Positions 1 through 64,000 of a stretch of DNA of 64,000 nucleotides are shown here, one piece after another. Source of the stretch: Pleurotus djamor (lineage: Eukaryota > Basidiomycota > Agaricomycetes > Agaricales > Pleurotaceae). The position numbers and the translations under genes are program-made. The notes under the pieces were generated by a model. That model did no database searches. It was not told the origin of the DNA and worked only from the letters and a program-made list of their open reading frames with translations. The DNA is taken from positions 28,101-92,100 of the forward strand of contig JAPEVF010000141.1 in NCBI GenBank assembly GCA_029747585.1. The letters run 5' to 3'. Position 1 is the first letter of the stretch. Each line of letters begins with the position of its first letter.

Positions 1-2190
1 TCTCCGCTGCTTTTGGCCAATTACAGTTTTTTACGATCAACATCCCACTTGGTACAGTGCCCATGCAAGAATCAGCATTTACTTTGCGTGGCCTTTTGAT
101 GAGGATCTTGAGGCATATTCCAGGACCAACGGGTCAACGATGTCACGTTCTACACGCCTCAAGTCGTCCGAGACCTACACGATGAGTACAACGGGCATTG
201 ACTTTCAAAATAGACGCTCCGGGCCGTCGCCGAAACTCCGCACCCCCAATACACCTCTCAGTCTCATCGTCACCGTTGTGTCGCGTCCATGTCTTATCCA
301 GACACCCTCCACACCCCAGCTTCCCACGTCGCCATATAATTCATCCTACACCTCGAGAACCCATGTATTCACTGCGTTTCAGGCAAACCTAGACAAACCC
401 AGCTAAAGGATCGGAACGGTCAAGTTAGGTGAGAGAAGGTCGGAATTATAGGCAACCTTTCACGCAGTGCAAGAAAGGATTGAAACAGTCGTCTTAGGTG
501 AGTGTAGGTGTCTCCGAAAAGGCCACCTAAATTTACTCTCACGAGAAGGTTGGGGGAGGTGAGTGTAGGTGCCCTTGACACTGTTGCTCTACCTCAACCG
601 TGGAATTCTTCAGGTTCATTTGTTTGATAAACTACCGAAAAGCTAAGCAAGCCATCAGAATTAACCTATAGATTATTAATCATTCCGGTAACCTGGGGTT
701 ATGTGACTTTTGTTGGCCTTTACACACCTTTTCAAATTCCAGACGAAGGTAAACTACTCCGAGGGTCAGCTAGGTCAGCGAGGTGACCTTTCCCGACCTC
801 CCTTCGAGCTGAACAGACGACCTAAGCTTGACCTAAACCCACAACCGAGGAAAGGTGTGCGAAGGTCACCATTCCCACCTAGACCATGGGAATCTAGGTT
901 TGCCTGTAACGCAGTGATTGCCTTCGAANTTTTTATGGGGATGTCCCCCTCAATGATTCAAACACGATAGCCTTTGAAAACGCGCCGCTGCTGCTGGATC
1001 TATCTGGCAGCCCCATCACTTCCCATGCCGGCAGATCCATTGATCATTGACACCCAAGAAACGTCAGTATTTCAAGCTTCAGTACTTCAGTGCTCGGTCC
1101 TAGCTGGCCGTCATCTTCCTCCGCTCTCAGTCCACTTCGCCCTACGTCTGCTCATAATAAGCCTTGGACACCGCGCCAGACAAGGAGGACAATAGCTCAG
1201 TGTCCTTCTGGACACGATCACGGTGGCCCATCTTGCTACTTTCTGGAGGTTCTCTTCGATCCCACACCATCTTACGCGGACCAGGATCTCTTGCAGACCA
1301 TCATCACTATACACTCGCCTCTCAAGATCAGCACCTATGCCCGTCAAATGATACACATCGACTTCCGGAAGTCTCAGTGTTCCTGGAGCCTGCGAGAGGT
1401 CTATCAAGACAGGACGTGAGCAGTGCTTACCGACCTTGGGCATGCTGCCAACTCGGACTTGAAGCTTGACCGGTGACCAAGTGTGTCTTTTCACCTTCGC
1501 CGAGGCACACCAACGATTTCCAGTTCTATCCAAGTCACCAAACACATTGACAGACATTCGGTGTGTCAGGCCTGATTGATGTTTTTTTTTTTACCTGGAA
1601 TAGACTTTTTTTTCGGCCGTGAACCTAGGACCAACGTATAGACTCTCTCACCACCACCACCCCTCCCCCCACACACACTCGGATGCACCCTTACCCTATG
1701 AGAACTCAATGATAAGACGATGCTTGTCACCGCTTTCGCCATCCAACAATCATCTGTAACAGCTCTGCTTGACGGTTCTTCTTCTTCGTGATACAATCTC
1801 CACAAGCGCTTGCATGATCTGAGGTCCAAACTCATATCCAGATTCCAGACTGAAGAGCCGTGTCTAGTGGTTTACAAAATGCGACATCCAACCGCGAGTC
1901 AAGGCCCAACATGGTCCCGATTTCGTATTCGGCTCGTACCTTCCGCGGGTCCCGCCTCTCTTAACCCCCATTTAGCAGCACTTCGTCGAATCATAGCGTC
2001 TTTCGGATATAATATTGCTCCCTCGAAAGTCCGAATCTTTGCAGAATGTGAGATCTCTCTGCCATTTTTTTTGATTGTGTATGATCTTAACATACCCAAT
2101 CAATGACGAAGATGGGTATCTCTCCCCGACTTGGCGTAAATTCTTGAAGCTTCATTTTCTAGTGCCTGAAGCCAAAGCGTTCATTATAGA
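1..2190. other. Left flank without a supported gene
   Basis: No recognisable protein family was found here. Short open frames occur on both strands, but none has a convincing start, splice pattern or motif. The first kilobase is unusual: it is sprinkled with AGGTGA/AGGTCA-like words, including the same 15-mer AGGTGAGTGTAGGTG twice (496-510 and 557-571), which looks like degenerate repetitive or transposon-derived DNA. A single unresolved base sits at 929. The longest frame is the 148-codon minus-strand ORF 1111-1557, listed separately. Confidence 0.5.
1111..1557 (-). CDS. Unrecognised 148-aa ORF (doubtful gene)
   Basis: An uninterrupted ATG-initiated frame of 148 codons on the minus strand. 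The predicted product is basic, with no signal peptide, membrane segment or motif that I recognise. Two shorter frames overlap it on the plus strand (1090-1419 and 1164-1469), so the openness may be chance in GC-balanced DNA. It lies in a repeat-flecked flank and has no neighbour that suggests a role. It could be a remnant exon of an older gene. I give no function. Confidence 0.2.
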   Translation of the reverse strand: MSVNVFGDLDRTGNRWCASAKVKRHTWSPVKLQVRVGSMPKVGKHCSRPVLIDLSQAPGTLRLPEVDVYHLTGIGADLERRVYSDDGLQEILVRVRWCGIEENLQKVARWATVIVSRRTLSYCPPCLARCPRLIMSRRRAKWTESGGR

Positions 2191-2198
2191 CTGAATGG

Positions 2199-2206
2199 TA
2201 TAAAAA
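2199..2206 (+). promoter_or_regulatory. TATA box of GMC1
   Basis: The sequence TATAAAAA lies about 72 bases upstream of the GMC1 ATG at 2278, a normal distance for a fungal TATA element. The stretch between them is C/T-rich, as is common at fungal transcription starts. Confidence 0.5.
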
Positions 2207-2277
2207 CAAAGGTCAAAGTCCCTCAAAGACATTCAGCAAGCACATTTCCGCTACCTCAATCCTACACTCCAACCGCC

Positions 2278-4791
2278 ATGGGCTTATCTTGCTTCTTTCA
2301 TGGACTGGTGGTGCTCATTGTGGGCCTATCTACCAGTGCCAGACTCACTTCTCGTATCGGTGATATCGGAGGCGATTACGACTTCATTGTCGTTGGCGGT
2401 ACACCCATACTACTTACTTCCTGTGAGCGGAGGCTGACTTTGACTTAGCGGGGAATGCTGGTTGTGTCGTCGCTAGCCGGCTATCTGAGTCTCAGTCTAC
2501 TCGAGTGCTTCTCATTGAGGCTGGCATTTCGTGAGTTATCCTGGACTTCCTTCCCCTGATTGCTGATGAATCTGACAATCTGCTACCCATGATAGCAACG
2601 AGGGCATTGAGGACGCCATTGTTCCCTTTTTTGGCCCGCAAATGACCCCCAATAAGCCATGGAATTGGAACTATACCGTTGCCCCTCAGGTCGGTTTGGA
2701 TAACCGCACGTTTCCATACCCCCGTGGTAGACTCCTCGGAGGTACCTCCTCTGTCAGTAAGTTGGCAAGTGAAGGACCAAATATATCACCGCACTCAGCT
2801 CTGTTAGATTTCCTCGTTTACACCTGGGGTGGCTCCGACGACTTCAACCGTTGGGCCAACCACACCGGAGATCAAGGTTGGTCTTGGGAAAATTTACAAC
2901 CGTTTATGAGAAAGGTAAGCACACTTATTCAAACGAGGCCTTCCAGCCTGTCTGACACGCGTCGTTTGACAGAATGAGCGAATGGTACCGCCTGCGGACA
3001 ATCATAACACCACTGGGCAATTCCTCCCTTCTGCACATGGCTTCAACGGGACTTTGATGACGAGGTGTGCTTTCTTTCCATTGAGACACTTCCCTAGTTG
3101 CTGATGATATGCTCTGACCCAGCTTGCCTGGCTTCCCTAGTATGTTTATGCCCATATGCCGCACTAGGTCCTGTGCTTACGACATACTCCGCCTTAACTT
3201 AGCTCCCATCGACCCCATGATTTTGAACGCTACAACACAAGTCCCCGGTTTCCCGTTCAACATTGATATGAACCGAGGCAACGAGATTGGAATCGGTATG
3301 GAGTTACCTCGATTGTCCACATGTCGTTAATCTTCAAGTCTTGTTTCACAGGTTGGGCCGTCAGTACCATTGGCCAGTCCAAACGCGCTAGCTCAGCGAC
3401 GGCTTACCTTCGTCCTGAAGTCATTGCACGCCCGAATCTTGATGTCCTCTTTACGGCGCAGGTCACCCGCCTGATCTCAAAGGGTTTCCAGGGAGCAGTC
3501 CCTGTAGTGACAGGTGTTGAGTTCAGCCAGAGCCCTACTTGTGCGTCTGCAGAGTCTTCCGACTTGAAATTTTCCTCCCAATTCACCTTTGTTTTAGCTC
3601 CCAGGTTCAATGTGACAGCAAAGAATGAAGTCATTCTCAGCGCGGTAAGTGTGACCTGTACACGATGCTTTTAAGATAACTCAGTTTCCCTTGCAGGGCA
3701 CTATTGGCTCCGCCCAATTGCTACTGCTCAGCGGAATTGGCGACGCGGGAGAATTGTCTAGACTTGGTATCCGTCCCATCGCTAACGTCTCCGATGTTGG
3801 GAAGAACCTCCAAGTACGTGTTTTTCATCTTCAAAACAGGACACCAATGATTGACTCCACAACAGGATCACGCGCTTCTACCCAATCAGTTCTTCGTCAA
3901 TTCTACCAACACATGGGAAATGCGCAGGAACATGACTATCTTTAACGAACAATTTGCCGAGTACAACGCGACGGGCCAAGGCCCTCTCGTCAACACCGTA
4001 TCCAATCAATTGGCTTGGCTGAGGGTCCCCGACAACTCTTCTATCTGGCAAGGAGAACCAGATCCCTCCGCTGGGCCGACGTCTGGCCACTACGAGCTTA
4101 TCTTCTCTGTGAGTGCTTGACTCTCTATCGTTGCACTCACTCTCTAATAGATTCTCTCCAGAATGGCTTTATCGGTGTCGTCCAGTCCCTTCCTGATAAA
4201 GGGAATTTCTTCACCGTCACTAGTAATCTTGTGGCGCCCGCTTCCCGTATGTCTCCTTCCTGTGTCCTTTCGTGTTATCTGAGTTCTGCCCCAAGGTGGC
4301 TCCATAACCTTAAACTCTTCCAACCCCTGGGACAACCCGATCATCGATCCAGGTTTCCTCACTTCCCCTCTTGATGTTCGTATTTATCGCGAGGCTGTCA
4401 AGGCCGTTCATCGATTTATCTCTGCTCCTGTTTTCAATGGATACATCATTGGCCCCTTGGTAAAGGTTAACACAACCATCGATCGCGAAATTGACGCATA
4501 CGTGCGCAACTTCACCACGAGCGTCTGGCATCCAGTCGGTACCGCGTCCATGAGCTCGGTCCAATCAAAGTCCGGGGTCGTCAATCCCGATTTGACCGTG
4601 AAGGGTGTTAGTGGCTTGCGTGTCGTCGATGCATCCGTCATGGTCCGTATTCTTCCGTGTAGTTCTTTTTTGAAAATTCTGCTGACTTGGGCCATTTCTA
4701 GCCTTACATCGTTGCTGCGCATACTCAAGCTGCCGTATATGTTATTGCTGAACGTGCGTCTGATCTTATCAAGAAATCTTGGAAGCTCTGA
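2278..4791 (+). CDS. Secreted GMC oxidoreductase, aryl-alcohol-oxidase type (GMC1)
   Basis: This is a flavin (FAD) enzyme of the glucose-methanol-choline family, probably oxidising aryl or other primary alcohols outside the cell and releasing H2O2. The start MGLSCFFHGLVVL begins a hydrophobic signal peptide, followed by the ADP-binding segment DYDFIVVGG. The second GMC signature reads GTIGSAQLLLLSGIG. Near the C-terminus both catalytic histidines are present: TSVWHPVGTASMS, and AAHTQ before VIAERASDLIK. About a dozen short introns interrupt the gene. Four paralogues with the same architecture lie further right. The loop before the first catalytic His (GPLVKVNTTIDREIDAY) differs from the acidic version in the others, so the substrate may differ. 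The exact substrate cannot be read from the sequence. Confidence 0.9.
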
Positions 4792-5344
4792 AATTAGGAG
4801 ACGCCTCCGACCACGATTCATAGAATCACAAATACCACGATGGATCCGGGTTCAAACCTCTTTATACCTACCATCACGATACTCGATTTTGTCTTGTCTT
4901 GAAACTCCAGATGTATCCATTTTATCATATCAACCAATGCGACAGCATCCTCATTCTAAGGAACCCACATTCCAAGTGAGGAGACCAAATCCAGTACAAC
5001 CACAACCATCTTCGTGGCCTTGAGTGCTGTGTACCGAAGATACACGCATAATCGTGAGTTTCTTGACTGTTAACCCGTTCGCTCCCCATTCACTTCCCGC
5101 TGCATCCCGGATGCCATCATCACACCTGACCCTCCTATCCGCTACTCCCTATCCACGAACCAAACGACCTCCTCAAGTGAAGGGTAGCAAAAAGTTGATG
5201 CTTCCCAGTATGAGGACCACCAAGTGGGAAAAATTTACACGCAGATAGGAAGCCAAAGATGAGCATCTTGACATTATCCTGAGGCAGGCGGGTGTGGGCA
5301 AGGCAACTGGTCAGGAGCCCAAGGAGTAGAATAGGGACCGTGAT
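4792..5344. other. Intergenic stretch, GMC1 to tail-anchored pair
   Basis: About 550 bases holding the GMC1 3' untranslated region and the 3' flank of the next, minus-strand gene. Short plus-strand frames (for example 5024-5248) show no family resemblance. Bases just before 5345 recur in part just before 6108, marking the edge of a tandem duplication. Confidence 0.5.
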
Positions 5345-5929
5345 CTACAGAGGATGTATATATCCCAACGCAAGCAACACATAAAGCAGCGCTACCGCAT
5401 AATATCCAAGATGAGATGGCCTGGTGCGCTTGAGACCTGAGGCTGGTACTGGGGCGATCGGAAGAGGTAAAGGTTGCTGGGTTACGATGATGACCGTCGC
5501 CGCCAAAATTGTGCTCATCTGTGATGGCGATGATGGCGACGACATTGGGTGTTCTGCGTGCGGATTTGGATGCGCAAGGGCTTTATGTCTTGTGGAAGCG
5601 GGCGTGGAGGTGGGTATGGATATGAAATGGGGCTGGGTACTGGTTTGACGTAGGAGTGGTGAGCCAATAGTCGACGGGATGAAGGTCAGTGAACCCAGCC
5701 GCTGTTGATCGTTCTGGATGACTTTTATGGTGGAAGGTGAGGGTGTCGCCATAGGCACCACAATGGACCTTGTCAATTCGGATAGCAAGGTGGGAATTTG
5801 GCTGAGGGTAGCAATTGAAGAGTTCGTGAATGAAAATTGGGTTTGCTCGGCAGGCGAAATATTTGTGTTGGTGACATTTTGTGTTTGTATGGAGATAGAA
5901 CCAATGCTGGAGATAGAAGTACTCATCAT
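5345..5929 (-). CDS. Ser/Thr-rich protein with C-terminal membrane segment, copy 1
   Basis: A 194-residue single-exon frame starting with two consecutive ATG codons at 5929. The longer frame to 6019 begins with TTG and was rejected. The body is rich in Ser, Thr, Pro and Gln. A first hydrophobic patch (ILAATVIIVT) is followed by a basic/Pro linker and a C-terminal hydrophobic helix, GYYAVALLYVLLALGY, ending in HPL. There is no signal peptide, so a tail-anchored membrane protein is the simplest reading. The neighbour at 6108-6629 has the same start, the same QTQNVTNT segment and nearly the same C-terminal helix, so the two arose by tandem duplication. The function is unknown and I recognise no family. 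Confidence 0.55.
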   Translation of the reverse strand: MMSTSISSIGSISIQTQNVTNTNISPAEQTQFSFTNSSIATLSQIPTLLSELTRSIVVPMATPSPSTIKVIQNDQQRLGSLTFIPSTIGSPLLRQTSTQPHFISIPTSTPASTRHKALAHPNPHAEHPMSSPSSPSQMSTILAATVIIVTQQPLPLPIAPVPASGLKRTRPSHLGYYAVALLYVLLALGYIHPL

Positions 5930-6107
5930 GGTAGTATTGCATAGTTGAAGAGGACCCAGTCCTTTTATTGCAATCAAGAGCTGTTGAACAGGCCACATAA
6001 ATCCGCAATGGTGAATCAATCATATCAAGGTCTCGTAGCACCCATCTGTTATTGACGTTGTCTACGTAGACTCCCTATCCACACAGGGACGGAGTAGGGA
6101 CCATGAT

Positions 6108-6629
6108 CTACAGAGGAAACAGATATCCCAACGCAAGGTATAGATAAAGCAGAGCTACCGCATAATATCCAGGGTGTAATACGCTGACGCGCCTGAGCCC
6201 CGAGGCTGAGATTGAGGTGATCGGAGGTGGTACAGGTGGCTGGGTTACAGAAATAACCGTCGCTGCCAAAATGGTAGTCATCTGTGATGGTGGCAACAGC
6301 GACGAAATTTGGGTTGGCTTTCCCGCGAATGCGGGCGTAGAGTCGGTTGGGATGAAGGTTATGGGGTGCAGCGGCTCTTCAATGGGGGTTCCGCCTGAAG
6401 AGGGGTTGTTCTGGATGACTGGTACGACTGACTTGGAAGGGGTCGCCGCTGGTACCACAATAACAGCTGAAGAAAGAGCAACCGAGGGGAAGAGTTCGCT
6501 TTGACTGAGAGTCGCGGTTGAGGAACCTCTTGATGAGAAATGGGTTTGCGTGACAGGTGAACTGGTTGTGTTCGTGACATTCTGTGTTTGTATGAGGATA
6601 GAAGAGGTGCTTGAGATAAAGGAGCTCAT
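6108..6629 (-). CDS. Ser/Thr-rich protein with C-terminal membrane segment, copy 2
   Basis: A 173-residue single-exon frame with its ATG at 6629 (the GTG one codon upstream is not used). It is the paralogue of the gene at 5345-5929: both begin with a short Ser-rich stretch, share SxxIQTQNVTNT, keep an ILAATVI patch, and end in a GYYAVALLYxxLALGY helix followed by a PL end. The middle is shorter and much diverged, the pattern expected when only the two ends are constrained. Upstream of both copies the DNA reads CCTTTTATTGC, so the promoter was probably duplicated as well. Likely a tail-anchored membrane protein of unknown role. Confidence 0.55.
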   Translation of the reverse strand: MSSFISSTSSILIQTQNVTNTTSSPVTQTHFSSRGSSTATLSQSELFPSVALSSAVIVVPAATPSKSVVPVIQNNPSSGGTPIEEPLHPITFIPTDSTPAFAGKPTQISSLLPPSQMTTILAATVISVTQPPVPPPITSISASGLRRVSVLHPGYYAVALLYLYLALGYLFPL

Positions 6630-7192
6630 CACAGTTGTAGCTCGTTTCTCACAGAGAGCCTTTCCCTTTTATTGCGTAGGACCAGGAGCTACAAAGGCAT
6701 GAGAGAAACACGGATACTACATGCGCGCAGGCTCGAATACAATCAACCATCAAGCTACCGCGACAACCATCTGTCCGGAAACTTGGAGGACTTCTCGGCC
6801 GGTGATGATCGATGACGACCTAGAGGCAGCAGGGAGTGGGAACTTAGAGAAGAAGGCAGTTGATATGATGTAGATTTACTGAGAGCGTTACATTCTATTG
6901 ATGTTTATTAAACATCCAACCGTGAGCGAGGAATCAGGATGTCCATCATAGTTGTCCTCGGACAGGGGCATCGAATTTATCTCCTATCCTACCTGCCAAG
7001 GCAACTCGGAGGTCGCTCCACCTCCGGAACAGCCACAATGGAACTACGCAAAGCTCTGCAGAACAAGCTGCGGTCTTCTTGAATCTTCTTAGCTCCTCAC
7101 TATAAATCAACTAGCAGTGCTCTAACCAAAGTTGCCCTACTTTCTTCCCTTCTCTTTGTTCCTCATCGCAAGGACACACGCTCGTGCTCTAA
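6630..7192. other. Divergent intergenic region
   Basis: A promoter region between the minus-strand copy 2 gene and the plus-strand CYSTM gene. A TATAAA-like element (CTATAAATCAAC) lies around 7100, about 90 bases before the CYSTM ATG. No open frame of interest was seen. Confidence 0.45.
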
Positions 7193-7594
7193 ATGTCTGC
7201 GCAAAACTACTACGGTCCTCCACCAAACATGGAGAAACCTGCCCCAGCGTACTCAGGATGGCAGGGCCAGCATCCCCCACCCCAACAGCCGCCATATCAG
7301 CGTGAGTTGTGCACCATTCTCCACGATTTTACCCCCCTTTTCTTACTTCGATTTATGTAGAGCACGACTCGGGTTATTACCCTCCCCATCATCAACAACA
7401 ACCTCAAGGTCAACCACAAATGGTTTATGTTCAAAGACCACCGGAGAAGGAGGATAACTCAGGCTGGTTGATCCCTTGTGCATGGTGAGCTGTTGCGAAA
7501 GTGCCACGTCTAACCCTATTGTCTGATATGGCTGGGATATAGTCTTGCAGGTTGTTGCGGAGCATGTTGCTGTTGTCCATGCTGGTGTTTCTGA
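7193..7594 (+). CDS. CYSTM-type cysteine-rich small protein
   Basis: Three exons (7193-7301, 7361-7484, 7543-7594) give 94 residues with consistent splice phases. The N-terminal two thirds is rich in Pro, Gln, Tyr and Gly (PPHHQQQPQGQPQ). The C-terminus is CLAGCCGACCCCPCWCF, the run of cysteines in a hydrophobic setting that defines the CYSTM module. Family members (for example UV-induced Uvi15 of fission yeast) are small tail-anchored proteins linked to stress tolerance and possibly metal or redox handling at membranes. The role here is inferred from the family only. A degenerate relative with the same exon layout lies 0.9 kb downstream. Confidence 0.85.
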
Positions 7595-8489
7595 GCATCC
7601 CTTAAGCTCGGAACCCCACCTCAGCGGCCTGCACCTCTCGCTCATTAATTGTTACCCGAAATCGCCGTCTGTAATCATACATGTACCATCATGGCTTGAC
7701 GACATTCTCCAATCACTCTGGACATTCCCAACTTTCATTGTATTGTTTCCATAGTCCTTCTAATCATACGCCATTGTAAGACCACCCTGTGCCTGAGTCC
7801 TTCATCTCAGACTTCCTGGAGCCACGCCCCGACTCGCATAGCCCCCATACACTTCCCCAATCTCTGGAACCCCTCGTCTATCAAAACACACCCTCTAAGC
7901 ACAAGCTGAAAGAGTCAAGTTNGGGGGGGCATCTACTCACTCCAAATTCGGTGGGAGTTCAGTATCAGCCCACCCTCCATTCACTTCCCTTATTTTATAG
8001 GCGAACCAAGACCATGCGTCCTCAGCGTCAATGGCGTCAATTACTGCATGGATTTCAGTATTGTAAACGTTGAAGCTACCGCTCGGCTTGAGTGACGTAT
8101 TCGATATCCAACACCCATCGCTATTTATCGAGGGGATTCGTCGCTGGCTACTTTGTCGGTTTCTGATGCCACTGCGCGTGAAGTCCTGATCCCCCCTCCT
8201 TCCGTCTAAGTATACGAACCGACTTAACTAGGCTAGGCCTCAGCATCCTGAAGAAACCTCGGACGCGGAAGAACTGCCACACGCGCAGCAACACAGCACA
8301 GAGTGTAAATCTATTTTGCAAATGATGTGAGGCTTACTTCCCCCGCCATCAGATGATTACTTCCCGTCTTCTTGGTATTACGAGCGAGTATATAAAGCGA
8401 CATCCAACATTTACTTTATCCATTGCAAGCAATCGCAACGGCTGTACGTGTACATCTCGACCCTCAACAATCAACAGTTATTATTCCCG
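7595..8489. other. Intergenic region between the two CYSTM-like genes
   Basis: About 900 bases with the 3' untranslated region of the first CYSTM gene and the promoter of the second. The second promoter shows a TATATAAAG element near 8390, about 100 bases before its ATG. An unresolved base precedes a G homopolymer at 7922. No other gene is apparent. Confidence 0.45.
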
Positions 8490-8846
8490 ATGGAAAAGCC
8501 TTCGCCAGATCATATCACTACACCAGGACAACAATCAAGTCCGCTCCCACCTCAACCAGATTACCCAAGTAAGCTTCATTACTTTCCTCGTCAACTTCCG
8601 ATGGCGACATCATACATGCTGACATGGCTCCATCGCAAGCGCAACCCCAACCACAGTCCCAAATGAGCTACGCTTATCCACCAGATACGCAGTTACTCCC
8701 CGTAAAAGGGAAGGAAAGAGGTCCCTGGGCATGGTGAGTCCTACCACAATTCGTGAATCAGCGCCTTACCCACTTTTGTATCGCTTATGTGCAGTCTATC
8801 AACCGCATGTGGAGCGTTTTGCAACTGTCCGTTTGGGGTTCTATAG
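8490..8846 (+). CDS. Diverged CYSTM-like small protein
   Basis: Three exons (8490-8568, 8640-8733, 8795-8846) give 74 residues, in the same exon layout and phases as the CYSTM gene upstream. The N-terminal part is Pro/Gln-rich. The C-terminus reads CLSTACGAFCNCPFGVL and aligns position for position with CLAGCCGACCCCPCWCF of the neighbour. Only four of the eight cysteines remain, the tail after the Pro has none, and the end carries no Trp. It therefore looks like a paralogue that has lost half of the module's cysteines; it may have a new role or be decaying. No in-frame stop or splice defect is visible. Confidence 0.65.
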
Positions 8847-10725
8847 ATATTCCGGGCACTTTGGTACTATAAGGTCTTGTGTGACATAGGATCTCTGGGT
8901 CTTAATGGCAGGAGCGACAGGCAAACTTGAAAGCCTGCATCGAAGAAGCTTGAGCGGGCGCGAAGATCGCGTACCAACATCCTAGACACAAAGGCAAACT
9001 CATTGGATTACCTTGCTTGCAAGGTCTCTCAACTCTCATCTTCGCCTTATTTAGTAATCCGAAATGCCCGAGTCGAATTTCGCACGCTAAATCACGTCAT
9101 TATCGACTTGTCATGTCCTTTCCTTTCCTTATTAGGCAGTCGAAATTGCCTAAATTGCTGATTTCACGTCATCCTCGTTGTGTCATCCAGTCCTTCGTGT
9201 CATCGCAAGTATGTCATCCTAAGGACTCCTGCAACGTAAACACTCTTTCTGTTTCCCGCGTCGCCATCGCCATCTCCGATGTCTCAAAGCGTTCCCGTGT
9301 AGAAGAACCTTCATGCAACGAGATTAGCGATCGATTGAACAAACTCACCACCAATTTTGATTATCCCGACTTTTCGCAGACGACTCCTTTCTTACCAGGC
9401 GTGATGATGCGACCCGACTCCTAATCTCAGACTACGGCACTCAGCTTAGGTGACGACTGTGGATCTTATCTTGGGCGAAATCGTCCTCACCTGGCCTCCC
9501 GATTCCGAGGCGTCCAAAACCAGTCGTGGTCTCTCCCTTGTCGACGGCCATGTCTTTGCCGTTGAATGCTTTTTTCCATTACTCAATATTTGGGAGAATG
9601 TGTTCATCAACGGAGGAGGCTCTGGAGACCGTCGAGCGTCCAAGAAATTCATGAAGGCAGACTGCGAGATGGGACGCGACCGTGGAGAAGTACTTGTTTG
9701 GTCGGGTGAGAGCCGACGAATAATGAATTGAAGGTCGACTACGGTACTGAGTTTCATGACGCCCGCTCATTGCTGCCAAGTTGGATAAATCTGTTCGTGT
9801 AAACGTGAACAGACGATATGATCCAAATTACGGGCTATAAAGCAGCGCTATGGAATGCTTTACATAAATTCTATCATTATTTAGATTACTTTATACAATG
9901 TTTGCGCACAACATCCACCATATTCAAAGTACCAAAAGAGCAAGCAAGGGTTTTTTTGACGACGCAGGCGTCCCTAGTTTAGATTAATATGTCAAACGAA
10001 GGAATTTCAAAAACTCACAAGGAAAGCACTGAGTCTTGATATTCCGTGGGAGACGAGTTGTGTGCACAATCAACTGATCAAGCTTTCAAGTTTGGACATC
10101 GCCTAATGCGTCAGCACGGACAAGAACAGGAGGAGCACTCGGCGTCTGCGTTGATCCAGAGAAGCGCGTTACGGTCACGAACTGTTTGCTTCCGCCATCG
10201 AGTGGTCCGTTCAAAAGGTCTACGTGTCGCTAAGACATACGCCAAGACAGCCCCCATGGTGATAGTCAGCCTGGAGCCATTGAAAGAGAACTGGTCAGCC
10301 CTCCCCAGCATCGGCCGGTGACTGGGGCTCTAAAGGCCTTACGCGGTTTACCCCACGGGGACCATCCGCGTAATCTTCTTATCCACCCCAAAGGCCACCA
10401 CGTAGAGCCAGCGCGTCAACCCTTAGAGCCCAGGGTATGCTGACGTGACATGCATCGGAAACCACGACATCTGTCGACTGAGACACGTCGTGGAGGAGCT
10501 TTCACAATTCAAAGCAAGAGCAGGAGCGTAAGATGAGATTTAGCAGGGATATGTATGTATTACAAGATGGCAGAGTAGGGAGCAAGAACACGAACAAGAA
10601 AAGGGGGTGGATAGGAAATATAGGAATCGAATGGGGATTCCGTGCCGAGGGTCTAAAAATAGACTCCTACGCGACTGCGGAGAAGAGCAGTATGGTCATG
10701 CTCAAAGCTCTGTGACGAACGCCAC
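8847..10725. other. 1.9-kb stretch with no convincing gene
   Basis: Open frames at 9017-9424 (plus), 9450-9731 (plus) and 9446-9757 (minus) are short, overlap each other and match no family that I know. A loosely repeated phrase, GACTACGGxACT followed by a diverged tail, flanks the 9.45-9.73 kb frames (about 9430 and 9736), which may mark an old insertion. Two further frames overlap on opposite strands at 10.0-10.3 kb. I see nothing that I can name. Confidence 0.4.
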
Positions 10726-11582
10726 TCAGTCTCCCAGCACGACGATCTGAGGACGGGGTCGTGCATTCAAGCTTCGCCTGGGTAACGGTCGGATAGGTCT
10801 CGATGGAACGAAGCATGTGATGATCTCAGAAGACGCGTCGGAATCGTAATCATCATAGTCGCCGTTATCGTCATCTGAAGACGATGAAGACGAGGTGAAG
10901 GAGGAGGTAGAAGAAGCAAAAGGGGGTCTTAGTGTGGTAGGACCAGACGTAGGAGTGGACGAAGAGGAGGAAGAGGAACTAGAGAACTCGGCTTCCTCGG
11001 CGTCCACGTCCATATCACCTTGCATTCCTCCCAGTCTTTGTTCGAATACACCAAGGCCAAGGTTCTGTGAGATAATTCAAGACCAATATGAGTTAATTGA
11101 ACACCAGCTGGGGAGGGAGACGCACCATCTCAATATACTCTGTAGTCCCCTCCGTAATATTCTCAATGTCCACGCTGGCTGGACTATCCTGCATCTTCTG
11201 GGCCAGCAGAGCATTCGAAGCTTCTAGTTGAGGCAGAAAGGCTTGTACTCGAGATAATACTGTCAAAACAAGATCGCGACCACCATTTGAGAGATGGCTC
11301 CATTCTGAGCAAACACGGAAACTCACATTCTGTAGGTGGGGTAGGAAGTGGCAGTTGTCCTGGGTTTGGATTGCTACCAAAGCCAAACGAAAAGGAAGGC
11401 ATCGGTGAGACAGACGTGGACGACGATTTGTTCAGTTTCTCGAGTGCTATTTCTGAAAAGCCACAACTCAGTCACTCCTCGAACGACCGCGAAAACTCCA
11501 AATGAGCAAGATACTAACGGATTCTACGTTGTCGGGCATCGTCGTCCTCAACGTCGAGCATGTTTGACTTATTCGTGGTCAT
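10726..11582 (-). CDS. NOPCHAP1-like protein (DUF4598), probable box C/D snoRNP assembly factor
   Basis: Four exons on the minus strand (11582-11519, 11452-11327, 11259-11126, 11064-10726) give 220 residues with all phases consistent. The core reads LSRVQAFLPQLEASNALLAQ followed by a DIENI segment and IEMNLGLGVFE. This is the conserved block of the DUF4598 family, whose human member NOPCHAP1 bridges NOP58 to the R2TP chaperone during box C/D snoRNP assembly. The C-terminus is typical of the family in being disordered: a Ser run, then acidic DDDNGDYDDYDSD, then a basic Arg/Pro tail. The role is assigned by family. It is a nuclear housekeeping gene unrelated to the metabolic genes nearby. Confidence 0.75.
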
Positions 11583-11712
11583 GAGGAGAAGAGGAAAGGA
11601 GATTTGAAAAAGCTCAGGGTAACGCAATCACATTATTTCGGTTCCAAGCACGACCACACAATATATTTAGGAGTAATCAGGAGTAATGAGTTCGTTCCGA
11701 CAAGCGCTCTGT

Positions 11713-12077
11713 TCAGGCAACTGCGAACGAAGTCCCGGCATCTGCATCAAGATTCGTAGTAGATATGTCTCGGAAAGCTCACCAAAGATGAGGGAGCCGT
11801 TATCGTTCCCGATGAAACCGTTCAAATCAATTTCGGCGTCTTTCCACTCCCCCTCGACGTTCATGAGCTGTCCACGCAACGTCGTTCCATCCAACCAAAT
11901 GCCTTGCGCAGAGTCAAAAAAGTTCTCTCCTCCTGGAGCAAACTCTCCGTCGTGGTTACCGAGGATAGTGTTTAGGTTTAGCTCGCAGTCACCCCAGTCG
12001 CCGTCCCCATTTTGGACTGATGCGTACAAGGTGTGGTCCCCGAGACGGATGTTGGAGGAGGAATCGGCAAAAGACAT
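11713..12077 (-). CDS. Cyanovirin-N homology (CVNH) lectin
   Basis: Two exons (12077-11783 and 11741-11713) separated by a 41-base GT-AG intron give 107 residues, close to the roughly 100 of the family. The protein is built of two internal repeats of the CVNH fold. Each has the W-x-D/C-x-x-x-(I/L)xLN pattern and a GN-x-(D/N)G turn: GDWGDCELNLNTILGN and GEWKDAEIDLNGFIGN. It starts MSFADSSSNIRLGDHTLYA and ends IFDAGTSFAVA. There is no signal peptide. CVNH proteins bind mannose-rich glycans and occur in filamentous fungi, often cytosolic, with possible defence roles. Without the intron the frame would run into an unrelated tail. Sugar specificity cannot be told from sequence alone. Confidence 0.85.
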
Positions 12078-12678
12078 CTGGTACGTGTAGGTCTTTGAGG
12101 GCTGCTACGGAAGCGGATACTTAGTCAGGCCCTCATCTTAGAGAGTTGAGCACGTACAAGTAAATTGGGATCTTCGAGACGAGTCGTTGGTGCAAGTACG
12201 CCGCAAGCGAAGCACCTTTTATATGTCTTCCGTTAGAGCGCTTTTGGACACACCTGCATCATCGACATCATCCAAGAGACGAGGAACAACACCCTTTCTC
12301 TTGGCGACCTGTCACTATTCACCCACATTCAGCGATAGCATCAAGATGACCACATGATACAGTGAATTTCTCTGTAGTATCCCAAGCTTTGGGAACGACT
12401 TGCTTCTTGAGGAGTCTAGGCGTTTCTGATAGAGAAGAATGAGGTGTGTACCAAGGAATTCGAAGCTGCTGCGGACAGGATCAGCTCAACAAAATGAACA
12501 GGCAATCCAGATACAACCCATGCCGAAAGCCTGACCAGTCTCTTTGTCTGCTGGCCCCCTGAAACTCTGCCCCCTTAATGGTTTGCCACGAAGTGACGAA
12601 GTCACGAAACGCCCCTTCCAACCGCCTCCTTTCAAGTTGCAGGCATCAAAAATACCCAACCTTGACGTACACCCGACA
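12078..12678. other. Divergent promoter region, CVNH and F-box genes
   Basis: About 600 bases between divergent starts. On the minus strand TATAAAAGG (near 12214-12223) lies about 140 bases upstream of the CVNH ATG and is a good TATA candidate. An open frame runs into this region from the F-box gene but contains no ATG before 12679. Confidence 0.45.
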
Positions 12679-14334
12679 ATGTCTGAAGATATTTTGGCTT
12701 GGCTTTGCTCAGGCGTGCATGGCGTCGACGATATCGACAAGAAGATTGAAATCCTTCAAGGCGACATCGCGTTCCTACAGCACAAACGAGAGGTTCAAGT
12801 CCGAAGCGGGGATATTGTCGCTCACTTGCCTCAAGAAATTCTCCTTATGATATTCGAGTATCTGCCCCTTCGTGGTAGGAACACGGAGGGGCCGAACCTT
12901 GCCGGCTTACACCAGTCGTTCTTTCCCTGCACCCACGTCTGTCGTCGATGGCGGGACTTCCTCGTTTCCGCCCCTTCATTCTGGACCTCGCTCTACGTAT
13001 CCATGAAAAAGGACATAGCCCAACTCTTCATAGATAGAGGTGGACACACACTCCCCCTTCGTCTCCTCAACGCGATTGAGAAACAATTCATACGTATTGA
13101 CACCACCATTGATTCACTCGTCCAACACCAATCCTCTCGAATCCGCGAACTCGTCATTGAAAAATTTCTCCCCAAAAAATACATAGACATAGTAAATCAA
13201 TCCAATTTCCCGATCCTCGAGAGCCTCACTATTGCGAGCAGCTCGGAGTCAACACTTAGATTTCCTCCTGCACCGAACGGGACGTCGGCCCTCACGCCAA
13301 CTCTACGTTATCTGGAGCTCCGGAACATTAGCGTTCATAACATTTCCTCGCCGTGCTTCTCAAAACTCTCTACGATGAAGCTCATCGACATTCCCAACAA
13401 ACCAGCGTTGGTAGATCTCTTGCGTGCTTTCCAGAGGATGTATCGTTTGGAGAATTTAGTTCTCAACCAGGCCCTCCGCGGGACGATAAAACCGATATCT
13501 GGCAAGATATACATTCCCTCACTGAAGTCCCTCGAAGTGCAAGACGATTCCATTCGGCGCGTAGAGGGTTTCCTCAAGTACATCTCTTCTCCGCAAATGC
13601 GGTCAATCATAATTTGTTCATCTTCCTTGGAAATGACTCCCGACATCTTGGCATCCGCGGCCTCAGCATTCTATGCTTTAATCCCTCCACCAGCCAGCCA
13701 CCATCGGTGTTACCAACTCACTATGGCGCCTGGTCCGGGGCGTTCCTGGTATCAGTCTGTCCATGTGAATCCCCACGCTATTGTTCGACTGAAGAGTGGA
13801 AATAATGAGCCTCGCACAACGCCACCATATAAATTTTCAGTCACTGGAGAGGATCATGGGGGCAAGGTATCGTCTACATTCGCCGACACCCTCCCTTCGA
13901 CTGTGCCCCCTATCGCCGTTACACTTCAATTCAATCGACCAGCGGAGGCTTCATTCAACTACGACTCCTTCACCAAGCCGCAGAATAATATTACGAAGCT
14001 CATCATTGATTCGCTGTCCGCGTGTGAAGCCCTTCTGCTTGGTTGTACATCAACGGAGCAAGCCTCATCCGCTTATTACCCTCAACTAGAGGAGGTCGTT
14101 TGGGTAGCGGATAGGGGCGTAAGCCACTATGATACCCGGCACGTAGATGGCATTCTGCGCAAACGGGAAGAGAAGGGCTTAACAGTCAAGAAGCTCACAT
14201 TTATGTGCGAAGCTTCGGCAGTGGTTGAGATTGAGTCTTGGCGCTCTCTATGTTCATTCTGCGGAAACAGGCATAAGGCAACAGAAGTTGATGTGGTCAT
14301 ACTTGAATCAGTGTCCTCTCTTGGGATATGCTAA
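12679..14334 (+). CDS. F-box-like protein with leucine-rich region
   Basis: A 551-residue single-exon frame beginning MSEDILAW. An upstream extension to 12544 starts with TTG and was not used. After a short helix-forming N-terminus comes an F-box-like motif, LPQEILLMIFEYLPL, continuing through CTHVCRRWRDFLVSAPSFW, the usual signature of agaricomycete F-box proteins. The remainder is a loosely repeated Leu-rich region. F-box proteins recruit substrates to SCF ubiquitin ligases through Skp1; the substrate here is unknown. Such genes are numerous and fast-evolving in mushrooms, so no link to neighbouring metabolic genes should be assumed. Confidence 0.8.
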   Translation: MSEDILAWLCSGVHGVDDIDKKIEILQGDIAFLQHKREVQVRSGDIVAHLPQEILLMIFEYLPLRGRNTEGPNLAGLHQSFFPCTHVCRRWRDFLVSAPSFWTSLYVSMKKDIAQLFIDRGGHTLPLRLLNAIEKQFIRIDTTIDSLVQHQSSRIRELVIEKFLPKKYIDIVNQSNFPILESLTIASSSESTLRFPPAPNGTSALTPTLRYLELRNISVHNISSPCFSKLSTMKLIDIPNKPALVDLLRAFQRMYRLENLVLNQALRGTIKPISGKIYIPSLKSLEVQDDSIRRVEGFLKYISSPQMRSIIICSSSLEMTPDILASAASAFYALIPPPASHHRCYQLTMAPGPGRSWYQSVHVNPHAIVRLKSGNNEPRTTPPYKFSVTGEDHGGKVSSTFADTLPSTVPPIAVTLQFNRPAEASFNYDSFTKPQNNITKLIIDSLSACEALLLGCTSTEQASSAYYPQLEEVVWVADRGVSHYDTRHVDGILRKREEKGLTVKKLTFMCEASAVVEIESWRSLCSFCGNRHKATEVDVVILESVSSLGIC

Positions 14335-14493
14335 AATATTGGTTATTGAAGGTGTCTTACATTATTAGAGATTATTACCCAAACTTCTCAGTACCAACTA
14401 GAAATGGATGGACAATGAACAAGGAAAAGAGATTATGTAAATGGCTGGTAGATATGATGAAAAGTATGAATCGTGGATTAGTGTGAAATTATT

Positions 14494-17020
14494 TAGAGAC
14501 TCCAGGCGGTTTTAATGAGATCAGAAGCCCGCTCAGCAATAACGTAGACAGCGGCTTGAGTGTGTGCGGCAACGATGTAAGGCTGAGGAAAACAAACGTC
14601 GATGTGAGTTGAGAATTTCAAAGAACACCATAATTACTGACCATGATGGAAGCATCGACTACACGCAGACCACTGACGCCTTTCACAGTCAAATCAGGAT
14701 TAACGACTCCAGAGTTGGAATTGACCGGGCTCATGGCTGCAGTACCGACGGGGTGCCAGACGCTTGTGGTGTACTTGCGTACGTACGCATCAATTTCGTC
14801 GTCGCTACTGGCACCGGCTTCTCCGTAAGGACCAATGATGTATCCATCGAAGGCGGGAGCAGAGATGAAACGGCGAACAGCTTTATAGGCTTCGCGGTAG
14901 AGGCGAACGTCGAGGGGAGAAGTGAGGAAACCAGGGTCGATGATCGGATCGTCCCAGGGGTTGGAAGACTTCAAAGTCAGGGAGCCGCCTGGTGGGAGAA
15001 GTCAGCAAACGCGAAAATAATCAGGGAGGAGACATACGAGAGGCGGGTGTTACCAAGTTGCTGATGATCGTGAAGAAATTTCCCTCGTCGGGGGTTTCCT
15101 GTATGATGCCAACGAACCCATTCTACGTAAAGGTGTCAGAAGCTACACGCAACAAACAGACCAAGCGCTTACTGAGAAGACTAGTTCGTAATGTCCAGTT
15201 GTTGGCCCGGCGGAGGGGTCAGGCTCGCCTTGCCACGCAGAAGAGTTGTCGGGAACCCGAAGCCAACCAATGTGATTACATATAGTGTTGACGAGAGGAC
15301 CTTGGCCTGTGGCATTGTATTCAGCCAACTGTTCGTTAAAGATGGTCATGTTCCTGCGAATTTCCCAGGTGTCGGTAGAATTGACGTAGAATTGATTGGG
15401 TAGTAGTGCGTGATCCTGTCTTGAGGTCAGTCAAATGGACTGTCCATGAATTTAGAGCGCGTACTTGGAGATTCTTCCCAACATCTGGTACGTTGGCGAT
15501 GGAATCGATGCCAAATTGCGACAATTCTGTAGGATTGCCGATTCCACTGAGTAGTAGTAGCTGGGCGGAGCCGATAGAGCCCTAGAAAGGAAGTTGATTG
15601 GTTTTAAGAGCAGCGCGTCTATGTGGAATATACTTACGGCACTGAGGATGACTTCGTTCTTTGCATTCAGAGTAAATTTAGGTGCTAGATAAGTTGAATC
15701 AACCAGGAAGCTCGTGGGAGAGAGGGTTCGGTCGCACGCACATGTAGAACTCTGACTGAATTCGACGCCCGTAACTGCGGGAACTCGTCCACGAACACCG
15801 TTTTGGATCAGGCGGGTTACTTGTGCCGTAATGAGGACATCGAGATTTGGGCGTGCAATGACGTCAGGACCGAGATAGGCGGTAGCCGAGCTAGCGCGCT
15901 TGGATTCCCCAATAGAACTGAAAGTCCAGCCTGTAAATAGATCGAGTGTCGGTGTGGGTGAACTATGGAATAATTGTAATCATACCGATGCCAGTTTCAT
16001 CGCCCCGGTTCATGTCGACGTTGAACGGGAAACCTGGGACTTGTGTGGTTGCTTCCAAGATCATGTTGTCGATGGCAGCTAAAGTCATCCATGCCGTAAG
16101 CCCACATTTTAGATCGCGTATATCTAGGCTTAGAGCTTACTGGGGTAACCGGGCAAGCTGGATGACGAGAAGTGACGTCAGGGTTTGGAATCACTACTGA
16201 AAGACGGAAAACGAACCTTGTCATCAGTGTTCCATCAAAGCCATGGGCCGAGGGGAGGAATTGTCCAGTAGTGTTGTGATTGTCCGCAGGCGGTACCATG
16301 CGTTCATTCTGTTGAAGATGTGTATCAGTCAGAGACGGTTTGTTTTAAAACGGAGAGTTTCACCTTTTTCATATACGGTTGTAAACCGTCCCAAGACCAA
16401 CCTTGATCTCCGGTGTAGTTAGCCCAACGATCGAAATCATCGGAGCCACCCCAATTATAAACGACATAGTCTAAAAAGAGGAGATGGGATGAGCGCGGTG
16501 AAACGTTTGATTTTGATTACGCATTGGCCGACTTACTGACGGAGGAACTACCACCAAGGAGCTTGCCACGGGGATATGGAAAGGTGCGGTTATCAAGGGC
16601 GGATTGGGGCGCGACGGTGTAGTTCCAGTTCCATGGCTTGTCGGGGGTCATTTCTGGACCGAACAAAGGAACGATAGCGTCTTCAATCCCCTCGTTGCTG
16701 CGATGATTGGGAAGAGTTAGCTTCGTCGGCAACCAATGGAAGGATGTTTGAAAGAACCCACGAAATGCCGGCCTCGATGAGAAGCACCCGAGTCGAAGGA
16801 GATTCCGATAGCCGACTGGCAACAACGCAACCAGCATTTCCCGCTAGTAAATCCATGTCAGTTTGAAGTAAAACAAACCCAGTAGCAAGGACTCACCACC
16901 GACAACGATGAAGTCGTAATCACCGTTGCTGACATCGTTGATAGACGAGGTAAGCTTGGAACTTGCTGATAGAGATACAGCGAGTAGCACAAGCCCATGA
17001 AGGAAGCGGGAAACGCCCAT
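14494..17020 (-). CDS. Secreted GMC oxidoreductase, aryl-alcohol-oxidase type (GMC2)
   Basis: Minus-strand FAD-dependent alcohol oxidase with many short introns. It starts MGVSRFLHGLVLLAVSLSAS (signal peptide), followed by NGDYDFIVVGG for FAD binding. The conserved WNWNYTVAPQ and LGGSSSV segments follow. Near the C-terminus come DEIDAYVRKYTTSVWHPVGT with the first catalytic His and AAHTQAAVYVIAERASDLIK with the second. The domain order and final residues (TAWSL) match the other four copies in the window. GMC1, GMC2 and GMC5 share the PYIVAAH version of the second active-site segment and so form one subgroup. The probable role is extracellular oxidation of aromatic or polyunsaturated alcohols producing H2O2 for lignin-modifying enzymes, by family knowledge. 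Confidence 0.9.
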
Positions 17021-17939
17021 TATGCTTGGTATGGAAGAGAGAGGAAGAGAACGAAGTCGTTGACGTTGGTTGAACGACAAGGCCCTAGGATAAATTGCAT
17101 CGGGTTTTTATAGGCTGCTCTCCGTAGGGAGCGCTTCAATATCAGGCACTAAGTGGTCTAGGATGAATTCGAAATGACAACCGCGCCCGCTCCTCCATCG
17201 GAAAGCCAGGGAGGAGACTTGTCCATACACGACCAAAAATCTGTGCAGGATTCAATGCATAGCTCATAGGCTCGGATTTTCGAGGGAATGATGGACGGCG
17301 TCATCTCCAAAAGGCACCTTCATTGGACTAGATATTGCTAAATGGGAGTAAAAAGGCGGGAGTCGCGGAGGGCATGATGCGCTCAGCCTAGCGGATAAGC
17401 AAGTTCGGGGCCGTGGACGGAGGGGCGGGAGTAGACACTCAGGTCAAAGGGGCGACTGAATATGGCGGTTTCATGGTCCACCATAGCCCTGGATGAGAGT
17501 TCGGCTATGTGGAGTTGACTTGAGTTGCATGACACAATCTTCCCAGACGAGACCGTTCCCGATCTCAAAAACTAGGCGGCGCTAGTGAGCGCCAGGGGGA
17601 TCACCTTGCTTCAGTTTTGCCTTGGCTAGACACAGGGATACAGTTATGGCACGACTTGGCTGCTGACGAGTGACCAATGTTTCCCATGAAAGCGAAAGTC
17701 GAGGCTACGAGTAAAGCGGAAAAGTCAGGCAAAAACAGACACCATTGACCGCAGCGTACGCTTTCACAGCAATTTCACAGACTACCAGTTGCAGGGACGA
17801 AAGTTGGAATACGTGATCATAGATTTGACACAACCCAAAGACAGTGCACAATGTATATGTAGCTCTGCCCAGATCAAGGGGAAGCAACACAATAGGTCTT
17901 CTACAAAAGGTAGATCAACAGCTACCAGTACTAACAAAA
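17021..17939. other. Upstream region of GMC2
   Basis: Holds the GMC2 promoter (a TTTTTATAGG-like TATA element on the minus strand near 17103-17113) and further unassigned DNA. No open frame above 61 codons has recognisable content. Confidence 0.4.
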
Positions 17940-18355
17940 CTACTTAACAGCGGCGGCAAGGAAGACGATGTTGTTTCCTGCGCCATCAGTGTTGGTCTTG
18001 GCATCATCCACGACGACGGCCACAGCCCAACAAGAGACCCCTTGGGAAGAATGCGAGCGGGAAGGCGGCCTTGTAGAGGCTCGAGAGGAATCACCAAGCA
18101 ATTCATAGAGGTACGAGCGCGGTCAACGTCAGCCTGAGTGCGCCCGATGTATGGGATCCCTGAAAGCCAACGAAAAGCTTGCGGCACTACCTAACAAAGA
18201 GATAACGCGAGAGGACGTACACTTAGAGGTACTGACTTCGTGGACTTACAAAGAGCAAAGTACACAACATAAAAATGCATCCGATGATGATCATAAGGGG
18301 GAGAACACAAACAAATGGAGTCGTCGCGTGCAGAGACGCAAGAGAATGAGGGACA
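17940..18355 (-). CDS. Possible small membrane protein, C-terminal exons only
   Basis: No single long frame exists, but three minus-strand pieces join with matching phases and GT-AG borders. The first (about 18355-18250) encodes a strongly hydrophobic helix, LPLMIIIGCIFMLCTLLF. The second carries GIPYIGRTQADVDRA. The third ends VSCWAVAVVVDD and, some residues later, IVFLAAAVK before a TAG at 17942-17940. The 5' exon with the start codon was not found. This would be a membrane protein with a small C-terminal domain; I know no family for it. The acceptor and donor choices are manual and could be wrong. Confidence 0.35.
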
Positions 18356-19919
18356 CTGACCCCAAATCCACACGATGGTTGTGGAACCAATCGAAGCGAG
18401 TCGCGTTGGAAGCAGCGTCCCAAAATTTATCGCACCAAAAATGGCTGAGGCTCAGACTGCTGGAAACTTGAAAGAACGAACGTTCTCAAGAGTAAGGCCG
18501 TGAAACGTCGCTTACGGGCAACACTGCAAGGCGAAGATCGATACGTCATTCTCATAAGTCAGACGAAAACGATGAGAAGTTCNAAAAAAAACACGGAGCA
18601 TGAACCAAGCACGAACGCAGCTATCCCAGCCCAAAAAGGAAGGCAACGCCAAGACGACGCACTTTTACTTCAAAAGGAAACGGTCCCTCTATGGTAAACA
18701 AGCGCTCGTAGAACGCCCAAAATAAGGGTCTTTTTCGGCCTAAAAAGGTGATACCTGACAAAAGAAGCGATTCTAAGAAAAGAGGAGACCTTGCTGAAGC
18801 AAGGTGATACTTGTAACGACGGCACCCGAGGGAGGAGTGTCAAGGCAACGCACATTGACGAGTCAGCATGACAGGGCAGATCGTCCGCATCGACCAGAGA
18901 TAATGGACCTACAATCTCTTCAAAGTCTTCGACATCTTCACTTTGAATTGCCTATCAGCATCAAGCGACTGAAAGAACAGAAGGCCAAGCTCTCACTAAT
19001 GTACCTCGACTGACAAAGGGGATAGTTTGTGTGTACTTAGTCGAGTCCGAGGCGTGCGCACACGGACTGCACATACAACTACGTGCTGCGCCGGCTGCAC
19101 ATTACTCCCGTCGCAATTGCATCACACATAGCCAGCAGGGCTTACCACAGGTTGCCGAGCGCAACAAGTGGATGCAGGAACAATAGACTTGCGAAGATCA
19201 CCCTAATCCGCCGGCCTCACCGAGCCATAGGTTTTGGAGGGCTCGATCTGCGTCTGCGCAATGATGAGCAATCAGCCTAAAAATCGATGACGAAGCGTAC
19301 CAGAAGGAATAAATGGAGCATCGTCAAATGGGACTAGTGTTTGCGGTTCATGGTACCGGATTTGAATGGGACGGTGCAATGCAGAATACAGACAGATACT
19401 TAGAGCATGAATGCAGAAGAATTCTCTCACTTGTCGTGCAGGTATGTGGCGAGTCAGTGGGTTTTCCCCTGAACAGACGGAGCATTAAAATGTTTATGAT
19501 CTGATGTGAAGGTCGTTGACATCAAGGCCCAAGAGCGACATGGTTTATATAGCAGACTAGAGTCGCGGTTGGAGTCGCGGTTGATGTAGCAGTAGGCTGA
19601 GCAGAGGGCGCCTAATTTGCATGCCACGTTGATGCCACGTGAGGCACACGCGACGCGATCGTTGTCCGTTCTTGATCAAATTTGGTGTGTGCTTCAACTT
19701 GGTGCTTCCAACTCCCGCCGTTGCCAATGTCAATGGTCATTGCTAGGATCAATAGGCGCTGCACATGCTCGCTGCTATTGTACAGGAGCGCCTTTCAGAC
19801 ATCTGGGAAACTCACAAACAGCTGCTGCGAAGAAAACCGGTGAAATTAGCTTGCGGATGTCTTCGCGAAAAGAAAGGCTCAAGCTTCAGACTCACATCTG
19901 CGCTCCCAGTCTCTCACCT
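18356..19919. other. 1.5-kb region with no supported gene
   Basis: Several short frames occur on both strands, including a coil-forming stretch around 19765-19850 on the plus strand (IVQERLSDIWETHKQLLRR). That stretch could be an exon of the next candidate gene, but I could not connect it with consistent phases. An unresolved base precedes an A run at 18583. A further 5' exon of the minus-strand membrane candidate may also hide here. Confidence 0.35.
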
Positions 19920-20316
19920 CTATGCCAGTAGCTCAGGGCTTCCATCCGACTTACTCAAGATTTCGATGACCAGCCAGAAAACCAAAGAAGAGCTATACTT
20001 CTCGCTAAAAACCTCGAGACTCCTGTCCATGCCCCACTCGAGGGTAGTATCGGGCCTTTGAGAATACCGAGTGAGGCAGAAAAGCCCCCGATATCGGTTG
20101 CCATTGAGTGGCTCTTTGAAGCCCTTCGCATATTTACCGCTTCTAGTGCTCCAGGACGGAAAGAGTATCATGGTATGTCCGATTATTTTCTGAGGGATTG
20201 GTTGTTCTGTCAATCTCACGCTGTCATCCACAGGCCTTAACCGGAGTTACCTCCAAATAACATCGGACGGGTATCCTCTTCATTTTCGCAGGATCACCCC
20301 ATCCTGTTTCTGCTGA
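19920..20316 (+). CDS. Unrecognised gene fragment upstream of the UstYa pair
   Basis: Two exon-like pieces join with correct phase. The first, about 19930-20168, encodes QRRAILLAKNLETPVHAPLE and later ISVAIEWLFEALRIF. The second follows a GTATGT...CACAG intron and ends at a TGA at 20314-20316. The 5' part was not resolved, and the upstream coil near 19.8 kb may belong to it. The stop is only 66 bases before the first UstYa start, so it is close enough to be read with that locus, but nothing in it identifies a biosynthetic function. It may be a decayed gene. Confidence 0.3.
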
Positions 20317-20382
20317 GGTCGTGTGAGGGCTTTGAGCAAACTCCCTGTAGTCTCTCTCTAACCACCCACTAACCTGCGAAGG

Positions 20383-21246
20383 ATGATAACCCCCCACAGA
20401 CAACGTGCAAAGGCGCTTCGTTACACTTGGCTTGTCCTCCGCGTACTCTGTATGGTCAACATCTTGTTGGTCATTCTACTCGCCGTTCATGTCCTGGAAA
20501 AGCCTGGCGATGCTGTTTATTGTACGTCGACACTTTCGCTTCGGTTAGTATAACCATCGTACTCATATAAAGTCGGCTTCCCAGCTCCCGCACAAGACGT
20601 CGTTGAATACGAAATCAAGCGATTCAACACCGGTTTCCTTGATGAACCAAAGTCTGTCTTCCAAGGCCCGCCTACCGACGCCATGGATGCCGCTTGGCAA
20701 GATCTTTACAAAGGTATCATCATAGTGCTCATTCACCCACCATGTTAAATCGAACCTCTGTCTAGACGGCGTCTCGTATCTCCTCCCAGAGGAAGCTCGC
20801 CTCTTGAGAGATCCAACAGTCCCAGCGCCAGGTGCTCAAGTTTACGTCGGAGGGCTCGACGTCTTCCATCAAATCCACTGCTTGGTGCGCTCCCTCCGCA
20901 ACGCCCTTTCCAATTCCAACGTATACAAACCATTATTCCACAGGACATGATTCGAATGGCGGCTTATCCTGACAGGTATAACGCCTCACAGCGACATCAA
21001 ATGCACCTCCGTCGCAGCGGAAGTATGGGCCACCCCAAGATATCGGACCAGGAACACCTCCAGCACTGCATCAACAGCGTTCGTCAGTCACTCATGTGCT
21101 CTTCCGATATCAGCATAAACCCATATTACAACCCGAAATTGGAGAAGCGACCCTTCCCCCGATTCGACCAGTTACACACATGCCGTAACTTTGAGAAGAT
21201 CAAGGACTGGGCCTTTAAGCGGACGACGAATGTTTGGCATGAGTAA
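20383..21246 (+). CDS. UstYa-family (DUF3328) oxidative cyclase-like protein 1
   Basis: Four exons (20383-20521, 20573-20713, 20766-20884, 20944-21246) give 233 residues with clean phases. An N-terminal membrane anchor (VNILLVILLAVHVL) precedes a lumenal domain. The family hallmarks are both present: HQIHC in GGLDVFHQIHCL and HLQHC in EHLQHCINSVRQSLMC. The segments FNTGFLDEPKSVFQGPPTDA and RNFEKIKDW are also typical. UstYa proteins catalyse oxidative side-chain cyclisation and related steps on ribosomally made peptides in ustiloxin, phomopsin and asperipin-type pathways. It stands in tandem with a second family member and 1.9 kb from a Kex2-repeat precursor, which is the natural substrate candidate. 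Confidence 0.88.
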
Positions 21247-21372
21247 TTGTAACTTCTTACAACCCCACTCGGCTGTGTAGATAAGACACCAAACAAATCA
21301 CCGATCCTTTCTATCCGCGCCTGAGATATATCATCCACGGACAATCATTGACAACGTAGGCCTCCCACCAAG

Positions 21373-22452
21373 ATGAACAACCCCTTCAAGATTGATCCCC
21401 CTTCTTCTGTGGAAATCGAGCTCGAACGCGAACCTTTCCTAGGCTCCAGTGGAAAGGATGAACTCGACGTCGTTGATATCGATGGTCATTCAAATGGACG
21501 CCGCCTACTCTTACACCTGGCCGGGATAGTCTTACTGTCTTTCTCATCTATCAGTATCCTCCATGTCCTCCTCCGTGCAAACGTTTCAGTGACTCCAGAA
21601 AAAATATTTCCAACCCTACTGTACAGTGAGTATTCGAATCCCCGCGTTGCTGTCTATTGTCTCAACACACCTGCTCCTTCCCAAGGCCCCGTTGAACATC
21701 TTATTGAATATCAACATATCCGCTTCCACACCGGATTTTTCGATGACGAATTACCCTCCGTTTTCGACGGCCCGTCCACCGACGCAATGGATAAAGCCTG
21801 GTTAGACCTCTACGATATCTGGACCTGTAAGGTTCATTATTCCATCCGTTCTCATCAAGCTCAGGCTTTCCCTCTCTGTGCAGATGCCGTTTCTTCGCTG
21901 ACCGAAGATGAGAATGATCGTCTGCCCGATCCCACCGTTCCGGCCTTTGGAAACCATTCCCAGTTGTTTGGGGGCATCGACGTCTTCCACCAACTGCACT
22001 GTTTGGTTTGTCCAATCCCCCCATCGTGTCTTGTTGATATTGCTGAAACCTATTCATATTTTATTTGCACCAGGATTATGTTCGCCAAGCAATTGAACCC
22101 GACCGCTACAGTCGTGGCCACCATCATGGCAGGAAGCGGGCCATCTCACCTCCTCTCGTACCAAGGCGAGCAACGACGGATTTGCCACATGTATCTGACG
22201 CAGAACATGTTGCCCACTGCATCGACATGATTCGGCAGTCTCTCATGTGCTCGGCTGATATCAGNTGTTGTTTCGTGGTACTTTGCAGACGCCTCTGTAA
22301 TGAAGGGGCCCAGGGGGAATAGGAAGGGGAAACTGTTTCCAAGATTTGATCAGACACGTCTCTGCAGGAATTTCGATAAAATTAAGGGATGGGCAGGGGA
22401 GAGGACACCAAATGCGAGAGACCTGGAAGCAGTCCTCCCTCGTCCACATTAG
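21373..22452 (+). CDS. UstYa-family (DUF3328) oxidative cyclase-like protein 2
   Basis: Four exons (21373-21625, 21686-21826, 21884-22005, 22074-22452) with the same intron positions as copy 1, starting 126 bases after it. An acidic N-terminal tail precedes the anchor LLLHLAGIVLLSFSSISILH. Both motifs are present: HQLHC in GGIDVFHQLHCL and HVAHC in DAEHVAHCIDMIRQSLMC. The 3' exon contains an unresolved base at 22265. Taken as a real base it shifts the frame and truncates the protein; taken as a spurious extra base the frame continues through VVSWYFADASVMKGP and FDKIKGW to the normal C-terminus. The conserved downstream codons strongly favour the second view, giving about 297 residues. It probably acts with copy 1 on the nearby precursor peptide. 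Confidence 0.85.
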
Positions 22453-23164
22453 CTTACGTAGATTAATCGTGTTCAAACAATGAAAATTTCCTTCCGTTCC
22501 TCCGAATCTTCCCATAATTAAGGAACATAGATGATAATCAAGACGACCACAAGACGGCCATGGAGAATTAATCAACGCATAAGCGGCCAGGCTACCAAGA
22601 GCTGGCGTTGGCACCAAGGTATGCTAGAAGTCGGGAAGATCCTCTTCCAAATCGAGACTAGCTCTCACTCTGGTCTCGAAGATTGAGGGGAGTAACAAGA
22701 TCTACGGCCCACCAAGATGGCGCCACTGAGAAGTATAACAGCGGAGGCTTCTCTCGCCGGTGCCAAATATCGTCAAATATACGGCAGCGCTGCCTTGTAA
22801 CAGAGGGCGCGGATGCGTCCTCGGGTGATTTATCGTCTTATAAGTGCCGTTGGAACTTGTTGCAAGCTAAGGCTAGAGTGATTGACGGGAAACCACGATT
22901 GCACCATCAGCGGAAACTTCTCTCACCGGAGACAAAGAGCAACAAATATGCGATAACGCTTATTGAGCAGTGTTGGAAGGAGCACACGACGTGTGGTACT
23001 TTCTGACGGCGTGGGTGCGACGACAAACAACGCGTCCAAATATAAACAAAGTTTACTTCTTAGAACAGGTTCCCTATAAAAGGGTTCTTTCAGCAACTCA
23101 TGAGTTCACCAAGTCGAAAACAAACGGCCTACCCAACAGCAAATACCAATCCAGTCATCGCATC
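22453..23164. other. Region between UstYa 2 and the precursor gene
   Basis: About 700 bases with the 3' flank of UstYa 2 and the promoter of the precursor. No coding frame of interest was seen. Confidence 0.5.
23074..23084 (+). promoter_or_regulatory. TATA box of the RiPP precursor
   Basis: CTATAAAAGGG lies about 90 bases upstream of the precursor ATG. It is a near-perfect TATA element, fitting a strongly expressed secreted-peptide gene. Confidence 0.6.
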
Positions 23165-23613
23165 ATGCTTCGCAACGTCCTTTTCGTCCTCGCCGTCTTT
23201 ACGGCGTCCATGACGTCGACCAGCGCACTACCAGTCGAGCAAGGTCAGTCACCAAGCATCGAGTCGATGTGAATGATACTGACGAGGTTCTCCTTCATTT
23301 TGCCGTCGTAGAAGCTCCTGCCAAGCGCTTTTTCTACAAATATGCGGACGAAATCGCTGAGCGTTCAGCAGCCCCGGAGAAACGTTTGGTCTATATCTAC
23401 GACGGCGAAGTTGCCGAGCGCTCTGAAGTTGAGGGATTGACGAAGCGATTGGTCTACATCTACGACGGCGAAGTCGCCGAACGCTCGGTTGAAGGCTTGG
23501 AAAAGCGGCTTGTCTACATTTATGACGGCGAAGTTGCCGAGCGATCGGAAGTAGAGGGTCTGGAGAAGCGCTTGGTCTACATCTATCCTGATGAGAACGA
23601 AGCACTGGCTTAA
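23165..23613 (+). CDS. Secreted Kex2-repeat peptide precursor (candidate UstYa-type RiPP precursor)
   Basis: Two exons (23165-23243 and 23312-23613) give 126 residues. Residues 1-21 form a signal peptide (MLRNVLFVLAVFTASM...). A short pro-segment ends in APAKR. Then come five units, each preceded by a Lys-Arg Kex2 site. Unit 1 opens FFYKYADE, units 2-4 open LVYIYDGE and the last opens LVYIYPDE and ends the protein. Units 2-4 continue with VAERS and a Glu-rich spacer of 6-8 residues before the next KR. Every unit keeps an aromatic Y-x-Y pair, the kind of residue that UstYa enzymes cross-link. Two UstYa genes lie just upstream on the same strand. The exact core limits and product are inferred. 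An alternative is a structural repeat protein of the Kex2-processed repellent type. Confidence 0.85.
23321..23583 (+). repeat. In-frame 57-63-bp tandem repeat inside the precursor
   Basis: Coding repeats of 57, 63, 60 and 63 bases plus a truncated last unit, each beginning just after an AAGCG(C/T/A/G)-type Lys-Arg codon pair. Units 2-4 are almost identical in protein but carry silent differences, while the first and last have diverged. The third unit lacks one Glu codon in its spacer. Confidence 0.85.
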
Positions 23614-24713
23614 ATTATTCACCGCGTCTACGCACTTTGTTAAACAGTGTCCAATTGTGTGTACGGTCGATCGTAGTGCGTTCGCCTAGTGAATTCCATG
23701 TTCTTGTGTTGTGTTGTATCGCGTGTTGAGGTTGTCAAAGAAGGTGGCCGGATATGGCGGAAAATTGAAGAGCGTCGGGAGAATCCCTGTTGGCAAACAT
23801 AGAATTTCAGAATCTATCCAAGGACAGGCCGTGAGGTCAATATGCGAAAGTGAACGGAAAATATGACTTACTTTTCTAGGTGATTCACGTTCAACTTGTC
23901 TTTGTATTCGTCAAGCAGCTTCTAGCCATATAACTAAGTTTGGAGGATTCATCTAAAGTTGCCGCCCATGATCATCAAGGACTTCGATGAGGAAGTCCGG
24001 GTAGTCCCTCAAAGCCTTCCAGATCCGCTGAAGTCGCGTTCAGCACGAAAGGAGGCGTGGTCGGAAGCAAGTGGGCGATATACCATTCATCAGAGACCAT
24101 GGGTATGATTGAGTTGGCCTCCATAGCGGAGCTTTATGTCATGAATAGTCGTTCAGATGAAGATGTTGGCGCACTGCAAGGTCCTGAGCTTTTTGCTAGT
24201 TCCCGCAGCACTAAGTCCGGGGTCCATCTGGACAGAGAGGTGGACGATGACGGTGACGCTTTGAAATTTGGTAAGTATTTCGTGGCACCGCTGGCTCGGG
24301 TTAATTATGAGTATTCTGGTCATATTAGATTGAAGTATTATAGCCTAATTCGCTTGCTCATTAGTATTAACGGAGTCATCTAGTTTGGTCCGCTTCGACG
24401 CGGAGACGGCTGCAGGCTCAGGCGTCGTGCGTTCACGCTTGGTCCTCGCTATCAAAAAGGTGAGTTAGTATCCAGAACGACAGAGTGGAGAGCAGAGATG
24501 GATAGCTACCCACACGAGGGCGAGGTGGTGTCTTTTGGTTCCCCCGGCTTTTTAGACTTGAGAGGGCGGAAGTATGGTTGCGAGAGCCAGTGTGGTAGAA
24601 TTTTAAAGCCTGTGGTTGGCTCTATCGTTATCAACTCATTCCATGACTTGTCTTCCGCGTCCTTAGCCGCGCGCTAGATGAACGGTTGAGCGTGATGTCG
24701 ATAGAAAAAAAAA
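23614..24713. other. 1.1-kb region with ambiguous coding remnants
   Basis: Contains the 3' flank of the precursor and overlapping open pieces on both strands at 24.0-24.5 kb (described separately). No intact gene could be built. Confidence 0.4.
23963..24455 (-). pseudogene. Possible decayed or unresolved gene
   Basis: Minus-strand pieces look like protein: a basic stretch with KRERTTPEPAAVSASKRTKL after a good branch-point and acceptor context, then LVLRELAKSSGPC, then IIPMVSDEWYIAHLLPTTPP, then IWKALRDYPDFLIEVLDDHG before a TAG. Joining them needs a stop codon and a one-base shift to be crossed, or introns that I could not place. Plus-strand frames over the same DNA are also open (for example GGVVGSKWAIYHSSETMGMI, with a phase-consistent intron). 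One strand may hold a relic and the other be its shadow. I cannot name a family on either. Confidence 0.25.
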
Positions 24714-26106
24714 TCAAAATGAGATACGAACATCCATTCTCTCCTTCATCTCCTTCACGACATCCACATATTCCTTCAGCCCCTCTGGCCCGATTCTCCC
24801 ATCCCTCCCTTCAGAAGCACGTATCTTGCCCAGCTTATCACGAAGGTCAGGTTCATGAGCCAACGCGGGCCGCATGATTTTGAACATGTGTCCTTTGATC
24901 GCGGACGCTGCTGTGCGAGTTTTGAGGGATCCGACAATTGAAAGGTACTCGAGGGCTAGGTCAGTGTGGTAAGGGTGAAGGCCATCAAGAGGCGTGCTCC
25001 TCGGAGGCAGGGATTCGGGTTTATGGAGGGTAGAAGGCTGAAATGAAGACGATGCAAAAAGGGCTGCATTGTACAGCTGACCCTCGGCAGACATAACACC
25101 GTCACAACCTGTCGCGTCAAGACAAGCTTGAATGTCTTCATGATAGAGTATGTTTCCATTTGCGAATACAGGCACCGAAACAGCTTCCTTGACGGCTCGT
25201 ATGTGTTCCCAGGACGCTACGCCCTGTAAAAAATCATTGAAGTCAGCGGGGACGCCACTAGAGGGGACGCCAAATGTACGGTGTTCTGCCCACGTTGTTC
25301 CCGCAAACGACCATGACAAGTAATAATCTGAGCCCCAGCACGCTCAAGCATCTTTGCGTATTCAACGGTCTTTTCTATCGTAGGAAAGATTCGGAACTTG
25401 GCGGTCACAGGTATACACAAGTTGTTATGCAGGGTGTTGACTGTGAGATGATGTCAATGATAGAAGAAAGCATGCATTTCTTGAGATAAAAGACTCACTC
25501 AAAGAGTATATGAGATCCCAATCATCCTGCAAAAAGGAACCGTAGCGTCCTCGCTTTGCAATTTCTTGCGGGCACCCCAAGTTAATATCCACTGCATCAC
25601 AGTGTTTTTCAACGTATCTCGCCGAGGCAAGGAGCGCTTCTGGGTCGTTTGCTGCGAATTGGACGACAAGCGGTCGATCGAGGGGACCGCCCTCTTCACC
25701 ATTGATCGTGTCGAATTGGTGTTCCCGGAAGACGCCTTTGGTGGCTTCGTAGAACATCTAATATCGATTACAAGAGTTCAATTGGGGGTCACTGAGAGCA
25801 AGCGCACCTTTGCATTGATCATGGGCGTGTAAACAAGCTACCCGAAGAACTAATCCATAAATGTTGATACCACCTAGAGATGAGTCACGCATGGACCTAC
25901 CTGTGCGCCATATCTACGAGATAGTATTCTCCAGGCCTATTAAATTGATTAATCCACTATTTTCACCTTTGGATCAACTTACTTACCAGCTCGCTCTGGT
26001 CAACCATAGGCGCTACGATATACTTGGGGCTTCCCAAAACCTGACGGTAGAAATCATATCCACCGAGTTTTGCCGCTTGCTGTTTCGATTCGACCCCTTC
26101 AGTCAT
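24714..26106 (-). CDS. DUS1: tRNA-dihydrouridine synthase (Dus1 type)
   Basis: Minus-strand gene of several exons. It reduces specific uridines (U16/U17 in the D-loop) of tRNA to dihydrouridine using FMN and NAD(P)H. The start (ATG at 26106) gives [20 protein letters not shown], then [13 protein letters not shown]. The catalytic cysteine is in [20 protein letters not shown]. Later segments are [35 protein letters not shown] and [15 protein letters not shown], all in family order. The longer in-frame extension to 26241 begins with TTG and was rejected. It is a housekeeping gene that bounds the specialised-metabolism genes on its left. Confidence 0.92.
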
Positions 26107-26493
26107 TCCGGTTGCTTTGGAGGTCGAGCTCCAAATGCGCACGATGCTGCGCCAGAGATGAGACGTCGTGGTGGCAGGACGCAGGCGATGGGTTTGATTC
26201 GGGGAATTCGAAGCTGTTTGCAGAGTTCCGCAGAGTTCCAACGTTCACGAAACTCGGGAAATTTTGCCGCGATCAAAAAGATCTTATCAACTACTTACGA
26301 TAAGATAAGGATCCACTCTTGTCATCTTCGGCGCCGCCGTGCCTTACATGTCACGTTGGACTTGCGTTTGGGCTCTTTGATGGTGGTATCGCCGTTGTTA
26401 TTTAAATTTGCACTGCGATTCTATTGTTGCGACTACTAATGACGTGCTAAACTACATTGATTGATGCTAGTGGATAACAGAAGGAGGAACATA
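26107..26493. other. Intergenic spacer, DUS1 to alcohol dehydrogenase
   Basis: About 390 bases holding the DUS1 promoter (minus strand) and the 3' end of the next minus-strand gene. Nothing else was seen. Confidence 0.5.
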
Positions 26494-27824
26494 TCATGGG
26501 AATACAATGACATTCCTGAAGTTGGACTTGTTGTCGACAACTCCCTGGTACGCCTCCAAGAACGAGTCGAATGGGAACTCCTGCACGATGGTCTTGACAC
26601 CCGTCTGCTGCGCAAACCTCACGCACTTCTCCATATCCTGCGCGCACCCACAGCACCAACCCTTGACCGTGGCCCTGTTCAAGTTCAACGTCAAGTTCCA
26701 CACTTCCAGCGGCTTATCCGTCGCAGCTGAGCAGATCATCACAGTGCCGTTTTTGCCTACGGCAGGGATGATATCGGAGACGTGCTTCGCGTAAGGGGCC
26801 GTCGTCAAGACGAGCTTGGCTCCACCGAGGGATTGGATGTATTTCACGACATCCGTGGTACTGGCGTCAATGTACTCAACAGCACCCAGAGAAAGGGAGA
26901 GATCCTTCTTCCGTGATCCAGATGATACGGCGTAGACCTAGAATACATACGGAAAAGGTTAAACACCGCTTTAAACACGACATTCAAAGGCAAGGGCAAG
27001 AGAGCGCACCTTCAAACCCATTTTGGCAGCGAACTAAACAGGGTGAATGACGTCAGAGAAAACCAAGTGTAAAAATAGAACGGCGCGCACTTGGACAGCC
27101 AAATGACCGAGACCTCCAATGCCTTGGACAACACAAAGATCTCCGGGGGACCAGGTCGAGGCACGAATGGCGTCATAGACCGTTGCACCCGCGCACAGCA
27201 ACGGCGCGAGTTCCGCATATGTCGCTGTCTTCAGCGCATCCTCATCCAAGGTAACCACGCCTATGATCACACGACAGTCAGAAAACACAACCCACAACTC
27301 CAAGGAGGAAAGGAAAACATACTAGTCTCAGGAGCGTACATATATTCCGCGTGTCCACCGTCAATGGTAAAGCCCGTAAAGTTACCGTTGGAGCATATCC
27401 AGAAATCTCCATTCCTGCACATCTCACAGTGGTTGCAATAGCCTCCATTCCAGCCGACACCGGACAGGGTTCCAACCTTGAATCTCCCACCGTCCGCACC
27501 GTACTTGGTCAAGATGTTGGACCCGACGGCAGCGACGCGACCGACCATTTCGTGGCCAGGGATTTTTGGGTAAGGGAGACCCGGCCATGTACCTTCCTTG
27601 ACGAAGTGGTCGGAAAAGCAGATTCCGGAGGCGTGAACACGGATGAGGATTTCATCAGGGCCTGGTTCACGGAGAGGCTTATCGACGATTAGCCAGTCCT
27701 CCTTGGGTTTAGGCACGGTGACTATTGCAGAGGAGTAATAGTCAGACGTTGAATTCATCACGAGGAGACTGTGGTTGTACTCACTGGCCTTGTAGGTTTT
27801 GGGAAGGTGGGCGATGGAAGTCAT
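26494..27824 (-). CDS. Zinc-dependent medium-chain alcohol dehydrogenase
   Basis: Minus-strand gene with three or four introns, about 380 residues. It interconverts a primary alcohol and an aldehyde with NAD(P)H. The catalytic zinc site shows ICFSDHF and PGHEMVGRVAAVG. The structural zinc loop has closely spaced cysteines in NGGYCNHCEMCRNGDFWIC. The nucleotide-binding turn is VVQGIGGLGHLAVQ. The start MTSIAHLPKTYKASEY begins a cytosolic enzyme without a signal peptide. The sequence is of the cinnamyl-alcohol/AdhP-like branch. An aromatic aldehyde is a plausible substrate because aryl-alcohol-oxidase genes surround it, but that is inference. Confidence 0.88.
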
Positions 27825-29573
27825 TATGTTTCTGATGTACGATGAGCTGTCAGAGCTGGTTAGAGGGCCTAGGCGGTGGTGAAACCGCTCTTAAGAGGGT
27901 TCGCAAGAAACTCCCATACCCAGGCCGAAGTCCTTAGGTGGGTCAGGTGGCAAGCTGGAGCCCTTGTTACATGACTCTGCTGACTGATCGGACGACTCGT
28001 ATATCGATGAACTATATCAGAGAAGCCCTCGATGTCAGTTTGTTCTACAGCAGACAATAATGATGGGTAGACATGAAGTCCACTTGAACGCCGCGTTACG
28101 GAGAAAGGGTTGCCTAACCCACCACAAGTCCGACAAAAGGCGTGTCATCCAAGTATCTCAAGTGGGATACAGAAATGTTTCGATGCGGCTCTTTCGCCTG
28201 GGGAGGCGCGTGGTTGATGAGGTGAATTCAACATATTTGGGGATAGTACCTAGAGATGTGATGCAAAAAGGCGCGAGTCAGCGGCGAATGGAGATATGAA
28301 AGATGAAACAAAGTCGAGATATCCGACTTTAACGTGGATACTTGCCTCAAACGTGCGTATGCTCAAGTATACAAGTGATATCCACGTCGCACGACCAAGA
28401 AGCATGCCTCGAGCCAACCCTTGACGTTGGGGTGACGCATCGGCTAATGTGTACATGTAACGTCCTGATCATGCCTGGGCTTTCACCCGCTGGAGTCGAG
28501 TCGCAATAGTCGGGGAAACAAATCTCCCAGATGAATGGTGCGGGAGTAAGTTGGGGCCGCCAAAGGTTGTGGCCGTGCTGTTTCGGGAAAGGGTGGGTTA
28601 TGTAAATGCCCCTGAGTCACGGACGGAGGCTCGGACTTTGAGCACAACTTTTCCTTCCGTTCCACTGCCATCAAGGCCCAGTCCTGTGACAAGTTCATCT
28701 TTAGTTCACCATCAAATCGACCGATGCTGCAAACATAGACGTATTCCGCTGGTCATCCATGGAAAATCTTTTCCACTTTTGCAAGGCGCCCCCGACGATT
28801 GAACAATCCCCGACTTCTACGCCAATCGTAGATCTACCACGACGTAATGTGTCAGAATCGTTTAGACTACCCAAGAATTCTGTACTTCTTTACAGGCACT
28901 TTTCTGGAAAATTACCGATGAAATTTGCCAGAGCTCAGCGAACATTGCTCGACTCGGCCTCTGTGCTAGCCTGCTGGTGCCCATGCTTGTCTCGCTTCTC
29001 TGGTTGATTGAAGAGACAACCAAGGAAGTTTTNGGCCACTCGTTTTCCGAAACCCCCTGGAAGCCCAGATCGGAACAACTTAGAGCTGGATCTCAGTACA
29101 CAGTCTAATCGTAATCGCTTAGACCGCTAATGTATGAGCGCATCATTCATTCCCGCCGTTGATGTTTACCATCTGGAGATGCGTTCCTATGCTCTGACCG
29201 TTCGATTGACTTTCTGGAGCTGTCTATCGTTCATCATACATCATTCCTCCCAAAGTCCGAGCCCGTCTCGATGTACAGCCGCCTCTCCCAAAAATTTCGT
29301 GTTTGACAAGTTTCTCTCCCATCTCACCGGGCAAGGGGGTGGACGCGTCCGTCTTGGGTTGATGTTGGCAACTGCTGTCCCTGGTCTGCTCTTTCAATTC
29401 ACTCCAACAATCTCTCGGGTGCCTAGACCTATGCGCTCCCTACGGATAAGAAGCTATAAGTACCTCCCAATGGATTCTCGAAGCACGTTGTTCTTCACCC
29501 AGCGAAGGCGCCTTGAGTATTTCCTTCCCCTTTCACCACTGCGCATCGTTCCTCTCGCCAAGGGTATCCCGAT
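27825..29573. other. 1.7-kb divergent intergenic region
   Basis: Separates the minus-strand alcohol dehydrogenase from plus-strand GMC3. Short frames show no family content. A TATA-like element (GCTATAAG) lies about 120 bases before the GMC3 ATG. One unresolved base is at 29033. Confidence 0.4.
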
Positions 29574-32153
29574 ATGCGTTCTTCGTTCACATCACTCTCC
29601 AGCCTTGTGCTGCTTACCGCTTGCTTCTCTGCAAACGCGAAGCTCACCTCTAACATGAGGGACATCAGGCGCAATGACTACGACTTCATTGTCGTCGGTG
29701 GTGAGTCTGTTCTCATGAAGCCGTTCCACAAGACCAAGTTTACTGACCGACGTTGATATCCTTTCCTAGCCGGAAATGCGGGTAGCGTTGTCGCCAGTCG
29801 GCTCTCGGAATCACCACGTACTCGCGTGCTTCTCATCGAAGCTGGTATCTCGTAAGTTTATCTTTGCCAATGCCCGGATGGCGCTGACGTTACGCTGCTT
29901 CTCTCAGAAATGAAGGTATCGAAGATGCCATCGTACCGATGTTTGGACCGGACATGGCGCCCGACAAGCCTTGGAACTGGAATTACACCGTCGCACCACA
30001 GGTCGCTCTCGACAATCGTACCTTCCCTTATCCCCGTGGAAGGCTCCTCGGTGGGAGTTCCTCCGTCAGTAAGTCGGCCAGTTCATCATGCCACCGCTTC
30101 ACTTGATTGACCACTTTTAGACTATGTCGTCTATAATTGGGGAGGTTCCGATGATTACGATCGTTGGGCCAATCACACTGGAGATCAAGGTTGGTCTTGG
30201 GATGCTCTTGACCCATTCATGAAAAAGGTTCGTCGCTTCAACCCAATTTCTCCGACAAACTGACTGATGGGGACTCCAGAACGAGAGGATGGTCGCCCCT
30301 GCGGATAACCACAATACAACTGGGCAATTCCTTCCCTCTGCTCATGGTTTTGATGGCGAATTGATGACCAGGTAACGTCACAACTCTTTCTGCACCTTTG
30401 GACATGGATCTGATCGCTTGACGTCATTTTCGGCTATCAGCTTACCTGGGTTCCCTAGTAAGCATACCTGCTCTTCTAGCCATCACAACATGCTAACATA
30501 GACATGATCATAGCACCTATTGACGATATGATTTTGGAAGCTACCACCCAAGTCCCTGGGTTTCCTTACAATGTCGACATGAACCGTGGTGACGAGACAG
30601 GCATTGGTAAGCATCGTTGAAGCCACCCTTCGCCATTATTAACCTTGCTCCAGGTTGGGTCTACAGCTCTATCGGAGACTCCAAGCGCGCCAGTTCTGCT
30701 ACGGCCTACCTCAGTCCTGACGTCCTTGCTCGTCCAAATCTTGACGTCCTCATCACAGCCCAAGTTACTCGTCTCGTCCAAACTGGTGTTCGCGGTCGTG
30801 TACCTTCCTTCAATGGTGTCGAATTCAGCCATAGTCGAACTTGTGCGTGTTAAGATTCAGAATCATTCCCGCCTTAACAACTAATCGTTTATCGATCCCC
30901 AATAGCCGCCAAGATGACATTGAAGGCGAAGAAAGAAGTCATCCTTAGCGCTGTAAGATCCAGATGTCCTGTTTTTTTTTTTATAATTATCACCATCTGA
31001 CCGATACTTTCTCCAGGGAGCTATCGGCTCACCTCAACTTCTTATGCTCAGCGGCATCGGCGATCCACAGGAGTTGAGGAAGTTCGGTATCAAGAACCTC
31101 GTCAAACTTCCCGACGTCGGCAAGAATCTCCAAGTACGTGTGTTCGCCTCAATCTAATCAAACCTGCACTCTGACCCATTTCACGTTGCTTTAGGACCAT
31201 GCTCTCTTGCCCAATCAATTCTACGTCAACTCCACCGATACCTGGGAAGCCCGCACTCGTAACCAAACCGTCCTCGATGAACAAATGGCGGAGTACAATG
31301 CCACTGGACAAGGTCCACTAGTCAACACCATTTGCAACCACATTGGTTGGTTGAGAGTTCCAGACAACTCATCAATCTGGCAAGGGGAACCTGATCCATC
31401 TGCCGGACCCACTGTCGGACATTATGAACTTGTCTTCTCCGTAAGCACTCGTACCCTGTCTTGGTATGGTGGTAGCAACTCATTGTTCGGACATTAGAAT
31501 GGTTTCGTCGGGGTCATCCAAGATCTTCCAGCCGAAGGAAACTTCTTCACAGTGATCAGCAATCTTGTCACGCCCGCTTCCAGTGAGCCACCTTTACTCC
31601 GCAATCTGCTGATTCCAAAAATATCCCTCTAACTTATTCATCTACTTTCCTAAAGTTGGCTCTGTGACGCTGAAATCCGCCAACCCATGGGACGATCCCA
31701 TCATCGACCCTGGTTTCCTCACCAATGCCCTTGACGTCCGCATGTACCGCGAGGCCTACAAGGCTGTTCGCAAATTCATCTCGGCTCCCGTTTTCGATGG
31801 ATACATCCTCGGCCCCTACGGCGAAGCTAACGCAACTACGGATGATGAGATCGACGCGTATGTACGCAAGTACACGACCAGTGTGTGGCACCCTGTCGGT
31901 ACGGCTGCGATGAGCCCAGCGAACTCGAGGAAAGGCGTGGTTAACCCTGATTTGGCGGTGAAGGGTGTTAGCGGGTTGAGAGTTGTGGATGCTTCTATCA
32001 TGGTAAGTTTCTCTCTTGCGCTCTCTGTTCGGTGCTTTGAGCTCTAATCTTGTGAATGTTTAGCCATTCATCCCCTCTGCGCATACTCAAGCACCTGTAT
32101 ATGTCATTGCCGAACGCGCTTCGGACCTCATCAAGCGCGCCTGGCACCTATAA
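29574..32153 (+). CDS. Secreted GMC oxidoreductase, aryl-alcohol-oxidase type (GMC3)
   Basis: FAD-dependent alcohol oxidase with about 13 short introns. The signal peptide starts MRSSFTSLSSLVLLTACFSA, followed by NDYDFIVVGG. WNWNYTVAPQ, LGGSSSV and GAIGSPQLLMLSGIG follow in family order. The first catalytic His is in SVWHPVGTAAMSPANS and the second in PFIPSAHTQAPVYVIAERA. It lies head-to-tail with GMC4 1.2 kb downstream, and these two share the PFIPSAH version, so they are the product of a local duplication distinct from GMC1/2/5. The probable role is H2O2-generating oxidation of aromatic alcohols outside the cell. Confidence 0.92.
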
Positions 32154-33328
32154 AAAGCCACTCCTTTTTTTTTNCAGAACGCGCCACTATCTTAAAAACA
32201 TTGCTTCTCATAATTCACTATCGTTGATGTTAGAACCTATAGGCATACCTCCCAAAGTTGTTTAATACTTCTTTTTCTTAGTTGTATATCGCAGTCAATC
32301 AGGTTAATACAAGTATCTTGCTCATGTTCACTGTTGATCAACCGGTGGAACACGGACCACGAGAATTTGACTGGATCACTTTGATGATAGGGGTCTCTTT
32401 CAGTCGGAGACTCGAGCTGACTTTTGCAAGCTCCAGCTCGGTTCAATCATAACCAGAGCCGCTCTGGTTACGCGCGATGTATAAATCTTTCGAGAAGAAA
32501 CGGCATTGCCATGGCCACGCACAGTGTTCGCTTGACCAGAAACTGACGCCTGAACTCCTGGAGCTTGGCCATTCATATTCATCGACATCCACCCCTCATA
32601 CCTACTGCGTTTTTCTGGACGGCTAAGCCACTTACCATGTGCTCCCAAATGCGGCTCGGACTTTGCACCCCAGGGCTGGCGGCCTTTTCCTTCAATACTC
32701 TTCGACATGGGAGGACTTCTCGGCACTCGTAACCAGCTCAACAACACCTGCGCAGATCAAACTATCTCCTTGCTGTCTCCAAGAACCTGGAGATACCTAG
32801 GCAACCTCTAGAATCGGTATTTGCTCGATTCACGCCCGTAGCTCTTTTTGGCTCTATGTTCTTTCCGTGGACTTCACAGTCTTCACTCAAGGTTAAGCGG
32901 TCCGAACGATCTGGATCAATATTTTTGCCCTAGCCGAGAGAAAGTACGCGTCACTCAGCTCGCTAAAAGCGTCGGGATCGACTCATGAGAATCATCTACC
33001 TTTCGGGGAAGATATCGGTGATCCTCCCTGCAAGTCCGAGCTCAAGCACCTCGCTCCTCTCTTAGAGCTATACTAGCATTCTCTTCGCTGTCTCATGGAG
33101 GCTTACCGCGCATCGGAGGTCGGCGGGGTTTGTGACTAACAAGGGAATCTGGGCCCCACTTCTGAAAAAATCATGGTCGATGAGATTTTGCGAGCCACTT
33201 TGCGCCTTCAGTGCTCACGGTTTCAGAGGCGGGCTGTAAGCTATAAGAACTAGTACTCAAGTTGATGAAGGTCATTGTGGCTCACCCATCAGCTCTACGT
33301 CCAACCTCTTCTCTCCTTGCAGGAAAAA
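32154..33328. other. Intergenic region GMC3-GMC4
   Basis: About 1.2 kb. A 115-codon minus-strand frame (32400-32747) shows no recognisable content. An unresolved base follows a T run at 32174 in the GMC3 3' flank. A GCTATAAG element near 33240 lies about 90 bases before the GMC4 ATG. Confidence 0.4.
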
Positions 33329-35897
33329 ATGGGTTCTTTCCGACTTCTCCACAGCCTCGTGCTGCTGAGTGCTTGTTTATCTGCAAGCGCGAAGCTCACC
33401 TCTTCGACGGCCGATGTCAGCAACGGCGATTACGACTTCATAATCATCGGCGGTACGAAATTCACCTTTCTAACTCAAATCACAACCCGCTCACTAATAT
33501 TGCTCTCAAGGTGGAACGGCTGGCTGCGTTGTCGCTAATCGCTTATCCGAATCTTCTTCTACTCGAGTGCTTCTCATCGAAGCCGGCATCTCGTGCGTTT
33601 CTTCTCTTCTCTTCTCTCTCTTCGTTTCTTCGTCGTGTGCGGACGCGTCGCTGANCATGTTTTTCTACCTCAGCAACGAGGGTATCCTAGAAGGTATAGT
33701 CCCACTATTGGGCGTCGGTATGGTGCCCGACAGGCCTTGGACCTGGAATTACACCGTCACACCACAAGTCGAACTCAACAATCGTACCTTCCCTTATCCT
33801 CGTGGCAGGATTCTTGGGGGTAGCTCTTCTGTCAGTACGTATAGAGTGTTTTTGTTACTTAATTGTACCCCAAGCTTATCAATGCTTTCTTCTAGACGAT
33901 GTTGTCTACAACTATGGTGGATCTGACGATTATGACCGATGGGCCAGCTATACCGGAGATGCAGGTTGGTCTTGGAGTGAATTGATTCCTTTCATGAGAA
34001 AGGTAAGAATTTCCGTCCCTCCCTATCAACACGAAGTTAAACATGGGTCCCTGCATAGAACGAGAGGATGGTCGCACCTGCGGACAATCACAACACTACT
34101 GGAGAATTCCTTCCCTCAGCCCACGGTTTCGATGGAAAGGTCATGACCAGGTCAGTCAGTGTCAAAGGTTCTATAAAATCTTTGCTTAATTCACCTTCCT
34201 TAGCTTGCCTGGGTATCCGAGTGAGCTGAATTACAGCATCATAAGCGCAGAAGTGTGGTACTAACGGCTTCTCGCATTACCTAGCTGCCATCGACAGTCT
34301 GATCTTGACAGCCACATCTCAACTACCAGAATTCCCTTTCAACATTGACATGAACCGTGGCGATGAAACTGGAATCGGTTTGTACCCTCATATGACATGG
34401 ATGTCTTAATCATCTCATATCTCACTCCTTACAGGCTGGGTCTACAGCGCCATCGGAGAATCGAAGCGTTCCAGCGCCGCAACAGCATATTTAACCCCCG
34501 ATGTCTATGCCCGTCCCAACCTCGACGTCCTCATCACTGCTCAGGTCACCCGTCTGATCCAAAACGGAGAACGCGATGGTCTCCCATCTTTTACTGGTGT
34601 TGAGTTCGCTCATGATGCCTCTTGTGCGTGTTCTACCCGTTCACAATTGTTTCCTCCCTGAGATCCCCTCAATTTCTGCAGCCCCCAGGATAACACTCAC
34701 TGCGAAGAACGAAATCATCCTCAGTGCGGTATGAATTCATCTTTGCCATTTTCTACATTGTGAGTACTGAGACAGTATATAGGGAGCTATTGGCACCCCT
34801 CAGATATTGATGCTCAGTGGTATCGGCGACTCGGCTGAGCTTCAAGCCCTTGGTATTGCGCCTGCTGTCGATATCCCTGACGTTGGAAAGAATCTTCAGG
34901 TCAGTCTTTTTTCTCTTCTTCCTCTATGCATCTTCTAAATCCACATATACTACACAACGTAGGATCATGCCCTCCTCCCTAACCAATTTTACGTCAACTC
35001 CACCGACACTTGGGAAGTTCGCCGCAATGTGACGGTGTTCAATGAGCAAATGGCCGAGTGGAACGCGACTGGCCAGGGCCCAATGGTCAATACTCTCTGC
35101 AACCACATTGGCTGGCTCAGAGTTCCGGAAGATTCGCCCGTCTGGCAAGGAGAGGCTGACCCATCCGCAGGACCCACCGTCGGACACTACGAATTTGTCT
35201 TCTCCGTATGCCATTCTCGTCGTCTTCTCAACCATCAGCTAATAGTATTTGATCCCATAGAATGGCTTCGTCGGTATCATCCAACCAACTCCAGACGAAG
35301 GCAACTTCTTCTCCATCATTAGCAATCTCGTCACTCCCGCTTCTCGTAAGTTTGTTTTCAACTCACTGGATTTCACTCGTTTCTTACACCTATCTCGTCG
35401 CAGGCGGATTCATGACATTAGCATCTTCTAACCCATGGGAGAACCCCATCATCGATCCTGGTTTCTTCACTTCCCCCCTCGACCTCCGTATCTTCCGTGA
35501 AGCTCTCAAGGCCGTCAACCGATTCGTCGCAGCCCCCGTCTTCGATGATTACATCATCGGACCTTACGATGAAGCGGGTGCTACCACCGATGATGCCATT
35601 GACGCATATATTCGCAAGTACACCACCAGTGTCTGGCACCCCGTCGGTACTGCTGCTATGAGCCCCGCTGACTCGACCGAGGGTGTCGTAAATCCGGACT
35701 TGGTAGTGAAAGGTGTTAGCGGCCTCAGAATTGTTGATGCCTCTATCATGGTAAGTGGTGCATAATTCCTTCCCAAAAATTTTATCGCTCACAAATTATC
35801 TGCGTAGCCATTCATCCCCTCCGCACATACTACAGCTCCCGTATACGTTATTGCCGAGCGCGCTTCGAGCCTCATCAAGAGCGCCTGGAACCTCTGA
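33329..35897 (+). CDS. Secreted GMC oxidoreductase, aryl-alcohol-oxidase type (GMC4)
   Basis: FAD-dependent alcohol oxidase with the same exon pattern as GMC3. The signal peptide begins MGSFRLLHSLVLLSACLSAS, followed by NGDYDFIIIGG. The substrate-loop region reads WTWNYTVTPQVELNN where the other copies have WNWNYTVAPQ. GMC signature 2 is GAIGTPQILMLSGIG. The catalytic histidines lie in SVWHPVGTAAMSPADS and PFIPSAHTTAPVYVIAERA. The unresolved base at 33655 falls inside an intron and does not affect the protein. Differences in the loop and around the second histidine suggest that the substrate has shifted from that of GMC3. Confidence 0.92.
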
Positions 35898-37077
35898 ACA
35901 TCGTCCTCTCAATAACTCAACATTAATCTTAAACCTAACTTACAGAAAACATACAGTATTAGTTACGCTTGTAATCATCACGAAAAATCACAGTCAGATA
36001 GCTTGTGCCATGAGACACCGAACTTCCCTCAATAGGAGCTAAGTATAGGAGGCGTTTGACATTTCTGAGGTCGCGTTCGCACATGCTGATCGTCACTCAC
36101 AATGTCTGAGATATCATTTCCATAAACCATAGTGGGACCTGAAATGCGGTCGTCTGACTTCATCCACGAGTCCTCAGTTAACTCGAAATCCGAGAACATT
36201 CATAAAAGGCTTGAAGTCAAGATTCAAGCTCAAAATACACTTCGTCGCGATTTTTGGTCACGTTTGAGAGTTGCACAATTTTATGTCCTTAGTGTCTGTC
36301 AAAGAGACAACTCCCAAGCACCCCTTCCCATCTGTACTTCCGTCCTGGCTATCAATAAATGTTTCCGAAGTGCCGGTGCGCGTCGCCCGGGCTCGAGTGT
36401 CGCCGTGAAGGTGCTCGACGAAAGTTGACATTTGTCATGTCTTTGTATAGTTACCTCTCCCATCATTGTTAAGTTGTAGGTCGAGACGTTCTGATTTTTC
36501 ATCTTAGTCCAGACATTTTGGCCAATATACATCTCTTGAACATCGAGACATTGCATGGGCTCTTGCCTCTCGGACCCTCCATCTAAGCCAGAATTTAGCT
36601 TGAGTAATTGGTAATGGAATCGAAAAGAATCTCGCAACATTGGATGGCTCGTGATCTTCAGCACCCATCACTTGGTGGTTGTCATGCTGTTCAACTCATC
36701 AAGCAAAGTCGAAAGTACCAGCAAGCCAGAGTGTCCTATCGCATCAACTTCAGATGGAACCGAAGTCCAAGTCCAAATATGAAGGGTCTGAAGGATTAGA
36801 AAAATCTAGGGCTAAGTCAACATCACCGACTCCCTGTGGTTGCTCATCATCTAGTTAATTGAAGACGAGGAGTAACACTGGGCGAGGCTTGGGTCATTCC
36901 AATGGAGAGAAGTTTATTAATTGAACATAGTATAGTGTACAAGACCTTTTGTAATTGACTGAAGTATACAATTTTTGAGAAGATGATTAAACGGGATACG
37001 ATACTGGATCCTGAAACAGTAATGGGGATTAAAAAGAAGACGTATCACTCTAGGATTAGGCGGGAAATCTTTGGATT
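35898..37077. other. Convergent intergenic region GMC4-GMC5
   Basis: About 1.2 kb between two 3' ends. Short overlapping frames on both strands (36132-36799) have no family features. I see no gene. Confidence 0.45.
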
Positions 37078-39617
37078 TTAGAGGTGCCAGGCACTCTTGA
37101 TCAGGTCGGAGGCGCGCTCAGCGATAACATAGATTATAGCTTGGGGGTGCGCAGCCACGATGTAGGGCTGTGAGCAAATATTAAGTATGAGGCATCTCTC
37201 AAGAACCAACTCGCGCAGTACTCACCATGATGGAAGCGTCAACGACTCGCAAACCACTAACACCCTTCACCGCCAAATCAGGGTTGACCACACCTTCCTT
37301 CGAGTTTACAGGACTCATGGATGCAGTACCAACAGGGTGCCAAACGCTGGTAGTGTATTTGCGGATGTAGGCGTCGATTTCATCGTCCGTACTTGCGCCA
37401 GCTTCACCATAAGGACCAATGATGTATCCATCGAAGACAGGGGCCGAGATGAAGCGACGAACTTCTTTGAAGGCTTCACGGTAAAGGCGGACGTCAAGGG
37501 GTGATGTGAGGAAACCCGGGTCGATGATGGGGTCATCCCATGGGCTGGAAGACCTCAAAGTAAGGGAGCCACCTAATGACACAAATCAGCAAAGGCAGCA
37601 ACGTTCGGAAATATGAGGTCATACGAGAGGCAGGAGTAACGAGGTTGCTGATGATAGTGAAGAAATTGCCCTCATCAGGCGTATCCTGGATGATGCCGAC
37701 GAATCCATTCTATACAACCTGTCAGAGCCAGAGTACAGCTACGAAGGCAGAGTGCTTACGGAGAAAACAAGTTCATAGTGACCTGAGGTCGGGCCAGCGG
37801 AGGGATCTGGCTCTCCTTGCCAAGCAGATGAGTTGTCTGGAATTCTCAACCAACCAATATGGTTGCAGATCGTGTTGACAAGAGGGCCTTGGCCAGTTGC
37901 ATTGTATTCTGCCATTTGTTCGTTGAGAACCGTCAGATTCCTGCGAGCTTCCCAAGTATCGGTGGAGTTGACATAGAACTGGTTTGGTAGGAGAGCATGA
38001 TCCTAGACAGTGGATCCGTTCAGATGACGATACAGCCTGATAAATAGACAACCCACCTGCAAGTTCTTGCCGACGTTCGGGAGGTTGACGGTTGACTTGA
38101 TTCCGAGCTTCCTCAACTCCGTAGGATCTCCGATGCCACTGAGCATCAATATTTGGGCGGAGCCGATGGATCCCTACGTCAATGTATCATTGGTGAGCGA
38201 GAGCCATCATGAACAAGCGTGGGGGAAGCTTACGGCACTTAAGATCACTTCCTTCTTGGCTGTGAGCGTCATTTTGGGAGCTAAAAGTAAGTGTTAGTTT
38301 GACGGCTTAAAATATCAATGGCTGCGGTTATGCGCACAGTGAGGACCCTGGCTAAACTCAACACCAGTGAAAGAGGGCGTGCGTCCGCGGACACCCGTTT
38401 GGATCAAGCGGGTAACCTGTGTGGTGATGATGACATCAAGATTTGGGCGGGCGAGGACGTTAGCGCCAAGGTATGCAGTAGCCGAGCTTGAACGCTTCGA
38501 TTCACCGATCGAGCTGTAAACCCAACCTTCGAGAAGCGTTACCGTCAATATAAGGCAAACGTCCGAACACAAAATCACGTACCGATGCCAGTTTCATCGC
38601 CTCGGTTCATGTCAATGTTGAATGGGAATCCTGGGACCTGTGAGGTGGCTTCGATGATCATGTTATCTATGGGGGCTAAAAGTGGGGTATTGTTAGCCCG
38701 AGCAACGGTTTCCGTCGCCAGTTGGATTCTTACTGGGATACCCAGGGAGACTATTTGATATGATGATATCAGCATATGCGCTCAACGACCGTTACACAAG
38801 GGCAAACCTTGTCATCAACTCGCCGTCAAATCCGTGAGCAGAGGGAAGGAATTGTCCGGTAGTGTTGTGATTGTCCGCCGGCGCAACCATACGCTCATTC
38901 TGTACGAATATTAAATAAGAGAGACATACCAAGAGAGATAATGGGGAGTCAACGACACTGACCTTGAGTTTGTAGGTTCGCAATCCTTCCCAGGACCAAC
39001 CTTGGTCTCCAGTATAGTTGGCCCATCTGTCAAAGTCGTCGACGCCTCCCCAGTTGTATACGACGTAGTCTAAACGACAGGGTGAATGACGCGATCTTTT
39101 GTGAGTTATGAGTCAGGAGTGTCACTTACTGACGGAGGAGCTACCGCCCAGAAGCTTTCCTCGGGGATAGGGGAAGGTGCGGTTGTCGAGCCCAAGTTGC
39201 GGCGCGACAGTGTAGTTCCAATTCCATGGCTTGTCGGGGGTCATATCAGGCCCAAACAAGGGAACGATCGCGTCCTCGATGCCCTCGTTACTTTGAGAAT
39301 GATGTCAGCGCTCTCGGCAAACAATGGGCCGATGATGAAAAGAACATACGAGATACCAGCTTCGATGAGAAGCACTCGAGTAGATGGAGATTCTGATAGC
39401 CGACTAGCAACGACGCTACCAGCCGTGCCAGCTATAAATAGCCAACATTGTCAAGAAAAAGGGTAAGTGAATGAGTTGGAGATTTATGCTCACCGCCGAC
39501 AACGATGAAGTCGTAGTCGCCACGTCTAACATCGTTCATGGATGTTGTGAGCTTCGCACTCGCAGAAAAGCAAGCATTGAGTAGCACAAGGCTGAATAGT
39601 AGTCGGAAGGAACCCAT
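37078..39617 (-). CDS. Secreted GMC oxidoreductase, aryl-alcohol-oxidase type (GMC5)
   Basis: Minus-strand FAD-dependent alcohol oxidase converging on GMC4. The signal peptide begins MGSFRLLFSLVLLNACFSAS, followed by RGDYDFIVVGG. The first catalytic His is in SVWHPVGTASMSPVNS. The second segment reads PYIVAAHPQAIIYVIAERA: the His is kept but the following residue is Pro instead of Thr, unlike the other four copies. The PYIVAAH form groups it with GMC1 and GMC2 although it lies beside GMC3/4, so the cluster has two interleaved subfamilies. The role is as for the other copies. Confidence 0.92.
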
Positions 39618-41776
39618 TGGCCTTAGCGAGATGAAAATGCAGTGAAGGCGGATGCTAGTCGAGAAGACGCTCGCTGGGTGAACAACGATGTGCTTCCAGA
39701 ATTCTCGTGCAGTTCTTATAGGTTCCACCCCGCAGAAAGCGCGGGAAGTCTAGACACTGAGAAAAATTCGACTCCATAGGAAAACTGAACAGCGGGCCAG
39801 AGTCATACGCCATTGCATCACAATACATGTCCAACTCGCATCCCGGGTAAGTTTGGGACGAGGCTAGTCGAACATAAAATTTTGGGATGAGGTCGCTACA
39901 CAGGTATCAATTCTGCAAAGGCTCGGACTTTGGATGGAATGATGGGCAGGTTCCCCAATTGGAAATTTAGAGTGGCGGGAACCGCGGGGTCGTTGATGCG
40001 CTGGGTCTAGCGAGTCGTGGGCGCGGTTACGAGGGCGGGAGTCGGGTATGAAGCTTGATCGAGCCCTCGATGGAATTTCGGTAATATGAGTGGCGAAGTC
40101 GAAGATTTCGCAATGGGCCACACATTGAACCGAAAAAGCTAAAAATACTTGAGACAGACGCGTAGCCGATGGCAGGAGCCAGGTGCGGTGATGCGAGCTA
40201 TGATGCGTAGTTTCGGTTGAGTTGTTTTTGCTGAGAATGGGTAATCCGTATATCAGGGTGAATCAATCCAGACGCAAGTCTGAGTGAGAGTGATTCAGTC
40301 ATGGTTGTCAAAGTCATCGCTCGCCGTAGTTTTCCTAGACCGTTGGCCCAACCGAGCACGGCTGAGTTAGATACCTAGTCCACACCAGGCCTTCGCGTGC
40401 TCAAGCCAGAGGACTGATGGTCGCGGGCTAGTCAAGTGTGGGCCTCCTGTCAAAGTCCTGATCCTGACGCTGAGGTGACCATCCGAGGAGGGCGGTCCAT
40501 CACTGCGTCGGCTTGAAGTTAGCCCAAATTCATCTCGTTGACCTGGCCGCAGGTTTACCGGGTAAGTGGTTCACGCAAGACTGAGCCTTTGAAAGACATT
40601 TGTCAAATCCTCATTCTGCGAAGTGAAACACGACCCACATTCAAGTGAAAATGCATCAATTTGGATGAAATTCGAGTTGATAACAGATGAGAGAGTTCGA
40701 ATAAGAGTTCAACATACGCGATCCGTGCGTGTTACGCTCGCTTCCCAACAGTTTCCACAGGCTTGAGTGAACCTCAAAGACTGTCGGTCGAAGCATTGAA
40801 GCGGGTTCTCCCGAGCATTCGGCTGGATGGTCTTTGGTCTTGGTGGGCGTGTGTTGGTTCGTTGGGAACAAGTTCGCGACATAAAAGTTGATATTGACGC
40901 GTGACGCAATGACGGCACAAGAGAGTGCAGTGGGCGCTTCAAATTTCAATATGAACAACTCAGGGAGCCTTCAGGGGCTTTTGTTAGAATCCATATTTTA
41001 CCTCCTTCACGGCCAAGCCATATGTTGGAGGGAGCCCATGTATGTACATCTATCTGTGACTATGATAAGTGCTGCACCGCAGGTGTGTATGTATGGTCAG
41101 TGCCACCACGGTTGTCGATTAGAGGTGCCCTGGGTGGCTGTCCTGAGGTAGAGTAAGTATTAGTATACTTATGTGCGCCGCGGCCCAGCAGTTGAGCCAT
41201 AATACGCATCGTCCGGATTGCGTCCACCATCCCATGCCAGCCATTTGCTGACCTGCACACATCTAGCCAGCGCGCCGAAGCTGCCGTCGTCTTCTGTAGC
41301 GATGTTGCGTCCAGGAGCATTTCACTAAATTCCGAGGGGGCAGCGAATGGTAATGCAAAGTACATGATAGCCAAAGGGCTCCGATGATATGTGTTGTACA
41401 GCGTGGCTTCGGTTGGTGGCTACCGAGAGGTATATTTTCTTGGAATTCAGAGACTGCACAGCTGCATTATCAACGCCACCGTCATCATTCAAAACGCTCG
41501 CCACCCATACACCACCCATACAAACACAAGTTACCTTTCGTATGCCGCAGGTGTTCAATATGCCAACGGTCGGATCTTCAGACGGGAGAATATTTACATT
41601 GGGTCAAATTCCATAAATGACGTTGTGTCAGGAGGAGCGGAAAAGTGGTATGCAGATATGCAAAGTATATGTAGTGAGTCGTAATGTAGGAGAATATGAG
41701 CAAGGTTAAAGTAGGGAAAACCGAGATCGAGTCCTGTAAATAATGGTAAAGGGTGCAAGAGAAACTGTCGCCGAGA
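39618..41776. other. 2.2-kb region without a supported gene
   Basis: Contains the GMC5 promoter and unassigned DNA. Frames at 41060-41374 (minus; MYFALPFAAPSEFSEMLL...) and 41391-41684 (plus) read somewhat like protein but overlap frames on other strands and match nothing I know. They may be relics. Confidence 0.35.
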
Positions 41777-43461
41777 CTACAGCTTGAAGCCACCCTTCCA
41801 GAAGCGACCGAAGGTGTTGTCTGGGTCATAAACGCTTTGGATACTCTTCAGGCGAAGATGGTTGGCGGTACCGTAGGACGAGTAGACATCTTGCTCAGGT
41901 AGGGCGTAGTTCGAGTACAACCAGGGATGATGTACATTCCGTGCCTTGGCTTCTTGAGTTGCCCATGCGATCACTCCGCGAACAGCACTCTCCATTGCAG
42001 CGTTGTCAGACTTGGATGCCCACACCGTGTTGAGGTTGAGAACTAGAAACGAAATGATGGTCAATATGTGAGTACTGATTGACGCGAAGAGGCTCACGAA
42101 TGAGGTCGCCATCCGCAGGGGAGAGTCCAAGGGGAGTTCCACCATTGGCAGCTGTAGCTTGGAGATGCGTGACAGCGATGGGCTGGAACAACGCAGACCA
42201 TTGTACTTGAGGCTTGCCAACGAGAGGCGCAAAGAGTTCGTGACACTTCTCGTAGATACCAATCGCCATGTCTACATCGATCTTCAGTGTGACCGTCGAA
42301 AATATACGCCGCAGTCCAGAGGGGAAGGCATCGTCAACCTCTCCACTCAACGACTGTTGGTTGGTACTCCCGCGGATGGAATCAGTGCCAGGGATCGAGG
42401 GGACAGCCAGCATATCGTCGAAAAGATCTGTTTGCGAGACGTCGGCACCGAGGTAGGCATACGAAGAGAAGATCGTGTCGTTCTGCATGATTTCGTTGTA
42501 GCCCCACACAACGGAGCCACCACCATGGGGATCGTTCCTCAGCTTCACCATCATCTGTGTCATGGCATTGAATATCGCGGGGCCAGTAGAAATTGTATGT
42601 CCTCTGAATCCACCCCACTTGGGGGTCAGTGGGTACGCCTTGACATCGAAGCGAGTGATGATGCCGAGATTCGTGCTCCCGCCCTTGAGACCCCAGAAGA
42701 GATCAGGTTCCGAGGCTGCGTTCGCGTTGACAATGCGTCCGTCGGAGAGTACGACCTCATAGTTGACGACGTTGTCTGAGGCAAATCCATGTTCGGGCGA
42801 TAGGTTTGAGAAGCCGCCTGCCAAAGTGATCAGCGCTCAGACTTCCGATTGATAGAAGATGTCTGCTTACCTCCAAGAATGAATCCGCCAACACCGACGA
42901 TGTTTGAGCGACCACCAACGACAGTGACTCCAAACGGGTCGAGTGTGTCATATACCGCACCCCATGTCCCTCCAGGACCAAGGCTCGCGACCTTCTTGTC
43001 TGCAGACAGCGTCGTTGCATTGATGAGTCGAAGATCAATAGCAACACCGGGGCTAGCAATATTCGCTGCACCAGCCCAAGGCATGTTACCAACGGACCGT
43101 ACAGAAAACGGACATTCGCCTTGCTTGACTATCTTGACCGCTTCAGATACATCTTCTGCGTTGGTAGTAGCAACACGGCATTGCGCTACGAGCTCCGACT
43201 CCTGAGGGGTGTAGTACGATGCGCTGAGCTCCTGGAAGCCTGCAGAGCCAGGCAACATGACTTTATCGCTACCGAGCTTCGTCAGCAGTTCCTGACACTG
43301 GAATTGGATGCACGATCAGAAATAAGCTCGATCGAAGAAGGTAGGAGACCTCCACAGTCGTTGCTGGCGATGATTTGCCTTCTCAACTCATTGCTGATGG
43401 TAGCTGCTTGTGATGAAGCAATGAGAGCGAAGAGAAGGAGAGATGAAAAGGAAGAAGGCAT
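41777..43461 (-). CDS. Secreted berberine-bridge-type FAD oxidase with altered FAD-linking motif
   Basis: Minus-strand gene of four exons, about 500 residues, with a signal peptide (MPSSFSSLLLFALIASSQAA). FAD-binding domain of the PCMH/VAO type: GECPFSVRS, AIDLRLINA, VVGGRSNIVGVGGFILGG, then GFASDNVVNYEVVLSDGRIV, DLFWGLKGGSTNLGIIT. The C-terminal BBE domain ends SVYDPDNTFGRFWKGGFKL. Enzymes of this group oxidise alcohols, sugars or alkaloid-like metabolites. The FAD-linking motif, normally RSGGH in fungal members, reads RSVGN here, so the histidine is Asn, and no Cys is present in the second linking segment. FAD, if bound, would be non-covalent. It lies with a transporter, a monooxygenase and an NRPS-like gene. 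Confidence 0.88.
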
Positions 43462-43517
43462 GTCGAAGAAAGAGTTGAGTAGTTGCTTGGTGAATGGTCG
43501 ACTCCCGTCCGCTGTAT

Positions 43518-43530
43518 CTCTTTTTATACA
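43518..43530 (-). promoter_or_regulatory. TATA box of the berberine-bridge-type oxidase
   Basis: Read on the minus strand, TGTATAAAAAGAG lies about 60 bases upstream of the ATG at 43461. Confidence 0.5.
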
Positions 43531-44255
43531 ATAAAAAANTGTCTCCCAGATGAACACTACCGACTCTGCGACGGTGGGTTCAACTTCAACTACCCACTGG
43601 CCTCCCGCTTCCAGACCAAATGCGCGAATGACGAGAAGTGCATCGCGACGTGGATATGATCGGTTGTCACACTCAAGAATGTGGATTTGACAAGATGAGC
43701 GTTTCGTGTGGGTTGAGTTCGTCTGAAGTCGCCGTAAAGGTGGCTCGTGTCCCACATTTGTATGTTGCTAAAGCAAGTTTACCGACGCAAAAAAGTCGGC
43801 AAGATGACTAGAGTTTAGGAGCCAGTAGGACAGCTTATATGAGGGGGCGCACCAGCCATTGATACGCCCAATGATACGCGCCAAACTATCCGGGTAGTGC
43901 GGGTAGAGTGCGGGTACTATTGAACTGGCCATATGGAGTCTGAGATCTGAGCGAGCAACGTGCTGCTTGCGTGGAAAGGCGGACGAGGTTACGGTTACTA
44001 ATAGATTGGTGATGAGTTACTGGTTTAGATGGCTGACATTGAGGCAGACCTACCTCAACAGAAGGAAATAGACAAAAAAACTGGACAGAAAGCGAATAGA
44101 AACGTTTCTGAAAGGACCGCAGCTGAGCTACCCAAAATGATGACTATGACTCACGTGACACGAGAAGGAAATTTATAGGGGTTAAATTTGAAATTTTGAA
44201 ACGTTGCATCGGAAACACTCCACGTTTCTCTGCACAAATCTCGTCTGTACGCGGG
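43531..44255. other. Divergent intergenic region, BBE-type oxidase and F-box gene
   Basis: Promoter DNA between divergent starts, with one unresolved base after an A run at 43539. A TATAGGGG-like element lies about 80 bases before the F-box ATG. Confidence 0.4.
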
Positions 44256-45653
44256 ATGGAAATTGCTGTGCTGCCGATGGAACTTCTCCTCCTCGTCTTG
44301 GAGGACCTCGATAACACAGAAGTTTACACACTATCCCTGACCTGTCGCTATCTTCGAAATATTTGCGTACCGGAATGGTTCAAAAGAAAGGGTTCATACA
44401 TCACGGAAAGGTCGTTAAACCTCCGTATATCTCTCAATTCCCTATTGCCCAACCCCCTCCACATACTGGCCAACTCTAATTTCATGGAGAACAAAGACTA
44501 CTTCAGCATCAAGTTCGACCTCTCACTACTGAACATACGCAACTCCATCACCGGCCTAGAGATGCTGCCTCGAATCGTGCGCAAACCCCGCTCTGTAGGA
44601 CGTTTGGCGTTTTGTCTCTCACTCGAGGAGTATATCTCTCATCCCGGATCTCCCGCCGTCAAAAGGTGGCTCGTCGCTTTGGGAGACCTGTTATGTGTCT
44701 CTGCAGCGACCTGCCCCAACATCGAGTTCTCTGTAACCCGTGTCCACACGGTCTGCCCTCTTGAATACCCAGTCAAATGGCGCAAAACACATCTCCCACC
44801 TACTCTAACCCAAGTTCAACAACTTGAATTGAGCTTGCCACATAGTCTCATGAAGCTTGCACTTCCTTTGCTCAAAGCTGCGACCCTCAAATCCCTGTTT
44901 ATTTCCCCCATATGGACTGAACCTTTGCGAATCGATGCACTTGACCCTTGTCCCTCCCTGAAAACTCTCAACATTCACTCCTATCCCCTTGAACAAGGTC
45001 ATGATATGGTCATTGCCTTACATGAATTTCTCTCTTGTCACCCCAGCATTGAGACACTCAGGATCCAGACGACCCGCGATCCAGGACAGAAAACACGGGC
45101 ACACCGCTGGGAATTGGCAGGGCCCAATTTATCATCTACGGCCCTTCCCAACCTCGTCAGCCTGCAAACTGGAAGTACCTTGGCTATATGGTTGTTGCAG
45201 GACCCCGAAGCTCTTCCAGCCCTTCGCGAGCTGAGCATCTACGATCTTGACCCACCGTATCACACAACCGTCCAACTCTTTTGGGACAAACTTGCTTCAA
45301 GCCTAGTCGCGTCTCGGCTACAATGCCTTGAGCTGTACGGGTACCACTCGATAACACAGCTCCTAGGGCTTTCAAGCCAACGTTCACCGAAGTTGACAAG
45401 AAAACATGAATTTAGACAAGTCAAATCCCTGCGACTCAGCGCGAGACTCTCTGATAGTACCGTCATCCCCGATGCAGATCTGTTCAGCCTCCGTGAATGG
45501 TTGCCCACTATATTCCCGTCAGCGAAGTCGCTCGATATCAGCATGTCTCTCTTGCATTTCAAGCTTCAAACTGATAAAGCTACCTTCCTTACCATCATGC
45601 AAGGAGTCGAAGTCAAGCTATATTGGACATATAGTTGCACGTTGTCGAAGTAG
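44256..45653 (+). CDS. F-box/leucine-rich protein
   Basis: A 465-residue single-exon frame starting MEIAVLPMELLLLVLEDLDN. The longer frame to 44196 begins with TTG and was rejected. The F-box-like motif occupies the first 45 residues (LPMELLLLVL, then LTCRYLRNICVPEWFKRKG). The rest is a Leu-rich region with repeated LxxLxL patterns such as LKTLNIHSYPL and LRELSIYDL. By family it presents substrates to an SCF ubiquitin ligase. It sits inside a stretch of metabolic genes, but such F-box genes are scattered everywhere in mushroom genomes, so I assign no pathway role. Confidence 0.8.
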   Translation: MEIAVLPMELLLLVLEDLDNTEVYTLSLTCRYLRNICVPEWFKRKGSYITERSLNLRISLNSLLPNPLHILANSNFMENKDYFSIKFDLSLLNIRNSITGLEMLPRIVRKPRSVGRLAFCLSLEEYISHPGSPAVKRWLVALGDLLCVSAATCPNIEFSVTRVHTVCPLEYPVKWRKTHLPPTLTQVQQLELSLPHSLMKLALPLLKAATLKSLFISPIWTEPLRIDALDPCPSLKTLNIHSYPLEQGHDMVIALHEFLSCHPSIETLRIQTTRDPGQKTRAHRWELAGPNLSSTALPNLVSLQTGSTLAIWLLQDPEALPALRELSIYDLDPPYHTTVQLFWDKLASSLVASRLQCLELYGYHSITQLLGLSSQRSPKLTRKHEFRQVKSLRLSARLSDSTVIPDADLFSLREWLPTIFPSAKSLDISMSLLHFKLQTDKATFLTIMQGVEVKLYWTYSCTLSK

Positions 45654-46125
45654 GTCACCTCCGTGTTATAGGATCCTTACAGACATTTCGTTGTGAATAT
45701 TTACTCTCGTAGCGTTCATTTTATTCATCTTTACTAGGACGCGTCTCCTTAGAGGGCTATGTCCGCCCTCTTGTCAACACACTGCCGGCCTTGCTCATTA
45801 AGCCGTCCGATTGACCATTTGATTATCTTCTAATCTCACTCAGAAAACCGAACGGTCAAACGACTTCTCTGAAGCAATGTGGGGTGTGACAACCCAGGGG
45901 ATGGTTTTCGATCGAATGGAATATACATACAATGCGATTACTTATATAACGAGGAAGCTAATATATATGTAGCCCATCTAGTCAAGGACCGCTATGGTCG
46001 TCGTGGAAGCTAAAGAGATTTATGCTTTGGCCATGATCGCGTCCGTTCATGGGACTGATGCAAACTGCGACGACACCCAAATTCGGCTTCTTACCGCCTC
46101 TGCACCTTTATAGAGAAGCAACTAC
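45654..46125. other. Convergent intergenic region
   Basis: About 470 bases between the F-box stop and the MFS stop. The 15-mer CGGCCTTGCTCATTA (45786-45800) recurs exactly at 62417-62431, which may mark a dispersed repeat. Confidence 0.4.
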
Positions 46126-48243
46126 CTAAACCTTCTCCTTTTCCTCTCCCGTCGTTGATGTCGGCATGATCGTGCTCTCTTCACTTTCACTTGGAATAAC
46201 CAACCGGCTCCTCAAAGCCACCAGTGCCAGTATCGCTTCAAACGCCGTCAGCCCTACGAGGAACCAGTAGCTCGCTCTGTATCCGGCAAACTCCGCATTA
46301 TTCGTACCGTTCACTCGGGAGGTGATAGCAGTGGCGATGGCAAGACCCAGTGTCGACCCAATTTGCAAGTCAGCGTTGAAGATAGCTCCAATGAGAGCTG
46401 TACTGTCTGGAAGCCGGAGGGAGGGTTTGGCGAGCGGTGTGCGGAGCATAGCGATGCTGGAAGAGGAGAAAAGGGTCAGAATCAGTCAAAGCTAAGTTAA
46501 GAAGGGACTTACTTGGCTGCGACGAATCCACTGGCTACACCGAGGGCAGCCAGGATCATGGCAGGAAGGACAAGACGCCAATACTTCGATTCTGTGTCAG
46601 CACATGCAACGAGGACCGATCCCGCAAGCATCAACAACTGTCCACCGAACAAAACCCATCGAGGGGCAACATGGGGCGTGACCCAACCCATGCTGACTGT
46701 AACGATAAAGCCCTAAAAATACGTGATAAACATCTGTGGAATGACAGTTGTATAAATAGACACGTACGGTAATTCCAAATGGAATGCTAAACGCATTTCG
46801 GGCATTAGCCCGGTCCTCCAAAAATAAACAATGGCGAGCATACTCACATTCTCAAAGCGGCACTAAGCGACGTAACTCCCCATACTTGCTGGAAGACGAG
46901 TGATTCTTGATAGATAATGACATTCATCGTGAGATATTCGCTAGAAAGGATACCCGATGTCAGTGACTCCGTCCCCTCGTCACAGCGCTGGCGCCCACCT
47001 CAAAGAAATGAAGAACAAAGGGACGAATTCGGGAAGAGACCATACTGCGGGAGGGATAAGAGGATCTGCAACCTTGGTTTCGATGTACCCAAACACAGGG
47101 AGGAGGAAGATGGAAATAATGAGAGGCGCGAGGATACCACCCGTAGCCCAGCCTTTCTCGTTTCCTTCCGTCACCGAGTAGATGAATAGAATCAAAGACA
47201 CTAGAAAATCGATCGGTTATACCAGACCATTACCACGGGTGGTGGACAAACAACGTACATGTGATGGTGACCAGACCAAGCCAATCCATAGACTTCAGAG
47301 TAGCGTCGGACTCGGTCTTGAAGTTTGGCGCGAGGACGAAGGCGAGGATGGCGAGAGGGATGACTACCATGGAGAGGATCCAGAAGATCCAGCGCCACGT
47401 CAAGAGTTGGGAAATAACACCACCCCTGGACGTTATGATAAGCTGAGTGGATACTCATGAATGAATGGGAATTGACTCACAGAACCAAACCGCAAACGCT
47501 GCCCATAGCTCCAAAGCCAGCGAAACTGTAAGAGGATTAGTTGAAGGCTACCCGTAGTAGGCAAGGTTACCACATACATTCCAAGGGCTACATCTTGATC
47601 ACCACGAGAGGGGAAGAGTTGCGTGATCATACTCAAAGCGGCGGGGATAGTCATGGCGGCACCTAAGGAGACCAGTTATAAGAATGTTTAGGATGGTTGG
47701 AGGAATGTCTCACCTATTCCTTGGAAGGCCCGGAAGACGAAGAGCATGGGTCCATTGACAGCGAAGCCGTTGACGATACCACAGACACCCAGCCATCCAA
47801 AGCCGCCGACGAAGAGGTACTTGGGACCGTATATTGCACTAAATCTGCCACCCTTCATGCCCGAAAGTTAGCTTCCAAGTTGGCGAGAGAACTCAGAGCC
47901 ATACCGTTAGAAGGAAAGCACCAAAGGTTAATGAGTAGGCGTTGATAGTCCACTGGCGTTCTTCAAAGGTGACGCCAATGTCGTTTGCGATATCAGGGAG
48001 GGCCACTGTCGGCGCTGTGACATTGAAGATGTCCAGCATTTGGGTTGCCGAAAATATGAAGAGCAGCGTCCATGCTCTCCAGCGCGCAACCTGCCCGCCA
48101 TCCACTTCCTTCTTGACAGCATTGGTTGTCACCTCAACTTGCCGACTCGTACGGCGATGCACTTGTACTTCTGGTGTGGAATTCGTGGCTTCTACAGAGG
48201 TTTCAAAAATTGCAGAAGGGAGGTCTTCTGTTGAAGAAGGCAT
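46126..48243 (-). CDS. MFS drug/metabolite exporter, DHA2-like
   Basis: Minus-strand gene with about eight introns, roughly 530 residues with about 14 membrane helices. It moves small molecules across the plasma membrane using a proton gradient. A hydrophilic N-terminus (MPSSTEDLPSAIF...) leads into FIFSATQMLDIFNVTAPTVA, the first helix of the drug:H+ antiporter group. WTINAYSLTFGAFLL, GGRFSAIYGPKYLFVGG (motif A) and RAFQGIGAAMTIPAALSMI follow. A late loop and final helix (YWFLVGLTAFEAILALVAL) precede an acidic tail. It is transcribed divergently from the adjacent FAD monooxygenase, a common arrangement for a pathway enzyme and the exporter of its product. Confidence 0.88.
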
Positions 48244-49385
48244 TTTGAAGTGTATGAGGGAGCGAGAAAGGGATTCGAGATGCTGAAATCGAGAGCTTTG
48301 GGGGAATACATAGTACTTCCAAGCGTTTTATCGGAAGATGAAGTGGGCCAAGCTGACTGACGCCGACCGTGATGATGAGGTTTTGAACCCCACTGGGATA
48401 CGTTCCATCATTATAAGGCTCAACCAAAGGCCGTTAATCCAGATTCGCGAGCCCATCGGGGGTAAATTCATATCGAAGTTCACCCTTGAGAATGGGTGTC
48501 GGTGGGTTCAAGTAGAGATGATCAAGCGACCTGTGAGCAACTTGACAGGGTTACAATGAACGCGATCCAGGTGGGTCATGCAATCGTGTCGGAAGAAAAG
48601 TCTGTGTGAGCTACATGAGGAAGCATGAAGGTGGCAGAGGTCGACGAGCCATGCTGGAGAAGCTTGTTGGGGGCTGCGAACAAGGTGCAGGGTCGGTTCG
48701 GTAACTGCCGATCCTTTTCAACCAACAGTCCAAGTCCGCGTTTGCCTGACGGAAGTACAGAGTCCAGAATCCAGATGCACTCTTCGCAGCCGCTAAGCAA
48801 TACAAAACATTTAACGGACAAGCAGAAAGCTTGAAAATTGTGGGTCACCGGGCGCGCTGGTGGGATGGCAGGCTGACATAACAAGCCAACTTACGTCTAG
48901 GTTCCCCGGATTTGCCACCCGGTTGCTTTTCTCCGTTTACGGTGTTGCGTTGTTGGCAAGGAGCCACTAAATCAAGTCCAACTCCTATCTGGTATATCGG
49001 CTAGCCACCTTCAAATCCGCGTTCCACACACAGATTCGTTGCACCTTTTCCGAATCTACTATTCTCTGGACATTGACGGCGCCGGCGTTCGCAGTTTGAT
49101 TTTCCTTCCCTTGCTTTTCCTGCTCCACCTAGGCATCCGGGATGGATGCTTCCCCTCACTGATGTCAATCAGCGACCTAGTACCTAGAAGGATGTCTCAT
49201 CGACTTGCAACGGAGTTCTACTCCTGCGCCTATCCATGTACTTCGGACATCTATACTTCTTCATATAGTGGCAACCATGTTCCTATATAAACCCTCCATC
49301 CTCGTCTTTTACCATCAGTTCCAGCTTCCAAAGCAAACTACCAAACAGCGGCTCTCCCCCAGCTCTTCAACCACCACCTTCAACA
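48244..49385. other. Divergent promoter region, MFS exporter and monooxygenase
   Basis: About 1.1 kb between divergent starts, room for shared regulation. A TTCCTATATAAACCC element near 49278-49292 is a clear TATA box about 100 bases upstream of the monooxygenase ATG. Short frames elsewhere show no content. Confidence 0.5.
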
Positions 49386-51716
49386 ATGCCTGCTCCTACT
49401 CAATCTGGTAGCTACGTGGAACCCTTCACCACTCCCTAGTAAGCCCATTAGCCCGCAGTTCGATCACCATGAGCTATACTGACGAAATTTCCAGTGTCAA
49501 CAAGTCCCTTCCCAACCACTTGGGTGTCACGGACATCCCGTCTTACCCCGATCTCTTGAATGGAACCAACTGCCCCAACCCGGCTATTCCCAACTTCAAG
49601 CCTCCTTCAAAGATCGATGTGATGATTGTTGGAGGTACGCATTTCACCACAATCTTTTCAGCCACTTCAATGTTGATCACCGTCTTGAATAGCCGGTCCT
49701 GTCGGTCTCTTGACGGCCGCTTCCCTTGTCCGACAAGGGGTTGTAGTCCGAATCATCGACAGATCCCCTCATCCCCTTATCGTCGGAAGAGCCGACTCTC
49801 TCCAGCCGAGAACCATGGAGGTATTCCAACAGCTCGGTCTCGGAGCGGAAGTTTTTGCTCTCGGCCCTCGATTGGAACACACAGTTGTCTACAAGGATGG
49901 AAAGAAGGAGATCTTCGCAGAGAGTCACCGCGCTCCTGTGAACGAAGCTCGGTATCAAGGTCTTCACGATGCCACTCAGACTGAAGTCGAGCATCTTCTC
50001 ATTCGGTAAGTTGTAATCCCCGCAAGAGACCTATCTCCTTAATGACATATCCCCCTTCTCCAGTGACCTTGTTCGCCACGGTGTTCTCGTCGAGCGTCCC
50101 TGCACCGCTACTTCTTACAAGTTTGACGAAGAGGCTGACCCATCTGTCACCCACCCTATCACCATCAACGTCACCAACCATGCCACCGGTGCAGAAGAGG
50201 TCGTCGAGGCCAGATACTTGGTCGGAAGCGATGGTGCTCACAGTATGATCCGCAAGTCCTTGCCCATTGAATTCCCTGGTATCAAGACCGATTTGCACTG
50301 GGGTATCGTTGACGCTGTCATTGACACTGACTTCCCTCACCGATGGACATTCGGGTAAGTTTTGGTCACTTTGTTTGCTGTCTTCTTCATTCTCACGCCT
50401 TCCTTCTCAGAACCGTCCTGAGCTCCGAGCACGGTGGATGCTTGATCATTCCCCGTGAGAGGGACATGGTTCGTCTCTACGCTCAGCTTCGCCCTGAGCC
50501 CGGTCAGGAGTTTGACCACTCCAAGGCACGTCCTTTCCTATCTCTCTATCAGACGATTATACTTATATCTCCTTTAGTGGGGTCCTGAGGAAGTTCTCGA
50601 ACAACTCAACAAGATCTACGCTCCGTACACTCTCAAGTACGCCAGCCCAGTTGACTGGTACACTATCTTGACTAGTGAGTCCCCAAAATTTGCCATTTGG
50701 ATCATCACTAAGCTCCATCAACAGTCAGCGAACGTGTCGCAAGCAGCTTCACCTACAAGGACCGCATCTTCCTCGCTGGTGACTCTTGGTAAGCCCTCGA
50801 GCACCTACTTGCATTTACACCCGACTCAATAAATATATCTAGCCACGTCCACAGCGCCAAGGGAGCTTTCGGTATGAACACCGGTATCATGGACGCACAC
50901 AACTTGGCCTGGAAGCTTGCCATGCTCGTCAAGAACATTGCCAAGCCTGGTCTCTTGAACACCTACGACGTTGAGCGCAGGGAGAACGCCCTCCGAGCTG
51001 TTGCCACATCCGCACGCTACCTCCGATTCGTCGGCAACTGCACCTTCCAGAACCTCGACGGTTCTGAGGATACTCCCGAAGTCGATGAGGACCAGCTCGA
51101 CTTGGCACCAGGTGAAGACCCCCACATCGCTTTCTTCAAGAAATTCGCCCAGGAGAACACTCGCTTCCTCATCGGTCTCGACGTCGACTACAAGAACAAC
51201 TTGATCAACTTCCCTGTTGACCCCGCCATCACTGGTGTTCGTTCTGGGTACCGTGCTCCTGACCCACGCGTCGCTCTGTCCAAGAGCCACTCTGCTAGGT
51301 TGTACGATGCATTTGGCGGAGTCGATCAATTCAAGCTCCTCATCTTCGGTAGCAACCTCGCCGGTGGCGTCACTTCCCACCTCGACACCGTCAACAACTA
51401 CCTCGCTTCCTCCAAGTCGTTCTTCAACAGCTATGGCAATATCTTCAAGACTCTCGTTGTCGCTCGATGCACACCTTCGGAAGGAGAGGCCAGAATCGCT
51501 GAATTCCCCTACCTCCAGAAGAACGCTCAAGTCGTCTACGACGATCAACTTCCTCTCGGTATCTTCGGTGGTGATGCGCACTCCATCTACGGAGTCAACC
51601 ACACAGACGGTGCCATTGTTGTTGTCCGCCCAGACACCTGGGTTGGAACAGCTGTCAAGCTCGCCAACGTTGCCGATCTAGAGTCATACTTCGAGAGCTT
51701 CCTCATCAAGGTTTGA
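49386..51716 (+). CDS. FAD-dependent aromatic monooxygenase, phenol-hydroxylase type
   Basis: A multi-exon gene of about 620 residues that would hydroxylate a phenolic ring using NAD(P)H and O2. I place the start at 49386 (MPAPTQSGSYVEPFTTP). Exon 1 (49386-49438) is followed by a GTAAGC intron with a CTGAC branch site and TTCCAG acceptor, entering exon 2 at 49495; the ATG at 49469 lies inside that intron. Motifs follow in order: the GxGxxG fold (DVMIVGG / AGPVGLL), the DG motif YLVGSDGAHSMIRKSL and the GD motif IFLAGDSCHVHSAKGAFGMN followed by HNLAWKLA. The C-terminal third is the thioredoxin-like domain of phenol 2-monooxygenases. It stands between a divergent exporter and the NRPS-like gene. 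Confidence 0.9.
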
Positions 51717-53675
51717 GCATTAGGATGGGTTTGAGGTAGAAATTCGGGTGCATTCGCAAAAATACAATATAGAGCTTCTAGATCATCTACTATAAAACTG
51801 TAACAAAAATATGTGGTATATATAATGCATAAGTCTTCTTTCTTCTCATTTTTGTGAAATATTTGCTCTGTTTCCATCCATTTGGGCCATAGTCTTTTTT
51901 GGGATATTTACCTCTGGCGATCATCAACCTGAAGGAGTTAGCGGATGTGTTTAGGGTGGGCGGCAAGTTCTTCAACAATCAGGACATTGGCTTTTACGAG
52001 TAAACATACCAACTCTACGATCTCTGCATTGAGCATGACTTCCTTGGTTTGGGGGAACGAAGTCCGCAGGACCTCGCCCCTGAGGCCTGAGGGGTCGGAG
52101 GAAACTCCTAATGAAGAATCACGCGTCACTTTTACAAGGTTGCTTCCTCTCCGCCAGGGCCATCTCGCCATCTCTTCTTTCGAGCGAGTCCATCGACATC
52201 GCTGGTCTTCGTAACTTGAAAGGCTCGAAGATTTACGTCTTTGTACTTCGAAGGGTCAAATAGCGATCAACTCGGAGCGACACTCTTTGGCCTGGCCTAG
52301 CTCCAAGCTTGGCTCAACGTATCTGCATGATGGTTGAAGGCGATGCGTGCCGTAAATAATGACATTATGAGTCCACTACAAGTTCAGCCACATTCGTGTG
52401 TTCCTTCAACCGATGATTCACGCCCACGGTAAATATCAAATGATTTGGGTGGTCAGGATTTTCGCAGCGTAAACGCGGCCAGCATGAAGTCTTCCCGGAT
52501 CAGGCCGTGCGTTCGGTGTGGCTCTTTCGGCACTCAAGCTGGATTGCTGCCCAAGGAGTAAACTTCCCGGAGTTTTGCTCGTGCGAAATCGCAAAATGAC
52601 CGGCCTTGAGAAGCTGCTGATGGTTGCAGACCTGGGTACGTCTTAACGTGATGCTCCACTCTTTTCGCCGACTTCACGAGCTCAGGCCTAGTAGTTCAAG
52701 TCAACCAAATCCTTCATTTGATCTCCAGACCCACTGCAGGCTACAATAGTTTAGGCAGCCGACTCGCAGGGAAGGACCTCTAGGCTCTATGATCAAGGAC
52801 AACGACCATGAACTACCCTTGGACTCACCTCATGCCTTTGGGTATGGCGGCGCACGCATTTTGGACGTGAAAATCGTTATCAGAACGCCGGCGAGATCAA
52901 ATCAGGCCCCGAACGGAGGAGGTTTTGCCCTGTGACAAGTCCGACACCAGTTTCCAGCTGGACATTGTGGTGGCTCGTCGGTGGTCTTCATGGCCATCGG
53001 AATCCCGAAATAGCATTGTGGTGATCGAACTCCAAATTTACCTCCTGCGCAGCGTCAAAGTAATGTACTTCTTCCTGAAACTGGATTTCTTCGAAGAAAT
53101 TCGGCCACGGAGTTTTGGTATCAACTACTGTCCCTTCCGTTCTCCGTTGATAACCTCATCGCCTCTCAACTTCAGACACGCATCCCGCCATGCACGGGGC
53201 CTCTGTTACTCCAAATTTCGAAAATCGCTATAATTTTCTTACTTGGGTACGTTTGTCAATTGCGGTGCTCCAGTTGCTAATTGAAAATAAAAATTAGGTA
53301 GATCTGTCGCGTTGGTCGCGGCGAAAGATTTGAGACACCGTGTTCCCCATGCGATTCATATAACCAATACTCCGTAGTGGCCACACAAGCAATTTCTATG
53401 TATGTGACTTCCTTCATGGAGTATTCTTCTCTCTCAGCGTTTCTCACTGTCACTGATCTGCTGGATCCGGCGTGTTTGATAAGCTTGATCTTCTTCATCA
53501 CAACGGGGCCAGTGCTCGAAGCAGTAAGTCACTCAACGGAGCTCGGACTGGGGCCAATGAAACTTGGGGCCAATGAAGACTAAGTACTCCTACGACGACT
53601 TTATAAACACCCTCTATTGGTGGCCGGTCAACCCACGCTCGCCTTCAACTTCTTGATTATCATCTCTTGACCGCG
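51717..53675. other. 2-kb intergenic region
   Basis: A minus-strand frame at 51938-52171 and an overlapping plus-strand one at 51945-52214 read partly like protein (for example EVLRTSFPQTKEVMLNAEIV), but I could not build a gene with plausible introns or name a family. From 52.2 to 53.6 kb I see nothing except the promoter of the next gene, which has a TTTATAAACACC element near 53602, about 75 bases before its ATG. Confidence 0.4.
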
Positions 53676-56600
53676 ATGCTATCTTCTGACACGTTTAACG
53701 CTTCGTCGACGAATGTGAAGGTATGACGCATCACTCACTCATTGTTTCACCAACTTACGCATGATCTCCCAGGTCAAATGTCCTTCTGATATGTCCGGCT
53801 TGGAGAGGATCCTTGTAACGGCCCAAGGCAACCTGCAGCGACTTCTCAGGTGCCTATCCATAGTTCCTGTGTCTTCTATTCGCATTCTGACCTCCTTTGC
53901 TTAGCACCTTCTTCGGGAAGCCTATCCATGTCGAAACTGTATACAGCCGCACAGGACCACGTCTGCAACCAGCCTCGCCCGAGAGTCCTGTTCGTCAGGA
54001 TCGTCAGGTCCTCATCAAATGCAATTCACATACTGTTTGCATCGCCACATCCACCGTCATCATCACCAGTCCCCGCGTTGAGCAGCTTTTCTTGGATGAA
54101 AAGTATCCTATTGGACAGTTATTCCGCAAGCTTGGGGTAACCCCAGACTTCCAACTCATCAATGTTGAAGTTGTTTACGACGCGGGGCGGCGGGAGCTCG
54201 AGAGGACCTACAAGCTCTCTACCGAGGGAGTTACCTGCACTATTTTGGAAGTCTTCCCGGATCGAGACATGTTCCTCCATGGCCTCCCGGATAGCGACTC
54301 CGTTGCCGACGAAGAAGAGACCCAGGTACAGGCTGAAGAAGCTCTGTCTGATATCCCTGTGGCTACAACCTTCGCCTCCGAAGAATTCTTCAAGAAGGTT
54401 CCCCACTCCCCTTCGGTTACGCTCACCCTATCCTCTATCCTCGAGAAGCAGGCCTCTGACAACGCAATCGGCCAGAGGGTTTTCGCAGCCTACCCTCACG
54501 TTACCGAGGAAGGTATTTCGTACCGAGAGATCACCTATTCACAGCTCGCGAAGGTCGTCAACTATGAGGCTAGCGTTTGGGGCAAGAGCCTTCAGCCATA
54601 TGTTGGAGGAGGCATTGACTCCCCTGTCATTGCCGTTCTGGCCGACAGTGGGTTTGATTACGCCGTCATGGTTTTGGCCCTCTTGAAGTTGAACATCTCC
54701 GTGTTCCTCCTTGCGCCGGCAGTACGTAACTCCGTTAATTCCATGTTGCATACCCGGCTAACTATTCATTCAGAACTCAGAGGCTGCCGTGAAGCACCTC
54801 TTGAGCACGTCCCAAGTCGCGGCTCTGATTTATGCCCAACGGCACGCAGCTGTGGCTATCAACGCAGCTGCTTCGTCGAACGTCAGCGCGATACCATACG
54901 AAGACGTTAAGACGTTCCAATACGCCGATGTCATATCTGGCACCCTCGCATCCGAAAACCCAACGCCTCTTCGCGACTCCCCGCCTGAAGTACCCATCAT
55001 CGTCCACAGCTCAGGCTCCACCGCTTTCCCTAAGCCAGGTACAATCGCCACTCCGTCACATTAAAATGTATACCTATAATTTTGTTTATCTTAATAGTGC
55101 CCTGGTCGAATACGAGTTTTCTGAGTAACAGCCAGGTACTCCTCTCTGAGGGCGGATGGTCAGTTTTCACCGAACCCGACAACAGGTTCCTTTGTCTCGG
55201 ACCCTTGTGCGTTCATGCAATACTAAATTTATGTGGAACAAGCCCACTGACAGACTCCGGATAGGTTTCACACGCTGGGATTGACAATCGGCCTTGCCAA
55301 CACCATCTGTGCTGGCACGACAATTGTGTTTCCGCTAACTCGAGCCTGGCCGCCTTCACCCACTGATATTGCGAAGTCCTTCCAGTCGACTAAAGTGACC
55401 ACGTGTATCATCGTACCCTTGCTCCTTGAACAACTAATCGGCGCTCTCGAAGACTCAGTCGGCTCTCTTCAACTGCTACGCGACCTCCGACTTCTGATCA
55501 GTGCGTTAGCCAAAATTTGCCTCCGCTTAACTAACTTTAAAACGTTCTTCCAGCGGGAGGCGCTCATTGCCCGAAGTCCCTTGCCCATCGTCTCATCAAT
55601 GATGGTGTCAACTTGAAATGCATTTATGGTTCTAGCGAAGCCGGACACATGATGATCGGGTCCCATGATAGGGGTACTGCTCGCGAAGACTCCTGGGATT
55701 TGCTACGGCCATTCCCCAACACTGCTATCATCTTCAAGCCCCTCGATTCTGATGACTTCGGCAGGGACAATGTATATCAAGTCCACATGGCGCCTGATGA
55801 CGTGCGTCTGGCACCCAACACCATCCGTGATGGCGCTTCGACCTGGAATACGGGAGATGTCGTAGAAGAATCACCCGCAGGTTCTGGCTGGTATAGGCTC
55901 CTTTACCGAGACGACGACATCCTTGTCCATGTTAGCGGTATGACATTTTACGCCACTGCCCCATGTACTTTACTTACCCGCGAGCCATAGGTGAGAAGAC
56001 CAATCCTGTTCCAATGGAGATCGCTTGCCGAGACCACAAGTTGATCGACTCAGTGGCTGTCATCGGGCATCAGCGTCGTGTAACCGCCGCCATCGTGCAG
56101 CTCGATGAAGCGTACGCTCAACGGTTTAGCGAGGATGATCGCTTGTCTATGGTTTACGATGCTATTGATTCCGCCAACCGGGAAGCCCCCAGTCATTCTC
56201 GTATCCTCCATGAGATGGTCTTCGTCATCCCGTTCGGATATAGCAAGAAGCTTCCCAAGACGCCCAAAGGTTCGTCAATGAACATTTTTGTTCTTCCCTT
56301 TGTCTGACATCCAAAAAATCTAGGTAACTGCATTCGTCCTAAGGTTCTACAGCAATTCTCTGAGGAGATCGACTCTTTGTATCGCAATTTCGAGGACGAC
56401 GGCGAGAGCCAGGGCGGTTCTTCTGTATCGTCTGCGTCCTCAGCAACAGTTGTTGATGTTCACAACCAAGTCTTGTCCTTGTTCGAGGATATCGTTGGCC
56501 ATCACCTCAAGTCCTCTGACTACGAGCGCAGCCTTTTCGACATGGGCCTTGACTCCGTCAAAGCTATGCAACTTCGCACCCGTCTGGCTAAGTTCTTCGA

Positions 56601-58119
56601 GACCAAGCTTCCACAAAAGTTCATTTACCAGAACTTCACCCTGTCCCTTCTATCTGCCGCGATCTGGGAACGAGTCTCATCAAGAACCAATTCACCTCTC
56701 GCACCCGCCACCCCCCAAACACAAACGACCTCCATATCCAAGGGCGAGATATTGCAGACATTGATCAACGGTCAGATCGACATCCTCCAAAATTCCGCAA
56801 ATCTACTCAAGTCTAGCCGTCTCCCCGGTGCATCCGATGTACCCACCGAGCAAGTTGTCGCTATCGTTGGTGCTGCCGGTTCACTGGGAGTGTGGCAAGT
56901 CAAAGCACTTCTCGACCAACCAGACGTCAAACAGGTGGTATGCCTTGTGCGTGGAAAGGATGCTGCGGCCGTCTACGACAAGATGTCGCAAGGTTTCCAA
57001 AACGCGAAGTTGGTGGATTTGGTGGATTTGTGTCAAACCTGCAAGGATAAACAACTTTCTCAACCGAACGTACCCGCCACAAATCTTGATCAACGCCTTG
57101 CTGTTGTGCCCTTCGATCTTGCCGATGCTCAGTTTGACCAAACGGAGTACTACGCTTTGGCCTCATCTCTGACGACTATCATACATACCGGATGGAAGAT
57201 GGACTTCAATCAAGTCGTCCAAGGCTTCGAAGACTGCATAAACGGTTTGGAATTTTGCTTGTAGCAGAAAAGAAACCGCTAACTTAGTCTCCGTAGGAAC
57301 CACCCGTCTCCTTATCCTCGCCGCTTTCCTGCGTCCCAAACACTTCTATTTCATTTCTAGCATCGGCACCGTCTTGGAGTCCTTGGAAACTCCCGTCCCC
57401 GAAACACTACCCCGATGGACAAAGGATGATTATGTTCGCGCTTCACCGCACGGTTACAGTGAATCCAAATTCGTTTGCGAATATCTGATAGAAGCCGCAT
57501 CTAAGCTCTTGGATATCCCTTGCAGTATGGCACGGATAGGCCAGATCGCAGGAGATTCAATATCAGGTGTTTGGAAGGTAGGTTGACTCTCGCACTCAAG
57601 TTGTGAACTTGTCATTGATCATACCCACAGGTCCAAGAAATGAATCCCATCATCATTGCAGGTAGTTCGCGCATCGGAAAATTCCCAGTGGTCCCAGGCG
57701 CCATCATGGATTGGGTTCCTGTCGACGTCGTCGGCAGCACCACGGCTGAGCTCGCAACATCTAAGCAACCTTCCTCCTCCGTGTCGGTGCACCATATCGT
57801 CGGACCCGCGCCCACAACGTACGGTACGATGGCGGAACAACTCCAAGAGATCGGCATACCCTTAAGCCCAGTATCTCCTCGGGAATGGTGGGACGCCATC
57901 CGACAAGATGAAGGAAACCCATGTCTCGCTATTGAAGGGTACATCGAAGAGGCCGTCGTTGATGCCCTTGACAAACTGGGCGACAAAACGTCGGTCACGC
58001 TGGACATTTCGAACACAATTCAGGCATCTTCGTCGCTGTCGCGCTGCCCCCCGATAGATGGCTCGCTTTGGAAGAAATACATAGATTATTGGAAAGGTGT
58101 CGGGTTCATCGCGGTATAA
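53676..58119 (+). CDS. NRPS-like adenylation-carrier-reductase enzyme with N-terminal chorismate-lyase-like domain
   Basis: A multi-exon gene of about 1,230 residues. Residues ~20-175 match the chorismate-lyase-like fold: LERILVTAQGNLQRLL, VETVYSR, RQVLIKC, VCIATSTVIITSPRVEQLFL, KYPIGQLFRKLG and CTILEVFPDRDMF. One exon (from 53905) reads straight from this domain into the adenylation domain, where the core A3 motif is SSGSTAFPK (Ala in place of the usual Gly). YGSSEAGHMM and GEKTNPVPMEI follow. The carrier domain has DMGLDSVKAMQLR with the phosphopantetheine Ser. The reductase is an SDR fold with VGAAGSLGVWQVK and YSESKFVCE (catalytic Tyr-Lys). Such enzymes activate a carboxylic acid, often aromatic, and release it as an aldehyde. 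The lyase-like domain suggests an aromatic substrate, but its activity is unproven. Confidence 0.88.
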
Positions 58120-58257
58120 TGGCGTTTCAGGCTCAATTTTTTCATGCTACTTAGAACAGTCAATAACCTTCCAACTAACATGTACCGTACGACAATATAT
58201 TACGCAGTAGTCCTTCTGCTGAACGCCTTTTATGTTCACAGAACTTCTAAGAGAAGC

Positions 58258-59567
58258 TATTCCTTCTGCGGAGCAGAACCTTGTGCGCCGGTGCTGGTTC
58301 CTGAAGCAGGAGGGTTGCGACGTGTCTTCAAAGGCTCGAGAGCATACGCCGCATGAATTTCTTCAGAGTGAAGATTCCATTTCCCGAATAGCAAGCTACG
58401 GAGGATCGCGATGAGTTTCTAAAGACTAGCCTCAACATCAGACACACGTACTCGAAGAGACCCATGATAGTCCATTTGCGGTTGTCAGCTTCAGGGAAGA
58501 CGAGAGAGCGAGGACCATAGAAGACCTAGAAACGCTGCGTGAGGGGACGATCTAAGCGACAGGGTACAGCGGCCTACCTCATCATCCACTTCATGGGGTT
58601 TGCGGGGAAGACAATGCATGAACTTCCAGTCCGGGTTAGCACCGCCTTCCTTGCACATTTGCTCGGTGACTTGGTAGCCCTTGAAGTCCTGAAGTCTCTG
58701 CTCTTTTTCAGCTTCCTGACCCATAGATATCCAAGTATCTGTCACAACGACATCCGCGTCTTTGACGGCCTCCTTGGGATCTTTACCCCACCAGATTTTC
58801 TTGTCGCACCCCAGTTCGACGACACGGTCCCAGACGGGCTTGGGTGCCCTGTACCGCGAATCCTCGGGGCTCGCGACGCGAAGCGTGTGTCCGAGACGCG
58901 GGAACGTAACGAGCATGTCGTGCAGGACGTTAGCAGAATCCCCAACGTATGCAACAGTCAAGGGTCGAAGTGACGGCAAGGGCTTCAATACCTGTCCAGG
59001 TTGAATTCGTGGAGGCGAGGCATTCTTGTCAAACAGATGGGCGTTCTCGTGGAGGGTAAGAAGGTCGGCAAGGATTTGAGTTGGATGCCATAATGAAGAC
59101 AATGCGTTCAACACAGGTACGGGTGAGTATTTTGCTAATTCCTACAAAATTCCGAGTTATTTCGATGATATTGTGAGCGTAGTTCAAGCCACTGGACTTA
59201 CCTCTATCTCACTGTGGTCGCCGACGCGAGCGAAAATACCTTGACACATTCCTCCAATGACGCGCGCCGTGTCCCTTGCGCTTTCGTTGACACCCAACTG
59301 AATATCATCCTTCCCCAAGAACAAGGCCTGTCCTCCTAGAAGAGAAGTAGCTGTTTCAGCACTGAGACGCGTCCTAGTACTTCGTTTCGAAAACAAAAGC
59401 GCGATGCTCTTCTTCTCAAGCGACTGAATCGGTTCTCGTCGTCGAGGACGCCCAGGAATGAGCCATTGCTGAGAAATTTGTTTCAAAAAGTGCGAATGAA
59501 CAAGAATACGATGAATTTGCGGTGCGGTCAAGTCCGCAAGAGTCATCAAATGGGGGACTGGGGTCAT
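58258..59567 (-). CDS. Ornithine carbamoyltransferase
   Basis: Minus-strand gene of three or more exons converging on the NRPS-like gene (138 bases between stops). It makes citrulline from ornithine and carbamoyl phosphate in arginine synthesis. The carbamoyl-phosphate site is [22 protein letters not shown] and DTWISMGQE bind substrate; the ornithine loop is [21 protein letters not shown]. The start [19 protein letters not shown] is the only ATG in frame after an upstream stop, and no clear mitochondrial presequence is visible, so the enzyme may be cytosolic. After KWTIMGLF an intron (GTACGT...CGTAG) leads to a last exon encoding [12 protein letters not shown] and a disordered tail ending at 58258, longer than in most relatives. 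It marks the return to housekeeping genes. Confidence 0.92.
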
Positions 59568-60749
59568 GGTGGTTGTTCGGAAGCAAAGGTTTTGGCGTTG
59601 TTTTCGGTAAGCCCTCCGATCGGCCAATGCGTTTAGCGCCCAACCAAGCCCCTTTCGCTCCTATTTCTGACCCTGAAGTACCACTGTTATAACGAAGGAG
59701 GGGCCGATAGGATACGGCAGTACCTGATACTGTGAATCCGCGAAAATAGACAAATAACCATTGACGGTCAATACAAGAGATGTGCGGCTACTCGACGTAC
59801 ATTTGGGTGCGATGAAAAGGGAGTTGACCAAGTGATATCGCTCTACTAGTTACAATGGTCGCCATCCACATATAAAGTCCTTCCGGGCTTGCATTGCCTG
59901 TGGTAGTCTCTTTCTTTCTTGTCTCGTAAGGTATACGCAGAGCAGAACCCAAGCAACAGGGCCATTGCCGAAGTGAGGGGTTAGGAGAAGATAGGAGAAA
60001 ACCTTATTTTCTTGGGTTCGACAAAACCTTATGGGTAGTTTTATAAACAAAACCACACAGTATCAGGAATTCTCACCACGATTGCTCCCTTGTTGCTCAC
60101 CGGTCACCTCGACCAACGCTGTGCTCTGGCGGTTGCTGTGCTCTGGCGGTTGAATCAAGGTTGGATAGGCTCGAATTCTAGCCTCTATGACGAGAGGATG
60201 ACGGTCGATCCTCTTTTTAGCGGTTGAAGAGGAATCGTTGACCACTTTATCTCCAACCTTCTTCGAAGTTCATGCTTGCGATGTCTCAAGCGTGTAGTAA
60301 CAGGTACCGATGACTAGTAGAGATCCGAATCTCGGGCCACAAGTTCAGTAGGTTTCCTACTCTCTTAAGTTCACCCGCTTTATCTCATTTTCAGAAAGCA
60401 GGTGTTTACCAACCTACCCAAAAGCATTATATTTATGCCAATAAGTACATAAGATCTGATCTACGCGCCTCGGTTGAATCTATTTTCGACGCATCGACTA
60501 AAATTTAGAAGTGCCCTCCAAGCATATGGCCTCCGACGCGATTGTTGTATGTTTGTCGACGTGTCGCCGAAGTCCCGGCGCGTCGTAAGAACTTGCCAAG
60601 ACCAGCACCATACGTAACAGTCACGACGATCCTGACGCTATAATTATTGGCGTTCTATCTTTAGTTCGCTTGGTATCAACATTTATGTCGTGGATCCGAA
60701 TGGTTCGTACCCTTTCGTTCCTCTTTCTTCCGACGCGTCACACAGCCTA
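59568..60749. other. 1.2-kb divergent intergenic region
   Basis: Promoters of the carbamoyltransferase (minus) and the next plus-strand gene. A directly repeated GTGCTCTGGCGGTTG occurs twice in tandem near 60120-60151. No gene is seen. Confidence 0.4.
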
Positions 60750-62136
60750 ATGGGTTCTTCAGACATCAAGCTTAAGGCAGAGAGCTACTTTCGCTCAAAG
60801 TGGTGCGACGAAGATGAATTTCGCGCTTGGTTTTCAGAACAGCAATCGGAGGGCAGGGTGCGTTGGTCCTTTGGTTATCATGGACCAACTCATGTCCGCA
60901 CTTCTTAGTATCTGCGACGGTGCCATAAAAGGCCTCATATGACCTGTAGTGATCAGTGGTGTGGCACACATCCGTGGAAGGGCCGCGCGAGGCAGGCCTA
61001 TCGCAAAATCATATTCATGGAAAAGTTCGATGTCGACGAAGCTACTTACGACGCTTGGTTATGCGAATGGGTAGAAACGAAACAAGCCAAGATCCATGAC
61101 CGAGCGAACGAGAAAGTGAATACTAGACACCGTGTGGAGGTCCGTCCTATCTCAATCTCTTGCGTGCTGAGGCGCTGAGGATGAACCATATCCTTAGGAC
61201 AGTGACTCATCTTCGTCAGCTTCTTCGTCTTCGAGCCACAAAATACGGAACCCGGTTGTCCCTTCCAAGGGTGCTAAGCTCGGAGCTACTTTGCCCCCCG
61301 ACACACGACAACCAGTCACAGGCGCAAACTTGGATGCATCCTCTGACGAATCCTCTGAAGAATCCTCTGAAGAATCCTCTGAAGAATCTTCTGACGAATC
61401 CTCCGACGATTCTTCCGATGAATCCCTTGACGACTCGCCCACTGACGAGTCCTCGTCAGAATCGGAAAGTGATGAAGGCGAACACACTCAAGCGGACACT
61501 CCCAGGCTCACAGTGCAGAACGTTCCCGTCGACCAACGGCCTTCCTCTGGTATGTCAGGAGATTTGGACTCATCTAGGGGCCTTGGAATCAACTCAATTC
61601 GCTCATGCCTAGGGCTTGTTCTGGCAGATGCCCAACGCTCAAGCGGTCGAAGTAGTATGGAGTCTTCAGAAATCGACGCCACATTAGATCGTCCTACCAC
61701 GACTCGTTCAACGGTGGTCTCTCGCAAAGAGCACATCACAAACCTAGTCAAAGCGCTCGCTCCCAATTGTGAAGTGGAACTCGATGACGACACCTCTGCT
61801 GAACTCTTCGCCCTCCTTCGCGAAGCCGGACAGCGCTTCGCCCACGTCCTTCAGAGGAAGGCTGCCGAGGCAAAGGCAAAAGCCAGGGAAGCAGACTTAA
61901 TGGAAGAAATTCGTGTCCTCCAAGAACAAGTCGCGAATAATGGCTCGGCCCAGAAATCACTGAGGACGCGTTTGGAAGCTATCATCGAGGATTTGCAGGC
62001 CGCGCCGATTGAACTATCAGACGTTACTGGCCGTCCAGGCGCCGAGGCGACTCGCAAGAGGAAACCTTCTCTCCATGAGGACGACACCCGGCCCTCCCAG
62101 CGTGCTCGTCGTGTCTCCGACCTTGTTCCAGAATAA
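60750..62136 (+). CDS. Acidic Ser/Asp/Glu-repeat coiled-coil protein, probably nuclear
   Basis: Three exons (60750-60857, 60957-61139, 61198-62136) give 409 residues with consistent phases. The N-terminal 95 residues contain two similar W-rich helical stretches (YFRSKWCDEDEFRAWFSEQ and YDAWLCEWVETKQAKIHDRA), a possible protein-binding domain. A long acidic low-complexity region of SSDESSEE-type repeats follows. A C-terminal coiled coil (LREAGQRFAHVLQRKAAEAK to LEAIIEDLQ) precedes a basic tail with KRKPSLHEDD and RARRV, likely nuclear-localisation signals. I do not recognise the family. The gene seems intact. Its neighbours are housekeeping genes. Confidence 0.7.
61342..61470 (+). repeat. Coding minisatellite of Ser/Asp/Glu codons
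   Basis: Imperfect 12-base units of the TCCTCTGAAGAA type, read as SSEE/SSDE/SSDD. The region keeps an open frame on both strands, so the opposite-strand frame is a shadow. Confidence 0.7.
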
Positions 62137-62510
62137 CCACGTTTTCGTCTTTGTTTTCCCTCGCTCTGCACCTGTTATCTCAACCCACTCGCTTTACAGG
62201 AATCAATACAATGGAACTTCCTCAGCCATATAGCTAATTATGTTTGTTTTAATCCTTCTAACACTATAATATATCTCGCAACCCGGTACCAAATTGCTCC
62301 TGAACTTTACAAGGAGCTCTGTAGGTTACATCGGTTTCTTTTACTTTCTATGAGGTTGGGAACTAACTTATCGTTCGCTCTCGTCCGGTGCAGCAGATGC
62401 TTGAGTTGTAAGCTGTCGGCCTTGCTCATTACCCCGGAGTGACCGGGAATTACCAATTACCTTGCGTTTATAATAATGAGGCATCTTCGAAGTTCGCGTC
62501 GGTTCTTCTC
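62137..62510. other. Short intergenic region
   Basis: About 370 bases. It holds the 15-mer CGGCCTTGCTCATTA also found at 45786-45800. Otherwise it is the promoter of the next gene. Confidence 0.4.
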
Positions 62511-63319
62511 ATGTCATCACTTGTGAAGATGGCACCAATCCTCTCAGAAATACTCCTCGTCAAGTACAACCCTCGAAAGTTTAGTTTGTCCTCTCCTCTG
62601 TACACCCAGCTCCGCGAAGACGCAGGAAAACTGGGAGCCACAGAGCAATACTACGGCAAGTGCACTGACAAGGCGAATACCTTGGTATGGGTTCTTCGTG
62701 AGTGTTATCCTTCTGATTCCTTTCACTCACCTCACACAAACGATAGAATGGCCAACAAGCGAAAACGTTGCATATCCGACTTCATTCAAAGGCACGGGCT
62801 CCTCGCCGGGTTTGCAAGAGAAGCTCGAGGCGATCCAAGATGGAGGAATCCAGTCTTGGATTGTTCCCTTCGACGATGAGCAGCGCGTTCGCCCAGCTCT
62901 CGATGCGCCTCTGACACAATTGGTCAGTTTTCCCAAGCAAACTCTTAGTCCACCCCACTGAGACGTGACGCAGTGCTACCTGCATATCAAAGAAGATGCG
63001 CCCACGGACATATTGGCCCCTTCACTCCATAAAACATTTACGGACTGTTATTACGCCAAGGGCTTCACTGGAGGCTATTGGGGACCCACTCTAAACGACC
63101 CAAAGATGTATTATTACTATCTGGGCTGGGAGACCCGCCAGGTCAGTAGCATTACACTGTTCGTTCAGCTTTTTTTATGAATCATTACTGTAGCTTCACG
63201 ACGAATATGCTAAAACTGACCTCTTTGATGAAGAAATCGACAAAATAATGCCGCATGCAGACGGGGGAGGCTCAAACTATGCCGTGATGACAAGGTATCA
63301 GTACGAGCCAGAGACATAA
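62511..63319 (+). CDS. Unrecognised protein, possibly of the dimeric alpha/beta-barrel type
   Basis: Four exons join with consistent phases. They encode MSSLVKMAPILSEILLVKY, then QWPTSENVAYPTSFKG and IQSWIVPFDDEQRVRPAL, then TFTDCYYAKGFTGGYWGPTL and MYYYYLGWETRQ, then a last exon ending YAVMTRYQYEPET before a TAA. There is no signal peptide or membrane segment. The alternating aromatic pattern (YYYYLGWET) resembles small alpha/beta-barrel stress or monooxygenase-like proteins of fungi, but this is only a guess at the fold. No catalytic residues can be named. It lies 163 bases upstream of TSR3 on the same strand. Confidence 0.6.
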
Positions 63320-63482
63320 GTGGGCCATTGGAAAGGTCCCCGAGGAGAAATACAGCTTGGTTGGAGAGTTCGAATCGGATAATATTCCGGTTAAGTCAGA
63401 TCTAAAGCTTCCCACGGTCAGAGTAAGTAGCTGAAGGTACCTGAGTTATCCGAAGTTCACACCCTTTTTCCGTACTTGCCTC

Positions 63483-64000
63483 ATGACCAAAAACTCCAAA
63501 CAAAGCTCAAAATCTCCCAGAAACCGTGGACATCGTGGCCGTGGTCGAGGCGGCTTAAAGTACTCTCAGCGTGAAGCTGGGTCTTCTGATATCGTGCAAC
63601 GAGCTCACGATCCCAGTGACGAAGAAGAAAATGGTGCGACCTTCAAATTCCCGCTTTCATGAATTCGACTCAACGCTGACCAGGCAGCGATGATGAAGAG
63701 ATACATATTGAGGTCCCAGTAGCGATGTGGGTGAGCATTCTCAAACTTGAATCTCCCAGATTCTCAGCTTGCGTAATAGGATTTCGACCATTGCGACCCA
63801 AAGCGTTGCTCAGGGAAGAAATTGGCGCGGCTGGGTTTGATCAAGGAACTACGCGTAGGATCAAGGTTCAGAGGGATAGTGGTTTCGTGAGTACTCTTGG
63901 TGCTCTCCATATCTTATGTCTGATCTCAGCTTCTTACAGCCCGAAAGGCAAGCAGGTGCTTAGTCCCGCAGATCGTGACATCATCTCTGCAGATGGTCTG
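63483..64000 (+). CDS. TSR3: TSR3, 18S rRNA aminocarboxypropyltransferase (5' part, cut by window edge)
   Basis: The 5' four exons are present and run off the end of the window. The start [17 protein letters not shown] leads into a basic Arg/Gly stretch and an acidic patch (DPSDEEEN). The conserved catalytic-domain start follows: [40 protein letters not shown], then [16 protein letters not shown]. The [15 protein letters not shown] block is diagnostic. TSR3 transfers an aminocarboxypropyl group from S-adenosylmethionine to a hypermodified pseudouridine of 18S rRNA late in 40S maturation in the cytoplasm. The rest of the enzyme lies to the right of the window. Confidence 0.92.

Follow-up and report, generated by a model that had tools for sequence, protein, structure and literature searches.

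Does a compact locus of Pleurotus djamor, in which two genes for UstYa-family (DUF3328) proteins stand upstream of a Kex2-repeat precursor gene, direct the synthesis of a dikaritin, and if so, of which type? By analogy with characterised systems, the locus is probably (probability about 0.78) an asperipin-type dikaritin (RiPP) locus, in which cores freed by Kex2 would receive Tyr ether cross-links from the UstYa pair. The features on which this reading draws, in the window (the whole 64,000-nucleotide stretch analysed, on contig C453), are as follows.

20383..21246, + strand: UstYa-1 (DUF3328/PF11807), 229 aa, four exons, splice model with GT-AG introns
20383-20521, 20585-20713, 20766-20884 and 20944-21246, + strand: UstYa-1 exons, splice model
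21373..22452, + strand: UstYa-2 (DUF3328/PF11807), four exons, borders from the intact C340 allele and from border motifs found in the window
21373-21625, 21686-21826, 21884-22005 and 22074-22452, + strand: UstYa-2 exons
23165..23613, + strand: KEP-A, Kex2-repeat precursor, 126 aa, exons 23165-23243 and 23312-23613, gene model
23165..23242, + strand: predicted KEP-A signal-peptide region, ending ALPVEQ, a hydrophobic segment of 26 full codons, codon 27 being split by the intron
23329..23343, + strand: core 1, FFYKY, the nearest of the KEP-A cores to the family consensus
23386..23406, + strand: core 2, LVYIYDG, core table
23449..23469, + strand: core 3, LVYIYDG, core table
23509..23529, + strand: core 4, LVYIYDG, core table
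23572..23586, + strand: core 5, LVYIY, running on as PDENEALA to the C-terminus

A sequence-only reading of this DNA had described two tandem DUF3328 proteins, each with two HxxHC motifs and an N-terminal anchor, and the gene models, the Pfam matches and the one strong hydrophobic segment at the N-terminus of each protein bear this out. UstYa-1 matches the Pfam UstYa model (cut-off 25 bits) with E 1.5e-51 and includes HQIHC (residue 124) and HLQHC (residue 167), while UstYa-2, scanned as its C340 allele, matches with E 2.5e-40 and includes HQLHC and HVAHC, read in the window frames. Both motifs fall in invariant columns in an alignment of 62 UstYa sequences, and the two proteins belong to two well-supported clades of the tree (100/99 and 100/100), composed mainly of Pleurotus sequences. 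UstYa-1 is 71% identical (alignment A3) to P0007, the product of P. djamor ONZ45_g2362. The predicted fold of this close relative (mean pLDDT 84.7) is informative only for the helices bearing the HxxHC motifs; no match at E <= 0.001 was obtained when it was compared with solved structures, and a PDB sequence search with P0007 gave none at E <= 0.1.

In the last exon of UstYa-2 the reading frame changes beyond position 22265, where the base is given as N; the window contains eight such isolated ambiguous bases. On contig C340, which is collinear here, the UstYa-2 allele is open along its whole length and encodes 297 aa. C340 shows 94.5-95.5% identity to the window, with no match to it upstream of C340 base 6235. 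As two other contig pairs show similar identities (94.5 and 94.8%), C340 is preferably taken as the second haplotype, and its interpretation as a separate duplicate is disfavoured.

The UstYa genes lie 0.7 and 1.9 kb upstream of the precursor gene, all on the + strand, as had been stated. KEP-A is a secreted-looking precursor with repeated cores between Kex2 dibasic sites, the signal peptide being predicted from hydropathy and from an ALPV boundary common to most relatives. It contains five KR-preceded cores, FFYKY once and LVYIY four times, with Tyr3 present in all five. The five KR..Y.Y motifs are not a chance occurrence, since none of 20,000 residue shuffles gave more than one (0 in 19,947 and 1 in 53), and the looser [KR]R..Y.{1,2}Y motif was found in KEP-A alone among the 490 ORFs of 60 aa or more in the window. 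The earlier count of five Y-x-Y segments thus stands. Compared in pairs, the three complete copies of LVYIYDGEVAERS show 4, 7 and 7 synonymous differences and none that is nonsynonymous. The KEP-A protein of the C340 allele is identical, which is weak evidence of constraint because the intron is identical too.

The relatives of KEP-A place it among known precursors. A two-sequence profile search returned six precursor relatives (E 1.4e-13 to 3.6e-5), and an eight-sequence profile, scored against the roughly 8,000 candidates with the most words in common, returned 30, of which 24 were additional to the six used to build the profile. The asperipin-2a-like family, with cores of the form F-[FY]-Y-T-x-Y, has members in Aspergillus, Penicillium and Beauveria. 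As judged by sequence comparison with these relatives, KEP-A is homologous to the asperipin-type FYYTxY precursors. The profile searches assign KEP-A to this family, as one of five P. djamor loci. Among 124 aromatic post-Arg hexamers in 34 relatives, Phe is found at position 1 in 111, Tyr at position 3 in 118 and Tyr at position 6 in 108. No KEP-A core has Tyr6 and one of the five has Phe1, the family pattern F-[FY]-Y-x-x-Y being absent, and KEP-A is therefore filed as a divergent relative and not as an asperipin-2a producer. Core 1 retains FFY, and YxY-spaced cores occur in other family members (FFYLYD, FFYIYD and FYYHYT). The novelty is in the core, where Phe1 is replaced by Leu and the second Tyr is shifted from position 6 to position 5. 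Neither KEP-A nor its paralogue on contig C685 was among the database proteins returned by the precursor profile searches, which suggests that such small precursor genes are easily overlooked in annotation.

The five P. djamor precursor loci have like signal-region residues and a matching intron place (by eye for precursors C, D and E), and two of them adjoin a UstYa-1/UstYa-2 pair. The layout recurs on C685, where a precursor gene encoding nine FFYT[DH]Y cores accompanies UstYa-1 and UstYa-2, with less than 2 kb between gene ends. KEP-D, the precursor on C634, encodes FYYTGY, the exact asperipin-2a core, and was weighed as a possible neighbour of the C685 cluster in the other haplotype; a 0.5-kb stretch beside it matches only C685:43364-43883 (84%), and a further 0.3-kb stretch nearby matches the same C685 region, where collinearity ends in the sequence examined. 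A genome pattern search gave 60 places, 20 of them within the precursors and 40 copies of one identical 24-base sequence, which were dropped; a second search gave nine, six belonging to KEP-A and its C340 copy and three single ones that were dropped.

PF11807 matches occur on 18 P. djamor contigs, three of which carry a family precursor. The tree places three gene pairs in the UstYa-1/UstYa-2 clades. In those of C453/C340 and C685 both motifs are intact and a family precursor follows directly downstream of UstYa-2, whereas in the C926/C612 pair UstYa-1 reads HQLRC on both contigs and no family precursor was detectable in the flanks examined. A scan of UstYa neighbourhoods for repeated KR segments gave precursors only at C453/C340, C685 and C1006. 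The DNNGWHG repeats on C1006, weighed as another precursor type, continue into a longer coding-looking region.

In the proposed pathway, KEP-A would enter the secretory pathway and be cut at its KR sites by Kex2 and then Kex1, to give peptides some 13-19 residues long with LVYIY or FFYKY at the N-terminus, as predicted from the sequence. The membrane-anchored UstYa-1 and UstYa-2, members of a family reported to be dicopper oxidases, would then oxidise N-terminal Tyr side chains to form ether-linked rings, by analogy with the AprY reaction, and later trimming might, more speculatively, leave a small cyclic peptide. The available text of PMC6514808 gives the asperipin-2a core as FYYTGY and AprY as essential, and that of PMC12186524 describes a Tyr-O to Phe-Cbeta link made by DUF3328 enzymes with a dicopper site. 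As Leu replaces the asperipin-2a Phe whose beta-carbon accepts the Tyr oxygen, the predicted first link is Tyr3-O to Leu1. The AprY chemistry may not transfer, since Phe1 is missing in four of the five cores and Tyr6 in all five. Computed [M+H]+ values are 842.4294 for unmodified LVYIYDG, 840.4138 after loss of 2 H and 838.3981 after loss of 4 H; the corresponding values for LVYIYDGEVAERSVEGLE are 2041.0124, 2038.9967 and 2036.9811.

An unlikely alternative, though the one that survives best, is that KEP-A gives linear Kex2 peptides serving as signals or in defence, the UstYa pair being a bystander or acting on another substrate. Umemura 2020, in the portion available (PMC7329392), reports DUF3328 within 15 genes of only 103 of 1680 Basidiomycota Kex2-repeat proteins, and the Kex2-derived peptides that peptidomics detected in P. 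ostreatus and P. eryngii, as far as given in PMC9769878, are linear, show minimal modification and seem to come from other precursors; UstY or DUF3328 is mentioned 0 times in the main text of that paper. A precursor apart from any UstYa neighbour, which the sequence-only reading had named as evidence against itself, was in part encountered: C1249, C634 and C548, the contigs of precursors C, D and E, have no PF11807 match, and in P. eryngii a related precursor is on a 492,745-base contig and the UstYa-1 and UstYa-2 homologues are on contigs of 150,356 and 352,757 bases. However, both motif-intact UstYa pairs precede a family precursor, unlike the HQLRC pair, and the retention of Tyr3 also argues against purely linear products.

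Less probable still is a modification by the UstYa pair that closes no ring, for example beta-oxidation or desaturation of Leu or Tyr. In phomopsin biosynthesis, according to a title cited in PMC12186524, the formation of dehydroamino acids is a further activity of UstYa proteins, and the change of Phe1 to Leu takes away the known acceptor in four cores; yet ring closure is what AprY performs on FYYTGY, the characterised system nearest to this one by its precursor, and Tyr3 is again retained throughout. A relic pathway, with the UstYa-2 frame change real in one nucleus, is very improbable despite decayed relatives in this genome (precursor E, a truncated precursor C allele and the HQLRC UstYa-1), given that a lone N stands where the frame changes, that the C340 allele keeps its frame and that the KEP-A repeats vary only synonymously.

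The asperipin-type reading leads to a wider and doubtful proposal for P. djamor, that of a combinatorial cyclic-peptide system. The UstYa pair (three gene copies, two of which look intact) might serve at least four intact precursors, some in trans, with precursor sets that differ between the nuclei of the dikaryon, and the chemistry of the window cyclase might have moved from Phe/Tyr acceptors to Tyr-O-Leu on a tighter Y-x-Y core.

The view that UstYa genes and a Kex2-repeat precursor with aromatic Tyr cores form a dikaritin-type locus in this basidiomycete is supported. Its claim to newness holds for the LVYIY core but not for the setting, since basidiomycete Kex2-repeat/DUF3328 loci had already been published in PMC7329392, and Pleurotus UstYa genes in an eLife 2022 paper (PMC8893723), the available part of which states, with reference to earlier work, that the 16 UstYa-like genes of Pleurotus probably serve dikaritin synthesis. 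No report of a side-chain-cyclised dikaritin from a basidiomycete was found in the portions of the literature consulted. An edible mushroom with FFYT[DH]Y, FYYTGY and LVYIY precursors and two motif-intact UstYa pairs provides an internal comparison, and the locus offers a direct test of the substrate requirements of UstYa oxidases and of whether mushrooms make asperipin-like peptides at all.

Among known systems, the ustiloxin and phomopsin dikaritins share with this locus UstYa genes and a Kex2-repeat precursor. Unlike them, it has no Y-x-I core, the motif being absent from the KEP-A sequence, and no tyrosinase match on its contig (PF00264 matches number 21 in the genome and are absent from C453, C340 and C685). 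This type was rejected on these grounds, and no ustiloxin- or phomopsin-type core was found among the returned precursor relatives. Rfam gave no match over the window. The Kex2-repeat peptides of Agaricomycetes have a signal peptide, repeats and KR sites in common with KEP-A but are linear, as described in the available part of PMC9769878. The C685 locus (ONZ45_g2362/g2363) has the same three gene types, the same precursor intron place and the 71% identical UstYa-1; it differs in its nine FFYT[DH]Y cores and in a UstYa-1 gene that is divergently transcribed. The asperipin-2a cluster of Aspergillus flavus consists of four genes, aprA, aprY, aprT and aprR, and includes no tyrosinase. Among 39 hand-chosen ORFs of the 108 in the window that reach 110 aa, and one of 87 aa, none could be recognised as a transporter or reductase like those of the asperipin cluster. 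A zinc alcohol dehydrogenase encoded at 26497-27890 belongs to a family other than that of the asperipin reductase. The P. djamor locus differs from that cluster in its two UstYa genes instead of one, its basidiomycete host, its mainly LVYIY cores and its long spacers. The two are alike, with the A. flavus cluster taken as described in print, in a secreted precursor, short Tyr cores between KR sites, the core family F-[FY]-Y-x-x-Y, an adjacent UstYa-family oxidase (here two genes, each with both HxxHC motifs, less than 2 kb separating gene ends) and the lack of a tyrosinase.

Three + strand gene models with GT-AG introns bore out the sequence-only reading, which had placed two UstYa genes and a Kex2-repeat precursor on one strand of the window (assembly of 55.9 Mb, 1413 contigs):

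20383-21246, +, UstYa-1
21373-22452, +, UstYa-2 (frame shifts after a single ambiguous base)
23165-23613, +, Kex2-repeat precursor A

From its sequence, the locus combines a repeat precursor that has a hydrophobic N-terminus and Kex2 sites with a UstYa pair carrying both HxxHC motifs. Contig C340 of the same assembly is collinear with window positions 19859-25023 at 94.5-95.5% identity, a short gap excepted, as is similarly seen in other contig pairs of the assembly; it is taken to represent the second nucleus. The UstYa-2 allele on C340 has a reading frame open throughout, and UstYa-1 differs between the haplotypes at 18 synonymous and 14 nonsynonymous sites. The precursor A protein is identical in both (one synonymous difference); as its intron is also identical, this comparison says little.

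Precursor A contains five KR..Y.Y motifs, as compared with at most one in each of 20,000 residue shuffles, and a looser motif was found in one of the 490 ORFs of 60 aa or longer in the window. Pairwise comparison of the three full LVYIYDGEVAERS units gives 4, 7 and 7 synonymous and 0 nonsynonymous nucleotide differences, so that selection seems to act on all 13 residues of the unit and not just on YIY.

Genome-wide searches with three of the precursors as queries and two patterns identified five family loci:

window and C340: precursor A, beside the UstYa-1/UstYa-2 pair
C685:40929-41598: precursor B, nine FFYT[DH]Y cores, beside a UstYa-1/UstYa-2 pair
C1249:10235-10666: precursor C, seven FYYT[NH]Y cores, intact
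C634:47408-47933: precursor D, cores FYYTGY, YLYSKY, FYYTHY, FYYHDY and FYYTRY, ~2 kb from the contig end
C548: precursor E, three FYYNDY cores, of which one has no Arg before it; apparently decayed

In all five, a short exon encodes the signal peptide and the position of the intron corresponds, which for C, D and E was judged by eye. The five differing cores of precursor D include FYYTGY, exactly the core of asperipin-2a (PMC6514808). The single-copy stretch C634:46895-47401, which adjoins precursor D, has its sole match (84%) at C685:43364-43883, downstream of precursor B, and may represent a duplication or the other haplotype. The contig of precursor C is 91-92% identical to C685:15.7-17.5 kb, and thus on one nucleus precursor C is probably both intact and ~22 kb from the C685 UstYa pair. 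The C685 copy (C685:15691-15798) ends after one core and has a multicopy repeat within 0.2 kb. Given that precursor C is intact on C1249 and broken on an apparently allelic contig, the set of encoded peptides seems to differ between the two nuclei.

Precursor A is related, as judged by profile searches that scored only the ~8,000 candidates with the most shared words, to precursors with FYYTxY cores. A profile of precursor A and its C685 paralogue matched 6 proteins (E <= 0.01), and an eight-sequence profile matched 30, six of them profile members. Matches were from Aspergillus, Penicillium, Beauveria, Pleurotus eryngii and further entries, with cores such as FYYTHY, FYYTNY and FFYTNY. Among 34 relatives (4 from this genome, 30 from databases), 124 hexamers follow Arg and have at least two aromatic residues, a few of which, such as DDYQYF, are not cores; F1 occurs in 111, Tyr3 in 118 and Tyr6 in 108, and none begins with Leu. 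The typical Tyr6 is missing from all five window cores, a point against the reading as a cyclic-peptide locus. The window's Y-x-Y spacing also occurs in FFYLYD (A. fijiensis), FFYIYD (a database entry) and FYYHYT (P. verhagenii).

In the genome, PF11807 had 37 exon-level matches, spread over 18 contigs. The UstYa frames on C685 match the P. djamor proteins ONZ45_g2362 and g2363. A search with UstYa-1 found 144 proteins at E <= 1e-10, and a tree of 122 rows was built from 118 of the best 120 of these, two partial P. pulmonarius rows being dropped, and 4 sequences from this genome. UstYa-1 falls in a clade of 5 rows (support 100/99) and UstYa-2 in one of 8 rows and one further entry (100/100); the clades join at 99/70, with Hohenbuehelia outside both. 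Among the same best 120 of 144 matches, the contigs that carry the two genes in P. pulmonarius have the same length, 47,522 bases. The four His and two Cys of the motifs are invariant in 62 of 62 aligned sequences chosen from the match list, and a structure model of P0007 (P. djamor ONZ45_g2362), a close UstYa-1 relative, places the motifs on two helices, 123-137 and 166-182.

In a third UstYa-1/UstYa-2 pair (C926:1-2467 and C612:48179-50420), the first UstYa-1 motif is HQLRC, not HxxHC, on both contigs. The flanks examined contained no detectable family precursor. A small Cys-rich, secreted-looking protein lies directly downstream of the C926 pair (frames 2616-2879 and 2925-3131). A simple scan of further UstYa neighbourhoods detected no family precursor, and for the UstYa contigs C818, C815, C708 and C1088 the genome-wide searches placed none. 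On C1006 (~16557-17300; L023:4557-5306), DNNGWHG-containing repeats with KR/RR sites lie at the N-terminus of an apparently longer secreted protein; one lone UstYa gene is 4-5 kb away. A further point against the cyclic-peptide reading is that strict one-to-one clustering of precursor and UstYa genes fails, since the contigs of precursors C, D and E have no PF11807 match and P. eryngii carries its precursor, UstYa-1 and UstYa-2 on contigs of different length (492,745, 150,356 and 352,757 bases, respectively).

A domain scan that covered 39 of the 108 ORFs of 110 aa or longer in the window, plus one of 87 aa, recognised no transporter or reductase of the asperipin kind. The surroundings of the locus include:

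11670-12104, -, CVNH (cyanovirin-like lectin) domain ORF (Pfam E 3.7e-23)
12.5 and 44.1 kb, F-box genes
14.6, 31.6, 35.3 and 37.2 kb, GMC oxidoreductase exons
24717-25343, dihydrouridine synthase exon, downstream of precursor A
26497-27890, zinc alcohol dehydrogenase, downstream of precursor A
50.8 kb, phenol hydroxylase

A stretch within an FAD-oxidase-like region (41777-42985, -) is 79% identical to C1249:11789-13000, beside precursor C. There were no tyrosinase matches on the window contig C453, on C340 or on C685, and one match set on C634, ~29 kb from precursor D.

The expectation that a basidiomycete locus of this type would be new held in part. No report of a cyclised basidiomycete dikaritin was found in the titles and abstract openings of the papers listed for UstYa, DUF3328 and asperipin, but 103 of 1680 basidiomycete Kex2-repeat proteins have DUF3328 within 15 genes, and Kex2-repeat type #24 is common to Aspergillus, Penicillium and several basidiomycetes (Umemura 2020, PMC7329392). 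Pleurotus has 16 UstYa-like genes, for which dikaritins were suggested on earlier work cited there; 6 of these show developmental expression, which in every case is allele-specific (PMC8893723). The locus is therefore a variant of something known, and its interest rises if the product proves cyclic. The product could instead be linear, as are the Pleurotus Kex2 peptides found, which apparently derive from other precursors (PMC9769878).

In the proposed oxidative pathway, Kex2/Kex1 would release peptides from precursor A, and the UstYa-1/UstYa-2 pair would oxidise them. DUF3328 enzymes have a dicopper site and join Tyr-O to Phe-Cbeta in asperipin-2a; a Tyr-O-Leu bond is chemically known too, being formed by a copper-dependent cyclase of plants (PMC12186524). 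Because Leu stands at the position of asperipin-2a's acceptor Phe, a Tyr3-O-Leu1 link is predicted here.
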